From the NCBI RefSeq assembly GCF_023100845.1, contig NZ_CP095864.1, forward strand, positions 2,418,001 through 2,482,000: 64,000 bases of DNA, written 5' to 3'. A model generated the notes under the pieces. The model was not told the origin of the DNA. It made no database searches and saw only the letters and a program-made list of their open reading frames with translations. Position 1 is the stretch's first letter, and the number at the start of each line of letters is the position of its first letter. Positions 1 through 64,000 of this stretch are shown one piece after another. This DNA comes from Gordonia sp. PP30. Lineage in GTDB: Bacteria; Actinomycetota; Actinomycetes; Mycobacteriales; Mycobacteriaceae. Position numbers and translations under genes: made by a program.

Positions 1-677
1 CCCTCGCCGAGCCGGACGGCACCACCACCAAGATCAACGACGCCGGCGTCGCCCTCACCGAGGACGGACTCGCCGAGTTCGGCGCGCTCATCACCGACGC
101 CGCCGGCGCCGCCGAGTGGGTCGCCCTCTGCGGCTCACTGCCGCCGGGCGTCCCCGCCGACTGGTACGCCACCATGGCCGGCCGGCTGCACGCGGCAGGC
201 CGGAAGGTGGCCGTCGACACCTCCGGGCCGCCGCTGGCCGCCGTCGCCGGCGCCCGGCCCGACCTGCTCAAACCCAATGCCTTCGAACTCGCCGAACTCA
301 CCGGGGACGACGGTGCGGCGATGGAGCAGGCGGCGCAGGACGGCGACCCGGCTCCCGCGGCCCGCGCCGCCGCCGAACTCGCGCGGCGCACCGGCGGCGC
401 CGTCCTCACCACCCTCGGGGCGGGCGGTGCGCTACTCACCACGGCGGAGGGCACCTGGGTCGCCCGCGCCCCGCGGATCCAGGTCCGCAGCACCGTCGGC
501 GCCGGCGACTCGTCGCTCGCCGGCTACCTGATCGCGCTGTCTCGGGGCGCCGATCCCGCCGAGTGCCTGCGCTCCGCCGTCGCCTACGGGTCCGCGGCAG
601 CCGGGCTGCCCGGCACCACACCCCCCACACCCGATCTTCTCGACCTCACCGGCGTCGATGTCCGGCCCCTACCCTGA
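1..677 (+). CDS. fruK: 1-phosphofructokinase (PfkB family), 5' end missing
   Basis: C-terminal part of a PfkB-family sugar kinase that phosphorylates fructose-1-phosphate, made by the downstream permease, to fructose-1,6-bisphosphate in the cytoplasm. The reading frame is open from base 3 at the window edge. Visible family motifs are GTTTKIN near the start, CGSLPPGVP, the KPNAFELAELTG stretch and the C-terminal anion-hole/catalytic signature TVGAGDSSLAGYL, whose Asp is the expected catalytic base. About 225 residues are present, so roughly the first 90 lie upstream. It ends 21 bases before fruA, on the same strand, as expected for a fru operon. The FruK rather than tagatose- or ribokinase assignment rests on GTTTKIN and on the PTS neighbour. 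Confidence 0.93.
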   Translation, partial: LAEPDGTTTKINDAGVALTEDGLAEFGALITDAAGAAEWVALCGSLPPGVPADWYATMAGRLHAAGRKVAVDTSGPPLAAVAGARPDLLKPNAFELAELTGDDGAAMEQAAQDGDPAPAARAAAELARRTGGAVLTTLGAGGALLTTAEGTWVARAPRIQVRSTVGAGDSSLAGYLIALSRGADPAECLRSAVAYGSAAAGLPGTTPPTPDLLDLTGVDVRPLP

Positions 678-698
678 CCGACCAGCGAAGGAAAACCC

Positions 699-2834
699 AT
701 GTCCGATCCGATCATCACGCCCGAGCTGGTCTTGCTCGACGCCGACGCGGGCGACGACGCCGAGGCGGTGATCCGCCGTCTCACCCAGACTCTCGCCGCT
801 GCGGGACGCTGTACCGACCCCGACGAACTCGCCGGGGCCGCCCTCGAACGCGAAGCCAAATCACCGACCGGCCTGCCCGGCGGCATCGCCATCCCGCACG
901 CCCGCGTCGACTCCGTCGGCACCGCGTCCCTCGGCATGGCGCGACTGTCGAAGAAGGTCGACTTCGGCGGACCCGACGGTCCCGCCGACATCGTCTTCCT
1001 GATCGCCGCCCCCGGCGGTGCCGGCGCCGCGCACATGAAGCTGCTCAGCTCCCTCGCCCGCGCCCTGGTGCGCCCCGAGTTCGTCACCGCGCTGCGCGAG
1101 GCCCCGGACGCGGACGCGATCGTCGAACTGGTCGGTGAGGCCGTCGCCCCACCGCCGCAGCAACCGGCGGCCACCCCCGCGCCCGCGGCGGCGGCCGCGC
1201 CCGCCGAGAAGCCCGCCGCCACCGAGGTGACGGAGACCGCGGCGGCGCCCGCCGACGACACCCTCGTCCTGGCGATCACCGCCTGTCCCACCGGTATCGC
1301 GCACACCTACATGGCCGCCGACGCGCTGAAGCTCGCGGCCGACCGCGCCGGGGTGGAGTACCAGGTGGAGACGCAGGGCTCGTCGGGCACCACGCCGTTC
1401 ACGTCGGACGCGATCGCCCGCGCCGACGCCGTGATCTTCGCGACCGACGTCGGGGTGAAGGGCCGCGAGCGCTTCGCCGGGAAGCCGGTGATCGAGTCCG
1501 GCGTCAAGCGCGCCATCAACGAGCCGGACAAGATGATCGCCGAAGCCGTCGCCGCGGCGGGCAATCCGAACGCCAAGCGCGTCCCCGCGGGCGACGGCGC
1601 CGCCGCCTCCACCGGTGGTGACGAGGGCGCGAGCATCGGCATCGGCGGCCGCCTCAAGCAGGCGCTGCTGACCGGCGTCAGCTACATGATCCCGTTCGTC
1701 GCCGCCGGCGGCCTCCTGATGGCCCTCGGCTTCCTGTTCGGCGGTTACGAGATCGCCAACGCCAAGGTGTGTGTCCCGCAATCGCTGGTCGACGGCGACG
1801 TCACCTATCCGGCGGGCTGCGCCGGCGGCATGAACGACGCCGTGTTCTACGCGCTGCACAGTTCGCTCTGGGATCTGCCGCCGGGGGGCCTCCTCCAGTA
1901 CCTGGGTGCGGTCTTCTTCGCGCTCGGCAGCCTCGCGATGGCCTTCATGGTCCCCGTGCTGGCCGGCTACATCGCCTTCGCGATCGCCGACCGCCCCGGT
2001 ATCGCTCCCGGCTTCGTCGCCGGTGCCGTCGCCCTCTCGGTGAGTTCGGGCTTCATCGGCGGCCTGATCGGCGGCCTGATCGCCGGCGTCGTCGCACTCT
2101 GGTTCACCCGGCTGAATCTGCCGCGCTGGGCGGCGGGCCTGATGCCGGTGGTCGTGATTCCGCTCTTCGCCTCGCTGATCGTCGGCTGCATCATGTACAT
2201 GCTGCTCGGCAAGCCGCTCGGCTGGCTCAACACGCAGATGATCGACGGCCTCAACAGCATGAGCGGCGGCTCCAAGATCGCCCTCGGCGTCGTCCTCGGC
2301 CTGATGATGTGCTTCGACCTCGGCGGCCCGGTGAACAAGGCGGCGTACTCGTTCGCCGCGCTCGGCCTCGGCACGGCCGGTGCCGGTCTGGCGCAGTGGC
2401 AGATCATGGCGGCCGTCATGGCCGCCGGCATGGTGCCCCCGCTGGCGCTGGCCCTCGCCTCGACGGTGCTGCGGCCGTCGTTGTTCACCGAGCCCGAGCG
2501 GGAGAACGGGAAGGCGGCCTGGCTGCTGGGCATCTCGTTCATCTCCGAGGGCGCCATTCCGTTCGCCGCCGCCGACCCGTTCCGGGTGATCCCGCCGATG
2601 ATGCTCGGCGGCGCGGTGACCGGCGGCCTCTGCATGGCGATGAACGTGGAACTGCACGCCCCGCACGGCGGTGTCTTCGTGCTGTTCGCCATGGAGAACA
2701 CCTGGTGGAAGTTCCTCATCGCGCTCGTCGTGGGCACCGTCGTCGGTGCCGTGAGCGTGGTCGCCACCAAGCAGATCAAGCGGACTCCGGCCGCCGAGGA
2801 GGCCCAGATCGAGGCCGCCGCAGCCGTTGCCTGA
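699..2834 (+). CDS. fruA: Fructose PTS permease, fused EIIA-EIIB-EIIC
   Basis: 711-residue membrane phosphotransferase that imports fructose and phosphorylates it to fructose-1-phosphate. Domains in order: EIIA (about 1-145) with phospho-acceptor His67 in GGIAIPHARV; an Ala/Pro-rich linker (about 150-188); EIIB (about 189-290) with Cys196 in ITACPTGIAHTYMA; and the EIIC membrane domain (about 315-695) with the family signature GISFISEGAIPFAA. Length and domain order match actinobacterial fused fructose permeases. The start is supported by a purine-rich GAAGGAAAA seven bases upstream. It lies between fruK and the HPr gene, so phosphorelay and product kinase are encoded together. Enzyme I is not in the window. 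Confidence 0.96.
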   Translation: MSDPIITPELVLLDADAGDDAEAVIRRLTQTLAAAGRCTDPDELAGAALEREAKSPTGLPGGIAIPHARVDSVGTASLGMARLSKKVDFGGPDGPADIVFLIAAPGGAGAAHMKLLSSLARALVRPEFVTALREAPDADAIVELVGEAVAPPPQQPAATPAPAAAAAPAEKPAATEVTETAAAPADDTLVLAITACPTGIAHTYMAADALKLAADRAGVEYQVETQGSSGTTPFTSDAIARADAVIFATDVGVKGRERFAGKPVIESGVKRAINEPDKMIAEAVAAAGNPNAKRVPAGDGAAASTGGDEGASIGIGGRLKQALLTGVSYMIPFVAAGGLLMALGFLFGGYEIANAKVCVPQSLVDGDVTYPAGCAGGMNDAVFYALHSSLWDLPPGGLLQYLGAVFFALGSLAMAFMVPVLAGYIAFAIADRPGIAPGFVAGAVALSVSSGFIGGLIGGLIAGVVALWFTRLNLPRWAAGLMPVVVIPLFASLIVGCIMYMLLGKPLGWLNTQMIDGLNSMSGGSKIALGVVLGLMMCFDLGGPVNKAAYSFAALGLGTAGAGLAQWQIMAAVMAAGMVPPLALALASTVLRPSLFTEPERENGKAAWLLGISFISEGAIPFAAADPFRVIPPMMLGGAVTGGLCMAMNVELHAPHGGVFVLFAMENTWWKFLIALVVGTVVGAVSVVATKQIKRTPAAEEAQIEAAAAVA

Positions 2835-2943
2835 CATCGCCGGCGCCGCAAACCCGGCGGCGCACCGCGACCGCGTACTAGGTTCGACTCATCACCTCCG
2901 GCGTGTCCGCGCCGGAAACCCATCGAAGACAGAAAGGCATTCC

Positions 2944-3204
2944 ATGCCCAGCACCACCGTGACCGTCGGCTCCGCCGTCGGCCTGCACGCCCGCCCCGCC
3001 ACCGTCATCGCCGAGGCCGCCAGCGCGCTCGGCGTGCCGGTCACCCTCGCCGTCGAGGGCGGCGAGCCGGTGGACGCCGGCAGCGCTCTGATGATCATGA
3101 CCCTCGGCGCCGAGAAGGACGCCGTGGTGATCGTGGAGAGCGACGATCAGGCCGCCGTCGACCAGATCGCGGCCCTCGTCGCGAAGGATCTCGACGCCGA
3201 GTAA
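2944..3204 (+). CDS. ptsH: Phosphocarrier protein HPr
   Basis: 86-residue HPr, the soluble phosphocarrier between enzyme I and the EIIA domain. With the ATG at 2944, preceded by AGAAAGG, the active-site histidine falls at position 15 in GLHARPA, exactly the family position. A frame open further upstream (to 2827) would put it about 39 residues later, so that start was rejected. A serine at position 47 (DAGSALMIM) lies where HPr kinase would act in Firmicutes; regulation there in actinobacteria is not implied. The gene ends the fru operon 109 bases after fruA and is followed by a GC-rich stem-loop. Confidence 0.95.
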   Translation: MPSTTVTVGSAVGLHARPATVIAEAASALGVPVTLAVEGGEPVDAGSALMIMTLGAEKDAVVIVESDDQAAVDQIAALVAKDLDAE

Positions 3205-3208
3205 CACC

Positions 3209-3233
3209 GGGCGCCCGCACGACGGCGGCGCCC
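3209..3233 (+). terminator. Stem-loop after the fru operon
   Basis: GGGCGCC and GGCGCCC form a perfect 7-bp stem with an 11-base loop, starting 4 bases after the ptsH stop. There is no U-tract, as is usual for high-GC actinobacteria. It is the likely end of the fru transcript. Confidence 0.45.
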
Positions 3234-3298
3234 TGGCGGGTCACCGGTCCTCGACGACCACGTGATCCGCCGGAGCGCCGCCGTCCGCGTCGTGTTGC

Positions 3299-3304
3299 TA
3301 TTCT
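3299..3304 (+). promoter_or_regulatory. -10 element of vapBC (leaderless)
   Basis: TATTCT sits 6 bases before the antitoxin ATG and nothing resembling a Shine-Dalgarno lies between. Transcription would start at or next to the A of the ATG. The identical hexamer and spacing occur before miaB (12896-12901). Confidence 0.6.
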
Positions 3305-3310
3305 TCTAGT

Positions 3311-3580
3311 ATGTCTACCATCGGTATTGCAGATCTCAGCCATCGCGGCTCCGAGCTGGTCCGCAAAGTCGAACAAGACCACGAAGAGTTCGGAGTCACT
3401 CGTCAAGGCCGGGACACCGGAGTCGTTCTCACCCATCGAAGCCGACTGCGGACGGTACCCACAGCGACCTGGAGCGACGTCGCGGACGTTCTCTCACGGA
3501 GCCGGCTCACCGAGCAGCAGATCGCTCAGCGACTGGATGAGATCGAGGCAGGTCGCGACGAGTCTGGGGACGTCCTTTGA
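3311..3580 (+). CDS. Type II antitoxin, Phd/YefM-VapB type
   Basis: 89-residue antitoxin. The N-terminal half (IADLSHRGSELVRKVEQ, then FGVTRQGRDTGVVL) matches the Phd/YefM fold, which forms the DNA-binding dimer. The C-terminal half (about 50-89) is charged and helical, as expected for the toxin-wrapping tail. It overlaps the PIN toxin gene by 4 bases. Such proteins usually repress their own promoter, and the -10 element lies directly at the start codon. G+C is about 60 % in sampled lines against roughly 70 % around it, which together with the isolated position between fru genes and hflX suggests horizontal acquisition. Confidence 0.85.
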   Translation: MSTIGIADLSHRGSELVRKVEQDHEEFGVTRQGRDTGVVLTHRSRLRTVPTATWSDVADVLSRSRLTEQQIAQRLDEIEAGRDESGDVL

Positions 3581-3984
3581 CATTGGTTCATCTCGATACG
3601 AACGTGTTGATCCGGGGATTCCCGAGCCGATCACCGATCGGCACGAACGATCAGACGCAGATCAGTTCGATCGTGTACGCAGAATTCCTGGAAGGTCTCA
3701 ACTCACACGATCCCGCCGTGGTGATCGAGACCGGACGCCAGCTCACACTGCTCGATCGCTTGTACCAGGGCGGGGTGCCCTTCGACGGAGAAACTGCCAA
3801 GCTCTACCAGGTGCTGTCGGGTGTCGCCACCAGATCGGGACAGACGAGCAGGAAACGCCGGATCGACATGATGATCGCGGCATCTGCCATTCAGTACGGG
3901 GCAGCGCTCGCCACCTACAACGCGGCAGACTTCACCGCGCTCGGCAATGCCCTGCTGATCATCGATCTCTCCGTCGGCGACTGA
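3577..3984 (+). CDS. VapC-family PIN-domain toxin ribonuclease
   Basis: 135-residue PIN-domain protein, predicted Mg2+/Mn2+-dependent endoribonuclease neutralised by the preceding antitoxin. Acidic metal-binding residues are visible at Asp7 (HLDTNV), Glu36 (YAEFLE), Asp97 (RRIDMMIAA) and about Asp118 (YNAADF), so the active site looks intact. The start is TTG at 3577, inside the antitoxin stop region (4-base overlap), with a second TTG at 3583. Translational coupling is therefore likely. It ends 6 bases from the convergent hflX stop. The RNA target cannot be read from sequence. Confidence 0.88.
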   Translation: MTLVHLDTNVLIRGFPSRSPIGTNDQTQISSIVYAEFLEGLNSHDPAVVIETGRQLTLLDRLYQGGVPFDGETAKLYQVLSGVATRSGQTSRKRRIDMMIAASAIQYGAALATYNAADFTALGNALLIIDLSVGD

Positions 3985-3990
3985 CGCTAG

Positions 3991-5409
3991 CTATCCCCCG
4001 ATGACCAGGTCGGCGTATTCGGCGGCGAGCGCCTTCGGCATGCGGACCCGGACCCGGGTGCCGTCGGCGGTGTGGTCGGTGTCGAGCACGTGGGCGTGCT
4101 GGTGCAGGCGGGCGATCACCTCGCCGCGGGCGAAGGGCACCGAGAGGACGGCCTCGACGTCGCCCTGTTCCACGAACTCGGTGATCCGGGTGAAGAGCTC
4201 GTCGAGCCCCTCACCGGACCGCGCGGAGATGAAGACCGCGTCGGGGAACTCGCCGCGCAGGGCGGTCATCCGGGTGGCGTCCACGGCGTCGATCTTGTTG
4301 ATGACCAGCAGTTCCGGCGGCGGGCCCGCGCCGTCGCGATCCTCCTCGGCGAAGACCTCGCCGAGAACCTGCCGGACCGCCGAGATCTGCTTCCCCGGGA
4401 AGGCGTCGGCGCCGTCGACCACGTGGATCAGCAGGTCGGCGTCGACCGCCTCCTCCAGCGTCGACCGGAACGCCTCGACCAGCTGTGTCGGCAGGTGGCG
4501 GACGAAGCCGACGGTGTCGGTGAAGACCACCTCGTGACCGTCGGCCAGCCGAGCGCGGCGGGTGGTCGGATCGAGGGTCGCGAACAGGGCGTCCTGCACC
4601 AGCACCCCGGAACCGGTCATGGCGTTGACCAGGCTCGACTTGCCCGCGTTGGTGTAGCCGACCACGGTGAGCGCGGGGACACCACCGCGTTTGCGCGCGG
4701 CCCGCTTGACGGTGCGGGCGGTCTTCATGCCCCGGATCTCCTTGCGGAGCTTGGCCATGCGCTCGCGGATGCGGCGGCGGTCGGTCTCGATCTTGGTCTC
4801 GCCCGGACCGCGCAGGCCCACGCCGCCGTTGCTGCCGGCGCGGCCGCCGGCCTGCCGGGACATCGACTCGCCCCAGCCGCGCAGACGCGGCAGCATGTAC
4901 TCCATCTGCGCGAGCGAGACCTGGGCCTTGCCCTCGCGGGAGGTGGCGTGCTGGGCGAAGATGTCGAGGATCAGCGCGGTGCGGTCGATCACCTTGACCT
5001 TGACGACCTTCTCCAGCGCGGTGAGCTGCGCGGGGGTCAGTTCACCGTCGCAGATCACGGTGTCGGCGCCGGTGGCGATCACCACCTCGCGGAGTTCCTC
5101 GGCCTTACCGGAACCGAGATAGGTCGACGGGTCGGGCTTGCCGCGCCGCTGGATGAGGGCGTCGAGCACCTCCGAGCCGGCCGTCTCGGCGAGCGCGGCC
5201 AACTCGGCCATGCTCGCGCGGGCCTCGGCGACGGTGCCCGAGGTCCAGACGCCGACCAGGACCACACGTTCGAGCCGCAGTTGCCGGTATTCGACCTCGG
5301 TGATGTCGGCGAGTTCGGTGGACAGTCCGGCGACACGCTGCAGACTGGCGCGGTCGTCGAGTTGGAGTTCGCCGGTCGTCGGGGTGCTGAGTTCGTACAG
5401 TTCAGTCAT
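3991..5409 (-). CDS. hflX: Ribosome-associated GTPase HflX
   Basis: 472-residue GTPase of the HflX family, which binds ribosomes and rescues or recycles stalled particles. An N-terminal HflX domain (about 45-235) contains GKPDPSTYLGSGK and the conserved glycine-rich stretch GLRGPGETKIETDRR. The G domain has G1 GYTNAGKSS (251-259), G3 DTVGF (298-302) and G4 NKID near 370. Length is typical. It sits downstream of dapF and miaA in the same order as in mycobacteria, separated from dapF by 85 bases. Confidence 0.97.
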   Translation of the reverse strand: MTELYELSTPTTGELQLDDRASLQRVAGLSTELADITEVEYRQLRLERVVLVGVWTSGTVAEARASMAELAALAETAGSEVLDALIQRRGKPDPSTYLGSGKAEELREVVIATGADTVICDGELTPAQLTALEKVVKVKVIDRTALILDIFAQHATSREGKAQVSLAQMEYMLPRLRGWGESMSRQAGGRAGSNGGVGLRGPGETKIETDRRRIRERMAKLRKEIRGMKTARTVKRAARKRGGVPALTVVGYTNAGKSSLVNAMTGSGVLVQDALFATLDPTTRRARLADGHEVVFTDTVGFVRHLPTQLVEAFRSTLEEAVDADLLIHVVDGADAFPGKQISAVRQVLGEVFAEEDRDGAGPPPELLVINKIDAVDATRMTALRGEFPDAVFISARSGEGLDELFTRITEFVEQGDVEAVLSVPFARGEVIARLHQHAHVLDTDHTADGTRVRVRMPKALAAEYADLVIGG

Positions 5410-5494
5410 ATGTCATCCATGATGACTGAACACGACGCCCTCGTGCATCCGGGTTTTCTCTGGGCGCAATCACGCCGGTCGGGCGGAGCCGAGA

Positions 5495-6406
5495 TCAGCC
5501 GTCGAGGAAGCCCTCGATCAGTTCGCCGTGGGCCACCAGCCGCGACGGTCCGCGCAGGAACGCCTCGGTCGGCGTGACGGTGACGGTGACCGCTCCACCG
5601 GGCACCGCGATACGCACGACGCCCTCGGCGCGGCCGAGACCGTGCAGGGCCGCCGCCGCCCCGGCCACCAGACCGGTACCGCACGAGCGGGTCTCCCCCA
5701 CACCGCGCTCGAAGACCCGCAGGTGGGACGTGAAATCGGTGTCCCCGGACGCGGGCTGCAGTGGTGTCAGCAGTTCGACGTTGGCCCCGTGCGGGAACAC
5801 CGCGGCATCGAGCACCGGCGCGGCAGTCAGGTCGAGCGCCGCCAGGCCCTCCGGGGTCAGCCCGTCGACGACGCACGCCAGGTGCGGGTTGCCGACGTCG
5901 ACCGCCTCACCGCACAGCTCACGCCCGGCGATCGTGGTCGCGGCGACGCCGTCGAGCCGCGCCGGGCCCATCCCGACGGTCACCTCCGCGGCGCTCGCAT
6001 CGCAGCTGTGCACGACCACCGGCCGGGCTCCCGCCCGGGAGCCGACCACGAATTCGGCCGCCTCGACCAGTCCGTAAGCCCGGCAGTAGTGCGCGAAGAC
6101 GCGCACGCCGTTGCCGCACATCTCGGCGATCGAACCGTCGGCGTTGCGGTAGTCCATGAACCAGTCGTCCTCGGCGATACCGGGTGCGAGGCCGTCGAGC
6201 ACCCCGGCGCGCACCAGGGCACCGGCCCGGGCGACGCGCAGCAGGCCGTCGCCGCCGAGACCGCGCTGCCGGTCGCACAGGACGGTGACCAGCTCTTCGG
6301 TCAGGTCGAGCTCGGCGTCCGGGTCGGGCAGGATCACGAAGTCGTTCTGGGTGCCGTGGCCCTTGGCGAACCGCAGTCCGGAAGTCGTCGGCGCAGGAGT
6401 CGTCAC
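5495..6406 (-). CDS. dapF: Diaminopimelate epimerase
   Basis: 303 residues. Interconverts LL- and meso-diaminopimelate, giving the lysine precursor and the cross-linking residue of peptidoglycan. Two catalytic cysteines are visible in their family contexts: Cys97 in MCGNGVR and Cys242 in ETRSCGTG. The GTG start at 6406 is preceded by TAACCT 7 bases upstream and no Shine-Dalgarno, so it is probably leaderless. The gene follows miaA by 10 bases, and its -10 hexamer contains the miaA stop codon. dapA and dapB of the same pathway are also in this window. Confidence 0.97.
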
Positions 6407-6413
6407 GACTGCC

Positions 6414-6419
6414 AGGTTA
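6414..6419 (-). promoter_or_regulatory. -10 element of dapF, overlapping the miaA stop
   Basis: On the minus strand TAACCT ends 7 bases before the dapF GTG. Its first three bases are the TAA stop codon of miaA. An internal promoter inside the miaA-dapF junction is inferred. Confidence 0.5.
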
Positions 6420-7334
6420 CCCGGCGGTCCCCGCGTCGAGGACGGCGAGCGCGCGGCCGGCCAGCCCCGGATCGGCGGCGTCGAGCCAGTGCACCCGGTG
6501 GTCGCGGCGGAACCACGACCGCTGCCTCCGGACGTAGCGACGGGTGCCGATGAACGTCAGCTCACGGGCCTTGTCGAGGTCGTACTCGCCGTCCAGGTGG
6601 GCCAGGATGTGCGCGTAGCCGATGGCCTGGGACGCGGTCTTGCCGTCGCGGAGACCTTGCCCGCAGAGCGCCACCACCTCGTCCACGAAGCCGCCGTCGA
6701 ACATCGCGTCGGTGCGCCGCGCGATGCGCTCGTCGAGGGCCGTGGTCTCCCGGTCGAGCGCGAGAATCCTCGTGCCCCACCGCGGTTCGCCGATCGTCGG
6801 GGCCGATGCGGCGAACGGCTGCCCGGTCAGCTCGACCACTTCGAGCGCCCGCACGATGCGCCGCCCGTCGGTGTCGAGGATGGTCGAGGCGGCCGCCGGG
6901 TCCACCTCGGCGAGACGGCGATGCAGTGCAAGCGCACCGATCTCGGCGAGCTGCTCCTCGAACTTCACCCGGACCCGCGGGTCGGTGGCCGGGAAGCGCC
7001 AGTCGTCGAGCAGCCCCTGGATGTACATCATCGAGCCGCCGACGATGATCGGCACCGTGCCGTCGGCCAGCAGCCGGTCGATGACGGCGGTGGCCGCCTC
7101 TTTGTATCCGGCGACCGTCGCCGTCTCGGTGACGTCGAGGACGTCGAGCAGATGGTGCAGGATGCCGCGCCGCTCGGCGACCGGCAGCTTGGCGGTGCCG
7201 ATGTCCATCCCCCGGTACTGCGCCATGGCGTCGATGTTGACGATCTCGCCGCCGAGACGTTCGGCGAGGTCGAGGGCCAGGTCCGACTTGCCGCTGGCGG
7301 TCGGCCCGATGACGGCGATCGGCGCTCCGCCCAT
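6417..7334 (-). CDS. miaA: tRNA dimethylallyltransferase MiaA
   Basis: 305 residues. Transfers an isopentenyl group to A37 of tRNAs reading UNN codons. MiaB, which methylthiolates the product, is also in the window. The P-loop GPTASGKS is at residues 10-17, followed by the substrate motif [17 protein letters not shown], and later a C-terminal [14 protein letters not shown] typical of MiaA. The ATG at 7334 overlaps the stop of the upstream gene by one base (TGATG), so translation is likely coupled. Longer in-frame starts would add an Arg-rich unstructured extension and were rejected. Confidence 0.96.
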
Positions 7335-8119
7335 CACGCGTTCCCGGTGCCGGCGGGCCGGAACGACGCGACCGTGTAGCCCACCCCGAACGGCGCACCG
7401 CGGAAGCGCGCGTCGACGTCCCACGCGGGCCGGCCGTCGAGGAGCTGCGCCAGTGCCAGCCAGGCAGCCCGTGTACCGACGCCTTCGGCGGCGCACTCCG
7501 CCTCGCCGAGGGCGGCGAGGGTCTCCCGGTCGGCGCCCACCACGGCGTCGTCGATCCGGTTCTGCAGTTCCCATGCCGAGGCGCGTTCACCGCCCCCGGG
7601 GGCCCGAGGACTGAGCGCGTTCGCGCCGTCGGCGATCACCAGGACACCGATCGGCTCATCCGAGACCGGCCGCTCCGCGAGGGAGAGCTCGCGCACGGCG
7701 AGCCGCACGACTTCCGGCCGGCAGCATGGATCGAGGACGACCGGGTCGATGCGCACCGGCCGCGGCGACACCTGCGCACCGAGCCAGCCGGCGAGCAGCA
7801 TGGACAGCGGCAACGGAGCGGGCGGTTCGATCCGGTCCGGCAGCGGCGGGTGCGGCAGGCTCACCGGCACCGGCACGCCGTAGGCGCCGAAGTCGCCGGA
7901 CTGCCGGCAGTCGGGGATGCGCGGATTCACCCGGCCCCGCGCGGACGTGTCGGGGCGATCGGCGACGCCGATCGCGATCCACCGCGACGCCGCGGCCGCC
8001 AGCGAGGCTCCCGCCGCGAGCACCGCGTCACGGACCGGGACGGTGTCGTCGGCGGCCGGACCGGACAGCTCCGGCACCAGCAGGGGCGCGCTCGGAATCA
8101 CCGCGATCTCAGCCAACAC
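7334..8119 (-). CDS. Conserved actinobacterial protein upstream of miaA (class III extradiol dioxygenase-like)
   Basis: 261 residues with the GTG at 8119. The neighbourhood and sequence match the conserved alanine-rich protein encoded directly before miaA in mycobacteria (Rv2728c position). The opening [17 protein letters not shown] and later [14 protein letters not shown] recall the LigB/Memo class III extradiol dioxygenase fold, but I cannot identify a complete metal site, so no reaction is assigned. The frame remains open to GTG 8191 and ATG 8182. I chose 8119 because TACCGT lies exactly 7 bases upstream and the protein then begins at the first conserved residues. It is coupled to miaA by a one-base overlap. 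Confidence 0.8.
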
Positions 8120-8126
8120 GGCTCCG

Positions 8127-8132
8127 ACGGTA
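8127..8132 (-). promoter_or_regulatory. -10 element of the gene before miaA
   Basis: Minus-strand TACCGT, 7 bases before GTG 8119. It supports a leaderless transcript and the shorter start of this gene. Confidence 0.45.
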
Positions 8133-8338
8133 CCGGCCGCCGGGACGGCGAGACGCGCCGGATACGGCTCTGTCGGCCCCATCGACGGCACCGAACTGTT
8201 TCAATGAACAGCGAAATGAACGAATCACCGTCGGCTCTGCCGTGTCCGCCGCCCCCGCGCGGCGCCGCACGACGCCGTCACCGCGGTGATTCCGGCGGCC
8301 GTGACGCGCGGCGCGACTGACGAAGGGCGACCCATCCG

Positions 8339-9712
8339 ATGAGCACTCCGAACGACCAGACCCCGGCCGACGACACCGGCCAGGCCACCCCCGCTCCCCG
8401 GCCGGGCCCGCGGCCCGGACCGCGCCCGAGCGCCCCGCGCCCCGGGCCGACCCCCGGACACCGCCCCGGCCCCGTCGTCCACCACATCGAGGCCGGTGAT
8501 CCCACCGCCTTCGGCCGGATCGACGACGACGGCAACGTCTGGCTCACCACGCGCGACGGCGAGCGGCAGATCGGGTCGTGGCAGGCCGGCACCCGCGAAG
8601 AGGGGATGGCGCACTTCGCGCGGAAGTTCGCCGACCTGGCGACCGAGACGGAGATCCTGGAGGAACGGCTCGACGCCCGGTCCGGTGACCCCCGCAAGAC
8701 GCAGGCCGCCGCGCAGCATCTGCTGGACGAGCTGCCGTCCGCCCAGGCGATCGGCGACATCGACGCCCTCACCGCGCGGCTGGCGACGATCGTCGAGCGC
8801 GCCGGTGCGCTGACCGGAGAAGTCCGTGCCGAGCGCGATGCGGCGCGGGCGGCCGCCATCGCCCGCAAGGAGGAACTGGCCGCCGAGGCCGAGGCCATCG
8901 GCAGCGAATCGACCCAGTGGAAGGCCAGCGGCGACCGGCTCCGGGTGATCCTCGATGAGTGGAAGACCATCCGCGGCGTCGACCGCAAGACCGACGACAT
9001 CCTGTGGAAGCGCTACTCGCGGGCCCGCGACGCGTTCAACCGGCGACGCGGCGCGCACTTCGCCGAACTCGATCGCGAGCGCGCCGTGGTCAAGGCCCGC
9101 AAGGAAGAGCTGATCACCGCGGCGGAGGAACTGTCGACCTCCACCGACTGGGGACCGACGGCGGCCAAGTACCGGGAACTTCTCACCCAGTGGAAGGCGG
9201 CCGGACGGGCGCCGCGCGACGCCGACGACGCGCTGTGGGCGCGGTTCAAGGCCGCCCAGGACGTGTTCTTCGCCGCCCGCAACGCGGTGCACTCCGAGCG
9301 GGACGCCGAGTTCGGGCAGAACGCCGAGGCCAAGGCCGCGCTGCTCAGCGAGTACGAGAAGACCATCGACCCGGGGTCCGGTCTGGAGGCCGCCCGGCGC
9401 GAGTTCCGGACGTTCAGGGAACGCTGGGAAGAGATCGGCAAGGTGCCACGCGAGCAGATGCATGCGCTGGAGGGCCGGGCCCGCGCCCTGGAGAAGCGCA
9501 TCCGCGACGCCGAGGAGGCCGACTGGTCGCGCACCGATCCGGAGGCGCTGGCGCGTGCCGCGCAGTTCGCCGAGCGCGCCGCCAAGCTGTCCGAGCAGGC
9601 CGACAAGGCCGCGGCGGCGGGCAAGGACCGGGATGCCGCGAAGCTCCGCGAGCAGGCCGCGCAGTGGACCGAGTGGGCCGAGGCCGCCAACAGCGCCGTC
9701 GACGGCCGCTGA
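8339..9712 (+). CDS. DUF349 coiled-coil protein
   Basis: 457 residues. After a Pro/Arg-rich, low-complexity N-terminus (about 1-45) comes a short domain (HHIEAGDPTAFGRIDDDGNVWL), then several DUF349-type helical repeats recognisable by W-K/R patterns (STQWKASGDRLRVILDEWKTI, LLTQWKAAGRAPRDADDALW, FRERWEEIGKVP). An Ala/Glu-rich coiled coil forms the C-terminus. The mycobacterial equivalent (Rv2731 position) is a conserved alanine/arginine-rich protein without firm function. It is transcribed alone, divergent from the miaA group and convergent with the next gene (7-base gap). GAAGGG 12 bases upstream is a weak ribosome binding site. Confidence 0.88.
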   Translation: MSTPNDQTPADDTGQATPAPRPGPRPGPRPSAPRPGPTPGHRPGPVVHHIEAGDPTAFGRIDDDGNVWLTTRDGERQIGSWQAGTREEGMAHFARKFADLATETEILEERLDARSGDPRKTQAAAQHLLDELPSAQAIGDIDALTARLATIVERAGALTGEVRAERDAARAAAIARKEELAAEAEAIGSESTQWKASGDRLRVILDEWKTIRGVDRKTDDILWKRYSRARDAFNRRRGAHFAELDRERAVVKARKEELITAAEELSTSTDWGPTAAKYRELLTQWKAAGRAPRDADDALWARFKAAQDVFFAARNAVHSERDAEFGQNAEAKAALLSEYEKTIDPGSGLEAARREFRTFRERWEEIGKVPREQMHALEGRARALEKRIRDAEEADWSRTDPEALARAAQFAERAAKLSEQADKAAAAGKDRDAAKLREQAAQWTEWAEAANSAVDGR

Positions 9713-9719
9713 CCGGGCC

Positions 9720-10538
9720 CTACCGCGACATGCGGCGGCGGAGGACCTTGGTGTTCAGCAGGCACGGCGACGGGTCGATCATCGACACGCTCAGCACTCG
9801 CCGGCGCGCGTCGTAGTCGATCCCCTCGATCTCGTAGGAGCCGGTGCAGGCAGACAGGTGCGGGACCGCGAATTCGCGGCGCACGGTGCCGCGCGCGTGT
9901 CCGGCGGGGGCGTCGTCGAGAGGGCCGTCGAGGGTGATCGAGTAGACCGCCTGCGCCGGCCGGTCGACAGCGCAGACGAGGTGCGTCGCATCGACGAAGT
10001 CGCAGCTCTGGACATCGCGCATCGGCGTGTCGAGCGCGACGGTCCCGGCCAGCGGCAGTGCCGAACCGTCGGGCCGCCCGACCGGGTTGCGGAAGACGAG
10101 GAGCCGGTCCATCGTGTCCCACTCGCCGCTCACCAGGTACCGGCCGGACGGCGAGACGGTGACGAACGAGTTGTTGGCCATCTCCCCGGGCGTCAGCCGG
10201 TGGTAGTAGCGCGACAGCCGGCCGTCCGGCTCGGTGATCGTGTACAGCTTGCGGCCGGAACCGAGTTGCTCGTAGGCGTCGTACATGCGGCCGCGAAACA
10301 GGTCACCGTCGCCGATGTGGGTCCAGCCGTCGATCGCGACCTCGGGCCGGATCGTCGTGTAGCCGCGGCCGTGCAACCGGCCCGCGGCATCCCCCGCCAG
10401 CCCCTGCGTGTATTCGAGGGTGGAGACGTCATCGATGCCGAGCAGACGCCACTCCCGCGGCGCGGCGGCCGCCCAGGGTGCGGTGACGAACGCCGCGAGC
10501 AGCAGGCTGACCGCGGTCAGCGTGTACAGGGCGCGCAT
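9720..10538 (-). CDS. Secreted protein of unknown function
   Basis: 272 residues from ATG 10538. An alternative GTG at 10553 overlaps the upstream stop codon by one base. The N-terminus is a clear Sec signal peptide: MRALYT, a hydrophobic core (AVSLLLAAFV), then an Ala-X-Ala cleavage region ending near WAAAAP. The mature part has repeated short beta-like segments (SGRYLVSGEWD, DFVDATHLVCAVD, YEIEGIDYDARRRVLSVSM) resembling a beta-propeller or lectin-like sheet protein. Three to four cysteines could form disulfides outside the cell. I do not recognise a family. It is probably cotranscribed with the membrane protein upstream. Confidence 0.8.
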   Translation of the reverse strand: MRALYTLTAVSLLLAAFVTAPWAAAAPREWRLLGIDDVSTLEYTQGLAGDAAGRLHGRGYTTIRPEVAIDGWTHIGDGDLFRGRMYDAYEQLGSGRKLYTITEPDGRLSRYYHRLTPGEMANNSFVTVSPSGRYLVSGEWDTMDRLLVFRNPVGRPDGSALPLAGTVALDTPMRDVQSCDFVDATHLVCAVDRPAQAVYSITLDGPLDDAPAGHARGTVRREFAVPHLSACTGSYEIEGIDYDARRRVLSVSMIDPSPCLLNTKVLRRRMSR

Positions 10539-10552
10539 CGGGAGTCGGATCA

Positions 10553-11275
10553 CTACTCCGTCGGCCGCGATTCGCCGTCGTCGCCCCGGATCTGTTCCGG
10601 ATCGGGTCGTTGCGTCCGGGCCGGGGCGCCGGAGGCACGGCGGTCACGCAGGGCGCGGTTGAAGGCCTCGTGCACCGCGGCCTGTTCGCGGCGCTCCTGT
10701 TCCAGCGCCATGTGGTAGGTGCTGCGGGCCCAGACCACGCGGGCCCAGTGGAAGGTCAGCGCGATCACCGCGATCCAGCCCAGGATGAGTCCGGCACCGG
10801 CGCCGCTCGGCGGCGCCAGACCGCCGACGCCGACGGTGTTCCGGGTCCAGATCGCGAGCATGCCGGCCACCGAGTCCACCGCGCAGCCGCAGAGCGCGAC
10901 CCAGGCCACCACCCAGCGCCGGGTGAGGAGCGCGAGCATCGAGAAGCCGATGCCGAAGATCGCCAGCATCCAGACGAAGATCTGCGAGGGCAGCGAGATC
11001 CGCTGCTGGTGCGCGTGCGCGGACATGGTGAGCACATCGATGCCGCTCGCGTTGCCCGCGTGCGGCAGCACCAGCGAGACCATCACCACCAGGACCAGCG
11101 CCGCGACCACCACGGCGCGACCGCCGGGATCGATCTCCCCGGCCACCTTACGTTCGGCCTGCCGCAGATCCTTTTCGTAGGCGCGCAGGGCGTCGCGGTC
11201 GCGAGCGGCCGTCGAACGGTCCTGCGGTCCGGTGCCGGCTCCGCCGCCGCGTCCCTCGCTGGTCGATTCACTCAC
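10553..11275 (-). CDS. Conserved membrane protein (Rv2732c-like)
   Basis: 240 residues from GTG 11275. A charged cytoplasmic N-terminus with a short coiled coil (ALRAYEKDLRQAERKVAGEIDP) precedes four hydrophobic segments (about 52-72, 98-118, 122-142, 155-175) and a charged C-terminal tail. Position between miaB and a DUF349 gene and the general layout match Rv2732c of mycobacteria. Function is unknown. It lies 66 bases downstream of miaB on the same strand, and its stop overlaps a possible GTG start of the next gene (TAGTG). Confidence 0.85.
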   Translation of the reverse strand: MSESTSEGRGGGAGTGPQDRSTAARDRDALRAYEKDLRQAERKVAGEIDPGGRAVVVAALVLVVMVSLVLPHAGNASGIDVLTMSAHAHQQRISLPSQIFVWMLAIFGIGFSMLALLTRRWVVAWVALCGCAVDSVAGMLAIWTRNTVGVGGLAPPSGAGAGLILGWIAVIALTFHWARVVWARSTYHMALEQERREQAAVHEAFNRALRDRRASGAPARTQRPDPEQIRGDDGESRPTE

Positions 11276-11299
11276 GACTGCTCAACTCCTATTCCTCTC

Positions 11300-11317
11300 G
11301 GGGACGAGTGTGTCCCC
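11300..11317 (-). terminator. Small stem-loop between miaB and the membrane protein
   Basis: GGGGAC and GTCCCC form a perfect 6-bp stem with a 6-base loop 25 bases after the miaB stop. It could attenuate read-through. Evidence is weak. Confidence 0.3.
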
Positions 11318-11341
11318 TGCTGTTGTCCCCGCAGCGCGGCC

Positions 11342-12889
11342 TCAGCCGCACGAGCCGGACCCGCAACCGCTCGCGGCGGCGACGGGCTCCCGCCTGCCGA
11401 TGGCCGGCAGGCCGAGTCCGACGCCGACCGGTTCGGTGGTCGGCGTGCTGCCCGCCTCGTAGGCGTCCCCCGCCCGTGTACGACGATGCGCGGTGACCCC
11501 GCCGTCGGCGATCAGATGGTGCGGCGCGGCCGCGGTGATCGCCGCGTGCACCACGTCGCCCGGCCGCACCCCCACCGCGCCGCCCGGCGCGAAGTGCACC
11601 AGGCGGCCGTCGCGGGCGCGTCCGGTCATCCGGCCGGTGGCCGAGCTCTTGCGGCCCTCGTCGGCCACCACGAGCAACTCGGCGTCGGTGCCGATCAGCT
11701 CTTCATTGGCTTCCAGGCAGATCCGCTCCTGCAGCGCGATGAGGCGCTGGTAGCGGTCCTTTACGACGTCCGGCGGCACCTGCTGATCCATGGTGGCCGC
11801 CGGGGTTCCCGGGCGCGGCGAGTACTGGAAGGTGAAGGCGCTGGAGAAGCGGGCCGCCTCGACCACCTCGAGCGTCTCCTGGAAGTCCTCCTCGGTCTCG
11901 CCGGGGAAACCGACGATGATGTCGGTGGTGATGGCCGCGTGCGGCATGGCCGCGCGGACCCGGTCCAGGATGCCCAGGAACTTGGTGCGCCGGTAGCTGC
12001 GGCGCATCGCCTTGAGGATGCGGTCGGAGCCGGATTGCAGCGGCATGTGCAGCTGCGGGCAGATGTTCGGGGTCTGCGCCATCGCCTCGATCACGTCGTC
12101 GGTGAACTCGGCGGGGTGCGGCGAGGTGAACCGGACGCGCTCCAGGCCGTCGATCGCGCCGCAGGCGCGCAGCAGCTCGGCGAAAGCGCCGCGGTTGCGC
12201 GGGATCTCCGGATCGGCGAACGACATGCCGTAGGCGTTGACGTTCTGGCCGAGCAGGGTCACCTCGAGGACACCCTGGTCGACGAGCGCCTGAACCTCGG
12301 CGAGGACGTCGCCCGGCCGCCGGTCCACTTCCTTGCCGCGCAGCGACGGCACGATGCAGAAGGAGCAGGTGTTGTTGCAGCCCACCGACACCGACACCCA
12401 GCCCGCGTACGCCGACTCCCGTTTGGCCGGCAGCGTCGACGGGAACGCCTCCAGCGCGTCGAGGATCTCGACCTGGGCTTCCTCGTTGTGGCGGGCCCGT
12501 TCCAGCAGCACCGGCAGCGAGCCGATGTTGTGGGTGCCGAACACCACGTCGACCCACGGCGCCTTGGCCAGCACCGTGTCCTTGTCCTTCTGCGCCAGGC
12601 AGCCGCCCACGGCGATCTGCATGCCGGGCGTGCGCTGCTTGACGGGCGCGAGATGGGACAGGTTGCCGTACAGCTTGTTGTCGGCGTTCTCCCGGATGGC
12701 GCAGGTGTTGAAGACGACCAGGTCGGCGTCGTCGCCGGACTCGGCGCGCACGTAGCCGGCATCTTCGAGAAGGCCGGAGATGCGCTCGGAATCGTGAACG
12801 TTCATCTGGCAGCCGTAGGTCCGGACCGAGTAGGAACGGGCACCGCCCCCGGCCTCGCTCGGGGCGCGTTGGTCAAGGGCGCTACTCAC
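11342..12889 (-). CDS. miaB: tRNA-2-methylthio-N6-dimethylallyladenosine synthase MiaB
   Basis: 515 residues. Radical-SAM methylthiotransferase acting on the i6A37 made by MiaA. Order: N-terminal UPF0004 domain with cluster cysteines ([23 protein letters not shown]), radical-[11 protein letters not shown] near 185, and a C-terminal TRAM domain. It ends in a Cys-rich tail GCGSGSCG that the catalytic domains do not explain. GTG 12889 was chosen because conserved sequence begins just after it and TATTCT lies 6 bases upstream. The frame is open to 13000, but the extra residues look non-coding and run into the gluA promoter region. Divergent from gluA. Confidence 0.95.
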
Positions 12890-12895
12890 CCCTCC

Positions 12896-12901
12896 AGAAT
12901 A
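12896..12901 (-). promoter_or_regulatory. -10 element of miaB (leaderless)
   Basis: Minus-strand TATTCT, 6 bases before GTG 12889. The GGAGG between them is only one to two bases from the start codon, too close to serve as a normal ribosome binding site. Confidence 0.5.
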
Positions 12902-12979
12902 CGTGCCGGGGCAAATCGGACCGAGGTACCACATCGGCATGCGAGACAGAAGTGTCGAGCGACCCCAGGACGGGTGGCA

Positions 12980-12985
12980 TAGGGT
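12980..12985 (+). promoter_or_regulatory. -10 element of gluABCD
   Basis: TAGGGT ends 8 bases before ATG 12994. The miaB and gluA -10 elements face away from each other across about 80 bases. Confidence 0.45.
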
Positions 12986-12993
12986 GCTTGGGT

Positions 12994-13746
12994 ATGACAC
13001 AACCGAGCGAGAGTCCCATGATCGCCATGAAGGGCGTGCAGAAACACTACGGCGACCTTCACGTCCTCAAAGACATCGAGCTGGAGATCCCGAAGGGACA
13101 GGTCGTCGTCGTTCTCGGTCCGTCGGGCTCGGGCAAGTCCACGCTGTGCCGGACGATCAACCGGCTCGAGCCGGTCGACACCGGCGAGATCCGTATCGGC
13201 GGCGAGGTGCTGCCGTCGGAGGGACGTGATCTCGCGCGGCTGCGCGCCGACGTCGGAATGGTGTTCCAGTCGTTCAACCTGTTCGCGCACAAGACGATTC
13301 TGGAGAACGTGACGCTCGGGCCGATCAAGGTCCGCAAGATGGGCAAGGAGGAGGCCGGCAAGCGCGCGGTCGAACTGCTCGACCGGGTCGGCGTCGCGAC
13401 CCAGAAGGACAAGTATCCCGCGCAGTTGTCCGGCGGCCAGCAGCAGCGCGTGGCGATCGCCCGGTCCCTCGCCATGGCGCCGAAGGTGATGCTGTTCGAC
13501 GAGCCCACCTCCGCGCTCGACCCGGAGATGGTGAGCGAGGTGCTCGACGTGATGGTGTCGCTCGCCCGCGAGGGCATGACCATGGTCGTCGTGACCCATG
13601 AGATGGGCTTCGCGCGCAAGGCCGCCGACCGGATCCTGTTCATGGCCGACGGGCAGATCGTCGAGGACACCGATCCGGAGAGCTTCTTCAACGCCCCGAA
13701 GTCCGAGCGCGCCCGCGACTTCCTGTCGAAGATCCTGGGCCACTGA
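12994..13746 (+). CDS. gluA: Glutamate ABC transporter ATP-binding protein
   Basis: 250 residues. ATPase subunit of the glutamate uptake system first defined in Corynebacterium. Walker [10 protein letters not shown] is about residues 44-52, Q-loop in VFQSFNLF, signature LSGGQQQR, Walker [13 protein letters not shown] and switch His in [10 protein letters not shown] 12994 was chosen because a -10-like hexamer precedes it; ATG 13018 (start of the homologous core) is the alternative. The frame open to 12952 overlaps the promoter. First gene of gluABCD, with one base between it and gluB. The location between miaB and recX/recA is the same as in corynebacteria. Confidence 0.95.
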
Positions 13747-13747
13747 T

Positions 13748-14785
13748 ATGGCCGACCATTCCCGCCCATCGAGACGTGTCCGGCCGGCCGTCGTCCTCCT
13801 CGCGGTGCTCGCGGTACTGGCCGCCCTGCTGACCGCGTGCGGCAGCAGCGGCCCGCGCAACCTGCTCGACGACATCCGCGCCGGCCACGTCGTCCTCGGC
13901 ACCAAGTTCGACCAGCCCGGACTCGGCCTGCAGAATCCCGGCGGCAAGATCACCGGCTTCGACGCCTCGGTCTCGACGTTCGTGGTGAACTACCTCGCCG
14001 ACCAGATGAAGGTGCCCCACCCGAAGATCACCTGGAAGGAGACGCCGTCCGCGCAGCGGGAGACGTTCATCCGCAACGGCGAGGTCGATACCATCGCGGC
14101 CACCTATTCGATCACGCCCGAGCGAATGAAGGATGTTGCGTTCGCCGGACCGTACTTCATCACCTACCAGGGACTCCTGGTCCGCAAGGACGATCACAGC
14201 CTCAACGCCCTGCGGGACCTGCCGGGCAAGAAACTGTGCTCGGTCGCCGGATCGACACCGGCGCAGAACATCAAGAAGATGATGCCCGACGTCCAGCTGC
14301 AGGAATACGACTCCTACTCCTCCTGCGTCGAGGCGCTGCGCCGCGGCAAGGTGGATGCCCTCACCACCGACGAGGTGATCCTGGCCGGGTACTCCAACCG
14401 CTGGAAGAACGAGTTCAAGCTGGTGACGCTGGAATACGCCAAGGACGTCTGCGTCGCCGGGAAGATCGGCGGCAAGAAGGCGCAGGTTCTCAAGATCGCG
14501 GGCACCCCGTTCTCATACGAGCGGTACGGCATCGGCATGGCCAAGGACTTCCCGGAGGCCGTCGCCAAGGTGAACGAGGCGCTGCGGGCGATGATGGCGA
14601 CCCCGCCGAGCGGCGGCCGGTCGATCTGGGAGACCGATCTCCGGGATGCGCTGGGCGATTCGACGGTGGACGCGATGATCGCGCGCGCCGACGCCCCGGG
14701 ATCGAAGTTCACCTTCACTCCCGACCCGGGTGATCTCAGCTTCCTCGATTCCGCGTCGACACCGTGCCCGGAAGGAATGAAGTAG
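13748..14785 (+). CDS. gluB: Glutamate-binding lipoprotein
   Basis: 345 residues. Lipoprotein signal peptide with lipobox LLTAC (Cys31), so the mature protein is expected to be lipid-anchored outside the membrane. The rest is a type-3 periplasmic-binding fold: GTKFDQPGLG, ITGFDASV, ITWKETPSAQRETFIRNGEVD, ITPERMKDVAFAGPY and later SCVEALRRGKVDALTTDE, all as in GluB. It delivers glutamate to GluCD. ATG one base after the gluA stop; its own stop abuts the gluC ATG (TAGATG). Confidence 0.95.
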   Translation: MADHSRPSRRVRPAVVLLAVLAVLAALLTACGSSGPRNLLDDIRAGHVVLGTKFDQPGLGLQNPGGKITGFDASVSTFVVNYLADQMKVPHPKITWKETPSAQRETFIRNGEVDTIAATYSITPERMKDVAFAGPYFITYQGLLVRKDDHSLNALRDLPGKKLCSVAGSTPAQNIKKMMPDVQLQEYDSYSSCVEALRRGKVDALTTDEVILAGYSNRWKNEFKLVTLEYAKDVCVAGKIGGKKAQVLKIAGTPFSYERYGIGMAKDFPEAVAKVNEALRAMMATPPSGGRSIWETDLRDALGDSTVDAMIARADAPGSKFTFTPDPGDLSFLDSASTPCPEGMK

Positions 14786-15469
14786 ATGAGCGACCTCTGG
14801 AACGAGATGGGCCCGCGGCTGTGGCCCGCCTTCTGGCTCACCATCCAACTCACCTTCTGGTCCGCCATCGGCGCCCTGATCTGGGGAGTGCTGCTGGCCG
14901 GCATGAAAGTCTCCCCCGTCCCGGCCATGCGCTGGTTCGCGACGGTGTACGTCAACGTGGTCCGGAACACCCCGCTGACGCTGATCGTCCTGCTGTGCTC
15001 GATCGGCCTCTATCAGAATCTCGGCCTCACTCTCGCGGCCAACAATTCACACTTCTTCGAGAACAACAACTTCCGCCTTGCGGTGCTGGGTTTCATCCTC
15101 TACACGGCGACGTTCGTGTGCGAGACGCTCCGCTCGGGCTTCAACACCGTCCCGCTGGGCCAGGCCGAGGCGGCCCGGTCGATCGGGCTGAACTTCACGC
15201 AGGTGTTCGGGCTGATCATTCTGCCGCAGGCGATGCGGGCGGTGATCGCGCCGATGGGCTCGGTGCTGATCGCGCTGACCAAGAACACCACGATCGCGTC
15301 GGTGATCGGGGTGGCCGAGGCCTCCCTGCTGATGAAGGAGGAGTTGGAGAACCACTCCGATCAGATCCTCGCGATCTTCGCGGTGTTCGCGATCGGATTC
15401 ATGATCATCACGCTCATCGAAGGCGCAATCTTCGGGTGGGCGGCTAAGCGCTGGGCGGTGAAGCGATGA
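14786..15469 (+). CDS. gluC: Glutamate ABC transporter permease GluC
   Basis: 227 residues. His/Glu/Gln-type inner-membrane permease. Hydrophobic segments are visible near 17-40, 63-83, 98-118 and 193-215, and the EAA loop is [22 protein letters not shown], the contact site for GluA. It starts on the base after the gluB stop and overlaps gluD by 4 bases (ATGA), so subunits are translationally coupled. Confidence 0.94.
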
Positions 15470-16398
15470 GTTCGCAGGCAACAGTTCTCTACGACGCGCC
15501 CGGCCCCCGCGCACGACTGCGCAACCGGATCATCGCGCTGGTGTTCACCGCGGCGATCATCGCGCTCCTTGTCTGGATCGTCCTCGTGCTGCAGGACAAC
15601 GGGCAGCTGACCGCCGAGAAGTGGAAGCCCTTCATCCAGGGCAGCACCTGGACCACCTGGCTGCTGCCCGGTCTGTGGGGCACCATCAAGGCGGCGGCGC
15701 TGTCGATCGTCTTCGCGATCATCATCGGGACCCTGCTCGGCATCGGCCGCCTGTCCGATCATCGGTGGGTGCGCGCGGTCTGCGGAGTCATCGTCGAGGT
15801 CTTCCGCGCCATCCCGGTGCTGATTCTGATCTACTTCGCGTACTTCCTGTTCGCGGCGTATTCGGTCTTCCCGTCGTCGCAGTTGGCGTTCGCGGCCGTC
15901 GTGTTCGGTCTGACCATCTACAACGGCTCGGTCCTCGCCGAGATCCTGCGGGCGGGCATCCAGTCGCTCCCGCGCGGGCAGACCGAGGCGGCCCAGTCGA
16001 TCGGTCTGCGCAAGACGCAGACGATGCTGATGATCCTGTTGCCGCAGGCCGTCACCGCGATGCTGCCGGCCCTGGTGGCCCAGATGGTGATCGCGCTGAA
16101 GGACAGCGCCCTGGGTTACGCCGTCGGTTACATCGAGGTGGTGCGCTCCGGAATCAAGTCGGCGTCGTACTTCGGCAACTACCTGCCCGCGCTGCTCGTG
16201 GTGGCCGCGATCATGATCATCATCAACTTCTGCCTGACCGGTCTGGCGAACTACCTGGAACGCATGCTGCGAACCGGCCGACGCAAGACCAGCGCGCCCG
16301 ACCCGGACGTCGCGGACCTGCAGGCGATGGAGAACGTGCCCGGCTTCAGCGGCGTGGCGATGGACGAGCGTCCGAACCACCCGGACCGCCGCTTCTGA
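15466..16398 (+). CDS. gluD: Glutamate ABC transporter permease GluD
   Basis: 310 residues, second permease of the glutamate importer. A hydrophilic N-terminal 20 residues precedes membrane segments near 22-44, 70-95, 110-135 and 235-258. The EAA loop is [22 protein letters not shown]. The hydrophilic C-terminal tail (about 265-310) is typical of actinobacterial GluD, and its last 53 bases also encode the tail of convergent recX. Confidence 0.94.
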
Positions 16399-16873
16399 GG
16401 GTCTCCGCCACCACCGAGGAGATGACGTCGGGCGGGAAGCCACGGCGGCCGAGCACACCGGCGAGGCGTCGGTGTGCCTTGGCGCGATCGCCCGGGTCGG
16501 TCAGATCGAGCGACGACGACGCGAGCTTCTTGGCGGCCAGCTCGGCGGCCTGGGCGCGCTCGTCGTCGGGCTCGATCTCGGCGAGCGCCGCCTCGATGGT
16601 GTGCGCGGCGACGCCCTTGGTGCGCAGTTCGCGGCGCAACGCGAGGCGGCCGCGCCCGGAGTACCGGCTGCGCGAGCCGGCCCATTCTCGGGCGAACTCG
16701 TCGTCGTCGATCAGACCGGACTCTTCGAGTCGGGCGAGGACGTCGTCGATCGTGGGCTGGTCGAAGTCCCGGCGCGCGAGGCGCTCGGCGATCTCGGCAC
16801 GACTGCGGGCCCGTACCCCCAGGAGCCGCAGGGCGGCATCCCAGGCGGACGGGCCCGGCTTGTCGTCGGACAT
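16346..16873 (-). CDS. recX: Regulatory protein RecX
   Basis: 175 residues. RecX binds RecA filaments and limits their activity. Three-helix repeats are visible ([47 protein letters not shown]; the [15 protein letters not shown] signature). ATG 16873 follows the recA stop by 5 bases, so both are one operon. The C-terminal 17 residues (rich in Gly, Ser, Arg, Pro) are encoded inside the end of convergent gluD. Longer starts run into recA in another frame and were rejected. Confidence 0.93.
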
Positions 16874-16878
16874 TCCGG

Positions 16879-17922
16879 TCAGAAGTCGACCGGGGCGGGC
16901 ACCGGCGCGTCGAGGTCGGCCAGGTTCGGGCCGATGCCGAGCTTGCTCTTGATCTTGAGCTCGATCTCGGCGGCGATGTCCGGGTTCTCCAGCAGGAACT
17001 TGCGGGCGTTCTCCTTGCCCTGCCCCAGCTGGTCGCCCTCGTAGGTGAACCACGAGCCGGACTTGCGGATGAAGCCCTCGGCGACGCCGAGGTCGATCAG
17101 CGAGCCCTCACGGCTGATGCCGTGCCCGTAGAGGATGTCGAACTCGGCCTGCTTGAACGGCGGGGCCACCTTGTTCTTGACCACCTTGACGCGGGTGCGG
17201 TTGCCGACCGCCTCGGTGCCGTCCTTGAGGGTCTCGATACGGCGCACGTCCAGGCGCACCGAGGCGTAGAATTTGAGCGCCTTGCCGCCGGTCGTGGTCT
17301 CCGGGGAACCGAACATGACGCCGATCTTCTCGCGCAGCTGGTTGATGAAGATGGCGGTGGTGTTCGAGTTGTTCAGGCCCGAGGTCATCTTGCGGAGCGC
17401 CTGGCTCATCAGGCGGGCCTGCAGACCGACGTGGCTGTCGCCCATCTCGCCCTCGATCTCGGCCTTCGGGACCAGCGCGGCCACCGAGTCGATCACCAGG
17501 ATGTCCAGGGCACCCGATCGGATCAGCATGTCGGCGATCTCCAGCGCCTGCTCACCGGTGTCCGGCTGCGAGACCAGCAGCGCGTCGACGTCGACGCCCA
17601 GCTTGGCCGCGTACTCGGGGTCGAGGGCGTGCTCGGCGTCGATGAACGCCGCGACACCGCCCGCCGCCTGCGCGTTGGCGACCGCGTGCAGGGCGACGGT
17701 GGTCTTACCCGAGGACTCCGGGCCGTAGACCTCCACCACGCGGCCGCGCGGCAGACCGCCCACGCCCAGCGCGATGTCCAGCGCGACGCTGCCGGTCGGG
17801 ATCACTTCCATCGGCGGACGGTTGTCCTCGCCCAGCCGCATCACCGAACCCTTGCCGTAGTTCTTCTCGATCTGCGCGAGGGCCAGGTCGAGTGCCTTCT
17901 CCCGATCGGATGAGAGCGCCAT
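16879..17922 (-). CDS. recA: Recombinase RecA
   Basis: 347 residues. Homologous recombination and LexA co-protease. Walker A GPESSGKT is at 67-74, with Walker B around VIDSVAAL and L2-loop residues [30 protein letters not shown]. The coding sequence is continuous, with no intein, unlike M. tuberculosis. ATG 17922 has a good ribosome binding site (GAGGAAAC). Upstream ATGs in frame (17961, 17955) would place the start at the RecA-NDp-type -10 element, so were rejected. Control elements upstream are a RecA-NDp-like promoter (17962-17984) and a LexA-type box (18059-18074). Confidence 0.98.
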
Positions 17923-17961
17923 GTTGTTTCCTCGATTCGTCTTCTTGCCAGCCATGCCCAC

Positions 17962-17984
17962 AAGGTAGCGGGCACCTCCGACAA
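17962..17984 (-). promoter_or_regulatory. RecA-NDp-type promoter (LexA-independent) of recA
   Basis: Minus strand TTGTCGGAG, 8 bases, then TACCTT. The mycobacterial RecA-NDp consensus is TTGTCRGTG-N8-TAN3T; this matches 8 of 9 positions in the first block, the exact 8-base spacing and TAN3T. It ends 39 bases before the recA ATG. In mycobacteria this promoter class responds to DNA damage without LexA and is activated by ClpR/ClgR, encoded here at 20388-20708. Confidence 0.65.
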
Positions 17985-18058
17985 ACTCGGTCCGGCCATC
18001 TGCGCCCGGTCAAGGTTTAGACGCGCCGGCCCGGTGTTCGGTTCCCTTCAAGGATCAT

Positions 18059-18074
18059 CTGAACATACGTTCGA
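18059..18074 (-). promoter_or_regulatory. LexA (SOS) box upstream of recA
   Basis: Minus strand TCGAACGTATGTTCAG. The mycobacterial SOS consensus is TCGAAC-N4-GTTCGA; 10 of 12 defined bases match, including the invariant GAAC-N4-GTTC core. It is 137 bases upstream of the recA ATG and 25 bases from the DUF3046 stop. Confidence 0.7.
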
Positions 18075-18098
18075 TGGCAAGTCGACACGCCGAACCGG

Positions 18099-18293
18099 CT
18101 ACCAGTGGTCCCGGGGGACGTCGAAGTCGCGGCAGAGGGCGCGCCAGACGTCGCGGGGATCGACGCCGTCTTCGATGGCCTGGGCCCCGGTACGACCGCC
18201 CAGTTCCAGGATGGCGTGGTCGACCAGCATGGCGTCGGCCCGCAACCGGCCGAACTCGGTGTGCATGAATTCGGTGAACTCGGTCAGGCGCAC
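18099..18293 (-). CDS. DUF3046 protein
   Basis: 64-residue acidic protein (MRLTEFTEFMHTEFG ... ELGGRTGAQAIEDGVDPRDVWRALCRDFDVP), matching DUF3046, which in mycobacteria also sits next to recA (Rv2738c position). Function is unknown. The start is GTG 18293, overlapping the stop of the glycosyltransferase gene by 10 bases, so it is probably translated by coupling. The SOS box of recA lies just past its stop. Confidence 0.88.
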   Translation of the reverse strand: MRLTEFTEFMHTEFGRLRADAMLVDHAILELGGRTGAQAIEDGVDPRDVWRALCRDFDVPRDHW

Positions 18294-19537
18294 GACACTC
18301 CCCTTCTCGATTCGGTGAGGACCCGGTGCGCCAGCACCACCGGATCGGACACGTCCCGCCCGGTCCGTCCGATCGCCCGGGCCGCCGCCGCGTACGACTC
18401 GTCGCCCAGCACCCGGCGCACGGCCGCGGCCACCGCCTCCCGGGTCACCGGGCGCACCAATTCACCGGCCCCGGCTCGCCGCACCCGGCACGCCAGCTCC
18501 CACTGGTCGCCGCCGCCGGGCACGACGACGACCGGTACCCCCGCCGACAACGACTTCGCCAGCATTCCGTGTCCGCCCCCGCAGATCACCAGGTCAGCGC
18601 GGGTGAGCAGCCGGTCCTGCCGACCGAGGCCGGCGACCAGCCCGGCGGGCAGGCCGTCGCACCCGGCCGGCGGTTCCAGAGCCGAGTACACGACGCGCGG
18701 GCTCGCGCACCGATCGGCCGGCAGCAGCGGCCGGTCCGGCGACTCCGCACGCGGCGACGACTCCGCGCCGCCGGTCTCGCGCTGCAGATCGGCCAGGGCG
18801 CCGAGCGCGACCGGGGTCAGCTCGTCGCTGCCCGACGCGGCGGTCGACGGGCACACGACCACCAGCGGCGCGCTCCCCGGCGGGATCGTGAACTCGTCGT
18901 CGGTGGGTTCGAAGAACTGCGGGCCGATCAGGTGGGTGCGCTCCGGCCAGTCCGGACGCGGCACCTCCAGGCCGGGCAGCGTGGCCACGAATCGCGCGGT
19001 CGGCCGGCTCTGGGCGGACAGACCGATCGCGGCGCGGGCGCGCCGTCGCTGGACCCGGCCCTTGCGCTCGGCCGGGGCGCTCAGCGCACGGAGGACGCCG
19101 TCGCGAAGCCTCCCGCGCGCGCCGCTTCCGGCGTCGAGGCCGGAGCCGATCGGCGGCAGGCCGCGCGACTGGTCGTAGAGCGGATGGGCGGAGAGTTCGA
19201 TCCAGGGCAGCCCGGTCAGTTCGGCGGCCCAGCCACCGGCCAGGGTGATCGCGTCGCCGATCACCAGGTCGACACCGTCGAGCGCGAGCCGCGGAGCCAG
19301 TTCGAGCGCCATCCGCGCGGCGCGTGTGCTCAGTTTGGCGCCGGCGTCGGCGTCGTCCTCGTCGTCCCGGGCGGCCAGCCCGGGCAGTTCCCGCACCGTC
19401 AGGCCGCGGCGCAGAGCCGCCTCGCGCCAGCGGGTGCCGGTGTACACGACCGTCTGGTCCCCGGCGGCGGCGAACGCCGCGGCCAGCCCGAGAGCGGCGA
19501 AGGCGTGGCCGGCATCGGAGCCGGCCACGAAGGCCAC
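18284..19537 (-). CDS. MGT-type glycosyltransferase (Rv2739c-like)
   Basis: 417 residues. GT-B fold related to macrolide/UDP-glycosyltransferases. N-terminal half: VAFVAGSDAGHAFAALGLAAAFAAAGDQTVVYTG, the hallmark first Rossmann unit. C-terminal donor site: LVICGGGHGMLAKSLSAGVPVVVVPGGGDQWELACRV, with the usual H-G-M-x-x-x-x-x-x-G-V-P pattern. The acceptor is unknown. GTG 19537 lies 5 bases after the pspA stop; a longer open frame continues to 20314 but only as a shadow of pspA. It occupies the place of Rv2739c. Confidence 0.87.
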   Translation of the reverse strand: MAFVAGSDAGHAFAALGLAAAFAAAGDQTVVYTGTRWREAALRRGLTVRELPGLAARDDEDDADAGAKLSTRAARMALELAPRLALDGVDLVIGDAITLAGGWAAELTGLPWIELSAHPLYDQSRGLPPIGSGLDAGSGARGRLRDGVLRALSAPAERKGRVQRRRARAAIGLSAQSRPTARFVATLPGLEVPRPDWPERTHLIGPQFFEPTDDEFTIPPGSAPLVVVCPSTAASGSDELTPVALGALADLQRETGGAESSPRAESPDRPLLPADRCASPRVVYSALEPPAGCDGLPAGLVAGLGRQDRLLTRADLVICGGGHGMLAKSLSAGVPVVVVPGGGDQWELACRVRRAGAGELVRPVTREAVAAAVRRVLGDESYAAAARAIGRTGRDVSDPVVLAHRVLTESRRGVSCA

Positions 19538-19542
19538 ACGGC

Positions 19543-20337
19543 TCAGTTCGGTGCCTGCCCCGGCTGGCGCTGAGCGGCCGCGGCGTCGTTGATCTGTCCC
19601 TGCGCGGGCGGGGCCGGCAGGCTCATGCTGGCGCGGATCTCCTCCAGCCGAGCGTGCCCGGCCATCTGCACGCTGGCCTGCTCCACCTCGGCCATCCGGC
19701 CGGCGACGCTGTCCTTGGCCAGCTCGGCCGAGCCCAGGGCGTTGGCGTAGCGGCGCTCGATCTTGTCGCGCACCTGATCCAGGCTCGGGGTGTTCCCGGG
19801 GGCCGTCAGCTCGGTCATCTGGTTGAGCGAGGCGCTGACCTGCTCCTGCATCTTCGCCTGCTCCAGCTGGCTGAGCAGCTTGGAGCGCTCCTGCAGCTTG
19901 CCCTGCAGCGCCACCGCGTTGCGCTCGACGGCCTGCTTGGCCGACTGCGCCGCGGTGAGCGACTGGTCGTGCAGCACCTTCAGGTCTTCGACGTTCTGCT
20001 CGGCGGTGACCAGCTGCGCGGCGAAGGCCTCGGCGGCGTTGGTGTACTCGTTCGCCTTGCGGGTGTCCCCCGCGGCGGCGGCCTGGTCGGCGAGGGTAAG
20101 CGCCTGGCGGGTGTTGCCCTGCAGCTTCTCGATGTCCTCGAGCTGCCGGTTCAGCCGCATCTCCAGCTGACGCTGGTTGCCGATGACGGCGGCGGCCTGC
20201 TTCGACAGCGCCTCGTGCTGGCGCTGGGCGTCCTCGATCGCCTGCTGGATCTGGATTCGCGGATCGGCGCGCTGATCGATGGTGTCGTTGCCCCATGCGG
20301 TCATGTAGCGCCACAGCTTCACGAACGGATTCGCCAT
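19543..20337 (-). CDS. pspA: PspA/IM30 (35-kDa antigen) family envelope-stress protein
   Basis: 264 residues, almost entirely helical coiled coil after [31 protein letters not shown], the family's N-terminal amphipathic region that contacts membranes. It corresponds to Rv2744c. It lies 50 bases downstream of clgR on the same strand, as in mycobacteria, where ClgR and PspA form a membrane-stress circuit. Here the next gene is a glycosyltransferase, and the two small membrane-associated partners of the mycobacterial operon (Rv2743c, Rv2742c) are absent. Ribosome binding site AGGGAAGA precedes ATG 20337. Confidence 0.93.
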
Positions 20338-20387
20338 CTTCTCGATTCTTCCCTTGCGGTGAGTGCGGACAGACTTCGATACCGGGC

Positions 20388-20708
20388 TCAGGCCGCGGCG
20401 AGGGCTCCGGTGGCCGGGACCGGCGCCTCGGTAGGCAGCACCTCGATGACCGGCGGCGTCATGACGTGGCCGACCTGGGTGAGCACCGCGCCGACCGGAA
20501 TCTCCAGCGCATCGCAGATGGCGGCCAGGAGTTCACTGGACGCCTCCTTCTGCCCGCGCTCGACCTCGGACAGGTACCCCAGCGACACCCGTGCCGAGGT
20601 CGAGACCTCACGCAGCGTCCGCCCCTGGTCCGTACGCAGCCGGCGCAGTTCGTCGCCGAGCGCCTCACGCAGCAACAGTGCCAACGACCACTCCTTCTCG
20701 CCTCGCAT
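20388..20708 (-). CDS. clgR: XRE-family regulator ClgR/ClpR
   Basis: 106 residues. The helix-turn-helix at about 14-70 contains [19 protein letters not shown] and [21 protein letters not shown], the ClgR signature. ClgR activates clp protease genes and, in mycobacteria, pspA and RecA-NDp promoters. The protein ends LAAA, resembling the hydrophobic C-terminal degron by which ClgR is destroyed by Clp proteases in other actinobacteria. A TAGGGT hexamer lies 17 bases before the ATG. The first gene of clgR-pspA-glycosyltransferase-DUF3046. Confidence 0.93.
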
Positions 20709-20831
20709 CGTCGTAGTTGCCGTCGACCCTATCCGAATTCGGCGCCGTGCGCCGCCGGGGGTCCGGCAGTCCGAACAGGTACAACTCCGATCCGGTCACC
20801 GCTATTCCCGCCCGGCCGCGACGTCCGGCGC

Positions 20832-21425
20832 TCAGTCCCGGGCCGTCCGCCGCAGCACCACGGCCCGCCAGACGTAGTCCAGCCCGGTCACGATCGTCAC
20901 CGCGACGGCCACATACAGGATCCACAGCGCGATGTCCTGCGCCAGTCCGTGCAGCGGCAGCACCAGCAGGCCGATACCGATCGACTGCAGCAGCGTCTTG
21001 AGCTTCCCGCCCTGACTGGCCGCGATCACACCGTGCCGCACCACCCAGAACCGCAGCAGGGTCACCCCGATCTCCCGCACCAGGATCACTGCGGTGACCC
21101 ACCACGGCACCACATCCAGGATCGACAGACCGAGCAGCGCCGCACCGATGAGCGCCTTGTCGGCGATCGGATCGGCGAGTTTGCCGAATTCGGTGACCAG
21201 ACCCCAGGACCGCGCGATGCGGCCGTCGAGCTGATCGGTGAACGCCGCCACGGCGAACACCACGAACGCCGCGATGCGCCAGGCGGTCGATTGGCCGTCG
21301 GCGACGAACAGCAGCACCACGAACACCGGCACCAAGACGATCCGGAACACCGTGAGCCCGTTCGCCAGGTTGACCACGGGTACCGCCTTGAGCGGCGCCT
21401 GGGTGTGCGGCACGGGTTCGGTCAC
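20832..21425 (-). CDS. pgsA: CDP-diacylglycerol--glycerol-3-phosphate 3-phosphatidyltransferase
   Basis: 197 residues. Makes phosphatidylglycerol-phosphate. The CDP-alcohol phosphotransferase signature is present as DQLDGRIAR followed by GKLADPIADK, giving D-x2-D-G-x2-A-R-x8-G-x3-D-x3-D. Four or five membrane segments follow. GTG 21425 was chosen: TAGGCT sits 7 bases upstream, and the protein then begins just before the first membrane helix. The frame runs on to 21605 but that would overlap the divergent argA gene. Located between clgR and argA exactly as mycobacterial pgsA3. Confidence 0.95.
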   Translation of the reverse strand: MTEPVPHTQAPLKAVPVVNLANGLTVFRIVLVPVFVVLLFVADGQSTAWRIAAFVVFAVAAFTDQLDGRIARSWGLVTEFGKLADPIADKALIGAALLGLSILDVVPWWVTAVILVREIGVTLLRFWVVRHGVIAASQGGKLKTLLQSIGIGLLVLPLHGLAQDIALWILYVAVAVTIVTGLDYVWRAVVLRRTARD

Positions 21426-21432
21426 GCTCGCC

Positions 21433-21438
21433 AGCCTA
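21433..21438 (-). promoter_or_regulatory. -10 element of pgsA (leaderless)
   Basis: Minus-strand TAGGCT, 7 bases before GTG 21425. Back to back with the argA element at 21488-21493. Confidence 0.5.
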
Positions 21439-21487
21439 TCGGGCACGGTCGCGGCCTGTCGTCGCGGGCACGCCGGACGGCGAGGAC

Positions 21488-21493
21488 TATCGT
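21488..21493 (+). promoter_or_regulatory. -10 element of the argA-type gene
   Basis: TATCGT, 8 bases before ATG 21502, with no ribosome binding site between. Confidence 0.4.
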
Positions 21494-21501
21494 GGTCTGT
21501 C

Positions 21502-22047
21502 ATGTCCACTGCGCTTCCGGCCGAGCATCCCGCCGACGACGGCGAGCCGATCGTCCGCCGTGCACGCACCTCGGACGTCCCACGCATCAAGGAACTGATC
21601 GACATCTACGCCGGCCGGATCCTCCTGGGAAAGAACCTGGTCACCCTCTACGAGTCGGTCCAGGAGTTCTGGGTGGTGGAACTGGCCGACGACGGCGGGC
21701 GCCGCGTCGTCGGCTGCGGGGCGCTGCACGTCATGTGGGACGACCTCGGCGAGGTCCGCACCGTCGCCGTCGACCCTGCCGTCGCGGGCCGGGGCATCGG
21801 TCACCGGCTGGTGGCCAAGCTGCTCGACGTCGCCCGCGACCTCGAGCTCGACCGGGTGTTCGTCCTCACCTTCGAGGTGGACTTCTTCGCCCGGCACGGG
21901 TTCGCCGAGATCGAGGGCACCCCGGTGACGCACCAGGTGTACGAGGAGATGTGCCGGTCGTACGACACCGGTGTCGCCGAGTTCCTGGACCTGAGCTTCG
22001 TCAAACCCAACACGCTCGGGAACACCCGCATGCTCGCCTATCTGTAG
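21502..22047 (+). CDS. argA: N-acetylglutamate synthase (GNAT, short ArgA type)
   Basis: 181 residues. GNAT fold: IVRRARTSDVPRIKELID at the N-terminus, acetyl-CoA site VAGRGIGHRLV (R-G-x-G-x-G/H pattern), and the C-terminal segment FVKPNTLGNTRMLAYL. Length and position (divergent from pgsA) match Rv2747, the short L-glutamate N-acetyltransferase starting arginine synthesis in mycobacteria. Assignment to ArgA therefore leans on synteny. The start was set at ATG 21502; upstream codons in frame are within the pgsA coding region. Confidence 0.88.
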   Translation: MSTALPAEHPADDGEPIVRRARTSDVPRIKELIDIYAGRILLGKNLVTLYESVQEFWVVELADDGGRRVVGCGALHVMWDDLGEVRTVAVDPAVAGRGIGHRLVAKLLDVARDLELDRVFVLTFEVDFFARHGFAEIEGTPVTHQVYEEMCRSYDTGVAEFLDLSFVKPNTLGNTRMLAYL

Positions 22048-22051
22048 GCCG

Positions 22052-22057
22052 TAAGGT
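22052..22057 (+). promoter_or_regulatory. -10 element of the YciI-like gene (leaderless)
   Basis: TAAGGT, 6 bases before ATG 22064, directly after the argA stop. This gives the small gene a promoter of its own. Confidence 0.5.
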
Positions 22058-22063
22058 CATCCC

Positions 22064-22345
22064 ATGCCCAAGTACGTCGCCGAATACACCTACCTGCCCG
22101 ACACCGCCGCGCTGCGCGACGAGCACCGCCCCGCGCACCGGCTCTGGCTGCACGACGGCCACGAGGCCGGGATCGTCCTCGCCGTCGGTGCCTTCGCCGA
22201 CGGCAGCGGCGCCCTCGTCATCGTGAACGCCGACGACGCGGAGGCCGCCGCCGAGGTGCTGGCCCACGACCCGTTCGCCCTCGTCGGTGCGATCGACGAG
22301 ACCCGCGTGCGGGAGTGGAACTGCCTGTACGGCCCCTTCGCCTGA
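22064..22345 (+). CDS. YciI-family small protein
   Basis: 93 residues, ferredoxin-like alpha/beta YciI fold: KYVAEYTYLPDTAALRDEHRPAHRLWL, then AVGAFADGSGALVIVNADDAEAAAEVLAHDPFALVGAIDETRVREW, with the conserved H-x-D-G and DPF motifs. The family's chemistry is mostly unknown (one relative acts as a dehalogenase). It begins 16 bases after argA but has its own -10 hexamer. Its stop (TGA) abuts the stop of the convergent TerC gene (TGATCA). Confidence 0.88.
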   Translation: MPKYVAEYTYLPDTAALRDEHRPAHRLWLHDGHEAGIVLAVGAFADGSGALVIVNADDAEAAAEVLAHDPFALVGAIDETRVREWNCLYGPFA

Positions 22346-23326
22346 TCAGGTCCGGGCGCGGCGGCGGCTGACCACCAGGCTGGCCACCGTCGTGACCAGC
22401 AGTGTGGCGCCGATGACACCCAGGCTGAGCGGCGTGGAGATCTCCGGCACGTGCACCGGGGCGCCGCCGTTGATGAAGCCGAGCGTGTTCTCGTGCAGGG
22501 CGTGCAGGACCAGCTTGACGCCGATGAACGCCAGGATCAGCGACAGCCCGTACGACAGGTAGATCAGCTCGTCGAGCAGGCCGCCGAGCAGGAAGTACAG
22601 CTGGCGCAGGCCCATCAGGGCGAAGGCGTTGGCGGTGAACACCAGGTACGGCTGCTGGGTGAGCCCGTAGATCGCCGGGATCGAGTCGAGTGCGAAGAGC
22701 ACGTCGGTGAATCCGATGACGATCAGCACCACCAGCAGGGGCGTCACATAGCGCTTGCCGTCGATCCGGGTGACCAGCTTGTCGCCGTCGTAGGAGTCGG
22801 TGGTCCGCAGGAAACGCTTGGCGAAGCGCTCGATCCGGCCCTCCCGCTCCCGCTCGTGCTCCACCGGCTCTTCGCTCTCGGTGAGGAGTTTGACGGCGGT
22901 GAGGATCAGGAACAGGCCGAACAGGTAGAACACCCAGCTGTACGCGGAGATCGCGGCCGCGCCGACGGCGATGAACGCGCCGCGCATGACCAGCGCCATC
23001 ACGATGCCGAGGAGCAGCACCTTCTGCTGGTAGATCCGCGGCACCATGAACTTGGCCATGATGATGACGAAGACGAAGAGGTTGTCGACCGACAGGGCCT
23101 TCTCGGTGACGAATCCGGCGAAGTACTCACCGCCGTAGGTGCCGCCCCATCTCCACCAGACGAATCCGCCGAAGGCGAGCGCGAGGCTGATGTAGACGGC
23201 CGACCAGAACCCGGATTCGCGGAGCGTCGGTTCGTGCGGCACCCGCACGTGGGAGAAGAAATCGAAGACGAACAACCCGATGATCACCGCGCAGGTGATC
23301 ACCCAGGTGAGAACAGAGACATCCAT
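22346..23326 (-). CDS. TerC/Alx-family integral membrane protein (probable Mn2+ exporter)
   Basis: 326 residues, about nine membrane segments. TerC features: FVTEKALSVDNLFVF (segment 3, with the conserved E/K and DN pair) and FTDVLFALDSIPAI (conserved DS). These acidic residues are implicated in metal transport in Alx/TerC/MeeF proteins, several of which export or deliver manganese. A cytoplasmic acidic loop (ESEEPVEHEREREGRIERFAK) lies mid-protein. ATG 23326 has ribosome binding site GGAGG and is preceded by a yybP-ykoY-type Mn2+ riboswitch, which strongly supports a manganese role over tellurite resistance. Confidence 0.93.
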   Translation of the reverse strand: MDVSVLTWVITCAVIIGLFVFDFFSHVRVPHEPTLRESGFWSAVYISLALAFGGFVWWRWGGTYGGEYFAGFVTEKALSVDNLFVFVIIMAKFMVPRIYQQKVLLLGIVMALVMRGAFIAVGAAAISAYSWVFYLFGLFLILTAVKLLTESEEPVEHEREREGRIERFAKRFLRTTDSYDGDKLVTRIDGKRYVTPLLVVLIVIGFTDVLFALDSIPAIYGLTQQPYLVFTANAFALMGLRQLYFLLGGLLDELIYLSYGLSLILAFIGVKLVLHALHENTLGFINGGAPVHVPEISTPLSLGVIGATLLVTTVASLVVSRRRART

Positions 23327-23331
23327 GCCGA

Positions 23332-23370
23332 ACCTCCAGCGCGCAACACTAAGGAAGCGATGCTGGAGGT
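23332..23370 (-). promoter_or_regulatory. Shine-Dalgarno-sequestering stem of the TerC riboswitch
   Basis: ACCTCCAGC (23370-23362, minus strand) is the exact complement of GCTGGAGGT (23340-23332), which holds the ribosome binding site of the TerC gene; loop 21 bases. The same CCTCC is also the 3' strand of aptamer stem P1, so the two pairings exclude each other. Confidence 0.7.
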
Positions 23371-23490
23371 CTCTCCCGTCCGCCCGAGGCGGACCGACGT
23401 CCCGGGCGCCGCGGTTCCGGAGTGATCGGCACTCCGGGCCCACGCCGCCGTATTGACGAGAGCGTCGTGAAGGGGATACTCCCCTCCTGA
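23361..23490 (-). promoter_or_regulatory. yybP-ykoY (manganese) riboswitch
   Basis: The minus-strand leader contains the three hallmark blocks in order: GGAGGGGAGTA (P1 5' strand plus L1), CGTCAATACGG (L3) and GAGAGACCTCC (3' strand of P1). P1 pairs GGAGG with CCTCC. Between them are perfect hairpins, CCGGAGTG/CACTCCGG (23417-23437) and GTCCGCC/GGCGGAC (23378-23394). The element ends 35 bases before the TerC start codon. Mn2+ binding would hold P1 closed and release the ribosome binding site. Confidence 0.85.
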
Positions 23491-23491
23491 T

Positions 23492-23514
23492 CGTGAGGGC
23501 CAGTCTACCTCACG
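23492..23514 (-). promoter_or_regulatory. Promoter of the TerC gene inside an inverted repeat
   Basis: TAGACT (23507-23502, minus strand) is a -10 that would start transcription near 23495, just before the aptamer. It lies in the centre of a perfect 7-bp inverted repeat CGTGAGG/CCTCACG that begins on the base after the ftsK stop. The repeat could be an operator or an ftsK terminator. Confidence 0.45.
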
Positions 23515-26397
<2,883 letters not shown>

Positions 26398-26403
26398 GCG
26401 CTC

Positions 26404-26409
26404 AGCCTA
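26404..26409 (-). promoter_or_regulatory. -10 element of ftsK (leaderless)
   Basis: Minus-strand TAGGCT, 6 bases before ATG 26397. Confidence 0.5.
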
Positions 26410-26469
26410 GTGCCTCTGCGCCACACCAGTCACACCCGCCTCAGGCGCGTCGGGGCCGTGTCGAAGTTG

Positions 26470-28361
26470 TTACTCTCGCGGCAATTGCTGCCCGGCCGAC
26501 TCGACCTCCAGAACGGTCGGCACGATCATCGGCCGGCGCCGGTACTTCTGCGCCACCCAGCGGCCGACCGTGCGGCGGACACCCTGGGCGATCCGGTGCG
26601 CATCGGTCACCCCCTCGCTGGCCAGCTCGTCGAGCGCCTTGTCGACCAGTGCCGCCGCCTCGGAGAGCGCATCGGGATCGTCGGAGAATCCGCGACCGGA
26701 GATCTGCGGGGTGCTGACCGCCCGGCCGGTGTGCTCGTCGACCGCGACGGTGATCGAGATGAAGCCGCCCTCGCCGAGCACCAGGCGGTCCGACAGCGTC
26801 GAGTCACCGACGTCACCCACCGAATTGCCGTCGACATAGACGAAGCCGACCGGCACCTTGCCCGAGATGCGGGCCCGGCCGTCGATCAGGTCGACCGTGA
26901 CACCGTCTTCGGCGAGCACGATCCGGTCGGACGGCACCCCGGTCGCCTCGGCGAGCGCCGCGTTGGCCCGCAGGTGCCGCCATTCGCCGTGCACCGGCAT
27001 CGCGTTCGACGGCCGCACCGCGTTGTACAGGTACAGCAACTCGCCCGCCGACGCGTGACCGGAGACGTGCACCTTGGCGTTCTGCTGGGTGATCACCGTG
27101 GCTCCCCTCTTGGCCAGGCCGTTGACCACGGCGAACACCGAGTTCTCGTTGCCGGGGATCAGCGACGACGCCAGCACGACGAGGTCGTCGGCGCGGATGT
27201 TGATCTGCCTGTGCTCGCCGCGCGCCATGCGCGACAGCGCCGACAGCGGTTCGCCCTGCGAGCCGGTGGTGACCAGGACGATCTTGTCGTCGGGCAGGGC
27301 CGCGGCGGTGTCGATGTCGACCTCCACGCCCTCCGGGACGTCCAGATAGCCGAGGTCCTGGGCGATCTGCATGTTGCGGACCATCGACCGCCCGACGAAG
27401 GCGACGCGGCGGCCGTGCCGGTGCGCGACGTCGACGATCTGCTGGATGCGGTGCACGTGGCTCGCGAACGACGCCACGATCACCCGCTGCTGCGCCTTGC
27501 CGATCACCGTGTCGAGCACCCCGCCGATCTCGCGCTCGGGGGTGACGAAGCCGGGGACCTCGGCGTTGGTCGAATCGACCAGGAACAGATCGACGCCCTC
27601 ATCGCCGAGCCGGCTGAAGCCGGCCAGGTCGGTGAGGCGCTTGTCCAGCGGCAACTGGTCGAGCTTGATGTCGCCGGTGTGCAGCACCAGGCCCGCCGGA
27701 GTGCGGATGGCGACCGCGAGCGCGTCCGGAATAGAGTGGTTCACCGCAAAGAACTCGCAGTCGAAGGGCCCGAAGGGCTGGCGGTCGCCCTCCCGGACCT
27801 CGATCAGCTTGGGACGCAGCCGATGCTCGCGGCATTTCGCGGCGACCAGCGCGAGGGTGAACTTGGAGCCGACGACCGGGATGTCGGCGCGCAGCCGGAG
27901 CAGGAACGGCACGGCGCCGATGTGATCCTCGTGCCCGTGGGTCAGGACGATCGCGTCGATGTCGCCGACCCGGTCCTCGATATACCGGAAGTCCGGGAGG
28001 ATCAGGTCGACGCCGGGCTGCTGATCCTCCGGGAACAGCACCCCGCAGTCGACGATCAGAAGGCGCCCGTCTGCACCATCCGGCCCGCTCGCTCCGCTCC
28101 CGGCGCCGAGTTCGAAGACGGTCATGTTGCGGCCGATCTCGCCGATGCCGCCGAGCGCGACGATGCGCAGCCCGTTCGGGGCCAGCGCCGGCGGATCGGG
28201 CAGCCGCTCGATCAGGTCGCCGGTGACGCCGATGCCGGTGGCCGCCTCGGCGGCCGGGTGCGGCTTGTCCTGCGTGGGATTCTCGGCCGCCGGGCGGGAC
28301 TCGGCGGGCGGGCCCGCCTTGCGTCCGGCACGACGACGGCTGCTGCGGCCGGGACCGGTCA

Positions 28362-28362
<1 letters not shown>
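26470..28362 (-). CDS. rnj: Ribonuclease J
   Basis: 630 residues. Metallo-beta-lactamase/beta-CASP ribonuclease with 5'-exo and endo activity. A disordered basic N-terminal extension (1-60) typical of actinobacteria precedes GGIGEIGRNM and the zinc motif HGHEDH (142-147), then NHSIPDAL, HTGDIKLD, the beta-CASP region SGHASAGELL and PVHGEWRH. Start ATG 28362 overlaps the dapA stop by one base (TGATG). Together with pnp this gives the window two core RNA-decay enzymes. dapA-rnj order is as in mycobacteria. Confidence 0.97.
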
Positions 28363-29306
<944 letters not shown>

Positions 29307-30056
29307 TCAGCCCTCGAACACGAACGGCGAGGTAGCGACCTCGGAACCGTCTGCCAGTTCGCTGATCTCGAAGTCGCCGAAGGCCGTCGGCGCCAGCCCC
29401 TGCAGCGCCCGCAGACACTCCACCGCGAGCTGCCGGATCTCGACGTCCGCGTGCTCGGTGGCCCGCATCCCGATGAAGTGCCGCCACGCGCGGTAGTTGC
29501 CGGTCACCACGATCCGCGTCTCGGTGGCGTTCGGCAGCACCGACCGGGCCGCCTGCCGCGCCTGCTTGCGCCGCAGGATCGCGTTGGGCACGTCGGCGAA
29601 CTTCTCCTCCAGCCCGGCCAGCAGTTCGTTGTACGCGGCCCGGCTCGCATCGGTGGCGGCGATGAAGAGCGCTTCGAGTTCGGCGTCGCCGCGGATCGCC
29701 GGCGGGGCGACCACGTCGGCGTCGCCCGACGGCACGAACCGCTGGGAGAGCTGCGAATAGGAGAAGTGGCGGTGCCGGATCAGCTCGTGCGTGCACGACC
29801 GGGAGATACCGGTGATGTAGAAGGTCGCGCTGGCGTGCTCGAACAGCGAGGTGTGCCCCACCTCCAGCACGTGCCGCAGATAGCCGGCGTTGCTGGCCGT
29901 CCGCGGGTTCGGCTTGTCCCAGCTCTCGTAGCAGGCGCGGCCGGCGAACTCGATGAGGGCCTCGCCGCCTTCCGCGTCGGTCGCCCACGGCACGTCCGGG
30001 ATGTCGAACGTGGTCGATGCGACCAGTTGCACGTTCAACGGGACCAGTTCCGCCAC
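29307..30056 (-). CDS. thyX: Flavin-dependent thymidylate synthase ThyX
   Basis: 249 residues. FAD-dependent dUMP methylation using methylene-tetrahydrofolate and NADPH, without producing dihydrofolate. The ThyX motif RHR-x2-S-x4-S-x-R is present as [13 protein letters not shown] (94-106), with the conserved [11 protein letters not shown] region near 170. GTG 30056 has a strong ribosome binding site (AAGGAGG) 11 bases upstream, unlike its leaderless neighbours. The classical ThyA lies 9 kb away; mycobacteria also keep both. Confidence 0.97.
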
Positions 30057-30148
30057 AGTGCGACGCCTCCTTCGTGTTCCGCCCCGGACTCGACGCGGGA
30101 CCCGGGCTCATTGTCCCCGACGGCGGGCCGGCGTCGCACCGGACCCCA

Positions 30149-30154
30149 TACCCT
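30149..30154 (+). promoter_or_regulatory. -10 element of the PhnB-like gene (leaderless)
   Basis: TACCCT, 6 bases before ATG 30161. Confidence 0.5.
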
Positions 30155-30160
30155 GAGCGC

Positions 30161-30541
30161 ATGTCGACGATCCGGCCCTTCCTCATGTTCCAGCACGGCG
30201 TCGCCCAGGAGGCGATCGACTTCTACCTCGGCGTGTTCGACGGCGAGGTGGTCGCCGCGGTCCCGCATGCCGACCCGGCGACCGGCGTGCAGCTCGCGGA
30301 ACTGGATCTGTCGGGACTCCGGGTCCTGGTCAGCGACAGCGCCGTCCCGCACGCCTTCGACTTCACCCCGTCGATGTCGCTGTTCGTGGCCGTCGACGAC
30401 CGCGCCGAACTGGAACGGCTCGCCGCGACCCTCGGCGACGGCGGCGGGGTGCTGATGCCGGTCGGCGACTACGGCTTCTCCACGGCCTTCGCCTGGGTGT
30501 CCGACCGGTTCGGCGTCTCGTGGCAGCTCAATCTGGCATGA
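30161..30541 (+). CDS. VOC-superfamily protein, PhnB type
   Basis: 126 residues with the vicinal-oxygen-chelate fold of the PhnB/3-demethylubiquinone group: FLMFQHGVAQEAIDFYLGVFDGEVV at the start, SMSLFVAVDDRAELERLAATLGDGGGVLMPVGDYGFSTAFAWVSDRFGVSWQLNL at the end. This group often lacks a known substrate. The start at 30161 is fixed by the -10 hexamer; upstream frame extension would overlap the thyX promoter. Divergent from thyX, followed 74 bases later by a secreted phosphatase gene on the same strand. Confidence 0.87.
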   Translation: MSTIRPFLMFQHGVAQEAIDFYLGVFDGEVVAAVPHADPATGVQLAELDLSGLRVLVSDSAVPHAFDFTPSMSLFVAVDDRAELERLAATLGDGGGVLMPVGDYGFSTAFAWVSDRFGVSWQLNLA

Positions 30542-30615
30542 CCCGGCCGGGACCGGCGGATGAATTCTCGGTGGCGGGCGCGCACCGCCGCCCCCGGTAC
30601 GCGAGAATCCCCGGT

Positions 30616-31473
30616 ATGACGCACACTGCTCGCACCCGAACCCGCCTGCGCTCCTCTCACCGCATCGCCGCGGTGGCCCTGTCCGGAGCTCTCCTCGCCC
30701 CCCTCGCCCCGATCGCGTTCGCCCCGCACGCCGCCGCGCAGCCGTCGGCGACGCTCGCGGCGTCGTGGACCACCGTCACCCTGCCGAACAAGGTGATCGT
30801 GCCGGGCCGGGAGATCGGCCTGGCGGGCACCGACAACACCCGGCTGCTCGCGGGCTACCGCGGACTCGGCGGCAAAGTGGTGAACAATCTGGTGCTGCGC
30901 AGCGACAATCTGTCCAAGCTCACCCCGTCCGACCAGCGCAGACTCGCCGCGCGCAAGGTCGGTGTGGTGGTCGACCTGCGCACCGGGATCGAGCGGCAGA
31001 TCCAGCCCGACCGACCGGTGCCGGGGGCGCGGTGGATGTCGGCCGACGTGCTCGGCGGGGTGCCTCCGCTCGCGCTGATCGACCTGCCGCAGGCGTACTC
31101 CGCGTTCGTCAACGACGCGCAGGCCCGCCGGGAGATCCGCGACACCTTGATCGCCATCAAGAACACCACCGCGCAGGGCCGCACCGCGCTGTTCCACTGC
31201 ACCGCGGGCAAGGACCGCACCGGCTGGGTCGCGGTGACGCTGCTGACCATCCTCGGGGTGGACCGGGCGACGATCAACGCCGACTACCTGGCCAGCAACC
31301 ACTACCGTCACGCCCGCGCGAACGACCCGCTCAACGGCGTGAACATGGGACTGCTCAACACCTCGTACCGCGCCGTCAAGGCCCGCTACGGCACCTTCGA
31401 CCGCTACCTGAAGGTCGGCCTCAAGCTGTCCGACGCCGACCTGGCCGCCCTGCGCCGCCAGCTCCTGGTCTAG
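30616..31473 (+). CDS. Secreted tyrosine/phosphoinositide phosphatase (PtpB-like)
   Basis: 285 residues. Sec signal peptide (basic start, hydrophobic core IAAVALSGALLAPLAPIAF, cleavage near AHAAAQ) followed by a Y_phosphatase3/MptpB-type domain. Catalytic P-loop HCTAGKDRTG has nucleophile Cys195 and Arg201; its AGK insertion is the hallmark of MptpB-like phosphatases with lipid activity. FRGLGG/YRGLGG and VDLRTGIER are family motifs. Predicted to act outside the cell. GAGAAT 7 bases before the ATG may be its -10. The TAG stop shares CTAG with the convergent gene's stop. Confidence 0.9.
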   Translation: MTHTARTRTRLRSSHRIAAVALSGALLAPLAPIAFAPHAAAQPSATLAASWTTVTLPNKVIVPGREIGLAGTDNTRLLAGYRGLGGKVVNNLVLRSDNLSKLTPSDQRRLAARKVGVVVDLRTGIERQIQPDRPVPGARWMSADVLGGVPPLALIDLPQAYSAFVNDAQARREIRDTLIAIKNTTAQGRTALFHCTAGKDRTGWVAVTLLTILGVDRATINADYLASNHYRHARANDPLNGVNMGLLNTSYRAVKARYGTFDRYLKVGLKLSDADLAALRRQLLV

Positions 31474-32240
31474 CCCCGCACGATGGCCGAGAGCTTCGCG
31501 TAGGTGTCCTCCCAGCCGTGGACCGGGATCGAGTCGATCCCGAGTTCCATCACCGGCCGGTCGTTGCCGCCCTCGTCGAGGCGGTCGCCGAAGAACAGGA
31601 TGTCGCCGGTGTCCAGGCCGAGGATGTCCATCAGCCGGCGGGCACCGTACGCCTTGTCGATGCCCTTGGCGGTGATGTCGACCGAGGTGGAGCCGCCGCT
31701 GCGGACCTCCAGGTCGGGCAGTCGCTCGGCGGCGTAGGCCCGCAGCGACTCCTTCTTGCGGCCGTCGGGGTCCCACGCGGCCTTCGCATCGACCGGCGCG
31801 GCCTGCCCGAGTGCGCTGAAGGTGATCTGGCTGCCCCGATCCTCCAGGATCGGGCCCCAGGTCTCGCTCTCCCACAGGCCGAGTTCCCGGGCGCCCTCCT
31901 CGACGACGGCGAGCGCGCGCGCCTTCTGATCGTCGGACAGGTCTTCGGCGTAGACGGTGACCCATTCCGGGTCTTCCCAGCGCAGGTAGCGGGTGCCGTT
32001 GGTGGGCATCAGGTGCAGGTTGCCGCGGTCGTCGAACTCGCCGAGCCGGTCGAGGACCTGGCTGGAGAACTGGCCCATCTGGCCGCCGGAGATGATGCAG
32101 CCGAGGCTGGTGCCGAGCAGCTCGCGGAACAGTCCGACCATGTCGTCGCTCATGGCCGTCTTCGACGGCGCGAGGGTGTCGTCGAGGTCGAACATGACCA
32201 GCTGATAGGTCTTGCCGTTGTGGGTCACTCCGTCAGTCAT
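31470..32240 (-). CDS. HAD-IIB phosphatase, phosphomannomutase-like
   Basis: 256 residues. HAD hydrolase with motif I FDLDDTLAPSK (nucleophile and acid Asp), motif II SGGQMGQF, and motif IV FFGDRLDEGGNDRPVMELGIDSIPV. The last resembles the eukaryote-type phosphomannomutase sequence F-F-G-D-K-x-x-x-G-G-N-D closely, and ITAKGIDKAYGARRL matches its K-G-x-D-K element. It may be a sugar-phosphate phosphatase or phosphomannomutase; the reaction cannot be settled here. ATG 32240 has TATGCT 7 bases upstream. The four bases CTAG at the 3' end contain the stop codons of both convergent genes. Confidence 0.85.
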   Translation of the reverse strand: MTDGVTHNGKTYQLVMFDLDDTLAPSKTAMSDDMVGLFRELLGTSLGCIISGGQMGQFSSQVLDRLGEFDDRGNLHLMPTNGTRYLRWEDPEWVTVYAEDLSDDQKARALAVVEEGARELGLWESETWGPILEDRGSQITFSALGQAAPVDAKAAWDPDGRKKESLRAYAAERLPDLEVRSGGSTSVDITAKGIDKAYGARRLMDILGLDTGDILFFGDRLDEGGNDRPVMELGIDSIPVHGWEDTYAKLSAIVRG

Positions 32241-32247
32241 GCCGGTC

Positions 32248-32253
32248 AGCATA
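32248..32253 (-). promoter_or_regulatory. -10 element of the HAD gene (leaderless)
   Basis: Minus-strand TATGCT, 7 bases before ATG 32240. Confidence 0.5.
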
Positions 32254-32282
32254 GCCAGACACGCCGGTCGGGCCCGACGCAG

Positions 32283-33203
32283 CTACGACTCCGCGATCAC
32301 CCAGCCGAACGCCCCGGCCCTGGATCGGGCGCCCTGCGCGGCCTTCGAGCGTGAGGTCTCCCCCAGCTCCGCGAGGAGTTCCTCGCCCGCCCGGACGGCC
32401 CGCGCGAATCGTTCCGGGGTGAGGTACGCCGGGCGCAGTGCGAACAGGAGGTCTTCGGTCGCGGTATTGCCGCTGGCGCCGGGCGCGAACGGGCAGCCGC
32501 CCAGACCGCCGAGGGCGCCGTCGATCATCGCCGCGCCGCCGTCGATCGCGGCCAGCGAGTTGGCCACACCCTGGCCCCAGGTGTCGTGGCCGTGGAAGAC
32601 GAGGCGGCGCGCTCCGGCGGCCGGCCGGGCCGCCGTGAACAGGTCGTGCACCTGGCGCGGGTACGCCTGCCCGAGGGTGTCGGCGAGCATCACGTCGCAC
32701 GTGCCCTCGGTGCGCGGATCGGCGACGACCTCCAGCACCCGCCCGGGATCGACGGGGCCGTCGAACGGGCAGGTGAAGGCGGTCGCGAGGGTGAGTTCGA
32801 TGTTGCCCCCGACGCTCTCGGTGTGCTCGACGGCGGCCGGGAGCGCGGCGAGACTGTCCTGCGTGCTCCGGCCGAGATTGGCCCGGTTGTGCGCGTCGGA
32901 GACGGAGAAGCAGTAGGAGAAGTTCCGGGCCCCGGCGGCGGCCGCCTTCTCCACGTGCCGGGGCGTGGCGACCCATACCCAGCAACGTTCGAGTTCGGCC
33001 GGGGTCAGCGCCTCGATCACGTCGAGACTGTCGGCCATCGGCGGGACCAGATCGCCGCGGGCCATCGAACCGATCTCGATCTCCGGGATCCCGATGTCGA
33101 GGAGGGCCCGGACGAGACGCACCTTCGACGCGGTGTCGAGCAGCTTTCCGGTCAGCTGGAGTCCGTCACGCAGTGTCACATCGCGCAGGACCGGCTCACT
33201 CAT
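32283..33203 (-). CDS. HMG-CoA lyase-like TIM-barrel lyase
   Basis: 306 residues, DRE-TIM metallolyase family. RDVTLRDGLQL carries the catalytic R-D and Q, FHGHDTWGQGVAN the metal-binding His pair, and GGLGGCPFAPGASGN the HMG-CoA-lyase signature with its mobile-loop cysteine. It cleaves a 3-hydroxy-3-methylglutaryl-type CoA ester to acetyl-CoA plus a keto acid. Substrate may instead be a related branched acyl-CoA. ATG 33203 overlaps the CoA-transferase stop by 8 bases, so the two act together. Confidence 0.9.
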   Translation of the reverse strand: MSEPVLRDVTLRDGLQLTGKLLDTASKVRLVRALLDIGIPEIEIGSMARGDLVPPMADSLDVIEALTPAELERCWVWVATPRHVEKAAAAGARNFSYCFSVSDAHNRANLGRSTQDSLAALPAAVEHTESVGGNIELTLATAFTCPFDGPVDPGRVLEVVADPRTEGTCDVMLADTLGQAYPRQVHDLFTAARPAAGARRLVFHGHDTWGQGVANSLAAIDGGAAMIDGALGGLGGCPFAPGASGNTATEDLLFALRPAYLTPERFARAVRAGEELLAELGETSRSKAAQGARSRAGAFGWVIAES

Positions 33204-34404
33204 CGCCGCGCTCCGCGGTGAGGAACCGGGCGCGGATCTCGTCGGTGTGCTCACCGATCTCCGGTCCGAGTGAGCGGATCGGCAACGACGCGCCGCCCAG
33301 CACCGGCACGATCCCCGGGAAACCGACCCGGGTCGGGCCGGCACCCCCGGCGTCGACGTCGAACTCCTGAATCATGTTGCGCGCCTTGTACTGCGGATCG
33401 GCCACGATGTCGCTCGCGGTGTAGATCGGGCCCGCGGGAACGCCGGCCGCCTCCATCGCGGACAACACCTCCTCGCGCGTGTGCCGGGCGGTCCAGGCGC
33501 CGATCGCGTCGTCGACCTCGTCGCGTCTGTTCCAGCGGCCGTCGTTGTCGGCGAGACCGGGGTCGGCCGCCAGATCCGGCCTGCCGATCGCCGCCATGTA
33601 GCGGGGCCAGATGCCGTCGGCGTTGCCGGAGATCACCACCGAATAGCCGTCGGCGCAGACATAGGCGTTCGACGGGGCGATCCCCTGCATGCGGCCGCCG
33701 GTGCGCTCGCGCTTCACCCCGTAGGCGCCGAGGTCGGGGACCAGCGACTCCATCATCGAGAAGATCGCTTCGTGGAGCGCGACGTCGACGATCCGGTCGG
33801 CGAGCGGCAGCGGCTCCTCCGCGGCGTCCCGGCGGCGCAGCACGTCGTACAGGGCCATGACCGCACCGAAGGCGCCGTAGAGTCCGGCGATCGAATCCCC
33901 GATGGAGACGCCGGTGCGCACCGGCGGGCGGTCGGGGTCGCCGATCAGTTCCCGGAAGCCGCCGTAGGCCTCGGCGACCGCCGCGAATCCGGGACGCTCG
34001 GAGTACGGTCCGGTCTGTCCGAAGGCCGAGATGCGGACGAAGATCAGGTCCGGGTTGCCCGCGCTGAGCACGTCCGGACCGATCCCCCACTTCTCCAGGG
34101 TGCCCGGCCGGAAGTTCTCCAGGACCACGTCGCACTGCGCGGCGAGCTGCGCGGCGTCGTCGCGGCCGTCCTCGGTGCGCAGGTCGAGGACCATCGACTT
34201 CTTGTTGCGATTGAGCGTGCGGAAGAGCATGGAGGTCTCGCCCGCGTAGAGCCGCCAGTTACGGAGTTCGTCGCCGCTCTCCCGCTCGATCTTGATCACT
34301 TCCGCGCCGAAATCGGCGAGCAGTCGCCCGGCCGACGGCGCGGCGATGTAGTTGCCGAGCTCCAGGACGCGGACACCCTCGAGTGGCAGTCGGCGGTCGG
34401 TCAC
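33196..34404 (-). CDS. Family III CoA-transferase (CaiB/BaiF)
   Basis: 402 residues. The N-terminus LPLEGVRVLELGNYIAAPSAGRLLADFGAEVIKIE is diagnostic; NRNKKSMVLDLRTEDG and VVLENFRPGTLEKWGIG follow. It moves CoA between an acyl-CoA donor and a carboxylic acid, here probably activating the substrate of the adjacent lyase. GTG 34404 forms a GTGA overlap with the preceding gene's stop. Together with the lyase this is a CoA-transferase/HMG-lyase pair seen in branched-acid degradation; which acid is unknown. Confidence 0.92.
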   Translation of the reverse strand: MTDRRLPLEGVRVLELGNYIAAPSAGRLLADFGAEVIKIERESGDELRNWRLYAGETSMLFRTLNRNKKSMVLDLRTEDGRDDAAQLAAQCDVVLENFRPGTLEKWGIGPDVLSAGNPDLIFVRISAFGQTGPYSERPGFAAVAEAYGGFRELIGDPDRPPVRTGVSIGDSIAGLYGAFGAVMALYDVLRRRDAAEEPLPLADRIVDVALHEAIFSMMESLVPDLGAYGVKRERTGGRMQGIAPSNAYVCADGYSVVISGNADGIWPRYMAAIGRPDLAADPGLADNDGRWNRRDEVDDAIGAWTARHTREEVLSAMEAAGVPAGPIYTASDIVADPQYKARNMIQEFDVDAGGAGPTRVGFPGIVPVLGGASLPIRSLGPEIGEHTDEIRARFLTAERGDE

Positions 34405-34784
34405 AGATCGCTCCCGCGGTGGTCCTCCGCGTCGGTGATTCCCAGGGGCTGCAAGATGATGCGCACGCTCGTGCCCTTGTCGGAGCGCTTGGCGACGGCG
34501 GTCCCGGGCCGCTGCGTCCCGTCGAGCTTCACCAGGATCGGGCCGGGTTCCGGGGAGAAGTTGCGCCACCAGGTCTTCTGGTCCGGCATGGCCACGCCGA
34601 CGACGATCTCGTCCTCGCCGCGCCGGGTGTAGTTCACGACGAGATGGAAGGTCTCACCGCTGCGCCGGCCCGTGTAGGTGAGTTCGGTCATCGACCTGCG
34701 CAGGAGCGACCCGACCAGCGGAAGATTCAGCATCGGCGCCACCAGCTTGTTCACCTGTCGCGCGGCCTTCTGAAAGGTAGTCAC
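34401..34784 (-). CDS. DDN-type (F420-dependent) nitroreductase-like small protein
   Basis: 127 residues. LTYTGRRSGETFHLVVNYTRRGEDEIVVGVAMPDQKTWWRNFSPEPGPILVKLDG resembles the split-barrel deazaflavin/FMN-binding Ddn family (T-x-G-R-x-S-G start, then W-W-x-N). No reaction can be assigned. It leads a three-gene unit with the CoA-transferase and the lyase, overlapping the former by 4 bases. GTG 34784 has TACGCT 7 bases upstream. Confidence 0.75.
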   Translation of the reverse strand: MTTFQKAARQVNKLVAPMLNLPLVGSLLRRSMTELTYTGRRSGETFHLVVNYTRRGEDEIVVGVAMPDQKTWWRNFSPEPGPILVKLDGTQRPGTAVAKRSDKGTSVRIILQPLGITDAEDHRGSDL

Positions 34785-34791
34785 AGGGCCC

Positions 34792-34797
34792 AGCGTA
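34792..34797 (-). promoter_or_regulatory. -10 element of the nitroreductase/CoA-transferase/lyase operon
   Basis: Minus-strand TACGCT, 7 bases before GTG 34784. Confidence 0.5.
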
Positions 34798-34820
34798 GTG
34801 CGGTCGGGCGGCGGGCAGGC

Positions 34821-35354
34821 TCAGTCGTCGCCCAGTCCTTCGGTGAAGCCGCGGCTTCCGGCGAGGGCGAAGAGGGCGTCCACCATCGCGATGAACGCGT
34901 CGGCGGCGCCGGCCGAGGTGAACTCGGCGATTTCGCGGGGGTCGCCGTCGGGGTTGAGCAGACCGAGGACCTCGCCGTCGGTGCTCGGCACCGCCCAGAG
35001 CCGATCGGTGCCCGGGCCGGTGATCCGGACGATGGGGTCCGGGTCGTCGACGACGGCGGTCGGGACCACCCATTCCACTCCGGGATGCTCCGAGTCGAGC
35101 CCGGTGAGAATCCCTTCTCCGCCGATCCGGAGGTATTCGGGCATGCCGGTCATCTTCCGGACCAGGTCGGCGGTGCGCTTGGCGGCTTCCTCGTCGTACG
35201 CGACCGCGAGCGTGTCCCAGTCGTCCTCGCGGGTGCGATAGATCACGACGTGCCGGCCGTCGCGGCCGACCACCGCCATCTGCGCGCGGGTGTCGTCGGG
35301 CAGCAGCGCGCCCCAGGCGCCGTGGATCTCCATACCGGGATTGTCGTTGGTCAC
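34821..35354 (-). CDS. Conserved hypothetical protein
   Basis: 177 residues, acidic, with no signal peptide or membrane segment. MEIHGAWGALLPDDTRAQMAVVGRDGRHVVIYRTREDDWDTLAVAYDEEAAKRTADLVRKM suggests an alpha/beta protein. A second half centres on DRLWAVPSTDGEVLGLLNPDGDPREIAEF. I do not recognise the family. GTG 35354 was chosen because TACGGT lies 6 bases upstream; ATG 35333 is the alternative. The region upstream of it is the palindrome cluster described separately. Confidence 0.72.
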   Translation of the reverse strand: MTNDNPGMEIHGAWGALLPDDTRAQMAVVGRDGRHVVIYRTREDDWDTLAVAYDEEAAKRTADLVRKMTGMPEYLRIGGEGILTGLDSEHPGVEWVVPTAVVDDPDPIVRITGPGTDRLWAVPSTDGEVLGLLNPDGDPREIAEFTSAGAADAFIAMVDALFALAGSRGFTEGLGDD

Positions 35355-35360
35355 AGGAGA

Positions 35361-35366
35361 ACCGTA
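35361..35366 (-). promoter_or_regulatory. -10 element of the conserved hypothetical gene
   Basis: Minus-strand TACGGT, 6 bases before GTG 35354. Confidence 0.4.
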
Positions 35367-35403
35367 GACCGTCGGCGCGGGCGGGCGATCGTCGGCAGCG
35401 CAG

Positions 35404-35586
35404 CCCCGGGATTGCTCTCCACACCTGGGACGCGTGAGCACATCCGGGACTGGTGACCCGCCGATGGTCACCAGCCCCGGGGGATCATCCCCCAGCCACG
35501 GGGCAGGTGAGGAGGCCCGTCGTTCGTGACCAGCATGTGGTCACCAAACCCGGGGATCTGCTGCTCATATCACCGGGGCTCGGGTT
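35404..35586. repeat. Cluster of GGTCACCA-CCCGGGGAT repeats in an intergenic region
   Basis: Non-coding gap of about 240 bases between two minus-strand genes. It holds a module seen three times: GGTCACCAGTCCCGGAT (minus, 35458-35442), GGTCACCAGCCCCGGGGGAT (plus, 35466-35485) and GGTCACCAAACCCGGGGATC (plus, 35539-35558). The first two are head to head, giving perfect inverted repeat CTGGTGACC/GGTCACCAG (35450-35474). A second palindrome GTGACCA/TGGTCAC spans 35526-35544, and GGGGGA-TCA-TCCCCC a third at 35479-35493. Further CCCGGG-type cores are at 35404-35410 and 35571-35578. Role unknown: operator array or small dispersed repeat. Confidence 0.7.
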
Positions 35587-35604
35587 CGGATGACGCGCGC
35601 GAGG

Positions 35605-36012
35605 TCAGCCGGCCGCGTTGATCCGGATCATGTTTCCCGCCGGATCGCGGAAGGCGCAGTCGCGCGGCCCCCACGGCTGGACCGTCGGCTCCTGCAGCAC
35701 CTCGGCGCCGCTGTCGACGAGCCGGTTGAACACCGTGTCCAGGTCACCGGCGGTGAAGATGTACGGCCCCATCACGCCCTTGGCGACCAGGCGGTGCAGC
35801 GCCTCCGCGTCCTCCGGCGAGCGGCCGGCGCCCGGGGCGGACAGGACGATGTTCGACTCCGAGTCGGCCGAACCCAGTGTGACCCAACGGAATTCGCCGT
35901 TCGGGACGTCGAGTTTCACCTCGAGGCCGAGACCGTCCCGGTAGAAGCCGAGAGCGGCGTCGACGTCGTCGACGGTGATGGGAGTGGCGGTGAGATCGAT
36001 GTCGTTGCTCAT
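35605..36012 (-). CDS. VOC-superfamily (glyoxalase-like) protein
   Basis: 135 residues. One vicinal-oxygen-chelate module pair: PITVDDVDAALGFYRDGLGLEVKLD, VTLGSADSESNIVLSAPG, FTAGDLDTVFNRLVDSGAEVLQEPTVQPWGPRDCAFRDPAGNMIRI. The terminal F-x-D-P-x-G-N-x-I is the family hallmark. Substrate unknown. It lies 69 bases downstream of a small AraC-type regulator on the same strand but has TACCGT 7 bases before its ATG. Confidence 0.88.
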   Translation of the reverse strand: MSNDIDLTATPITVDDVDAALGFYRDGLGLEVKLDVPNGEFRWVTLGSADSESNIVLSAPGAGRSPEDAEALHRLVAKGVMGPYIFTAGDLDTVFNRLVDSGAEVLQEPTVQPWGPRDCAFRDPAGNMIRINAAG

Positions 36013-36019
36013 GGCTCCC

Positions 36020-36025
36020 ACGGTA
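36020..36025 (-). promoter_or_regulatory. -10 element of the VOC gene (leaderless)
   Basis: Minus-strand TACCGT, 7 bases before ATG 36012. The intervening GGGAG could alternatively act as a close ribosome binding site. Confidence 0.4.
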
Positions 36026-36081
36026 GGGGCCGTCGGCCGCGCGGTGCTTCTCCAATCCTGCTCGAAGCCGGGACGCCGTAC

Positions 36082-36483
36082 TCAGCGCGGAGGCATCGGC
36101 CGGGCCAGGATCTTGGTGATGCACGACGGCATCGCCTCGAGCCCGTCGTGCGGGCGAGCACGATAGGCCGACGGAGTCTCACCCGCGATCCGGGTGAAGG
36201 TGCTGCTGAACGACCCGAGCGATGAGAACCCGACCGTCATGCAGGCGTCGGTCACCGACGACCCGCCGCGCAACAACGCCATCGCACGCTCCACCCGCCG
36301 GGTCACGAGGTAGCCGTAGGGAGTCTCGCCGTACGCCGTCTTGAACTCGCGCGAGAAGTGCGACGGCGACATCAGTGCGCGCGCCGCCATCGCCGGGACG
36401 TCGAGAGGCTGCGCGTAGTCACGGTCCATCAGGTCGCGAGCCCGCCGCAGATGCGCCAGCGTCTCCGGTGACTGCGGGCTCAC
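36082..36483 (-). CDS. Small AraC-type transcriptional regulator
   Basis: 133 residues, consisting of just the AraC double helix-turn-helix: ARDLMDRDYAQPLDVPAMAARALMSPSHFSREFKTAYGETPYGYL and RRVERAMALLRGGSSVTDACMTVGFSSLGSFSSTFTRIAGETPSAYR. No ligand-binding domain is present, as in MarA/SoxS-like regulators. GTG 36483 forms a GTGA overlap with the methyltransferase stop, so both are cotranscribed. The usual AraC-VOC pairing suggests it controls the adjacent VOC gene. Confidence 0.9.
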   Translation of the reverse strand: MSPQSPETLAHLRRARDLMDRDYAQPLDVPAMAARALMSPSHFSREFKTAYGETPYGYLVTRRVERAMALLRGGSSVTDACMTVGFSSLGSFSSTFTRIAGETPSAYRARPHDGLEAMPSCITKILARPMPPR

Positions 36484-37250
36484 CCGTCCGACGCCCCGCC
36501 GCCGTTCCGGGCACCTCGGTCCCGCACGACGCCGGCCAGCACCGTGACCGGGAACCGGACAAGCCGGTGCTCGTCGCCCCAGTCCCCGCGAACGTCGTCG
36601 GCGAAGGCTTCGACGACGTCGTCGGTGCCCTCCGTCTCCGCGCGGCGCACCGCGGACCAGGTCCGCAGATAGCCGGTGAACTCGTCGAGCGTCCAGTCCC
36701 GCTCGATGGCGGGCGCCTCGATCGGGATCCGCGGAAAGGGGAACTCGAGATCGGCGTAGTGGTTGTCGACATGCCTGCGTTCGGGCGGCCAGTACGGCCC
36801 GATCTCCTCGGTGTACAGCCGCGAGAACCGCGGCGCCAGATCGGGCTCGAGTTCCACCACCCCGTAGGTGATGAGCGCCAGCACGGCACCGTCGGCGGCG
36901 ATCCGCCGGACCTCGTCGTAGAAGACGGGCAGGTCGAACCAGTGGGCCGCCTGGGCGACGGTGATCAGATCGGCACCGCCGTCGGGCAGTCCGGTCGCCT
37001 CCGCCGGGGCCGCGCGGTACTCGATCTCCGGCCGGACCGCGGCGTTCGCCAGCTGATCCAGGCTGGGGTCCAGCCCGATCACGGTGTCGAAGTACTCGGC
37101 CAGCAGCGCGGTGAACTGTCCGGTTCCGCAACCGACGTCCACCGCCACACGGCGGCGCGGTGCGGCCTCGGCCAGCAGGCGCGCCAGCCTCGCGGGATAG
37201 GTCGGGCGGTGCTCGGCGTAGCCGGCGCCCCCGGTGCTGAACCAGTTCAC
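36480..37250 (-). CDS. Class I SAM-dependent methyltransferase
   Basis: 256 residues. Motif I VAVDVGCGTGQFTALLAEYFDTVIGLDPS, motif II region DLITVAQAAHWFDLPVFYDEVRRI and post-motifs match the family of small-molecule methyltransferases with the YAEHRPTYP opening (UbiE/trans-aconitate group). Substrate unknown. GTG 37250 has TAAATT 7 bases upstream, giving its own promoter in the 43-base gap after the glycosylase gene. It overlaps the AraC gene by 4 bases. Confidence 0.88.
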   Translation of the reverse strand: MNWFSTGGAGYAEHRPTYPARLARLLAEAAPRRRVAVDVGCGTGQFTALLAEYFDTVIGLDPSLDQLANAAVRPEIEYRAAPAEATGLPDGGADLITVAQAAHWFDLPVFYDEVRRIAADGAVLALITYGVVELEPDLAPRFSRLYTEEIGPYWPPERRHVDNHYADLEFPFPRIPIEAPAIERDWTLDEFTGYLRTWSAVRRAETEGTDDVVEAFADDVRGDWGDEHRLVRFPVTVLAGVVRDRGARNGGGASDG

Positions 37251-37257
37251 AAACCAG

Positions 37258-37263
37258 AATTTA
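37258..37263 (-). promoter_or_regulatory. -10 element of the methyltransferase-AraC operon (leaderless)
   Basis: Minus-strand TAAATT, 7 bases before GTG 37250. Confidence 0.5.
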
Positions 37264-37293
37264 CGCCGGACGCAACAGCTCCGCTCGGCGAGG

Positions 37294-38520
37294 CTAACGC
37301 GCGGCGGCCACCGCGAGCGGCCCGGACAGGTCGCCGCGCGGATGCACGACGACGTCACCCAGACCGCGCCAGTCCGCCATCGCCCGCAGATCACCCGCCA
37401 GCGTCTCGGCGACCGGTCCGGCGTCGGCGCCCGGTTCGCGATGCGCCGAGAGTACGTGCAGCACACCGGACTTACGGTCGGCCTTCAGGTCGACACGGGC
37501 GACCAGCTCGCCGTCGAGCAGGTACGGCAGCACGTAGTAGCCGTGCACGCGCTTGTGTTCGGGGACGTAGATCTCGATCCGGTAGTGGAAGTCGAAGAGC
37601 CGTTCGGTACGCGGCCGGAAGAAGACGAGCGGATCGAACGGCGAGAGGAGCGCCGACCGCCGCACGCGGCGGGGACGGCGTGCGTCGCGGTGCAGATACG
37701 CGGGGTCCGCCCAGCCCCGGACGGACACCTCGGTCACGGTGCCGTCGTCGATCAGGTCGCCGAGCACCCCGCGGACCTGCGCCGTCTTGAGGCGGTAGTA
37801 GTCGGCCAGATCGGCCACCGTCGCGATACCGTGCGCCGCGGCCGCCCGGCGCACCAGTTCGCGCCGGGCATCGTCGTCACAGATCCGCTGCGCGAGGACA
37901 CCGGGGTCGATGACCCGCTCGGTGAGGTCGTAGTGCCGGGAGAACTGGTCGTCGCGCACCGCGGAGAGCCGGCCGCCGGCGAACAGCGCCTCGCACAGGT
38001 GCTTCACCTCGCCGCGCACCCACCAGCTGCCCTTCTGCGACGACGGCCGCTCGATCCCGAGTGCTTCTTCGAGGCGGCGCGGCGTGCTCGGACCCGCCTC
38101 GGCGATCACGGCCACCACGTCGTCGGCGAGAGATCCGTTGCGCGCCAGCACCTCTCGCGTATGCCGCCAGCGTCCTTCGGCGTACTCACGCATGCGCCAG
38201 CGGAACAGCGGCCAGTCGTCGACGGGGATCAGTGCGGCCTCGTGCGCCCAGTATTCGGCGAGGAGCCGGGGTGCCCGGGCGGTCGATCGCCACGCGGCGC
38301 GGTCGAGCAGCGCGTCGTCGTACGGTCCGAGACGGCTGAACGCGGGCAGATAGTGTGCCCGTGCCAGCACGTTGACCGAGTCCATCTGGAGCAGCCGGGT
38401 GCGGCCGAGCACCCGCCGCAGATGGGCGCGCGTGGGCGGACCGGTAGGCACCGGATCGGCGAATCCCTGTGCGGCGAGCGCGATCCGGCGCGCCTGCGCC
38501 GGCGAGAGTTCGATGGTCAC
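37294..38520 (-). CDS. YcaQ/AlkX-family winged-helix DNA glycosylase
   Basis: 408 residues, HTH_42 family. Members unhook interstrand cross-links; E. coli YcaQ (AlkX) uses a Q-hydrophobic-D catalytic motif, and here LLQMDSVNVLARAHYLPAFSRLG shows Gln45-Met46-Asp47. Further hallmarks: EYWAHEAALIP, the YYRL winged-helix element and the C-terminal LLSPFDPLVFFRPRTERLFDFHYRIEIYVPEHKRVHGYYVLP. GTG 38520 overlaps the dfrA stop by 4 bases (GTGA), so it is read with the thyA-dfrA transcript. Confidence 0.9.
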   Translation of the reverse strand: MTIELSPAQARRIALAAQGFADPVPTGPPTRAHLRRVLGRTRLLQMDSVNVLARAHYLPAFSRLGPYDDALLDRAAWRSTARAPRLLAEYWAHEAALIPVDDWPLFRWRMREYAEGRWRHTREVLARNGSLADDVVAVIAEAGPSTPRRLEEALGIERPSSQKGSWWVRGEVKHLCEALFAGGRLSAVRDDQFSRHYDLTERVIDPGVLAQRICDDDARRELVRRAAAAHGIATVADLADYYRLKTAQVRGVLGDLIDDGTVTEVSVRGWADPAYLHRDARRPRRVRRSALLSPFDPLVFFRPRTERLFDFHYRIEIYVPEHKRVHGYYVLPYLLDGELVARVDLKADRKSGVLHVLSAHREPGADAGPVAETLAGDLRAMADWRGLGDVVVHPRGDLSGPLAVAAAR

Positions 38521-39020
38521 CGGGCGGTGTAGTCGATCCGCCGGTACTCGAGGAAGCGGTAGAGCGTGCCGGTCCGCGAGTGTCGCCAGTCGCTCACCCG
38601 GGCCTGCTCCCAGGTGTCGAGGTCGACCTCGGGAGCGAAGGCATCGGCGCTGTCGACCAGCATCCCGATTTCCGTGACGTGCAGTCGCGTGGCGTGCGCC
38701 ATGGCGGCGCGATAGATCTCGCCTCCGCCGATCACCGCCGCGACCCGTCCGACCAGCTCGAGCGCGGCTTCGAGATCGGTCGCCACCTCCGCGCCGTCGG
38801 CGGTGAAGGCACCCGAGCGGGTCAGCACGATGTTCCGTCGCCCCGGCAGCGGCCGGAAACGCTCCGGCAACGACTCCCAGGTCTTGCGCCCCATGATCAC
38901 CGCACCCGTGCCGGTGACCTCGCGGAAGTGAGCCATGTCCTCGGGCACCCGCCACGGAATGGCGCCCCGGCGCCCGATCGCGCCGGCGCGATCCTGCGCC
39001 CAGACCAGCGTGATGTCCAC
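38517..39020 (-). CDS. dfrA: Dihydrofolate reductase
   Basis: 167 residues. Reduces dihydrofolate formed by ThyA. ITLVWAQDRAGAIGRRGAIPWRVPEDMAHFREVT holds the conserved I-P-W and the active-site acid (E/D) of P-E-D; NADPH-binding GRKTWESLP and VIGGGEIYRAA follow. GTG 39020 lies 19 bases after the thyA stop. The order thyA-dfrA is that of mycobacteria; downstream the AlkX-like gene overlaps it. Confidence 0.97.
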   Translation of the reverse strand: MDITLVWAQDRAGAIGRRGAIPWRVPEDMAHFREVTGTGAVIMGRKTWESLPERFRPLPGRRNIVLTRSGAFTADGAEVATDLEAALELVGRVAAVIGGGEIYRAAMAHATRLHVTEIGMLVDSADAFAPEVDLDTWEQARVSDWRHSRTGTLYRFLEYRRIDYTAR

Positions 39021-39039
39021 CGCTCTCCTCTTCCTGCCG

Positions 39040-39846
39040 TCAGACCGCGACCGGCGCCTTGATCGCCGGGTGCGACTCGTAGCCGACGACGCGGACGTCG
39101 TCGTAGGTGTAGTCGAAGATCGAATCCGCCTGCCGCAGTTCGAGTTCCGGATACGGGTAGGGGTCACGTGCGAGTTGTTCGCGGACCTGCTCGACGTGGT
39201 TGTCGTAGACGTGGCAGTCGCCACCGGTCCAGATGAACTCACCGACACCGAGCCCGGCCTGCTGCGCCATCATGTGGGTGAGCAGCGCGTACGACGCGAT
39301 GTTGAACGGCACCCCGAGAAACAGGTCGGCGCTGCGCTGATACAGCTGGCAGCTGAGTTTGCCGTCCGCGACGTAGAACTGGAAGAACGCGTGGCACGGC
39401 GGCAGCGCCATCTGCGGGATCTCGCCGACGTTCCACGCCGAGACGAGGTTGCGCCGCGAGTCCGGATCGGATGTCAGCAGATCGAGCGCCGCCTGGATCT
39501 GGTCGACGTGCGCGCCCGAGGGCGTCGGCCAACTGCGCCATTGGACCCCGTAGACGGGGCCGAGGTCGCCGTCGGCGTCGGCCCACTCGTCCCAGATGGT
39601 GACACCATGCTCCTGAAGCCACCGCACGTTGGAGTCACCGCGCAGGAACCACAGCAGCTCGTAGACGATCGACTTGAGATGGACACGCTTGGTGGTGATC
39701 AGCGGGAAGCCCTCGGCAAGGTCGTACCGGAGCTGCGCGCCGAAGATGCTGCGGGTCCCGGTCCCCGTCCGGTCGGCCTTCGGCGTGCCGGTCGACATCA
39801 CCTGCCGCAGCAGGTCCTCGTACGGGGTCGGGATCCTCGTGCTCAC
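39040..39846 (-). CDS. thyA: Thymidylate synthase ThyA
   Basis: 268 residues. Methylates dUMP with methylene-tetrahydrofolate, producing dihydrofolate. Catalytic Cys151 is in [35 protein letters not shown] and [18 protein letters not shown] are all canonical. GTG 39846 was chosen; TAGACT is 8 bases upstream. Heads thyA-dfrA-glycosylase. The unrelated ThyX is encoded at 29307-30056. Confidence 0.98.
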
Positions 39847-39854
39847 ATCGACCG

Positions 39855-39860
39855 AGTCTA
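39855..39860 (-). promoter_or_regulatory. -10 element of thyA-dfrA
   Basis: Minus-strand TAGACT, 8 bases before GTG 39846. There is no ribosome binding site in between. Confidence 0.4.
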
Positions 39861-39878
39861 CCGATCCGCCGGCCTCCG

Positions 39879-40868
39879 CTACACCGGACGCAGGGCCGCG
39901 ACGAACTCCAGCTTGTCCAGGATCGGCCCGGACAGGACGAACGGGTAGAGATCGTGCAGACCCATCGAGCGATTGACCATGTTGAGAGCCGTCGCGAGCG
40001 GAATCCAGTCCCGGCTCACCAGATCCCGGAAGGAGTCCCGGCTGCGCACCTCCCGGGCCGGAAGCAGGCCGTACGCGACGGCCGTCTCCACGGCATCCTG
40101 GATATGGAGATAGTGCGCCCATGTCTCGGCGAAGTCCTCGTACGGATGCATCGTCGCGTACGACGAGACGAACGTCTCCTCCCATCCCGGCGGAGGTCCG
40201 TCGTCGTAATGCCGCGCGACCGCGTCCTGATACGAGGACGTCTCGTCGCCGAACAACGTCCTGGCCCGATCGAGCAGGCCGCCGCCGACCAGTTCCACCA
40301 GTTGCCATTCGTAGTAGTGGCCGACCTCGTGCCGCAGGTGCCCGAGCATCGTCCGGTACGGCTCGTCCAGCTGATCGCGCACCTTCTCGCGGTGCACGTC
40401 GTCGCTCTCCGCGAGATCGATCGTGACGATTCCATCCGCGTGGGCGATGAGCACCTGCTCGTCGGCACTGGACAGCAGGTCGAAAGCGAGTCCGTTCAGC
40501 GGGTCGTCCCGCTTGCCGACCAGCGGGAATCCGAGGGTATCGAGTTCGGCCACCAGTTGCCGCTTGGCGCGCTCGGCGTCCACGAGCTGCGCGATGCCGG
40601 TCTCGTCGTCATCGGCCGGACGCGTCCGCGTCAGATCGCACGCGAAGCACTGACCACCGGCGACCTCCGCCAGCCAGGTGCAGCCCGACAGTCCGAGATT
40701 CTCGCAGACGTGCCAGATCAGCCCGTCCGCGTCGACGTAGGAGCCGTCGTCGACCGGCACGATCTCGCGTTCCGCGCGCGAGAACGCGACCGCCGAGCCA
40801 CACGTCACGCAGATGGAGTTCTCGAAGAACAGCGCCGCGCCGCAGCGACGGCATGAGTAGCGTTTCAC
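39879..40868 (-). CDS. Zinc-ribbon metallopeptidase-like protein (Peptidase_Mx type)
   Basis: 329 residues. N-terminal zinc ribbons: Cys6, Cys9, Cys20, Cys23, and a second set near Cys63, Cys74, Cys77. A zincin-type site follows, HEVGH (180-184) in [15 protein letters not shown], with a likely third ligand in the downstream [12 protein letters not shown] helix. This layout matches the putative zinc-binding Peptidase_Mx family, common in proteobacteria and actinobacteria but without known substrate. No signal peptide, so cytoplasmic. Start GTG 40868. Confidence 0.88.
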
Positions 40869-40910
40869 CGTTCCAGACTCGCACGGTCGACGACCCCGCG
40901 CACGGCGCGA

Positions 40911-41084
40911 TCAGGCGGGGAGCCGGCCCTCGGCGACGTCGAGCACCCACTGGTCCGGCTCTTCACCACGCCGACGGGCGATCGTCACCAATGCTCGCGC
41001 CGCTGCCGACCGCGCCCGCGGGGTCCTGCCACGGAGCGTGTAGTCGGCGTTCATCCGCTGGCGCTCGCTCTCACTGAGATCCAT
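40911..41084 (-). CDS. Small basic protein, 57 residues
   Basis: Starts MDLSESERQRMNADY and ends VLDVAEGRLPA; rich in Arg/Ala/Glu and probably helical. ATG 41084 is preceded by GGGGAGG at good spacing (8 bases), which supports translation. The gene overlaps the end of the upstream frameshifted gene by 14 bases, so the two belonged to one unit. Function unknown and family not recognised. Local base composition (about 50 % G+C in the line I counted just upstream) is below the window average. Confidence 0.6.
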   Translation of the reverse strand: MDLSESERQRMNADYTLRGRTPRARSAAARALVTIARRRGEEPDQWVLDVAEGRLPA

Positions 41085-41407
41085 CGCCGATTCCTCCCCG
41101 ATTCTTCAGGTATATCTCGACGATACCGAACTCACTGGGTGTCTGCAGTGGCGACAAGACGAGAGCTTCGAGCGTTTCGATCCCTGTCGCCTCTGTCGCG
41201 TCGTCATCCGATAACGCCAGTTCAACGGCCCACTCCGACCGTCGCCACCACTCGACACGCGCTTGCTGCTCGTCGTGCCGCAGGCGATCGCGGCGCTGCT
41301 CAACACGGTCGGAGATGTTCCGATCGCTGCCGCTGCCACAGCGTGGCGAGCACACCGAACGTCGCCCCCAGGCCGACGATTAGCGTGACCCAGACCTGTG
41401 CCCCCAT
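41071..41407 (-). pseudogene. Membrane-anchored small protein gene with an apparent frameshift
   Basis: From ATG 41407 one frame gives MGAQVWVTLIVGLGATFGVLA (a membrane segment) then TLWQRQRSE and stops at 41300. A second frame, open from GTG 41355 to 41071, continues as ISDRVEQRRDRLRHDEQQ, then VEWWRRSEWAVELALSDDD and LEALVLSPLQTPSEFGIVEIYL. Joined, they give the layout I associate with a common actinobacterial protein type: one membrane segment, then Q/R-rich, E-W-W-R-R-x-x-W-A. The shift falls near 41315-41325. It could be a real inactivating indel, a sequencing error or, less likely, programmed frameshifting. G+C is low here. Confidence 0.5.
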
Positions 41408-41473
41408 CGCCGGCTCCCCTCGTCGGAGACCAGCGTCTCCCGCGGCGTACCGGCGGCACCAGTCCCCCAGTCT

Positions 41474-41509
41474 CCGGCCTGTGGACGACGGCCGCCGTCC
41501 ACAGGCCGG
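41474..41509 (-). terminator. Strong stem-loop after the NAD(P)-binding gene
   Basis: CCGGCCTGTGGACG and CGTCCACAGGCCGG form a perfect 14-bp stem with an 8-base loop, 52 bases after the stop of the gene ending at 41562. Probable terminator of that transcript. Confidence 0.65.
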
Positions 41510-41561
41510 GCGGGTCACCCCTTGCGATGCGCGCCCTTCTCGGATACGCGGCTGCCGCGGC

Positions 41562-42212
41562 TCAGTAGGCCACCGTGAACCGGGAGCCGCGGTGCGCCGG
41601 CGTCTCGATCTCGCGCACGACCGCGTCCGCGAAGTCGGCGCCGGAGATGTTCGACTGACCGGCGTCGTCGACCAGCAGCACATCGCCGCCGATGCGATAG
41701 GTACCGGTGGCCTCGCCCTCGGCCCAGGGCCCGAAGCCGCCGGCCGGGCTCACGTAGAACCAGTCCACTCCCGAGTCGCTCGCGCGCAGATCGTCGAGTA
41801 CGCCGGCCATCTCCTGCGCCTCCGGCTTGATCTCCGCCGGGAAGTCCGGGGTGTCGGCGACGCGCGGGCCGTCCGGCGCGACGAGCAGGGAGCCCGCGCC
41901 GCCGATGACCCCGAAGCGCACGCCTGCCGTCGCCGCCGCATCGGCGATCGTCTGTTCCAGCGCGCGCAGCACGCCGGGTCCTTCCAGTTCACCGCGCGGG
42001 GAGAGCGCCGAGACGACGACATCGGCCCCCTGCGTGGCCGCGGCGAGGACGGCCGGATCGGTCAGATCGCCGGTACGGTAGTCGACACCGGCGACCGGCG
42101 ACGACGGCTGCGAGCGGCTGTACGAGGTCACCGAGTGTCCCCGGCTCGCGGCGGCCGCGACGAGGTGGCGGCCCGCGTAGCCGGTGCCGCCCAGAACGGT
42201 GATGTGCGCCAT
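41562..42212 (-). CDS. NAD(P)-binding oxidoreductase (NmrA/YwnB-like atypical SDR)
   Basis: 216 residues. Rossmann dinucleotide site GGTGYAGRHLVAAAASRG at 6-23, followed by DLTDPAVLAAATQGADVVVSALS and FGVIGGAGSLLVAP, as in atypical short-chain reductases of the YwnB/NmrA group. No catalytic Tyr-x3-Lys is obvious, so it may be a redox sensor or reductase. ATG 42212 has AAAGGGAGAA as ribosome binding site. Divergent from an HxlR regulator, whose candidate operator lies in the shared gap. Confidence 0.88.
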   Translation of the reverse strand: MAHITVLGGTGYAGRHLVAAAASRGHSVTSYSRSQPSSPVAGVDYRTGDLTDPAVLAAATQGADVVVSALSPRGELEGPGVLRALEQTIADAAATAGVRFGVIGGAGSLLVAPDGPRVADTPDFPAEIKPEAQEMAGVLDDLRASDSGVDWFYVSPAGGFGPWAEGEATGTYRIGGDVLLVDDAGQSNISGADFADAVVREIETPAHRGSRFTVAY

Positions 42213-42294
42213 GAAGAGTTCTCCCTTTGTCGTTCCGGGTCGTGACCTGTTCACGACCCCTCTTGACTCACTGTAGGCGTGTTACTCTCTATTG

Positions 42295-42321
42295 GTAAGT
42301 AGGCACTTTTCGGTAACTTAC
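42295..42321. promoter_or_regulatory. Candidate HxlR operator
   Basis: GTAAGT (42295-42300) and ACTTAC (42316-42321) form a perfect inverted repeat spaced by 15 bases, just after a possible promoter (TTGACT at 42263-42268, TCTATT-like -10 near 42288) of the HxlR gene. Position suits autorepression and control of the divergent reductase gene. Confidence 0.5.
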
Positions 42322-42345
42322 ACACCGACGAAGAAGGGACCCGGC

Positions 42346-42720
42346 ATGACCGGCGCACCGACGGCCCCGAACCCGTACGACCGCAACTGCCCGACGCGCG
42401 ACATCCTCGACCGGATCGGCGACCGCTGGACCGTGCTGATCATCGGGACGCTCAGCGACGGCCCTCGCCGTTTCAGCCAGATCGCCCACCGCATCGACGG
42501 CATCTCCCAGAAGATGCTCACCCAGACGCTGCGCGGCCTGGAGCGCGACGGCCTCCTCACCCGCACCCAGTACCCGGAGATCCCGCCGCGCGTGGAATAC
42601 GAACTCACCCCCCTGGGCCATTCGCTGCGCGCACCGCTGCACGAGCTCGAACTCTGGGCCAACACGCACATCGGCGAGATCCTCGACGCCCGCGAGCAGG
42701 CCGCGCGCACCGGATCCTGA
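42346..42720 (+). CDS. HxlR-family transcriptional regulator
   Basis: 124 residues. The winged helix shows the family signature CPTRDILDRIGDRWTVLIIGTLSDGPRRFSQIAHRIDGISQKMLTQTLRGLERDGLLTRTQYPEIPPRVEYELTPLG. A cysteine (Cys13 by family alignment, in RNCPTRD) precedes the first helix, where several HxlR proteins sense electrophiles or oxidants. ATG 42346 has AAGAAGGGAC upstream. It probably represses the divergent NAD(P)-binding gene. Confidence 0.92.
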   Translation: MTGAPTAPNPYDRNCPTRDILDRIGDRWTVLIIGTLSDGPRRFSQIAHRIDGISQKMLTQTLRGLERDGLLTRTQYPEIPPRVEYELTPLGHSLRAPLHELELWANTHIGEILDAREQAARTGS

Positions 42721-42729
42721 CGGCCCGAG

Positions 42730-43191
42730 TCAGTCCATCAGGCACGCCGCGACGGTCGCGCCGAGATTCCAGCAGGCCTCGACTTCGTCTTTCGTCGGCT
42801 TGGCGGAGACGACGACGTCGTCGGCCGACTTGACCCAGCCGAGTCCACCGGCGATCGAGTGGACGCTCCGCTGAGCTCCCTCGGTGCCCTGATTGCCGTG
42901 CATGAACAGTCCGTACGGACGCCCGCCGGTGGCGTCGAGGCACGGGTAGTAGATGACGTCGAACGCGTGCTTGAGCGCACCCGACATGTAGCCCAGGTTC
43001 GCCGGCGAACCGAGCAGATAGCCGTCGGCCTCCAGCACGTCGACCGGCGACAGCGTGAGAGCGGCGCGCCGGATCACGCGCACGCCCCGAATGTCCGGGT
43101 CGGTGGCCCCCGCGATCACCGCTTCCAGCATCTCCTGGCAGTGCGGCGACGGCGTGTGGTGCACGATCAGCAGTCGTCGAGGCTCGGACAT
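42730..43191 (-). CDS. Flavodoxin-like NAD(P)H-dependent FMN reductase
   Basis: 153 residues. Flavodoxin fold: RRLLIVHHTPSPHCQEMLEAVIAGA (phosphate loop), then DGYLLGSPANLGYMSGALKHAFDVIYYPCL (the flavin-binding G-S-P/T-x-N-x-G-x-x-S segment) and PYGLFMHGNQGTEGAQRSVHSIAGGLGW. ATG 43191 overlaps the upstream stop by one base (TGATG) and has GGGAGG upstream. Electron acceptor unknown. Convergent with hxlR, 9 bases apart. Confidence 0.88.
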   Translation of the reverse strand: MSEPRRLLIVHHTPSPHCQEMLEAVIAGATDPDIRGVRVIRRAALTLSPVDVLEADGYLLGSPANLGYMSGALKHAFDVIYYPCLDATGGRPYGLFMHGNQGTEGAQRSVHSIAGGLGWVKSADDVVVSAKPTKDEVEACWNLGATVAACLMD

Positions 43192-43748
43192 CACGACCTC
43201 CCGGTGAAAGCGAGCAGCCGATCCGCGGGCGTCGCGGATCGGGGTGCCGTCGCGGCGGCGAACAGACCGAGTCCGCGCAGGCCGTCGATCACCGGCGCGG
43301 CCTCGGTCAGCAGATACTCGCAGAGCCGCTCCGGCGGCGCCCACGGAATCCCGAGACCCACGCACAGATCCTGCGCGTGCAGCGTCAGCTCCATGACGCG
43401 CATCGTCATCAGTTCCGTGCCGGACCGAGGCCCGGCGCGATGGTCCACCGGCAGGCCGAGATCGGCCGACGAGGCCGCGGCGCGCAGAGCGCGCTCGTAT
43501 CGCCAGAACGCCGCGACCGGATCGTCGCCGATGTAGTCCCGGCCCCGGGTGACCGCGGTGTCGCCGGCGGAGGCGCCCTCGATCAGCATCCGGTACCGGT
43601 CGGCGCCGCCGATCACGTGGTCGATCAACTCGCGGTTGCTCCACTCGCCGCAGCCGCTCGGCGCCGAGAGGGTGCCGGCACCGGCACTCGACAGCGCTGC
43701 GGCCCAGAGGGCCTCGGCGTCGTCGAGTGTCCGGTCGGCATCATTCAT
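43191..43748 (-). CDS. DinB-like protein, mycothiol-dependent maleylpyruvate isomerase family
   Basis: 185 residues. N-terminal DinB-like helical bundle with GEWSNRELIDHVIGGADRY (metal-binding His), then a later HAQDLCVGLG segment giving the other His, as in the TIGR03086-type actinobacterial group related to mycothiol-dependent isomerases and transferases. Substrate unknown. It is coupled on both sides: 8-base overlap with the upstream membrane protein gene and one base with the flavodoxin-like gene. Confidence 0.85.
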   Translation of the reverse strand: MNDADRTLDDAEALWAAALSSAGAGTLSAPSGCGEWSNRELIDHVIGGADRYRMLIEGASAGDTAVTRGRDYIGDDPVAAFWRYERALRAAASSADLGLPVDHRAGPRSGTELMTMRVMELTLHAQDLCVGLGIPWAPPERLCEYLLTEAAPVIDGLRGLGLFAAATAPRSATPADRLLAFTGRS

Positions 43749-44259
43749 GCTCGCGTGTCTCCGCGAGTCCTCCGGCCGCCTTCGCGGCCCGGTATCCCTC
43801 CGCGGCGCGCGACATCATCTCGCGGGCCCGTTTGCGGTCGCCGGCGTAGTCGTAGGCGCGAGCGATCCGGTAGGAGCTCATCCAGTCCGAGGGGTCGGCC
43901 TCCCATTCGATCTTGACCTGCGCGAACAGCTCGTCCGCGGCGTCCCGCTCGATCCGGCCGGACGGCCGGCGGGGCAGGTCGTCGACGTTCAGGTCGCGCC
44001 CGGCGTCGGCCACCGCCGCGGCCATCCGCTGGTGCTCGATCCCGGCCTGCAGTGTGCGCACGACGATCCAGACGCCGATCACCGGCAGGATGAAGACACC
44101 GACGCCCAGGCCGATGCCCACCGCGCCGCCGGTCTGGATGAGCCGCACCGCGGACCGGCTGAGCAGCACCAGGTAGACGCCGATCGCGAAGACCATGAAT
44201 CCGATCATCAGGACGATCGGCCGGGCATCCTTCTGCTTCGCCCTCCGCTGATCCGCCAT
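43741..44259 (-). CDS. Small membrane protein downstream of dapB (Rv2772c-like)
   Basis: 172 residues. Two membrane helices (about 14-34 and 43-67) are followed by a soluble domain with a helical-repeat look: SSYRIARAYDYAGDRKRAREMMSRAAEGYRAAK, similar to one TPR unit. Position right after dapB matches the conserved transmembrane protein of mycobacteria. Function unknown. It follows dapB by 3 bases and overlaps the next gene by 8. Confidence 0.85.
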   Translation of the reverse strand: MADQRRAKQKDARPIVLMIGFMVFAIGVYLVLLSRSAVRLIQTGGAVGIGLGVGVFILPVIGVWIVVRTLQAGIEHQRMAAAVADAGRDLNVDDLPRRPSGRIERDAADELFAQVKIEWEADPSDWMSSYRIARAYDYAGDRKRAREMMSRAAEGYRAAKAAGGLAETREHE

Positions 44260-44262
44260 CGG

Positions 44263-45063
<801 letters not shown>

Positions 45064-45077
45064 CTAGGCGGTGGTGT

Positions 45078-46562
45078 TCAGGCGGGCTGGGCCGGGAACC
45101 GGTCGATCCAGGGTGCCGCCTCCTCCAGCTGAGCCGCGAATCGCAGAAGCGCACCGTCCGCGCCGAGAGGCCCGTTGAACTGCACGCCCAGCGGCAGGCC
45201 CGCGGGGGTCCAGTGGATCGGGACGGTGATGGCCGGGCGGCCGGTGAGGTTCGCCATCTGGGTGTAGGGCACCCAGCCGAGGTTGTCGTCGATCATCTGC
45301 TCGATCACACCGGTGGCGGTGAGCAGCCGGCCGCCGTGCAGCCGATGCGCCAGACGGGCGCCTGCCCGCAACGGCGCCGGAGTCTCGAGGGAGCCGACCT
45401 TGATCGGCTCCTCGGCGAGCGTCGGCGTCATGAACAGGTCGTAGCTCTCGTAGAACGTCGTCATCGCCCGCGTGTACCCGGTGATCTCGCCGAGCGCCCG
45501 CAGCAGCCCGACCGCGCCGTTCGCCCGGCCCAGTTCGACCATCGCGAGGGTGTCGGCCTCGAAGTCGCCGTCACCGGCACCGGTGCGCTCCTTGATCTCG
45601 GCCACCTGACCGGCGAGTTGCGCGAACCAGATCGTCAGGAAGGTCCCGGCCAGCGCCTTGTCGTCGTACGGCGGCGGCACCTCCTCGACATGATGACCGA
45701 GGTCGGTGAGCAGCTGCGCGGTCTCCTCCATCGCCCGCCGCGCCGACGGTGTCGGCTCGCCGCGAATGGCCGAGTGCGCGGAATACCCGATGCGGCGCGG
45801 GCCCGGCCGCTCCGCCAGCCGGGCGGCGAAGGGCTCCGGCGGGAACTGGGCGAGATAGTCCGCGGCCGGATCGGCGCCGACGATGGTGTCGAGCAGGCGG
45901 GCGGTGTCGCGCACGGTCCGCGAGACGACACCCTCCACGGCCATTCCGAACATCGGCTCACCGGTCTGCGGCCCGTAAGGCACCAGACCGCGGCTCGGCT
46001 TGAGTCCCACCAGGCCGGTGGTGGCGGCCGGAATACGGATCGATCCCCCGCCGTCGTTGGCGCCCGCGGCCGGAACCACTCCCGCGGCCACCGCGGCGGC
46101 CGAACCGCCCGACGAGCCGCCGGGCGTCCTCGTGGTGTCCCAGGGGTTGCGCGCCGGCCCCCACAGCTGCGACTCGGTGATCCCCTTGGAACCGAGTTCG
46201 GGGGTGTTGGTCTTGCCGAAGATCACCAGCCCCGCATCCAGGAAGCGGTCGGTGACCAGCGCGTTCTCCGTCGCGATGTCGTTGCGCAGAGCCTTGCAGC
46301 CGCCGGTGGTCGGGTAGCCGCGGTACTCCTGCGACAGGTCTTTGATCAGGAACGGCACCCCGGCGAACGGTCCGGTGAGGTCGCCGGCCACCTGGACGTC
46401 GGCGTTCTCGGCGGTCTCGATCACCACGGCGTTGAGAGCGGGATTCACCGCGGCGAGTCGCTGCCGGGCGAGGTCTAGGAGTTCGGCGGGCGTCACCTCG
46501 CCGGTGGCGACCAGTTCAGCGAGTCCGGTGGCGTCGTAAGACAGGTATTCGTCGAGGTTCAT
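45078..46562 (-). CDS. Amidase-signature hydrolase
   Basis: 494 residues. Amidase-signature family with the Ser-cisSer-Lys triad: Lys in FLIKDLS (near 94), Gly/Ser-rich PGGSSGGSAAAVAAGVVPAAGANDGGGSIRIPA carrying cis-Ser and nucleophile. Amide substrate unknown; no signal peptide. ATG 46562 overlaps the MarR stop by 4 bases (ATGA), so it is under that regulator. Confidence 0.92.
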   Translation of the reverse strand: MNLDEYLSYDATGLAELVATGEVTPAELLDLARQRLAAVNPALNAVVIETAENADVQVAGDLTGPFAGVPFLIKDLSQEYRGYPTTGGCKALRNDIATENALVTDRFLDAGLVIFGKTNTPELGSKGITESQLWGPARNPWDTTRTPGGSSGGSAAAVAAGVVPAAGANDGGGSIRIPAATTGLVGLKPSRGLVPYGPQTGEPMFGMAVEGVVSRTVRDTARLLDTIVGADPAADYLAQFPPEPFAARLAERPGPRRIGYSAHSAIRGEPTPSARRAMEETAQLLTDLGHHVEEVPPPYDDKALAGTFLTIWFAQLAGQVAEIKERTGAGDGDFEADTLAMVELGRANGAVGLLRALGEITGYTRAMTTFYESYDLFMTPTLAEEPIKVGSLETPAPLRAGARLAHRLHGGRLLTATGVIEQMIDDNLGWVPYTQMANLTGRPAITVPIHWTPAGLPLGVQFNGPLGADGALLRFAAQLEEAAPWIDRFPAQPA

Positions 46563-47041
46563 CCCTCTAGTTCACCACCGATCCGGCGCCCATAGGCGTC
46601 GACGAAGCGTTCGGTCAGTTCGAGCAGGCGCGTCGAGTCGTCCTCCCCCATGTCGGCGAGCGTCTCGCCGATCGACGCGAGGACCCGGCGGGCACCCTCG
46701 CCGAAGGCGCGATAGCCGTCCGCGGTGAGGAACACCCGGTACGCGCTGGACGCCGCGATGCGCTCCTTCCCCAGCAGACCCGCCGCGACCGCCGCATTGA
46801 CCTGGCGGTTCACCGTCGACCGCTCCAGACCGAGCGCCGAGGTCACCTCGGCGAGCGTCTGCGGGCCGGATTCCACCAGGAGCCACAACAGGCGCATGTC
46901 CGCGGCACCGAGCCCGCCGTCGCGGGGCCGATGACGCCGGAAGCCCTCGAGGCGTGTGAGTGCCTTCGCCATCCGGAGGCTCGGCTCGTCGCCGAGGCCG
47001 CGATAGTCGTATTCGCCGGAAATCTGCGTGCTCTCGCTCAC
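46559..47041 (-). CDS. MarR-family transcriptional regulator
   Basis: 160 residues. Winged helix: LGAADMRLLWLLVESGPQTLAEVTSALGLERSTVNRQVNAAVAAGLLGKERIAASSAYRVFLTADGYRAF, with flanking dimer helices. GTG 47041 has GAGAGGG upstream. Operon partner of the amidase and divergent from an MFS exporter. Two near-identical palindromes in the shared gap are the likely operators, so it probably controls both directions in response to an exporter substrate. Confidence 0.9.
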   Translation of the reverse strand: MSESTQISGEYDYRGLGDEPSLRMAKALTRLEGFRRHRPRDGGLGAADMRLLWLLVESGPQTLAEVTSALGLERSTVNRQVNAAVAAGLLGKERIAASSAYRVFLTADGYRAFGEGARRVLASIGETLADMGEDDSTRLLELTERFVDAYGRRIGGELEG

Positions 47042-47076
47042 GTCGCCCTCTCGGAGATGGGGACCGTTCGGTCCGG

Positions 47077-47091
47077 TGTGTAATCTACACA
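47077..47091. promoter_or_regulatory. MarR-type operator 1
   Basis: TGTGTAATCTACACA, a 15-base palindrome. It pairs with operator 2, starting 23 bases further (about two helical turns); shared pattern TGTGTARTYTRCACA. Confidence 0.65.
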
Positions 47092-47099
47092 ATCGTCGC

Positions 47100-47114
47100 T
47101 GTGTAGTTTGCACA
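47100..47114. promoter_or_regulatory. MarR-type operator 2
   Basis: TGTGTAGTTTGCACA, 12 of 15 positions identical to operator 1 and in the same orientation. It lies 26 bases before the MFS start codon. Confidence 0.65.
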
Positions 47115-47140
47115 CCTCATTCATGCAAAGGATTTCTCAC

Positions 47141-48601
47141 GTGAACATCCCCGACCCAGACGTGCGGCCACGAGCCGGCACGCCGGTGAACCCCATCGTC
47201 ATCGTGATCACGCTCGGTGTGTCCAGCCTGTTCGTCTCGCTGATGCAGTCGCTGGTGCTCCCCATCCAGCTCGAGCTCCCCGGCCTCCTGAACACCAGCC
47301 CGGCCAACGCCTCCTGGGTGCTGACGGCGACACTGCTCGGCGGTGCCGTGGCGATGCCGGTGGCCGGCCGCCTCGCCGACATCTTCGGCAAGAAGCCGGT
47401 CCTGGTCGCGCTGAGCGTCGTACTGCTGGTCGGCTCCCTGATCTGTGCGCTCTCGGACACGCTCGCCCCGATGCTCGTCGGGCGGGTCCTGCAGGGGATG
47501 GCGATGGGCTACATCCCGGTCGCGATCAGCTTCGTTCGCGAGGTGACCCCGCTCCACCTGGTGAACACCGCGGTCGCGTCGATCAGCGCCATGCTCGGCG
47601 TCGGCGGCGCACTCGGCCTCCCGCTGGCCGCCTGGCTGGCCGATGGCCGCGACTGGCACATCCTGTTCTGGGTCTCGCTGGGCTTCGCCGCGGTGATGGT
47701 CGTCCTGTCGCTGCTCTTCCTGCCACACGTGCACGACGCGCAGGACGCGCATCTCGACTGGCTCGGCGCCATCGGCCTCGCCATCGGTCTCGTCGCCTTC
47801 CTGGTCGGCATCTCCAAGGGGCAGGACTGGGGCTGGACGTCGGCGACCACGCTCGGCGCGATCTTCGGAGGTCTGGCGGTGCTGGTGCTCTGGGGCGTGT
47901 TCGAGACGCGCCTCGACGATCCGCTGGTCGACCTGCGGACCATGGCGCGCCGGCCGGTCCTGATGACCAACCTCGCCGCCGTTCTCATCGGGTTCGGCAT
48001 GATGGCGCAGGCCATCGTCGTGCCGCAACTCCTCGAAATGCCCGAGGCCACCGGATACGGTCTCGGCCGGAGCATTCTGCAGGCGGGCCTCTGGATGGCG
48101 CCGAGCGGCCTGATGATGCTGCTGTTCGCTCCCGTGTCGAGCAAGTTGCTGTCGACCATCGGCGGACGTCTCACGCTCACCCTGAGCGGACTGGTCCTCG
48201 CCGTCGGCTACGTACTCGCGATCTTCCTCACCGGCGCCCCGTGGCAGTTGCTGATCGCCACCTGCGTCGGCTTCGCCGGCGTGGGCATCGGCTACGCCGC
48301 CATGCCGACCCTGATCCTGGAGAACGTGCCGCCGGCCGAAGCCGGAGCGAGCGTCGGCGTCAACGGCCTGGCCCGGTCCATCGGCACCACCGTCTCCGGT
48401 GCGGTGATGGCCGTCGTGATGACCAGCCGGACCATGGATCTCGGCGGCCACGAGGTGCCGACCCTCGGCAGCTTCCAGCTGTGCTTCATCGTCGGTGCGG
48501 TGGCGGCAGCGATCGGCGCCGTCCTGGCGGCCTTCGTCTATCCGCTGCGCGGCCGCCGACTCGCTCCCCAGGAACTCCAGGACGCCGTCACCGCCGCCTG
48601 A
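47141..48601 (+). CDS. MFS drug exporter, DHA2 (EmrB/QacA) type
   Basis: 486 residues with about 14 membrane segments, the DHA2 count. Motif A-like LADIFGKKPVLVALS follows segment 2; motif C-like GVGGALGLPLAAWL lies in segment 5. Proton-driven efflux of small toxic compounds is the family role. GTG 47141 was preferred because AAAGGA lies 8 bases upstream; ATG 47123 and a codon at 47108 in frame overlap or abut operator 2. Divergent from the MarR-amidase operon and ended by a strong terminator. Confidence 0.9.
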   Translation: MNIPDPDVRPRAGTPVNPIVIVITLGVSSLFVSLMQSLVLPIQLELPGLLNTSPANASWVLTATLLGGAVAMPVAGRLADIFGKKPVLVALSVVLLVGSLICALSDTLAPMLVGRVLQGMAMGYIPVAISFVREVTPLHLVNTAVASISAMLGVGGALGLPLAAWLADGRDWHILFWVSLGFAAVMVVLSLLFLPHVHDAQDAHLDWLGAIGLAIGLVAFLVGISKGQDWGWTSATTLGAIFGGLAVLVLWGVFETRLDDPLVDLRTMARRPVLMTNLAAVLIGFGMMAQAIVVPQLLEMPEATGYGLGRSILQAGLWMAPSGLMMLLFAPVSSKLLSTIGGRLTLTLSGLVLAVGYVLAIFLTGAPWQLLIATCVGFAGVGIGYAAMPTLILENVPPAEAGASVGVNGLARSIGTTVSGAVMAVVMTSRTMDLGGHEVPTLGSFQLCFIVGAVAAAIGAVLAAFVYPLRGRRLAPQELQDAVTAA

Positions 48602-48623
48602 CCGCCGCCGTCCGCGCTTCCTC

Positions 48624-48665
48624 GACGAGACCCGGGTCACCCGAATGGGTGACCCGGGTCTCGTC
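48624..48665 (+). terminator. Rho-independent-type terminator of the MFS gene
   Basis: A perfect 19-bp stem (arms 48624-48642 and 48647-48665, starting GACGAGACCCGGG) closes a GAAT tetraloop and is followed by TTATC. It lies 22 bases after the MFS stop. Confidence 0.85.
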
Positions 48666-48727
48666 TTATCGCTACTCGTGAGTTAACGTACAGCGAATTG
48701 CCACACGTTCTAGCTCGGGGAGCAACC

Positions 48728-50764
48728 ATGGCCGACATCTCACGCCGAAACCTGCTGCAGGCCGCCGCCGTCACCGCCGCGGGGGTGGGCGCCCTCGGCA
48801 TCGCCGGGGCCTCGTCGCCCGCCACCGCGGCCCCGGGCGGGAGCGGCTATCTGGTCGGCGCCGGCAAGGGCGACATGACCGGGGCCATCGCCGGCCAGGG
48901 CATGATGGGCTACTCCGACATGGAACAGGTCGCGGAAGGTCTGTTGCAGCGGACCTGGGCGCGCGCGTACGTGATCGCCGACGCGGCGACCGGCAAGCGG
49001 GTCCTGTTCATCACCGCCGACATCGCGTGCATCTTCACCTCGCACCACAATCTGCTGCTCGCCGAACTGCGCAAGCGCTACGGCCATCTGTACGACGAAC
49101 ACAACGTCAACCTGAACGCGACGCACAACCACAACTCGTGCGGCGGCACGTCGTGGGACTACGCGTACACCCTGGCCGCGAAGGGACACCGGCACAATTC
49201 GCTCGTCGCCGAGATGGCGGGGCTGCTCGACGCCGTCGATCAGGCGCACCGCAGCCTGGGCCCGGGCACCGTCGAACTGGGCTTCGCCGAACTCCACAAC
49301 GCGAGCGCCAACCGCTCGATGCCGGCGTTCGCGATGAATCCCGAACCCGACCGCAAGCACTTCCCGCAGCACATCGATCCGCAGGTGACGGCCATCCGGC
49401 TGCGGCGCGGCGGGCAGACGATCGGCGAGATCATCTGGTTCGCCACGCACGGCACGTCGCTCACCGACGCCAACTTCCTGATCGGCCCGGACAACAAGGG
49501 CTACGCGGCGTATCTGGCCGAACAACGCGATCCGCACGTGGTCACCGCGCACGCGCAGACCAACGCCGGTGACATGACGCCGAACCTGTGGCTGCGCAAG
49601 ATGCACCCGGGCGGGCCGACAGCGAACCACCGGACCAACCGCATCCTGATCGGGCAGCGCCAGGACCGCGCCGGCCAGAACGCACTCGCCGGTGCACGGC
49701 CGTTGCGCGGCGGCATCGACTGCGCCACCAAGTATCTCAACCTGGCCGACATGCACATCGACGGCCACTACACACCCAATGGGAAGGCCGCGCGCACCAC
49801 CCCGGCGATGATGGGAATGGCCGCCGCGGCGACCAGCATGGAGGACAACACTCGCAGCCAGCTCTCGATCCTGCACGAGGGGATGCGGAACGAGCTGACC
49901 GTCGCTCTCGGCGCCACCGCCGTCCCCACCCCCGAGCCGTGGATGGTCTACGCGCAGGCGCCCAAGGCCGAGCTGTTCCCGCTCGGCATGCTGCCCCCGC
50001 GCCCCTGGATCGAGCAGACCCTCCCGATCCAGCTGATCCGGATCGGCGATCTGGTGCTGGCCGCCATGCCGACGGAGAGCACCATCGTCGCCGGTCTCCG
50101 GGTGCGGCGGATCGTCGCCGACGCGCTGAAGGTGCCGCTGGAAAACGTTCTGCTGCAAGGCTATTCGAACGGATACAGCCAGTACACGACGACGCCCGAG
50201 GAGTACGCCTCGCAGCAGTACGAGGGCGGCGAGACGATGTTCGGGCGCTGGACGCTGTGCGCGTACATGCAGGAGTTCGACAAGATGGCCCGCGCCATGG
50301 CCCGTGGCACCCGGCTGCGCGGCGAGGCGCGCCCGGCCGACCGCGCCGGACTGCAGCCCGATCTGCTCGGCACCCAGCCGGCCGACACCCCGCTGCCCGG
50401 CACGCGCTTCGGGCAGACCGTGTCGAAGGTCCCCCGAGCGGCGAAGGCCGGATCGACCGTCACCGTCGCCTTCTGCGGCGCCTACCCCACCAACAAGATC
50501 CGCCGCGGCCCGAACACGGTCGGCTACTACGCCGTCGAGAAGCAGACCCCCACCGGCTGGCAGGTCGCGTACGACGACGACCACGAGTCCACCGAACTCG
50601 CGTGGGAGCGCGTCGGCGCCTCGGCGTCGAAGGCGACCGTCACCTGGCGTATCCCGCAGAACGCGCGCGGCCGCTACCGGGTGCGCTACTACGGCGATGC
50701 GAAGTCGCCGACCGGCGCGCTCACCGGGTTCAGCGGCAACTCGGGCCCGATCGACGTCGCCTGA
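48728..50764 (+). CDS. Tat-exported neutral ceramidase-like protein
   Basis: 678 residues. A twin-arginine signal peptide (SRRNLLQAA, then hydrophobic VTAAGVGALGIAGA and cleavage near ATAAP) precedes a neutral/alkaline ceramidase domain: YLVGAGKGDMTG start, zinc-site histidines in NATHNHNS (133, 135) and ATHGTS (241), and a C-terminal Ig-like beta domain (about 545-678). In characterised enzymes the nucleophile serine lies in G-D-V-S-P-N; here the equivalent is GDMTPN with Thr284. The protein may be a variant hydrolase or act on another lipid amide. ATG 48728 follows GGGGAG. Confidence 0.85.
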   Translation: MADISRRNLLQAAAVTAAGVGALGIAGASSPATAAPGGSGYLVGAGKGDMTGAIAGQGMMGYSDMEQVAEGLLQRTWARAYVIADAATGKRVLFITADIACIFTSHHNLLLAELRKRYGHLYDEHNVNLNATHNHNSCGGTSWDYAYTLAAKGHRHNSLVAEMAGLLDAVDQAHRSLGPGTVELGFAELHNASANRSMPAFAMNPEPDRKHFPQHIDPQVTAIRLRRGGQTIGEIIWFATHGTSLTDANFLIGPDNKGYAAYLAEQRDPHVVTAHAQTNAGDMTPNLWLRKMHPGGPTANHRTNRILIGQRQDRAGQNALAGARPLRGGIDCATKYLNLADMHIDGHYTPNGKAARTTPAMMGMAAAATSMEDNTRSQLSILHEGMRNELTVALGATAVPTPEPWMVYAQAPKAELFPLGMLPPRPWIEQTLPIQLIRIGDLVLAAMPTESTIVAGLRVRRIVADALKVPLENVLLQGYSNGYSQYTTTPEEYASQQYEGGETMFGRWTLCAYMQEFDKMARAMARGTRLRGEARPADRAGLQPDLLGTQPADTPLPGTRFGQTVSKVPRAAKAGSTVTVAFCGAYPTNKIRRGPNTVGYYAVEKQTPTGWQVAYDDDHESTELAWERVGASASKATVTWRIPQNARGRYRVRYYGDAKSPTGALTGFSGNSGPIDVA

Positions 50765-51055
50765 CCTGTCCCGGCCGCCCGCAGACGATCGGTGCGAGTC
50801 CGCTCGCCTGCCGCAGGTGCGCGGCGGAACTATGAAGCGCGACCAGATCGACGTGAATGACGCCGACAACAGAGCGACCCGGTTCCTCGACAAGTCGTCC
50901 GGGCTCAAACCGCGGCGCGCAAGCGGCTGGATGTCCATACCGATGGGCACCGGCGCTTGGCCTGACACCAGCCCACCGTCGTCCCCGGGCCAAGACTGCT
51001 GTCCGACGGCTACTGAGCAGCCACCAGACAGCAGTGGTCGACGACGCCAGCGCCC
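50765..51055. other. Intergenic region without a supported gene
   Basis: About 290 bases between the ceramidase-like gene and the GNAT promoter. Open frames cross it in several phases but none has a start with ribosome binding site or -10 hexamer, nor recognisable protein sequence. The only structure I see is an imperfectly placed inverted repeat CTGCTGTC/GACAGCAG (50997-51034). No transposase remnant. Confidence 0.5.
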
Positions 51056-51061
51056 TAACGT
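51056..51061 (+). promoter_or_regulatory. -10 element of the GNAT gene (leaderless)
   Basis: TAACGT, 7 bases before GTG 51069. Confidence 0.5.
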
Positions 51062-51068
51062 AGGTGGT

Positions 51069-51527
51069 GTGACGACACGTATGGCCACCGTCGGCGACGC
51101 CGCGCTCCTCGCCCGGCTCCAGGACGCGTTCGACACCGAGTTCGGCGCGGAGCCGGCTGACATCGATGTTCTCGCCCGCCGGTACGCGCTGCTGCTCGCG
51201 GATGAGGACGGATTCGCGGTCCTCGCGGAATCCGCAGGCGCGGCCACGGGTTTCGGAACCGTGACCCTGCGCCCGACCATCTACTACGACGGGCCGCTGG
51301 CGGTCCTCGACGAGTTGTACGTGGCTCCCGCCCTCCGGGACCGGGGTATCGGCTCGGAACTGCTCAACGCGGTGATCGACGAGGTACGACGGCGCCGAGG
51401 CGGTGGTCTGCACATCAACGTCGACGAGATCGACCACGACACGCGCCGCTTCTACGAACGGCACGGGTTCGTCAACATCGAGCCCGGCAACGACTATCGC
51501 ATGCTCCTCTACCTGCGTGATCTCTGA
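51069..51527 (+). CDS. GNAT-family N-acetyltransferase
   Basis: 152 residues. GNAT core with beta4 LAVLDELYVAPALRDRGIGSELLNAVIDEVRRRRGGGLHINVDEID, where R-D-R-G-I-G is the acetyl-CoA pyrophosphate loop, and a C-terminal FYERHGFVNIEPGNDYRMLLYL. Substrate unknown. GTG 51069 is set by the upstream hexamer; ATG 51081 is the alternative. Stands alone, convergent with pnp and separated from it by a bidirectional terminator. Confidence 0.9.
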   Translation: MTTRMATVGDAALLARLQDAFDTEFGAEPADIDVLARRYALLLADEDGFAVLAESAGAATGFGTVTLRPTIYYDGPLAVLDELYVAPALRDRGIGSELLNAVIDEVRRRRGGGLHINVDEIDHDTRRFYERHGFVNIEPGNDYRMLLYLRDL

Positions 51528-51554
51528 CGGCGTATACCGGCAGAGACGGAGACG

Positions 51555-51593
51555 ACGGCGGCCCGCCACCCGAAACGGGTGACGGGCCGCCGT
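51555..51593. terminator. Bidirectional terminator between the GNAT gene and pnp
   Basis: 18-base arms (51555-51572 and 51576-51593, ACGGCGGCCCG... against ...CGGGCCGCCGT) pair with a single mismatch around an AAA loop. It serves both convergent genes. Confidence 0.75.
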
Positions 51594-51608
51594 GCCGTCT
51601 GCTGATGC

Positions 51609-53828
51609 CTACTCGGCGGCGGCGGTCTCCGCCTGCACCGGGACGAGGCTGATCTTGCCGCGCTCGTCGATGTCGGCGATCTCCACCTGGAGCTTGTCGC
51701 CCACCTTCACCACGTCCTCGACCTTGCCGATCCGCTTGCCGTTGCCCAGCTTGCTGATGTGGACCAGGCCGTCGCGGCCCGGGAGCAGCGAGACGAAGGC
51801 GCCGAAGGCGGCGGTCTTGACGACCGTGCCCAGGAAGCGCTCGCCCACCTTGGGCAGCTGCGGGTTGGCGATGGCGTTGACCTTGTCGATCGCGGCCTGC
51901 GCGGCCTCGCCGTTGGCGGCGCCGATGAACACGGTGCCGTCGTCCTCGATCGAGATGTTGGCGCCGGTCTCCTCGGTGATGCCGTTGATCGTCTTGCCCT
52001 TGGGGCCGATCAGCTCGCCGATCTTGTCCATCGGAATCTTGATGGTGGTGATCCGCGGCGCGTACGGGCTCATCTCGTCCGGCTCATCGATCGCCTCGGC
52101 GAGCACGTCGAGGATGGTCAGGCGGGCCTGCTTGGCCTGGCTGAGCGCACCGGCGAGCACCTGCGAGGGGATGCCGTCGAGCTTGGTGTCGAGCTGCAGG
52201 GCCGTCACGAAGTCCTTGGTGCCGGCGACCTTGAAGTCCATGTCACCGAAGGCATCCTCGGCGCCGAGGATGTCGGTCAGCGCGACGTAGCGGGTCTCGC
52301 TCTTGCCGTCGATGGTGACCTCGTCGGACACCAGACCCATCGCGATACCGGCGACCGGGGCCTTCAGCGGCACACCGGCGTTCAGCATCGACAGGGTCGA
52401 TGCGCAGACCGAGCCCATCGAGGTGGAGCCGTTGGAGCCCAGCGCCTCGGAGACCTGACGGATCGCGTACGGGAACTCCTCGACGCTCGGCAGCACCGGC
52501 ACCAGGGCCCGCTCGGCGAGGGCGCCGTGGCCGATCTCGCGGCGCTTCGGCGAGCCGACGCGGCCGGTCTCACCGGTCGAGTACGGCGGGAAGTTGTAGT
52601 GGTGCATGTAGCGCTTGGAGGTCTCCGGGCCGAGCGAATCGATCTGCTGGGCCATCTTGACCATGTCGAGAGTGGTGATGCCCAGGATCTGGGTCTCACC
52701 GCGCTCGAACAGCGCCGAGCCGTGGGCACGCGGCACGATGCTCACCTCGGCCGACAGCTCACGGATGTCGGTGATGCCGCGGCCGTCGATGCGGAAGTGG
52801 TCGGTCAGGATGCGCTGGCGGACCAGCTTCTTGGTCAGCGAGCGGAAGGCCGCGCCGATCTCGCTCTCCCGGCCGGCGAAACGCTCGCCCAGCTCGGCGA
52901 GCACGTCCGCCTTGAGAGCGTCGGTGGCCTCGTCGCGCTCCTGCTTCCCGGCGATGGCCAGCACCTGCGCCAGCCGGTCGGAGGCGAACTCCGAGACCGC
53001 GGCGAACGCGTCGTCCTGGTAGGCCGGGAACAGCGGGAAGTCGCGGGTCTCCTTGGCGGAGGCCGCGGCCAGCTGCTTCTGCGCCTCGCACAGCTGCGCG
53101 ATGAACGGCTTGGCGGCCTCCAGGCCCTCGGCGACGACGGCCTCGCTCGGCGCGGTGGCACCGCCCTCGATCAGCGCGAGCACGTTCTCGGTGGCCTCGG
53201 CCTCGACCATCATGATGGCGACGTCACCCGCGTCGGTGACGCGGCCGGCGACGACCATGTCGAAGACGGCGCCCTCGAGCTGCTCGACGGTCGGGAACGC
53301 CACCCACTGGGTGCCGATCAGCGCGACGCGCACGCCGCCGACCGGGCCGGAGAACGGCAGACCGGCGATCTGGGTCGACGCGGACGCGGCGTTGATGGCC
53401 ACGACGTCGTACAGGTCCTTCGGGTCGAGCGACAGGATGGTCTCGACCACCTGGATCTCGTTGCGCAGGCCGTCGACGAACGACGGGCGCAGCGGCCGGT
53501 CGATCAGGCGGCAGGTGAGGATCGCGTCGGTGGACGGGCGGCCCTCGCGGCGGAAGAACGAGCCGGGGATCCGGCCCGCGGCATACATCCGCTCCTCGAC
53601 GTCGACGGTGAGCGGGAAGAAGTCGAAGTGGTCCTTCGGGTTCTTCGAGGCGGTGGTGGTGGAGAGGATCATGGTGCCCTCGTCCAGGTAGGCGACGACC
53701 GAGCCCGCGGCCTGCAGAGCCAGCCGGCCGGTCTCGAAGCGGAGGGTCCGCTTCCCGAACTCGCCGTTGTCGATCACGCAGGAGACCTCGGTGATGGTCT
53801 CGTCGAATTCTTCGATGACATCAGTCAT
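51609..53828 (-). CDS. pnp: Polynucleotide phosphorylase
   Basis: 739 residues. Phosphorolytic 3'-5' exoribonuclease of RNA turnover (GpsI in mycobacteria). Two RNase PH domains: the first with [18 protein letters not shown] and [25 protein letters not shown], the second, active one with [44 protein letters not shown] and [16 protein letters not shown], then KH ([25 protein letters not shown]) and S1 ([28 protein letters not shown]). ATG 53828 follows GAAGGGATT. rpsO lies upstream with a glsB-like gene inserted between. Confidence 0.98.
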
Positions 53829-54209
53829 GGATGTGTTGTCAATCCCTTCGTGGCGCGGACCGGCCGGAGCCGTCCGCGGGTATGCAGCAGCAGGCGCCAC
53901 GCGGATGCGGGCACCGGGAACACTGACTGCGGTGAGGCATGGCCGTACGCGCACCGCACCGTCGGGCTCACGCCCTCCGCGGTGGAGACGGCCTTCGATC
54001 GAAGCTGCCGGAATTCTCTGATGATTCCGGCAGCCACTACCGAGGACCGGTCTGACTACACGACAGCCGCACTGCACGCAATGCAGCATTCGGCGACCAT
54101 TCTAGCCGCGTCGGTGCCATTTCGCGATCGGCGCGCCCAGAAACTCCGCCACACGGCCACCCGACGACGGCCGCCCCACCGTTGCGCGGGACGGCCGTGG
54201 CGCCGATCG
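53829..54209 (-). other. pnp leader and upstream gap
   Basis: 381 bases without a supported gene. On the minus strand it is the 5' leader of pnp. The notable element is the 11-bp hairpin at 54004-54034. Frames that read into pnp from 54089 have no start signal and were rejected. Confidence 0.55.
54004..54034 (-). promoter_or_regulatory. Hairpin in the pnp leader
   Basis: GCTGCCGGAAT and ATTCCGGCAGC pair perfectly over 11 bp with a 9-base loop, 176 bases before the pnp start codon. In E. coli and Streptomyces a leader or intergenic hairpin before pnp is the RNase III site through which PNPase limits its own mRNA; a similar role is inferred. It could instead terminate transcription from the glsB-like gene. 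Confidence 0.45.
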
Positions 54210-54512
54210 TCACGAACTCTTCTTGGTGACCAGCCCCACGATCAGCAAGAGGATGACCGCTCCGAGTATCGCCGTGAACAGGGTGAACCACCAGCCGCCG
54301 CCGGCGACGTCGACACCGACCAGACTGAGAAGAAAGCCGCCGATCAAGGCTCCGACGATGCCGATGACGATGTTCATCAGGATCCCGGCACCGCTGCCTT
54401 CGACGATCTTGCCCGCGATCCAGCCGGCGATCGCTCCGATGATGATGTAGCCGATCCAGCCGACCGAGGTGGTCCACTCGGCGGCGAGGACCTGGGTTGC
54501 CGCGATGATCAT
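54210..54512 (-). CDS. GlsB/YeaQ/YmgE-family small membrane protein
   Basis: 100 residues, three membrane helices: WIGYIIIGAIAGWIAGKIV, GILMNIVIGIVGALIGGFLL and WWFTLFTAILGAVILLLIVGLV. The G-x-I-A-G-W-I-A-G-K and N-I-V-I-G-I-V-G-A motifs define the transglycosylase-associated-gene family, stress-induced in several bacteria but of unknown function. ATG 54512 has GGAGGG upstream. It interrupts the usual rpsO-pnp adjacency. Confidence 0.9.
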   Translation of the reverse strand: MIIAATQVLAAEWTTSVGWIGYIIIGAIAGWIAGKIVEGSGAGILMNIVIGIVGALIGGFLLSLVGVDVAGGGWWFTLFTAILGAVILLLIVGLVTKKSS

Positions 54513-54596
54513 GACACTCCCTCCGTTGTGCTCTCGTGTCTCGAGAGTCACCTCTCCACCGTGTCACACGAACAGCACGTCCGAAACCGGACGAAG

Positions 54597-54629
54597 AAGG
54601 CCGCCCCACCGTCATGGTGGAGCGGCCTT
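54597..54629 (-). terminator. Terminator after rpsO
   Basis: AAGGCCGCTCCACC-type arms (54597-54610 and 54616-54629) pair over 14 bases with one mismatch around a 5-base loop, 22 bases after the rpsO stop. On the minus strand the stem ends in TT. It separates rpsO from the glsB-like gene. Confidence 0.7.
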
Positions 54630-54650
54630 GCTACTCGGTCGTGACTGCGC

Positions 54651-54920
54651 TCAGCGGCGCAGGCCGAGACGCTCGATCAGCGAGCGGTAACGGTTGATGT
54701 CGACGCTCTGCAGGTACTTCAGCAGGCGGCGGCGACGGCCGACCAGCAGCAGCAGGCCGCGACGGCTGTGGTGATCGTGCTTGTGGAACTTGAGGTGCTC
54801 GGTCAGATCCTGGATGCGCTTGGTCAGCAGCGCGATCTGGGCCTCCGGCGAACCGGTGTCACCCTCGTGCACGCCGTACTCGTCGAGAATGACCTTCTTC
54901 TGCTCAGCGGTCAACGCCAT
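54651..54920 (-). CDS. rpsO: 30S ribosomal protein S15
   Basis: 89 residues, standard length. [21 protein letters not shown] and [30 protein letters not shown] are canonical rRNA-binding segments. Strong ribosome binding site AAGGAG before ATG 54920. A TAGCCT hexamer near 55030 on the minus strand may be its -10. Located between ribF and pnp as in mycobacteria. Confidence 0.98.
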
Positions 54921-55054
54921 GGAAGAACTCCTTGTTTTTCAGTGCCGTGCTCATCGTGTTCCCCGGACCCGGGGACTCCGTACCCACGGAGGGTGCGCCG
55001 CCACGGACCGCAGCAAGCACCAGCGCTCTAGGCTACCGGACCCGGCGCGGCCGA

Positions 55055-55084
55055 GCGAATCGGGCCGCGGCGAATCGGGCCGCG
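55055..55084. repeat. Tandem 15-bp repeat next to ribF
   Basis: GCGAATCGGGCCGCG occurs twice without spacing, 12 bases beyond the ribF stop codon. GGCC-rich self-complementarity may make it part of a terminator. Confidence 0.6.
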
Positions 55085-55095
55085 GCAGCTCTCGC

Positions 55096-56061
55096 TCACT
55101 CCTCGTCGCCGAGGATCACCCGGGTGCGGTCGACGTCGTCGGAGATCGCGGCGATCAGCGAATCCAGGCTGTCGTAGCTCTCCATACCGCGGATCCGGCT
55201 GACGAAGTCGACGGCGACGTGCTGGCCGTAGAGGTCGGCGTCGACGTCGAGCACGTAGGCCTCGATGGTGCGCTCGCGCCCGGCGAAGGTGGGGTTGGTA
55301 CCGACCGAGACCGCGGCCGGGTAACGCCGGCCGATCACCATGCCCTCGGGTTCGCGTCCGCTGCGCGCGATGGTGAACCACGCCGCGTACACGCCGTCGC
55401 CGGGGACCGCGGCATGCGTCGTGGCCGAGACGTTGGCGGTCGGGAAACCGAGGTCGCGGCCGCGCTTCTCGCCGTGCACCACGACCCCCTCGACGCGATG
55501 CGGCCGCCCCAGGGCATCGGTCGCCAGTTCCACGTCCCCGGCCGCCACACACGATCGGATGTAGGTGGAGGAGAAGGTGACGGCGTGCTCGCCGAACAGC
55601 GACACCGCGGTCACCTCGAAGCCGAAACGCGCGCCGAGTTCCCGCAGGCGTTCGACGGTCCCGGCGGCCTTGTGCCCGAAGGTGAAGTTGTCGCCGACGA
55701 CCACCTCGGCGGCGTGCAGCTGCTCCACCAGGACCTCGTGCACGAACTCCTCGGGCGACTGCGCCGCGAGCGTCGGGGTGAACGGAAGGACGCAGAAGAC
55801 GTCGATGCCCATCTCCTGGGCGATCTCGGCGCGCCGGTCCAGCGTCGACAGCTGCGGCGGATGCGTCCCGGGGCGCACCACCTCGGACGGATGCGGATCG
55901 AAGGTCATCAGCACCGAGGGGATGCCCCGCTCGGCGGCGGCGCGAGTAGCCGCCGCCACCAGCTGGGCATGGCCCCGATGCACACCGTCGAAGACCCCGA
56001 TGGTGACCACGCAGCGCCCCCAGCCCGGAGGCACGTTCTCCAACCCTCGCCAACGCAACAC
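55096..56061 (-). CDS. ribF: Bifunctional riboflavin kinase/FAD synthetase
   Basis: 321 residues. N-terminal nucleotidyltransferase domain: VTIGVFDGVHRGHAQLV (HxGH-type), VVVGDNFTFGHKAAG and SSTYIRS. C-terminal riboflavin kinase: GRDLGFPTANV, DGVYAAWF, SVGTNPTF. Makes FMN and FAD, which thyX and the flavoproteins here need. GTG 56061 was chosen: TACCCT is 6 bases upstream and the protein then starts LRWRGLENVPP as in mycobacteria. The frame to 56118 would overlap the mntR promoter. Confidence 0.96.
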   Translation of the reverse strand: MLRWRGLENVPPGWGRCVVTIGVFDGVHRGHAQLVAAATRAAAERGIPSVLMTFDPHPSEVVRPGTHPPQLSTLDRRAEIAQEMGIDVFCVLPFTPTLAAQSPEEFVHEVLVEQLHAAEVVVGDNFTFGHKAAGTVERLRELGARFGFEVTAVSLFGEHAVTFSSTYIRSCVAAGDVELATDALGRPHRVEGVVVHGEKRGRDLGFPTANVSATTHAAVPGDGVYAAWFTIARSGREPEGMVIGRRYPAAVSVGTNPTFAGRERTIEAYVLDVDADLYGQHVAVDFVSRIRGMESYDSLDSLIAAISDDVDRTRVILGDEE

Positions 56062-56067
56062 CTCATC

Positions 56068-56073
56068 AGGGTA
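56068..56073 (-). promoter_or_regulatory. -10 element of ribF (leaderless)
   Basis: Minus-strand TACCCT, 6 bases before GTG 56061. Confidence 0.55.
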
Positions 56074-56108
56074 CGACCCGCCGCCCGGGCGTCTCTCCGG
56101 TGTCCCAG

Positions 56109-56114
56109 TAAGCT
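56109..56114 (+). promoter_or_regulatory. -10 element of mntR (leaderless)
   Basis: TAAGCT, 6 bases before ATG 56121, with no ribosome binding site. Confidence 0.55.
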
Positions 56115-56120
56115 TCACCT

Positions 56121-56804
56121 ATGCCCCACTCACGACCGGTCGGTGACCTCACGTCGGTGACCCAGGACTACCTGAAGGTGATCTGGACGTCCCAGGAGTG
56201 GAACGAGGTCAAGGTCACCACCAAGCTGCTGGCCGAGAAGCTCGGCGTCTCCCCGTCCACCGCCTCGGAAGGCATCCGCAAGCTGGCCGACCAGGGACTG
56301 GTGGAACACGAGCGTTACGGATCGGTCTCGCTGACCGACGACGGCCGCGCCGCCGCGATCGGCATGGTGCGCCGCCACCGGCTCCTGGAGACCTTCCTGG
56401 TCCGCGAACTCGGCTACGGCTGGGACGAGGTGCACGACGAGGCGGAGATCCTGGAACACGCGGTCTCCGACCGGCTGATGGCGCGGATCGACGCGAAACT
56501 CGGCTTTCCGCAGCGGGATCCGCACGGCGACCCGATCCCGCAGCCGGACGGGCGGGTCCCGAACGCCGGGTCACGCGGTCTCGATAGCCTGGACGTCGGC
56601 CAGTCCGCGGTGATCACCCGGATCTCCGACACCGACCCCGCCATGCTGCGGTATTTCGAGGAGATCGGCGTCGATCTCGACCGCCGCGTCACGGTGACCG
56701 ACAAACGGCCCTTCGCCGGGACCATCACCATCTGCGTCGACGATTCGGCGCCCATTCACCTCGGGGACGTCGCCGCGCGGGCGATCTTTCTCGACATCCC
56801 GTGA
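56121..56804 (+). CDS. mntR: DtxR-family metalloregulator, MntR/SirR type
   Basis: 227 residues. Winged helix SVTQDYLKVIW, LAEKLGVSPSTASEGIRKLADQGLVEHERYGSVSLTDDG; dimer/metal region MVRRHRLLETFLVRELGYGWDEVHDEAEILEHAVSDRLMARID with the conserved H-x-x-x-E and E-x2-x-E/H ligands; and a C-terminal SH3/FeoA-like domain. Position beside ribF matches Rv2788 (sirR). The D-E-V-H-D-E-A-E-x2-E-H pattern fits Mn2+-sensing members; iron cannot be excluded. Leaderless-type start. Confidence 0.9.
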   Translation: MPHSRPVGDLTSVTQDYLKVIWTSQEWNEVKVTTKLLAEKLGVSPSTASEGIRKLADQGLVEHERYGSVSLTDDGRAAAIGMVRRHRLLETFLVRELGYGWDEVHDEAEILEHAVSDRLMARIDAKLGFPQRDPHGDPIPQPDGRVPNAGSRGLDSLDVGQSAVITRISDTDPAMLRYFEEIGVDLDRRVTVTDKRPFAGTITICVDDSAPIHLGDVAARAIFLDIP

Positions 56805-56887
56805 CAGCTTTCGCGCATCCCGTGCCATCTTTTCCGGCTTCCTGGGGCAACGCTCGCCGAGCGGCGATAGGCGTCACAGCGTGCTGC

Positions 56888-56893
56888 TAATTT
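56888..56893 (+). promoter_or_regulatory. -10 element of the lipase gene (leaderless)
   Basis: TAATTT, 6 bases before ATG 56900. Confidence 0.55.
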
Positions 56894-56899
56894 CTGCTC

Positions 56900-58147
56900 A
56901 TGATTCCCTCAGGTGCTTTCTCCCGCAGCCGAAGATTCCTGACCGCGACGGCCGCCGCCGTGACGGTGACACTGGCGGCGTTCACGCTCACCGACGCCGC
57001 GCCGGCGCGCGCCGACGACGTGGTGTCCATCGGTGTTCCCGAGTGGTCCGGTCTCGACGTGACCGATTACTCGGGCCCGATTCCCGCGCGGGAGGGTCAG
57101 CTGATCGCACAGGTGCCGCTGGATCCGTCGCTGACCCTGCCGGCCGCGAGCCACGCCTACCGCGTGCAGTTCTCGGCCAAGAATCAGCACGGCAAGATGG
57201 CGACCAGCACGGGCGCGGTCTTCCTGCCCCGCGGCAAGGCGCCGGCCGGCGGCTGGCCGGTGATCTCCTGGGCGCACGGCACCGTCGGCATGGCCGACGA
57301 CTGCACGCCGTCGGCCCATCCGCGCAGCGAGCGTGACGTCAAGTACCTCGGCCACTGGCTGGACCAGGGCTACGCGGTGGTCGCGGCCGACTACGTCGGG
57401 CTGGGCACCCCCGGCCTGATGGCCTACCTCGACGGCAAGACGGCGGCGCACGCCATCGTCGCCGCCACGGTGTCGGCGCACCAGCTGCAGCTGCCGGCCG
57501 GCGCCAAGCTCGCCAAGCGCTGGGCCATCATCGGCCAGTCGCAGGGTGCGGCCGCCGCGCTGAACGGCGCGCGCTACGCGACGGAGTTCAGCCGCGGCCG
57601 CGGCCTGGACTACCGCGGCGTGGTCGCCACCGGCATTCCGGCGAACCTGGAATACCTGTACGAGCAGATGGGCCCGGCCGTGCCGCCCTTCAAGCTCCCA
57701 GGCTCGCTGAACGCCTACACCGCCTACATCCTGGCGGGCCTGAACAACGCCCGGCCCGACCTGCATCTGACCAATGCCCTGAACGCGAAGGGCAAGCAGC
57801 GCCTAGAGATGGGCCGCACGCTGTGCTATCCGATCCTCAAGCAGAAGCTGGCCGGCGACGACGTGCGGACCTGGTTCTCCCGGCCGCTGCAGTCCGTCCC
57901 AGGGCTCTCCCCGGCGATCCACGCGTACATGCTGACCCCGTACAAGGGCTATGACCGGCCGATCTTCCTCGGCCAGGGCCTCAAGGACGCGGATGTCCCG
58001 GCCCCCTCGGCGCTCTCGCTCTACGCGCAGATGAAGGCCAACAACCAGCCGGTGACGCTGCACGTCTACCCGACCGAGGACCATTCGGGCACCGTGCTCG
58101 CCTCGATGCCCGACTCCACCCCGTGGCTGGCGCGTATCCTGCGCTGA
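56900..58147 (+). CDS. Secreted lipase (LIP family)
   Basis: 415 residues. Sec signal peptide (SRSRRFLTATAAAVTVTLAAFTLTDAAPARA), then an alpha/beta-hydrolase of the secretory-lipase (Candida LIP/actinobacterial) type: VISWAHGTVGMADDC, GYAVVAADYVGLGTPG, nucleophile Ser214 in IIGQSQGAAAAL (G-x-S-x-G), a late Asp in GLKDADVP and His in TEDHSGTV. Acts extracellularly on acylglycerols or other esters. Convergent with truB; a shared terminator lies between. Confidence 0.93.
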   Translation: MIPSGAFSRSRRFLTATAAAVTVTLAAFTLTDAAPARADDVVSIGVPEWSGLDVTDYSGPIPAREGQLIAQVPLDPSLTLPAASHAYRVQFSAKNQHGKMATSTGAVFLPRGKAPAGGWPVISWAHGTVGMADDCTPSAHPRSERDVKYLGHWLDQGYAVVAADYVGLGTPGLMAYLDGKTAAHAIVAATVSAHQLQLPAGAKLAKRWAIIGQSQGAAAALNGARYATEFSRGRGLDYRGVVATGIPANLEYLYEQMGPAVPPFKLPGSLNAYTAYILAGLNNARPDLHLTNALNAKGKQRLEMGRTLCYPILKQKLAGDDVRTWFSRPLQSVPGLSPAIHAYMLTPYKGYDRPIFLGQGLKDADVPAPSALSLYAQMKANNQPVTLHVYPTEDHSGTVLASMPDSTPWLARILR

Positions 58148-58166
58148 CCCGATCCGCTACCCGCCT

Positions 58167-58201
58167 CCGGCCACTCTCCGCGTTCAGCGGAGGGTGGCCG
58201 G
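58167..58201. terminator. Terminator shared by the lipase gene and truB
   Basis: Arms CCGGCCACTCTCCG (58167-58180) and CGGAGGGTGGCCGG (58188-58201) pair over 14 bases with one G-U-type position. The truB stop codon lies in the 7-base loop. Confidence 0.65.
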
Positions 58202-59083
58202 TCGCACGACCATGACCGATGCGGCGCGGCGGCCCTTCTCCTGCACCAGGGCGATGGCCTGGCCCGCCGGATCGACGACGGTGTAGATCCCGCGCAGGCC
58301 GATCGGCTCCAGCCAGCGGCCCTGGCTGATCGACTCGGCGTCGTCGTCGGAGATGTCGCGGTGCGGGAAGCACAGCTTGGCCGCCGCATCGATCCCGAGG
58401 CTGACGCCCGGCTGCGCGATCACCTCATCAAGCGTCCGGGCGTGTGCCAGCGTGAACGGTCCCACCGCGGTCCGTCGCAGTGCGGTGAGATGGCCGCCGA
58501 CGCCGAGCGCCGCGCCCAGGTCGCGGGCCAGGGACCGGATGTACGTGCCCGACGAGCAGTCCACCTCGACGTCGAGGTCCACGGTGTCGCCCGCGCGGGT
58601 GATGCCGAGGATCTCGAAGCGGTCGACGGTCACCGGGCGCGCGGCGAGCTCGAACTCCTCGCCGTCGCGGGCCAGCGCGTGCGCCCGCTTGCCGTCGACC
58701 TTGATGGCGCTCACCGTCGCGGGCACCTGCTGCAGGTCGCCGGTGAGCGCCGCGACGCCGTCGCGCAGCTGCTGGTCGGTGACACCCGAGGCATCGGCCG
58801 ACGAGGTCACCTCGCCCTCGGCGTCGTCGGTGGTGGTGGCGGCGCCGAGGCGGATGGTCGCGCGATAGCTCTTGGTGGTCAGCGAGAGCAGGCCGAGCAG
58901 CTTGGTGGCCCGTTCGATGCCGATCACCAGCACCCCCGTCGCCATCGGGTCGAGGGTGCCGGCGTGGCCGACACGGCGCGTGCTGAACGCCTTGCGGCAC
59001 TCTTTGACGACGTCGTGGCTGGTCATGCCCGCCGCCTTGTCGATGACGAGGAGTCCGGCGTTCTCGATCGAGGAATCGGCCAT
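58184..59083 (-). CDS. truB: tRNA pseudouridine-55 synthase
   Basis: 299 residues. Makes pseudouridine 55 in the T-loop of tRNAs. Catalytic Asp45 in RVGHAGTLDPMATGVL; also LVIDKAAGMTSHDVV, K-x-Y/S region LTTKSYRATIRLG, and the C-terminal L-x-x-G PUA-like domain. Position near pptT matches mycobacteria. CACTAT 6 bases before the ATG is a weak -10 candidate. Confidence 0.97.
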   Translation of the reverse strand: MADSSIENAGLLVIDKAAGMTSHDVVKECRKAFSTRRVGHAGTLDPMATGVLVIGIERATKLLGLLSLTTKSYRATIRLGAATTTDDAEGEVTSSADASGVTDQQLRDGVAALTGDLQQVPATVSAIKVDGKRAHALARDGEEFELAARPVTVDRFEILGITRAGDTVDLDVEVDCSSGTYIRSLARDLGAALGVGGHLTALRRTAVGPFTLAHARTLDEVIAQPGVSLGIDAAAKLCFPHRDISDDDAESISQGRWLEPIGLRGIYTVVDPAGQAIALVQEKGRRAASVMVVRPATLR

Positions 59084-59114
59084 TGCTCAATAGTGCCAAG
59101 CCGGGCGCCGGCGG

Positions 59115-61205
59115 CTAATGCCGGGCGGGCCACCAGCCGAGCGCGGGCCCGAGTTCCCGCTCGATGAACGGGGTCATGGTGAGCATGAAGGTCTTGGTGA
59201 AGTGATGGGCGTCCCGGTAGACCAGCACGTTGCCGATCACCACCGGGCAGTCGACCGGGCCGCAGTTGAGATCGTTGAAGTCGAGGAGCGTCACGCCGGG
59301 CAGACCGCCGACGGCGGCCTGCGCGGGGTCGACCGGCAAGAGCGCGTCGGCGCGCTTCACGCCGCACGCGACCGGGTCCTTCTTCACCGCCATGCAGTCG
59401 AAGGGTTCCCGGAAGGTGCCGTCCGGGCCCTTCAGCCACGGCAGATCGCGCACGCCGACCACCGGGATGTGCGCATCCGAGAACGTCCGGAAGGCGTCGA
59501 TGTACCACTGCGGGGTCTCGTCGCCCTTGGCGTTGTTCGCGGCCGGCCGGGTCGACGTGGTGAAGACGGCATCCGGCCGGGTCTCCAGCACGTGCGCCAT
59601 CGCCTTCTTCTGCCAGTCGCGGCACAGCGGCCGGTCGGTGGACTCGTCGGCGTGCGGGCCCGCGGCCAGCGAGCAGTTCACGATCAGCACGGTCTCGACG
59701 GTGAAGTCGTGCTCCTTGCCGATCAGGTCGAGCGCCGGCAGGTAGTGGTCCGCGTGCGACCCGCCGACCAGGGCGAGCACCGGGCGCCCCGGCTCACGCG
59801 GCGCACCGTAGTCGCAGATCACCAGGTCGGACTTGGTGTAGCCGTCGTTGGCACAGCCGTCCTTGCCGGTCTGGGCCTGATCGGCGCGCGAGGCCTCCAC
59901 CTTCGGGATGAAGGCGACGCCGGGCGGGGTCGCGGCACCCATCGACGCCGCGGCTCCCGGGTGCAGACTCCAGTCGATGTCCTGGGCCACCGGAGCCGGG
60001 GTGGTCGACGTCGCCGCCTGGATCGCGACGACCAGGGCGGCGACGGTGCCCGCCAGCACCAGCGGCACCCGGACGCGCAGGCGCCGCACCGGCGAGTCGG
60101 GCTTCAGTAGCCAGTCCGAGGCGACGGCCAGCAGCAACGACACCGCGATCACCGTCAGCCCTTGCAGCAGGCTGACGTGCTTCACCGGTGTCCCGTGGAA
60201 GTCGCGGTAGACCAGGAACATCATCAGCAGCGGCCAGTGCCACAGGTACAGGTGGTAGGCGATCGAGCCGAGGTAGACCATCGGCCGCGTGCTCAGCGCC
60301 CGGGTGACCGGACTGCCCGCGCCGGTCCCGGCGAGGAAGACCAGGACGGTGCCGCCGACCGGCAGCATGGCGGCGGGCCCGGGGAACGACGTCGCGCCGT
60401 CGACCAGCAGGCCGGTGACCGCCAGCATGGTGATCCCGGCCAGACCGGCGAGCCAGCGCAGCCGCGCGGGCACCACGAGCCGGGCGGCGGCGAGTCCGAC
60501 GAGACCGCCGAGCGCGATCTCCCAGAAGCGCGAGAAGGTGTTGTAGTAGTTCACCGACTGGTCGGCCGAGCCGATGAACGTCGCGTATCCGAACGAGGCG
60601 ATCGTGAGAACCGCGACGATGCCGATCAGCACCGGCCGGACGCGCTCGGGGGCGAGCAGCCGGGTGCGGCGGGCCAGCGTCCGCAACCCGAGCCCGAGCA
60701 GCGTGATGCCGCCGATCAGGATCACGAAGATCTGCGCCTGCACCGCGAGGGACCACAGATGCTGGAACGGCGACGGCAGACTGGTCGCGTCGGCGTAGGT
60801 GTGACCGGACAGCCCGAGCGCCCAGTTCTCGACGAACAGATCGGACCAGAGTGCCCCGCCCAGCGTCTCGGCGCGGCGCGACGACGGATAGATGTACCAG
60901 GTGGCCAGCACCGTCACCGCGACGGTGAGCGCCATCGGGATCCACAGGCGTTTGAGCACCCGCCACAGCCGCGGCAGCGGATTGTTCACCGGATCGGCGC
61001 CGGTCTGCCCGCGGATGAGCGACGGGATCAGGAAGAAGCCGGAGATGAAGAGGAAGGCGTCGACGCCGCCGGAGACCGTGCCGACCCAGATGTGGAAGAC
61101 GACCACCAGCATGATCGCCACACCGCGCAGGCCTTCGACGTCGCGGCGGCGCCCGGGCGCGTTGGCGTTGGGCGAGGCGAGCACCTCGGAGTCGGCCGTC
61201 GTCAT
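59115..61205 (-). CDS. Acyltransferase-3 / SGNH hydrolase fusion membrane protein
   Basis: 696 residues. N-terminal acyltransferase-3 domain with about 10-11 membrane segments: RDVEGLRGVAIMLVVVFHIWVGTVSGGVDAFLFISGFFL carries the catalytic-type His and the R-G-x-A motif. The C-terminal SGNH domain faces outside: VGGSHADHYLPAL (nucleophile Ser near 480) and RDAHHFTKTF near 668 (Asp-x-x-His). Such OatA-like fusions O-acetylate cell-wall or secreted glycans; the acceptor is unknown. ATG 61205 lies 4 bases after pptT, so the genes form one unit. Confidence 0.92.
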   Translation of the reverse strand: MTTADSEVLASPNANAPGRRRDVEGLRGVAIMLVVVFHIWVGTVSGGVDAFLFISGFFLIPSLIRGQTGADPVNNPLPRLWRVLKRLWIPMALTVAVTVLATWYIYPSSRRAETLGGALWSDLFVENWALGLSGHTYADATSLPSPFQHLWSLAVQAQIFVILIGGITLLGLGLRTLARRTRLLAPERVRPVLIGIVAVLTIASFGYATFIGSADQSVNYYNTFSRFWEIALGGLVGLAAARLVVPARLRWLAGLAGITMLAVTGLLVDGATSFPGPAAMLPVGGTVLVFLAGTGAGSPVTRALSTRPMVYLGSIAYHLYLWHWPLLMMFLVYRDFHGTPVKHVSLLQGLTVIAVSLLLAVASDWLLKPDSPVRRLRVRVPLVLAGTVAALVVAIQAATSTTPAPVAQDIDWSLHPGAAASMGAATPPGVAFIPKVEASRADQAQTGKDGCANDGYTKSDLVICDYGAPREPGRPVLALVGGSHADHYLPALDLIGKEHDFTVETVLIVNCSLAAGPHADESTDRPLCRDWQKKAMAHVLETRPDAVFTTSTRPAANNAKGDETPQWYIDAFRTFSDAHIPVVGVRDLPWLKGPDGTFREPFDCMAVKKDPVACGVKRADALLPVDPAQAAVGGLPGVTLLDFNDLNCGPVDCPVVIGNVLVYRDAHHFTKTFMLTMTPFIERELGPALGWWPARH

Positions 61206-61209
61206 CTCC

Positions 61210-61893
61210 TCAGACCAGCGCAATCGTCGTCAGGATCAGCCCATCGGCGATCAGCCAGCGACCGGGCAGGGTGAGCAGCGGTGCACCGCCGTCGAGCGTG
61301 GCCGGGTCGATCAGAATCTGCGAGGTGAACGTCCCGGCGGCCACCGTCTCGCCGTCCGGAGCCGCGGTGGCGGCGTCGCGGGTGAAGGTGATGTGCGCGT
61401 CCTCGAAACCGAGCCAGCGCCGGGTGAGCGGGAACCACGCCTTGTAGGTGGCCTCCTTGGCGCAGAACAGCAGCCGGTCCCAGTGCAGGTCGCCCGAGCG
61501 GCCGGCGAGCACCTCGCGTTCGGCGGCGAGGCTGGTGTGGTCGAGGACGCCGTCGGGCAGCGCCGCGTGCGGTTCGGCGTCGATCCCGATCGACCGGACC
61601 TGCATCGCGTAGGCGACGGCGGCGGCACGGTAGCCGTCGCAGTGGGTCAGGCTGCCGACCACGTTCGACGGCCACAGCGGCATCCCACGCTCGCCGCGCA
61701 GGATCGGTTCCGGCCCCACACCGATGCGGCTCAGGGCGGTGCGCCCGCAGTGCCGGGCGGTGGTGACCTCGCGGCGGCGTTTCTCCACCGCGCGCGACAC
61801 CAGCGATTCCTCCGCGGGCAGCAGCACGGCGTCGTCGGGATCGCCGAAGGATTCCGCGGTGCCGACACCGCGGGGAAACAGCAGCTCGATCAT
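61210..61893 (-). CDS. pptT: 4'-phosphopantetheinyl transferase PptT
   Basis: 227 residues. Activates acyl- and peptidyl-carrier proteins of fatty/mycolic-acid and siderophore synthases with CoA-derived phosphopantetheine. Sfp-type motifs: GSLTHCDGYRAAAV, metal ligands in GIDAEP (Asp105, Glu107), FCAKEATYKAW (Lys146, Glu147, Lys151). Equivalent of Rv2794c. ATG 61893 has an excellent GAGGAGG site. Downstream an acyltransferase gene separates it from truB. Confidence 0.95.
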   Translation of the reverse strand: MIELLFPRGVGTAESFGDPDDAVLLPAEESLVSRAVEKRRREVTTARHCGRTALSRIGVGPEPILRGERGMPLWPSNVVGSLTHCDGYRAAAVAYAMQVRSIGIDAEPHAALPDGVLDHTSLAAEREVLAGRSGDLHWDRLLFCAKEATYKAWFPLTRRWLGFEDAHITFTRDAATAAPDGETVAAGTFTSQILIDPATLDGGAPLLTLPGRWLIADGLILTTIALV

Positions 61894-61923
61894 CGCGTCA
61901 CCTCCTCGTGACCGTCGGCGATA

Positions 61924-61935
61924 TATCGGCCGATA
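61924..61935. promoter_or_regulatory. Palindrome in the pptT leader
   Basis: TATCGGCCGATA, a perfect 12-base palindrome 30 bases upstream of the pptT ATG, next to an AT-rich GATATATC that could be a -10 on the minus strand. Candidate operator. Confidence 0.35.
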
Positions 61936-62013
61936 CATCAGCGCCCACCATGGTGCCAGCCGACGGGCGGAGACGGCCAATCGGCGCGGCGCGTGTGAGG
62001 TGTTCCTCAGCGC

Positions 62014-62979
62014 TCAGTCGGCCCGGCGCTGCGCACGGCGCTCCCGCACTTTCTCGACCCGCTCGCGGAACTCGCGGGCCCGCTCTTCGTAGTCCGGAGG
62101 CAGCGTGAACCGCACCCCGGTCTCGTGCAGGTCGGCCGCGACGGTGCCGTCGCCGGGATAGATCTGCCGCAGCAGCGGCTCGGGCAGGCCGCGGCGCTTC
62201 CACTCGCGCGGGTAACCGACCGACACCTCCTCGAAGCGCACGTCGTCGTACCAGGTGGTGCGCGGGATGTGCAGATGCCCGTAGACGCAGACCTCCGCGT
62301 GGAAGCGGGTGTGCCAGTCGGCGGTCTCCTCGGTGCCGCACCAGAGCGCGAACTCCGGGTACATCAGCGCATCGCAGGGCTCGCGGCGCAGCGGCCAGTG
62401 GTTGATCAGGATGGTCTTCTCGGCCGGATCGAGGGCCTCCAGCCGCTCCCGCGTCGCCGCCACCCGCGCCCGGCCCCACGCATCGCGGGTCCCGAACGGT
62501 TCGGGTGAGAGCAGGAACTCGTCGGTGGCGACGACATTGCGTTCCCGCGCCAGCGCGAGTGCCTGCAACGCCGTAGCGGTGCCCTCGGGGCGGAAGGTGT
62601 AGTCGTACAGGAGGAACATCGGCACCACGCGAACCGGCGGCAGGCCGTCGCCCGGATCGAACAGCGGATAGCGGTCCTCCGGGGTGATCACCCCGATGTC
62701 CCGGCAGGCCTGCACCAGGTAGTCGTACCGGGCGACGCCGAAGATCTGCAGCGGGTCCTTGCTGGTGGTGTACAGCTCGTGGTTGCCCGGCACCCAGACG
62801 ACCGTCTGGAAGCGCGCCTTGAGCCGCCGCAGCGTGTCGATGATGTCGTCGGTGCGCTCGGACACGTCCCCGGCCGCGATCAGCCAGTCCCCCGGATCGC
62901 TCGGCCGGATCGCATCGACGATGTGCTCGTTGCCCCGGTGCGCCACGTGCAGATCGCTGATCGCCCAGAGTGTCGCCAT
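62014..62979 (-). CDS. Calcineurin-type metallophosphoesterase (Rv2795c-like)
   Basis: 321 residues. Binuclear metallophosphoesterase motifs in order: LWAISDLHVAH (D-x-H), AAGDVSE (G-D), WVPGNHELY (G-N-H-E), NHWPLRRE (H) and CVYGHLHIPR (G-H-x-H). Cytoplasmic; substrate unknown. It precedes pptT as in mycobacteria (Rv2795c). ATG 62979 is chosen because the fold starts directly there; the frame continues to 63048 only by overlapping the divergent gene. Confidence 0.92.
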   Translation of the reverse strand: MATLWAISDLHVAHRGNEHIVDAIRPSDPGDWLIAAGDVSERTDDIIDTLRRLKARFQTVVWVPGNHELYTTSKDPLQIFGVARYDYLVQACRDIGVITPEDRYPLFDPGDGLPPVRVVPMFLLYDYTFRPEGTATALQALALARERNVVATDEFLLSPEPFGTRDAWGRARVAATRERLEALDPAEKTILINHWPLRREPCDALMYPEFALWCGTEETADWHTRFHAEVCVYGHLHIPRTTWYDDVRFEEVSVGYPREWKRRGLPEPLLRQIYPGDGTVAADLHETGVRFTLPPDYEERAREFRERVEKVRERRAQRRAD

Positions 62980-63013
62980 GAGATGCCATGCTGCCAGAGC
63001 CCGCGATCGCGCG

Positions 63014-63019
63014 TAGCGT
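63014..63019 (+). promoter_or_regulatory. -10 element of the ferredoxin-reductase-like gene (leaderless)
   Basis: TAGCGT, 6 bases before ATG 63026. Confidence 0.55.
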
Positions 63020-63025
63020 GGGTTC

Positions 63026-64000
63026 ATGGACGGCTCAATGGTGATCATCGGTGGCGGTCTGGCCGCGGCGAAGTCCGCTGAAGCGCTCCGGGAGCGAGGG
63101 TTCGACGGCGCGATCTCGGTGGTCGCCGCCGAACATCATCTCCCCTACGAACGACCGCCGCTCTCCAAGGACTTCCTGGCCGGCAAGGCCGAGCGATCGT
63201 CGGTCTTCCCGCACGACGGCGACTGGTACGCCCGGCACCGGGTCGACGTGCACACCGGTGTCCGCGCCACCAAGATCGACCGCGACGGCCGCTTCGTCAT
63301 CCTCGACGACGGTTCCGCGCTCCACTACGACAAGCTGATCCTCGCCACCGGCTCGTCGCCCCGCCGCTTCCTCGGCGACCCGGACGTCGCCTATCTCCGG
63401 ACACTCGACGACTCCGAGCGGCTGCGCACCTACCTCGGTGACGGCAGACGCCTGGTGGTGGTCGGCGCCGGATGGATCGGCCTGGAGGTGGCCGCCACCG
63501 CCCTGCAGGCCGGCACCGAGGTCACCGTCATCGAACCGCAGCCGCTGCCGCTGGCCGGGATCCTCGGCGACCGGGTCGCCGAGGTGATCGCCGATCTGCA
63601 TCGGGGCCACGGCGTCGACCTGCGGCTCGATACCGGGGTCGACAGCATCGCGGTCGGCGACGCACCCGGCGGCACGGTGGTCACCGACGACGGCACGTCG
63701 CTGGCGGCAGACGTGATCCTGGTCGGGATCGGCGCCGTCCCGGAGGTCGCCCTCGCCACCGACGCCGGCCTGTCGGTGAGCAACGGGGTGGACGTCGACG
63801 GCGGACTGCGCACATCGGACCCGAACATCTTCGCCGTCGGGGACATCGCGAATCAGGAGCATCCGCTGTTCGGCCGCCTCCGGGTGGAGCACTGGGCCAC
63901 CGCGCTCAACCAGCCCGCCGTGGCCGCGGCCAATGCGCTCGGGCACGACGAGACCTACGACCGGCTGCCGTACTTCTTCACCGACCAGTACGACTTCGGG
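63026..64000 (+). CDS. FAD-dependent ferredoxin reductase-type oxidoreductase, 3' end missing
   Basis: First 325 residues of a pyridine-nucleotide-disulfide-fold flavoprotein. FAD site MVIIGGGLAAAKSAEALRERG, the PPLSKDFL motif of the rhodocoxin/putidaredoxin reductase group, LILATGSSPRRF, NAD(P)H site RLVVVGAGWIGLEVAATALQAG, and FAD ribityl site IFAVGDIAN. Passes electrons from NAD(P)H to a ferredoxin, often for a cytochrome P450 or dioxygenase; the partner is not in the window. The C-terminal dimer/lid region runs beyond base 64000. Confidence 0.93.
   Translation, partial: MDGSMVIIGGGLAAAKSAEALRERGFDGAISVVAAEHHLPYERPPLSKDFLAGKAERSSVFPHDGDWYARHRVDVHTGVRATKIDRDGRFVILDDGSALHYDKLILATGSSPRRFLGDPDVAYLRTLDDSERLRTYLGDGRRLVVVGAGWIGLEVAATALQAGTEVTVIEPQPLPLAGILGDRVAEVIADLHRGHGVDLRLDTGVDSIAVGDAPGGTVVTDDGTSLAADVILVGIGAVPEVALATDAGLSVSNGVDVDGGLRTSDPNIFAVGDIANQEHPLFGRLRVEHWATALNQPAVAAANALGHDETYDRLPYFFTDQYDFG

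Follow-up and report, generated by a model that had tools for sequence, protein, structure and literature searches.

An alx-type yybP-ykoY leader upstream of a TerC/Alx gene in Gordonia sp. PP30: a predicted Mn2+-responsive translational ON switch with relatives across the class Actinomycetes

The leader of a TerC/Alx family gene in Gordonia sp. PP30 is, with high probability, a yybP-ykoY riboswitch of the alx type, in which predicted Mn2+ binding would turn TerC translation ON by strand exchange. The leader was found in a window of 64,000 nucleotides (contig NZ_CP095864.1, positions 2,418,001 to 2,482,000), which is the whole stretch of DNA that was analysed. In the proposed mechanism, a CCUCC strand would pair either with GGAGG, closing the helix P1, or with the arm that carries the Shine-Dalgarno (SD) sequence. 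Without Mn2+, the CCUCC strand would lie on the SD arm and the ribosome-binding site would be hidden; Mn2+ would lock L1 onto L3, CCUCC would then be held in P1 and the SD would be free. High Mn2+ would in this way give more TerC/Alx protein. We infer Mn2+ as the ligand, the ON direction and the switching itself, the ligand and the direction on grounds of homology and anatomy. The positions of the features are collected in Table 1.

Table 1. Features of the TerC/Alx locus and its leader (positions of the window; SD, Shine-Dalgarno)
Feature	Position	Strand	Remark
ftsK	23515-26397	(-)	Upstream of the leader
Leader, 188 nt	23327-23514	(-)	Follows the ftsK stop and precedes the TerC start
Inverted repeat CGTGAGG/CCTCACG, 7 bp	23514-23508 / 23498-23492	(-)	Flanks the -10; directly after the ftsK stop
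-10 hexamer TAGACT (predicted leader promoter)	23507-23502	(-)	Sequence; conserved position
Aptamer domain, match of covariance model R1	23362-23493	(-)	71.6 bits, E 5.5e-15
GGGGAGTA hallmark	23484-23477	(-)	Window sequence
CGTCAATAC hallmark	within 23458-23449	(-)	Window sequence
GAGACCTCC hallmark	23373-23365	(-)	Window sequence
P1 5′ strand GGAGG	23483-23487	(-)	Helix 1 of the covariation test
L1 5′ side GGAGUA	23477-23482	(-)	With the preceding GG, the GGGGAGUA hallmark
P1.2 5′ strand UCCC	23473-23476	(-)	Pairs with 23377-23374; helix 2 of the covariation test
P3 5′ strand CGACG	23463-23467	(-)	Pairs with CGUCG 23399-23395; fold and helix 3
L3 block CGUCAAUACG	23449-23458	(-)	Extruded 7-nt loop UCAAUAC, 23456-23450
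P3 inner hairpin CCGGAGUG...CACUCCGG	23417-23437	(-)	Predicted fold
L3 3′ side CCGG	23402-23405	(-)	Invariant columns in alignment A2
P3 3′ strand CGUCG	23395-23399	(-)	Partner of the P3 5′ strand
P4 hairpin GUCCGCC...GGCGGAC	23378-23394	(-)	Fold; helix 5 of the covariation test
P1.2 3′ strand GGGA and L1 3′ side GAGA	23370-23377	(-)	Sequence, covariation
P1 3′ strand CCUCC	23365-23369	(-)	Switch strand common to P1 and the anti-SD helix
Anti-SD arm ACCUCCAGC	23362-23370	(-)	Exact complement of 23332-23340; given as ACCTCCAGC in the first-pass annotation
SD arm GCUGGAGGU	23332-23340	(-)	Holds the SD GGAGG (23337-23333); given as GCTGGAGGT in the first-pass annotation
TerC/Alx family gene	22346-23326	(-)	Under the leader; TIGR03718 R_switched_Alx and PF03741

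The TerC protein was assigned to Pfam PF03741 with an E value of 6.8e-51 in the Pfam scan, and it scored 376.1 bits (E 1.4e-112) with the NCBIfam model TIGR03718, over the curated cut-off of 246.4. The full name of this model is 'R_switched_Alx, TerC/Alx family metal homeostasis membrane protein'. The nearest named relatives of the protein, among the best 80 of 183 relatives, were found in Gordonia hirsuta and G. alkaliphila, with 88% identity. By analogy with its E. coli and B. subtilis relatives, the TerC/Alx protein probably moves Mn2+ from the cytoplasm or into exported enzymes; PMC10550928 describes Mn export and exoenzyme metalation for the B. subtilis TerC proteins MeeF and MeeY and implicates E. 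coli Alx in Mn efflux. On the + strand, a short gene for a YCII-domain protein (22064-22345; PF03795, E 8.5e-13) runs towards the TerC gene and abuts its 3′ end with zero gap.

Related TerC proteins were collected by a protein scan of one genome per species (84,980 species), which gave 183 relatives, and the best 80 were retained. The leader motif was found in 83 of 141 records, of which 79 were distinct, and at 57 of the 80 named loci. Among the best 80 of the 183 relatives, the motif was present in 31 of 32 loci of Gordonia (all except L019), 16 of 17 loci of Rhodococcus/Prescottella (all except L080), 6 of 6 loci of Tsukamurella, 3 of 9 loci of Williamsia and the single locus of Jongsikchunia; it was found in none of the 12 loci of Nocardia and in none of the 3 loci of Kitasatospora, Mycobacterium and Antrihabitans together. 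The TerC gene of L019 (Gordonia sp. UBA7599) lacked the motif, and a short stretch with GAGGAGG was found before its start.

The -10 hexamer TAGACT, which the first-pass annotation had placed just before the aptamer, was present there, and transcription is expected to start about 6-8 nt past it, right before P1. When a TANNNT hexamer was searched for at 8-20 nt from P1 on its 5′ side, 42 of the 79 leaders contained one, in every case at a distance of 11-15 nt, against a mean of 7.6 and a maximum of 17 in shuffled sequences to which the same search was applied. The same annotation had described an inverted repeat round the -10, which stood as far as the window sequence is concerned and was missing from the seven sister leaders inspected (L001, L002, L003, L004, L005, L018 and L043). 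The repeat was therefore rejected as an operator and is probably incidental.

The aptamer was found to contain the yybP-ykoY hallmarks GGGGAGTA, CGTCAATAC and GAGACCTCC at the places that had been claimed for them, and it matched R1, a covariance model built from related leaders and described below, with 71.6 bits. The L1 hallmark GGGGAGUA, with a GAGA-type 3′ side, was found between P1 and P1.2, and the GGAGTA of L1 was present in 73 of 73 R1 matches. The stretch 23320-23506 had a fold z-score of -4.07, and none of 200 shuffled sequences was equally stable. The leader had no P2 helix of the kind that makes the typical four-way junction; in the 79 leaders, the segment that joins L1 to L3 was only 16-23 nt long. 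The room left between P1.2 and the 8-bp P3 was about 3-10 nt, and a P2 helix in the window leader was rejected because this segment is too short. P2 is typical of yybP-ykoY leaders, not universal: the E. coli alx leader lacks P2 at the same place, and the review PMC9495176 describes a streptococcal member of the group with a three-way junction.

The Mn2+ site of the L. lactis riboswitch is described in PMC6754395 as composed of L1 and the L3 loop UCA41AU43UC, with the N7 of A41 as the selective contact, and the corresponding X. oryzae loop as ACA48UACU with A48; the residues of the L. lactis site are given in PMC9190785 as G9, U39, C40, A41, U44 and C45. The window was found to contain a 7-nt L3 loop of this kind, UCAAUAC, which differs by one base from the L. 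lactis UCAAUUC and in which the A at 23454 maps to the Mn2+-contacting A41 (A48 in X. oryzae). By our mapping, five of the six L. lactis site residues were kept and only position 44 was different, where L. lactis has U and the window and most leaders have A. All 79 motif-selected leaders contained CGTCA, although the search motif permitted A or G at its last place, and so did 70 of the 73 model matches. The three other matches were leaders of the MntP/GDT1 type and carried GUCGACAUAC.

The same aptamer fold might have Ca2+, alkaline pH or a mixture of signals as its natural input instead of Mn2+ alone, and such a reading would be in line with the A at residue 44 of L3, with the response of the E. 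coli alx leader to alkaline pH besides Mn (PMC9603457) and with the binding of Ca2+ by a streptococcal aptamer of the group (review PMC9495176). We consider it quite unlikely, as the adenosine of Mn2+ specificity was kept in every one of the motif-selected leaders, five of the six L. lactis site residues were by our mapping retained in the window, and the assignable downstream genes all came from families tied to the export of Mn2+ or divalent cations. Mn2+ is thus preferred as the predicted ligand.

A scan with the Rfam model RF00080, which had been proposed as a check of the riboswitch assignment, gave no match above threshold. No match was found in the leader region at E <= 1 or E <= 10, and none in the whole single-contig genome of 4,480,774 bases at E <= 0.001, where the best candidate lay elsewhere with an E value of 0.09. 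In its Rfam 15 form, the model left the E. coli alx leader undetected at E <= 1, and the score of 41.6 that it gave to the E. coli mntP leader lies under the cut-off of 45. The absence of an RF00080 match is not a valid exclusion, because the model misses alx and puts mntP below its cut-off, and the scan is therefore regarded as an invalid test. In the RF00080 alignment, L1 and its flanks were drawn unpaired, i.e. the model is without P1 and P1.2. On 14 TerC-type loci, RF00080 was placed at the right position and strand in two leaders (L061 with 14.6 bits and L162 with 14.5 bits), and weak matches of 22-27 bits were found at the MntP/GDT1 leaders L111, L113 and L114. In the stretch scanned, the other Rfam families gave six matches at E <= 10; all were miRNA, sRNA or snoRNA models far below their cut-offs and were rejected.

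The model R1 was built from alignment A2, a plain MAFFT alignment of 33 compact leaders that contained one Gordonia leader (L017) and excluded that of the window. A2 replaced an earlier alignment of 38 leaders (A1), in which the alignment of a long P3 insert was wrong for several leaders; ten of its rows were left out (L003, L005, L013, L018, L037, L039, L062, L074, L075 and L089) and five leaders were added (L057, L058, L065, L069 and L107). RNAalifold alone on A2 returned P1, P1.2, P3, the inner P3 stem and P4, nearly the same structure as the named one. In A2, 93.3% of the cells were found to pair and 15 of 25 pairs were changed on both sides, a result reached by none of 500 shuffles. The alignment of 73 R1 sequences, which was fitted to R1 and so favours its structure, was found to contain 96.3% of pairing cells and two-sided changes in 22 of 25 pairs (0 of 500 shuffles), against 40-54% of pairing cells in a control with slid partners. 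The P1 column 8-208 contained GC in 62, AU in 9 and CG in 1 of the 73 sequences, and the P1.2 column 19-199 contained UA in 38 and CG in 35. The helices P1, P1.2, P3 and P4 of the aptamer are shown by this covariation.

On the genome of the window, R1 was found to match 23362-23493 with 71.6 bits and an E value of 7.1e-14, the next best match having an E value of 1.08. Scans of more than 40 genomes were run with stricter filters, by which weak matches are lost, and under these filters 242 of the 394 Actinomycetes genomes searched contained an R1 match at E <= 0.001. RF00080 scored above its cut-off in none of the 394 and in none of 201 genomes from the family to which the window belongs. The leader is thus under-annotated in the class. 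The genes after 73 R1 matches, which were chosen from among the matches listed and from earlier searches and in which TerC was identified by tblastn, were TerC in 67 cases, MntP in 1, GDT1 in 2, a P-type ATPase in 1 and two unassigned, so that the matches with assigned genes were placed upstream of Mn2+ homeostasis genes. The match before the MntP gene (L111) scored 39.4 bits and those before the GDT1 genes scored 55.6 bits (L113) and 61.1 bits (L114). Pfam confirmed the MntP of L111 and the GDT1 of L114, and the GDT1 of L113 was recognised by eye from its translation.

Several further arrangements were observed among the R1 matches. The loci L093 and L106 each contained two R1 matches about 1.3-1.4 kb apart together with a tandem TerC pair, and each TerC gene of these pairs seems to have its own leader. 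The matches L201/L221 (genome G669) and L203/L220 (G028), with 74.5 and 73.7 bits, had no TerC gene within 1 kb downstream; the first gene after L201 had no Pfam match and L203 was followed by no clear gene. In another genome of the family of the window, a match in L216 (G142; 9423-9525, - strand) was found before a gene for a P-type ATPase of 1,526 aa (4880-9460, - strand) with PF00122, PF00702 and PF00689, for which the best NCBIfam model, below its cut-off, was a PMR1-type Ca2+ ATPase. The position of the riboswitch before this gene suggests that the ATPase is a Mn2+ pump. R1 matches were also found in L217 (G191, 68.5 bits) and L218 (G116, 67.2 bits).

The first-pass annotation had claimed that a P1 strand doubles as an anti-Shine-Dalgarno, and ACCTCCAGC and GCTGGAGGT were found to be an exact 9-base complement in the window, with the SD GGAGG ending 6 nt ahead of the TerC start codon. 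The pairing was followed in 151 leaders, which were the 79 motif-selected leaders minus one duplicate of the window, together with the 73 R1 matches. An SD stem of at least 6 bp was found in 144 of the 151 leaders and a shorter one in 7 (L071, L111, L163, L203, L206, L210 and L213), two of which have no adjoining TerC gene, L111 preceding mntP and L203 being without TerC. Loss of the complementarity with retention of the aptamer, which had been named as the observation that would speak against the proposal, was not the rule; in leaders with an altered P1 strand, compensating changes had often rebuilt the pairing. Mutually exclusive P1 and SD helices that share one strand were thus found, both of them conserved, as is expected of SD masking.

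The complementarity is partly automatic, since P1 and the SD are both GGAGG-like, and the excess over controls was computed for this reason. The mean score of the SD stem over the 151 leaders was 21.1, against 11.6 with shuffled downstream regions and 19.2 with swapped ones (maximum 19.6 in 200 runs); the stem scored was the best found in each leader, which is biased to pairing, and the swap control followed the same rule, the kinship of the leaders remaining in it. A constitutive structured 5′ UTR that binds no ligand, in which the GGAGG/CCUCC match is a by-product of the SD, would explain why the swapped regions still score so high, the P1 5′ strand and the SD being the same GGAGG; it would leave aside the observed mean above the swap maximum, the pairs beyond the SD, the rewritten element of L190 (both below) and the retention of the aptamer in most of the genomes of the class that were searched, and it is regarded as highly improbable. 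A switch strand kept in two helices is the reading that is followed here.

The triplets of P1, shared strand and SD were tabulated for the 148 leaders with stems of at least 5 bp, 3 of the 151 being left out. Position 4 contained G-C-G in 137 leaders, A-U-A in 4, A-U-G in 4, and C-G-C, U-C-G and G-U-G in 1 each, and position 8, which lies outside the SD, contained C-G in 51 and U-A in 46, the rest being mostly unpaired. In L190 (genome G690, 265-377), the shared strand reads CUUGUGGU and its partners are GCAAG in P1 and, downstream, ACCACAAG, so that all three strands were rewritten and both pairings were kept; of the likely SD of L190 (AAGAAAGG), only the 5′ edge is covered by the arm. Covariation in both pairings, which had been proposed as a check, was therefore borne out, the P1 3′ strand remaining complementary to both of its partners, the P1 5′ strand and the SD arm, through changes that affect each of the three strands.

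The anti-SD hairpin might alternatively act mainly on transcription, as a terminator or by opening a Rho site, with SD masking as a secondary effect. Runs of 7 and 6 T were found after the anti-SD hairpin and before the TerC start in G. spumicola (L002) and G. malaquae (L004), and Rho is described as working with the riboswitch in E. coli mntP (PMC11647493). Such a switch is unlikely for the group as a whole, as L002 and L004 were the only ones of the 151 leaders with at least 5 T within 12 nt past the arm, and an SD-like core (GGAG, GAGG, AAGG or AGGA) was present in the 3′ arm, extended by 2 nt, of 148 of the 151. With their terminator-like T runs, the species of L002 and L004 may also control transcription. 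For the window and its group, translational control through the SD remains the preferred reading.

The two states were compared thermodynamically in 144 leaders, the 7 with stems shorter than 6 bp being left out, and in a secondary-structure model the SD-hidden state was more stable than the P1 state in 143 of them, the median difference being 11.4 kcal/mol. When 26 nt of coding sequence were added to the window leader, the model gave the SD hairpin a probability of 0.20, with a rival fold within 0.6 kcal/mol, and P1 a probability of 0. The modelled preference for the hidden SD fits an OFF state without ligand. A difference of 11.4 kcal/mol probably exceeds what one ion can repay, and because the modelled gap is so large, switching would have to be under kinetic control: the RNA probably commits itself to one state co-transcriptionally, at a stage at which P1 is able to fold and the SD has still to be made.

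Earlier work had established this class of riboswitch, a form of it that acts on translation (mntP) and the connection with TerC/Alx genes, which the name of TIGR03718 also reflects. Among the literature matches listed, judged by title and abstract, no description of the actinobacterial structure, of the three-strand switch or of its breadth was found, no paper was recognised that treats a TerC riboswitch of actinobacteria other than corynebacteria, and a search for alx together with Shine-Dalgarno returned none. We think it rather likely that the Actinomycetes own a huge P2-less clade of alx-type Mn2+ riboswitches that is unseen by the current Rfam, in which one strand is selected in two alternative helices, in which aptamer, switch and SD co-evolve, and which governs many TerC/Alx genes as well as MntP, GDT1 and a giant P-type ATPase (a likely Mn2+ pump). 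The predicted Mn2+ riboswitch would thereby be extended to 242 of the 394 genomes searched in the class, and the compensating changes in three strands would make it a clear comparative example of an expression platform that works by strand exchange. Mn2+ homeostasis in these bacteria becomes directly testable, and R1 can be used as a functional label, e.g. for the 1,526-aa P-type ATPase.

Among the known systems, yybP-ykoY elements are reported by one comparative study in more than 75% of the taxonomic groups that it examined, with Corynebacteriaceae and Mycobacteriaceae among the groups covered (PMC3766115). Corynebacterium glutamicum also has a TerC leader (terC, cg2157), which was predicted by RF00080 of an older Rfam with 49.13 bits and at whose 5′ end a transcript start was observed (PMC3890552, Table 2), whereas the current RF00080 gave no match above its cut-off in the 201 genomes of the family of the window, which should include corynebacteria. 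Transcripts of C. glutamicum with two yybP-ykoY motifs have been reported, and one RF00080 prediction is given for C. pseudotuberculosis.

The L. lactis yoaB riboswitch (crystal structure 4Y1I) contains the L3 loop UCA41AU43UC, whereas that of the window is UCAAUAC. In yoaB, P1.1 is described as the switch helix that is stabilised by Mn2+ (PMC6754395, PMC9190785). By these accounts yoaB is transcriptional and has a four-way junction with P2, whereas in the window leader P2 is missing and the platform is based on the SD. For E. coli mntP, PMC11647493 describes a switch that turns translation ON, the ribosome-binding site being released by Mn, as is proposed here; the mntP leader differs in its AACAUACU-type L3 and in a P2 hairpin in the predicted fold, and R1 gave no match to it at E <= 10.

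R1 matched the E. coli alx leader with 42.5 bits (E 1.1e-8 in 43,607 bases), and its aligned fold contained the L1 GGGGAGUA, a ten-base L3 block CGUCANUACG and no P2 between P1.2 and P3, all as in the window. The P1 strand of alx can pair, by eye, with GGCGAGGUC well upstream of the SD, whereas that of the window pairs with the SD arm directly, and P4 is a long A/T-rich hairpin in alx and a short G+C-rich one in the window. The alx gene, annotated as 'Mn(2+) exporter Alx', is by its name the namesake of TIGR03718. PMC9603457 describes the E. coli alx and mntP leaders as Mn-responsive riboswitches, and a lacZ fusion of the alx 5′-UTR in a mntP-deficient strain as rising 3- and 6.5-fold with 1 and 2 mM Mn. 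The R1 match to alx therefore connects the leaders of the window and its relatives, by homology, to a riboswitch whose response to Mn has been established by experiment.
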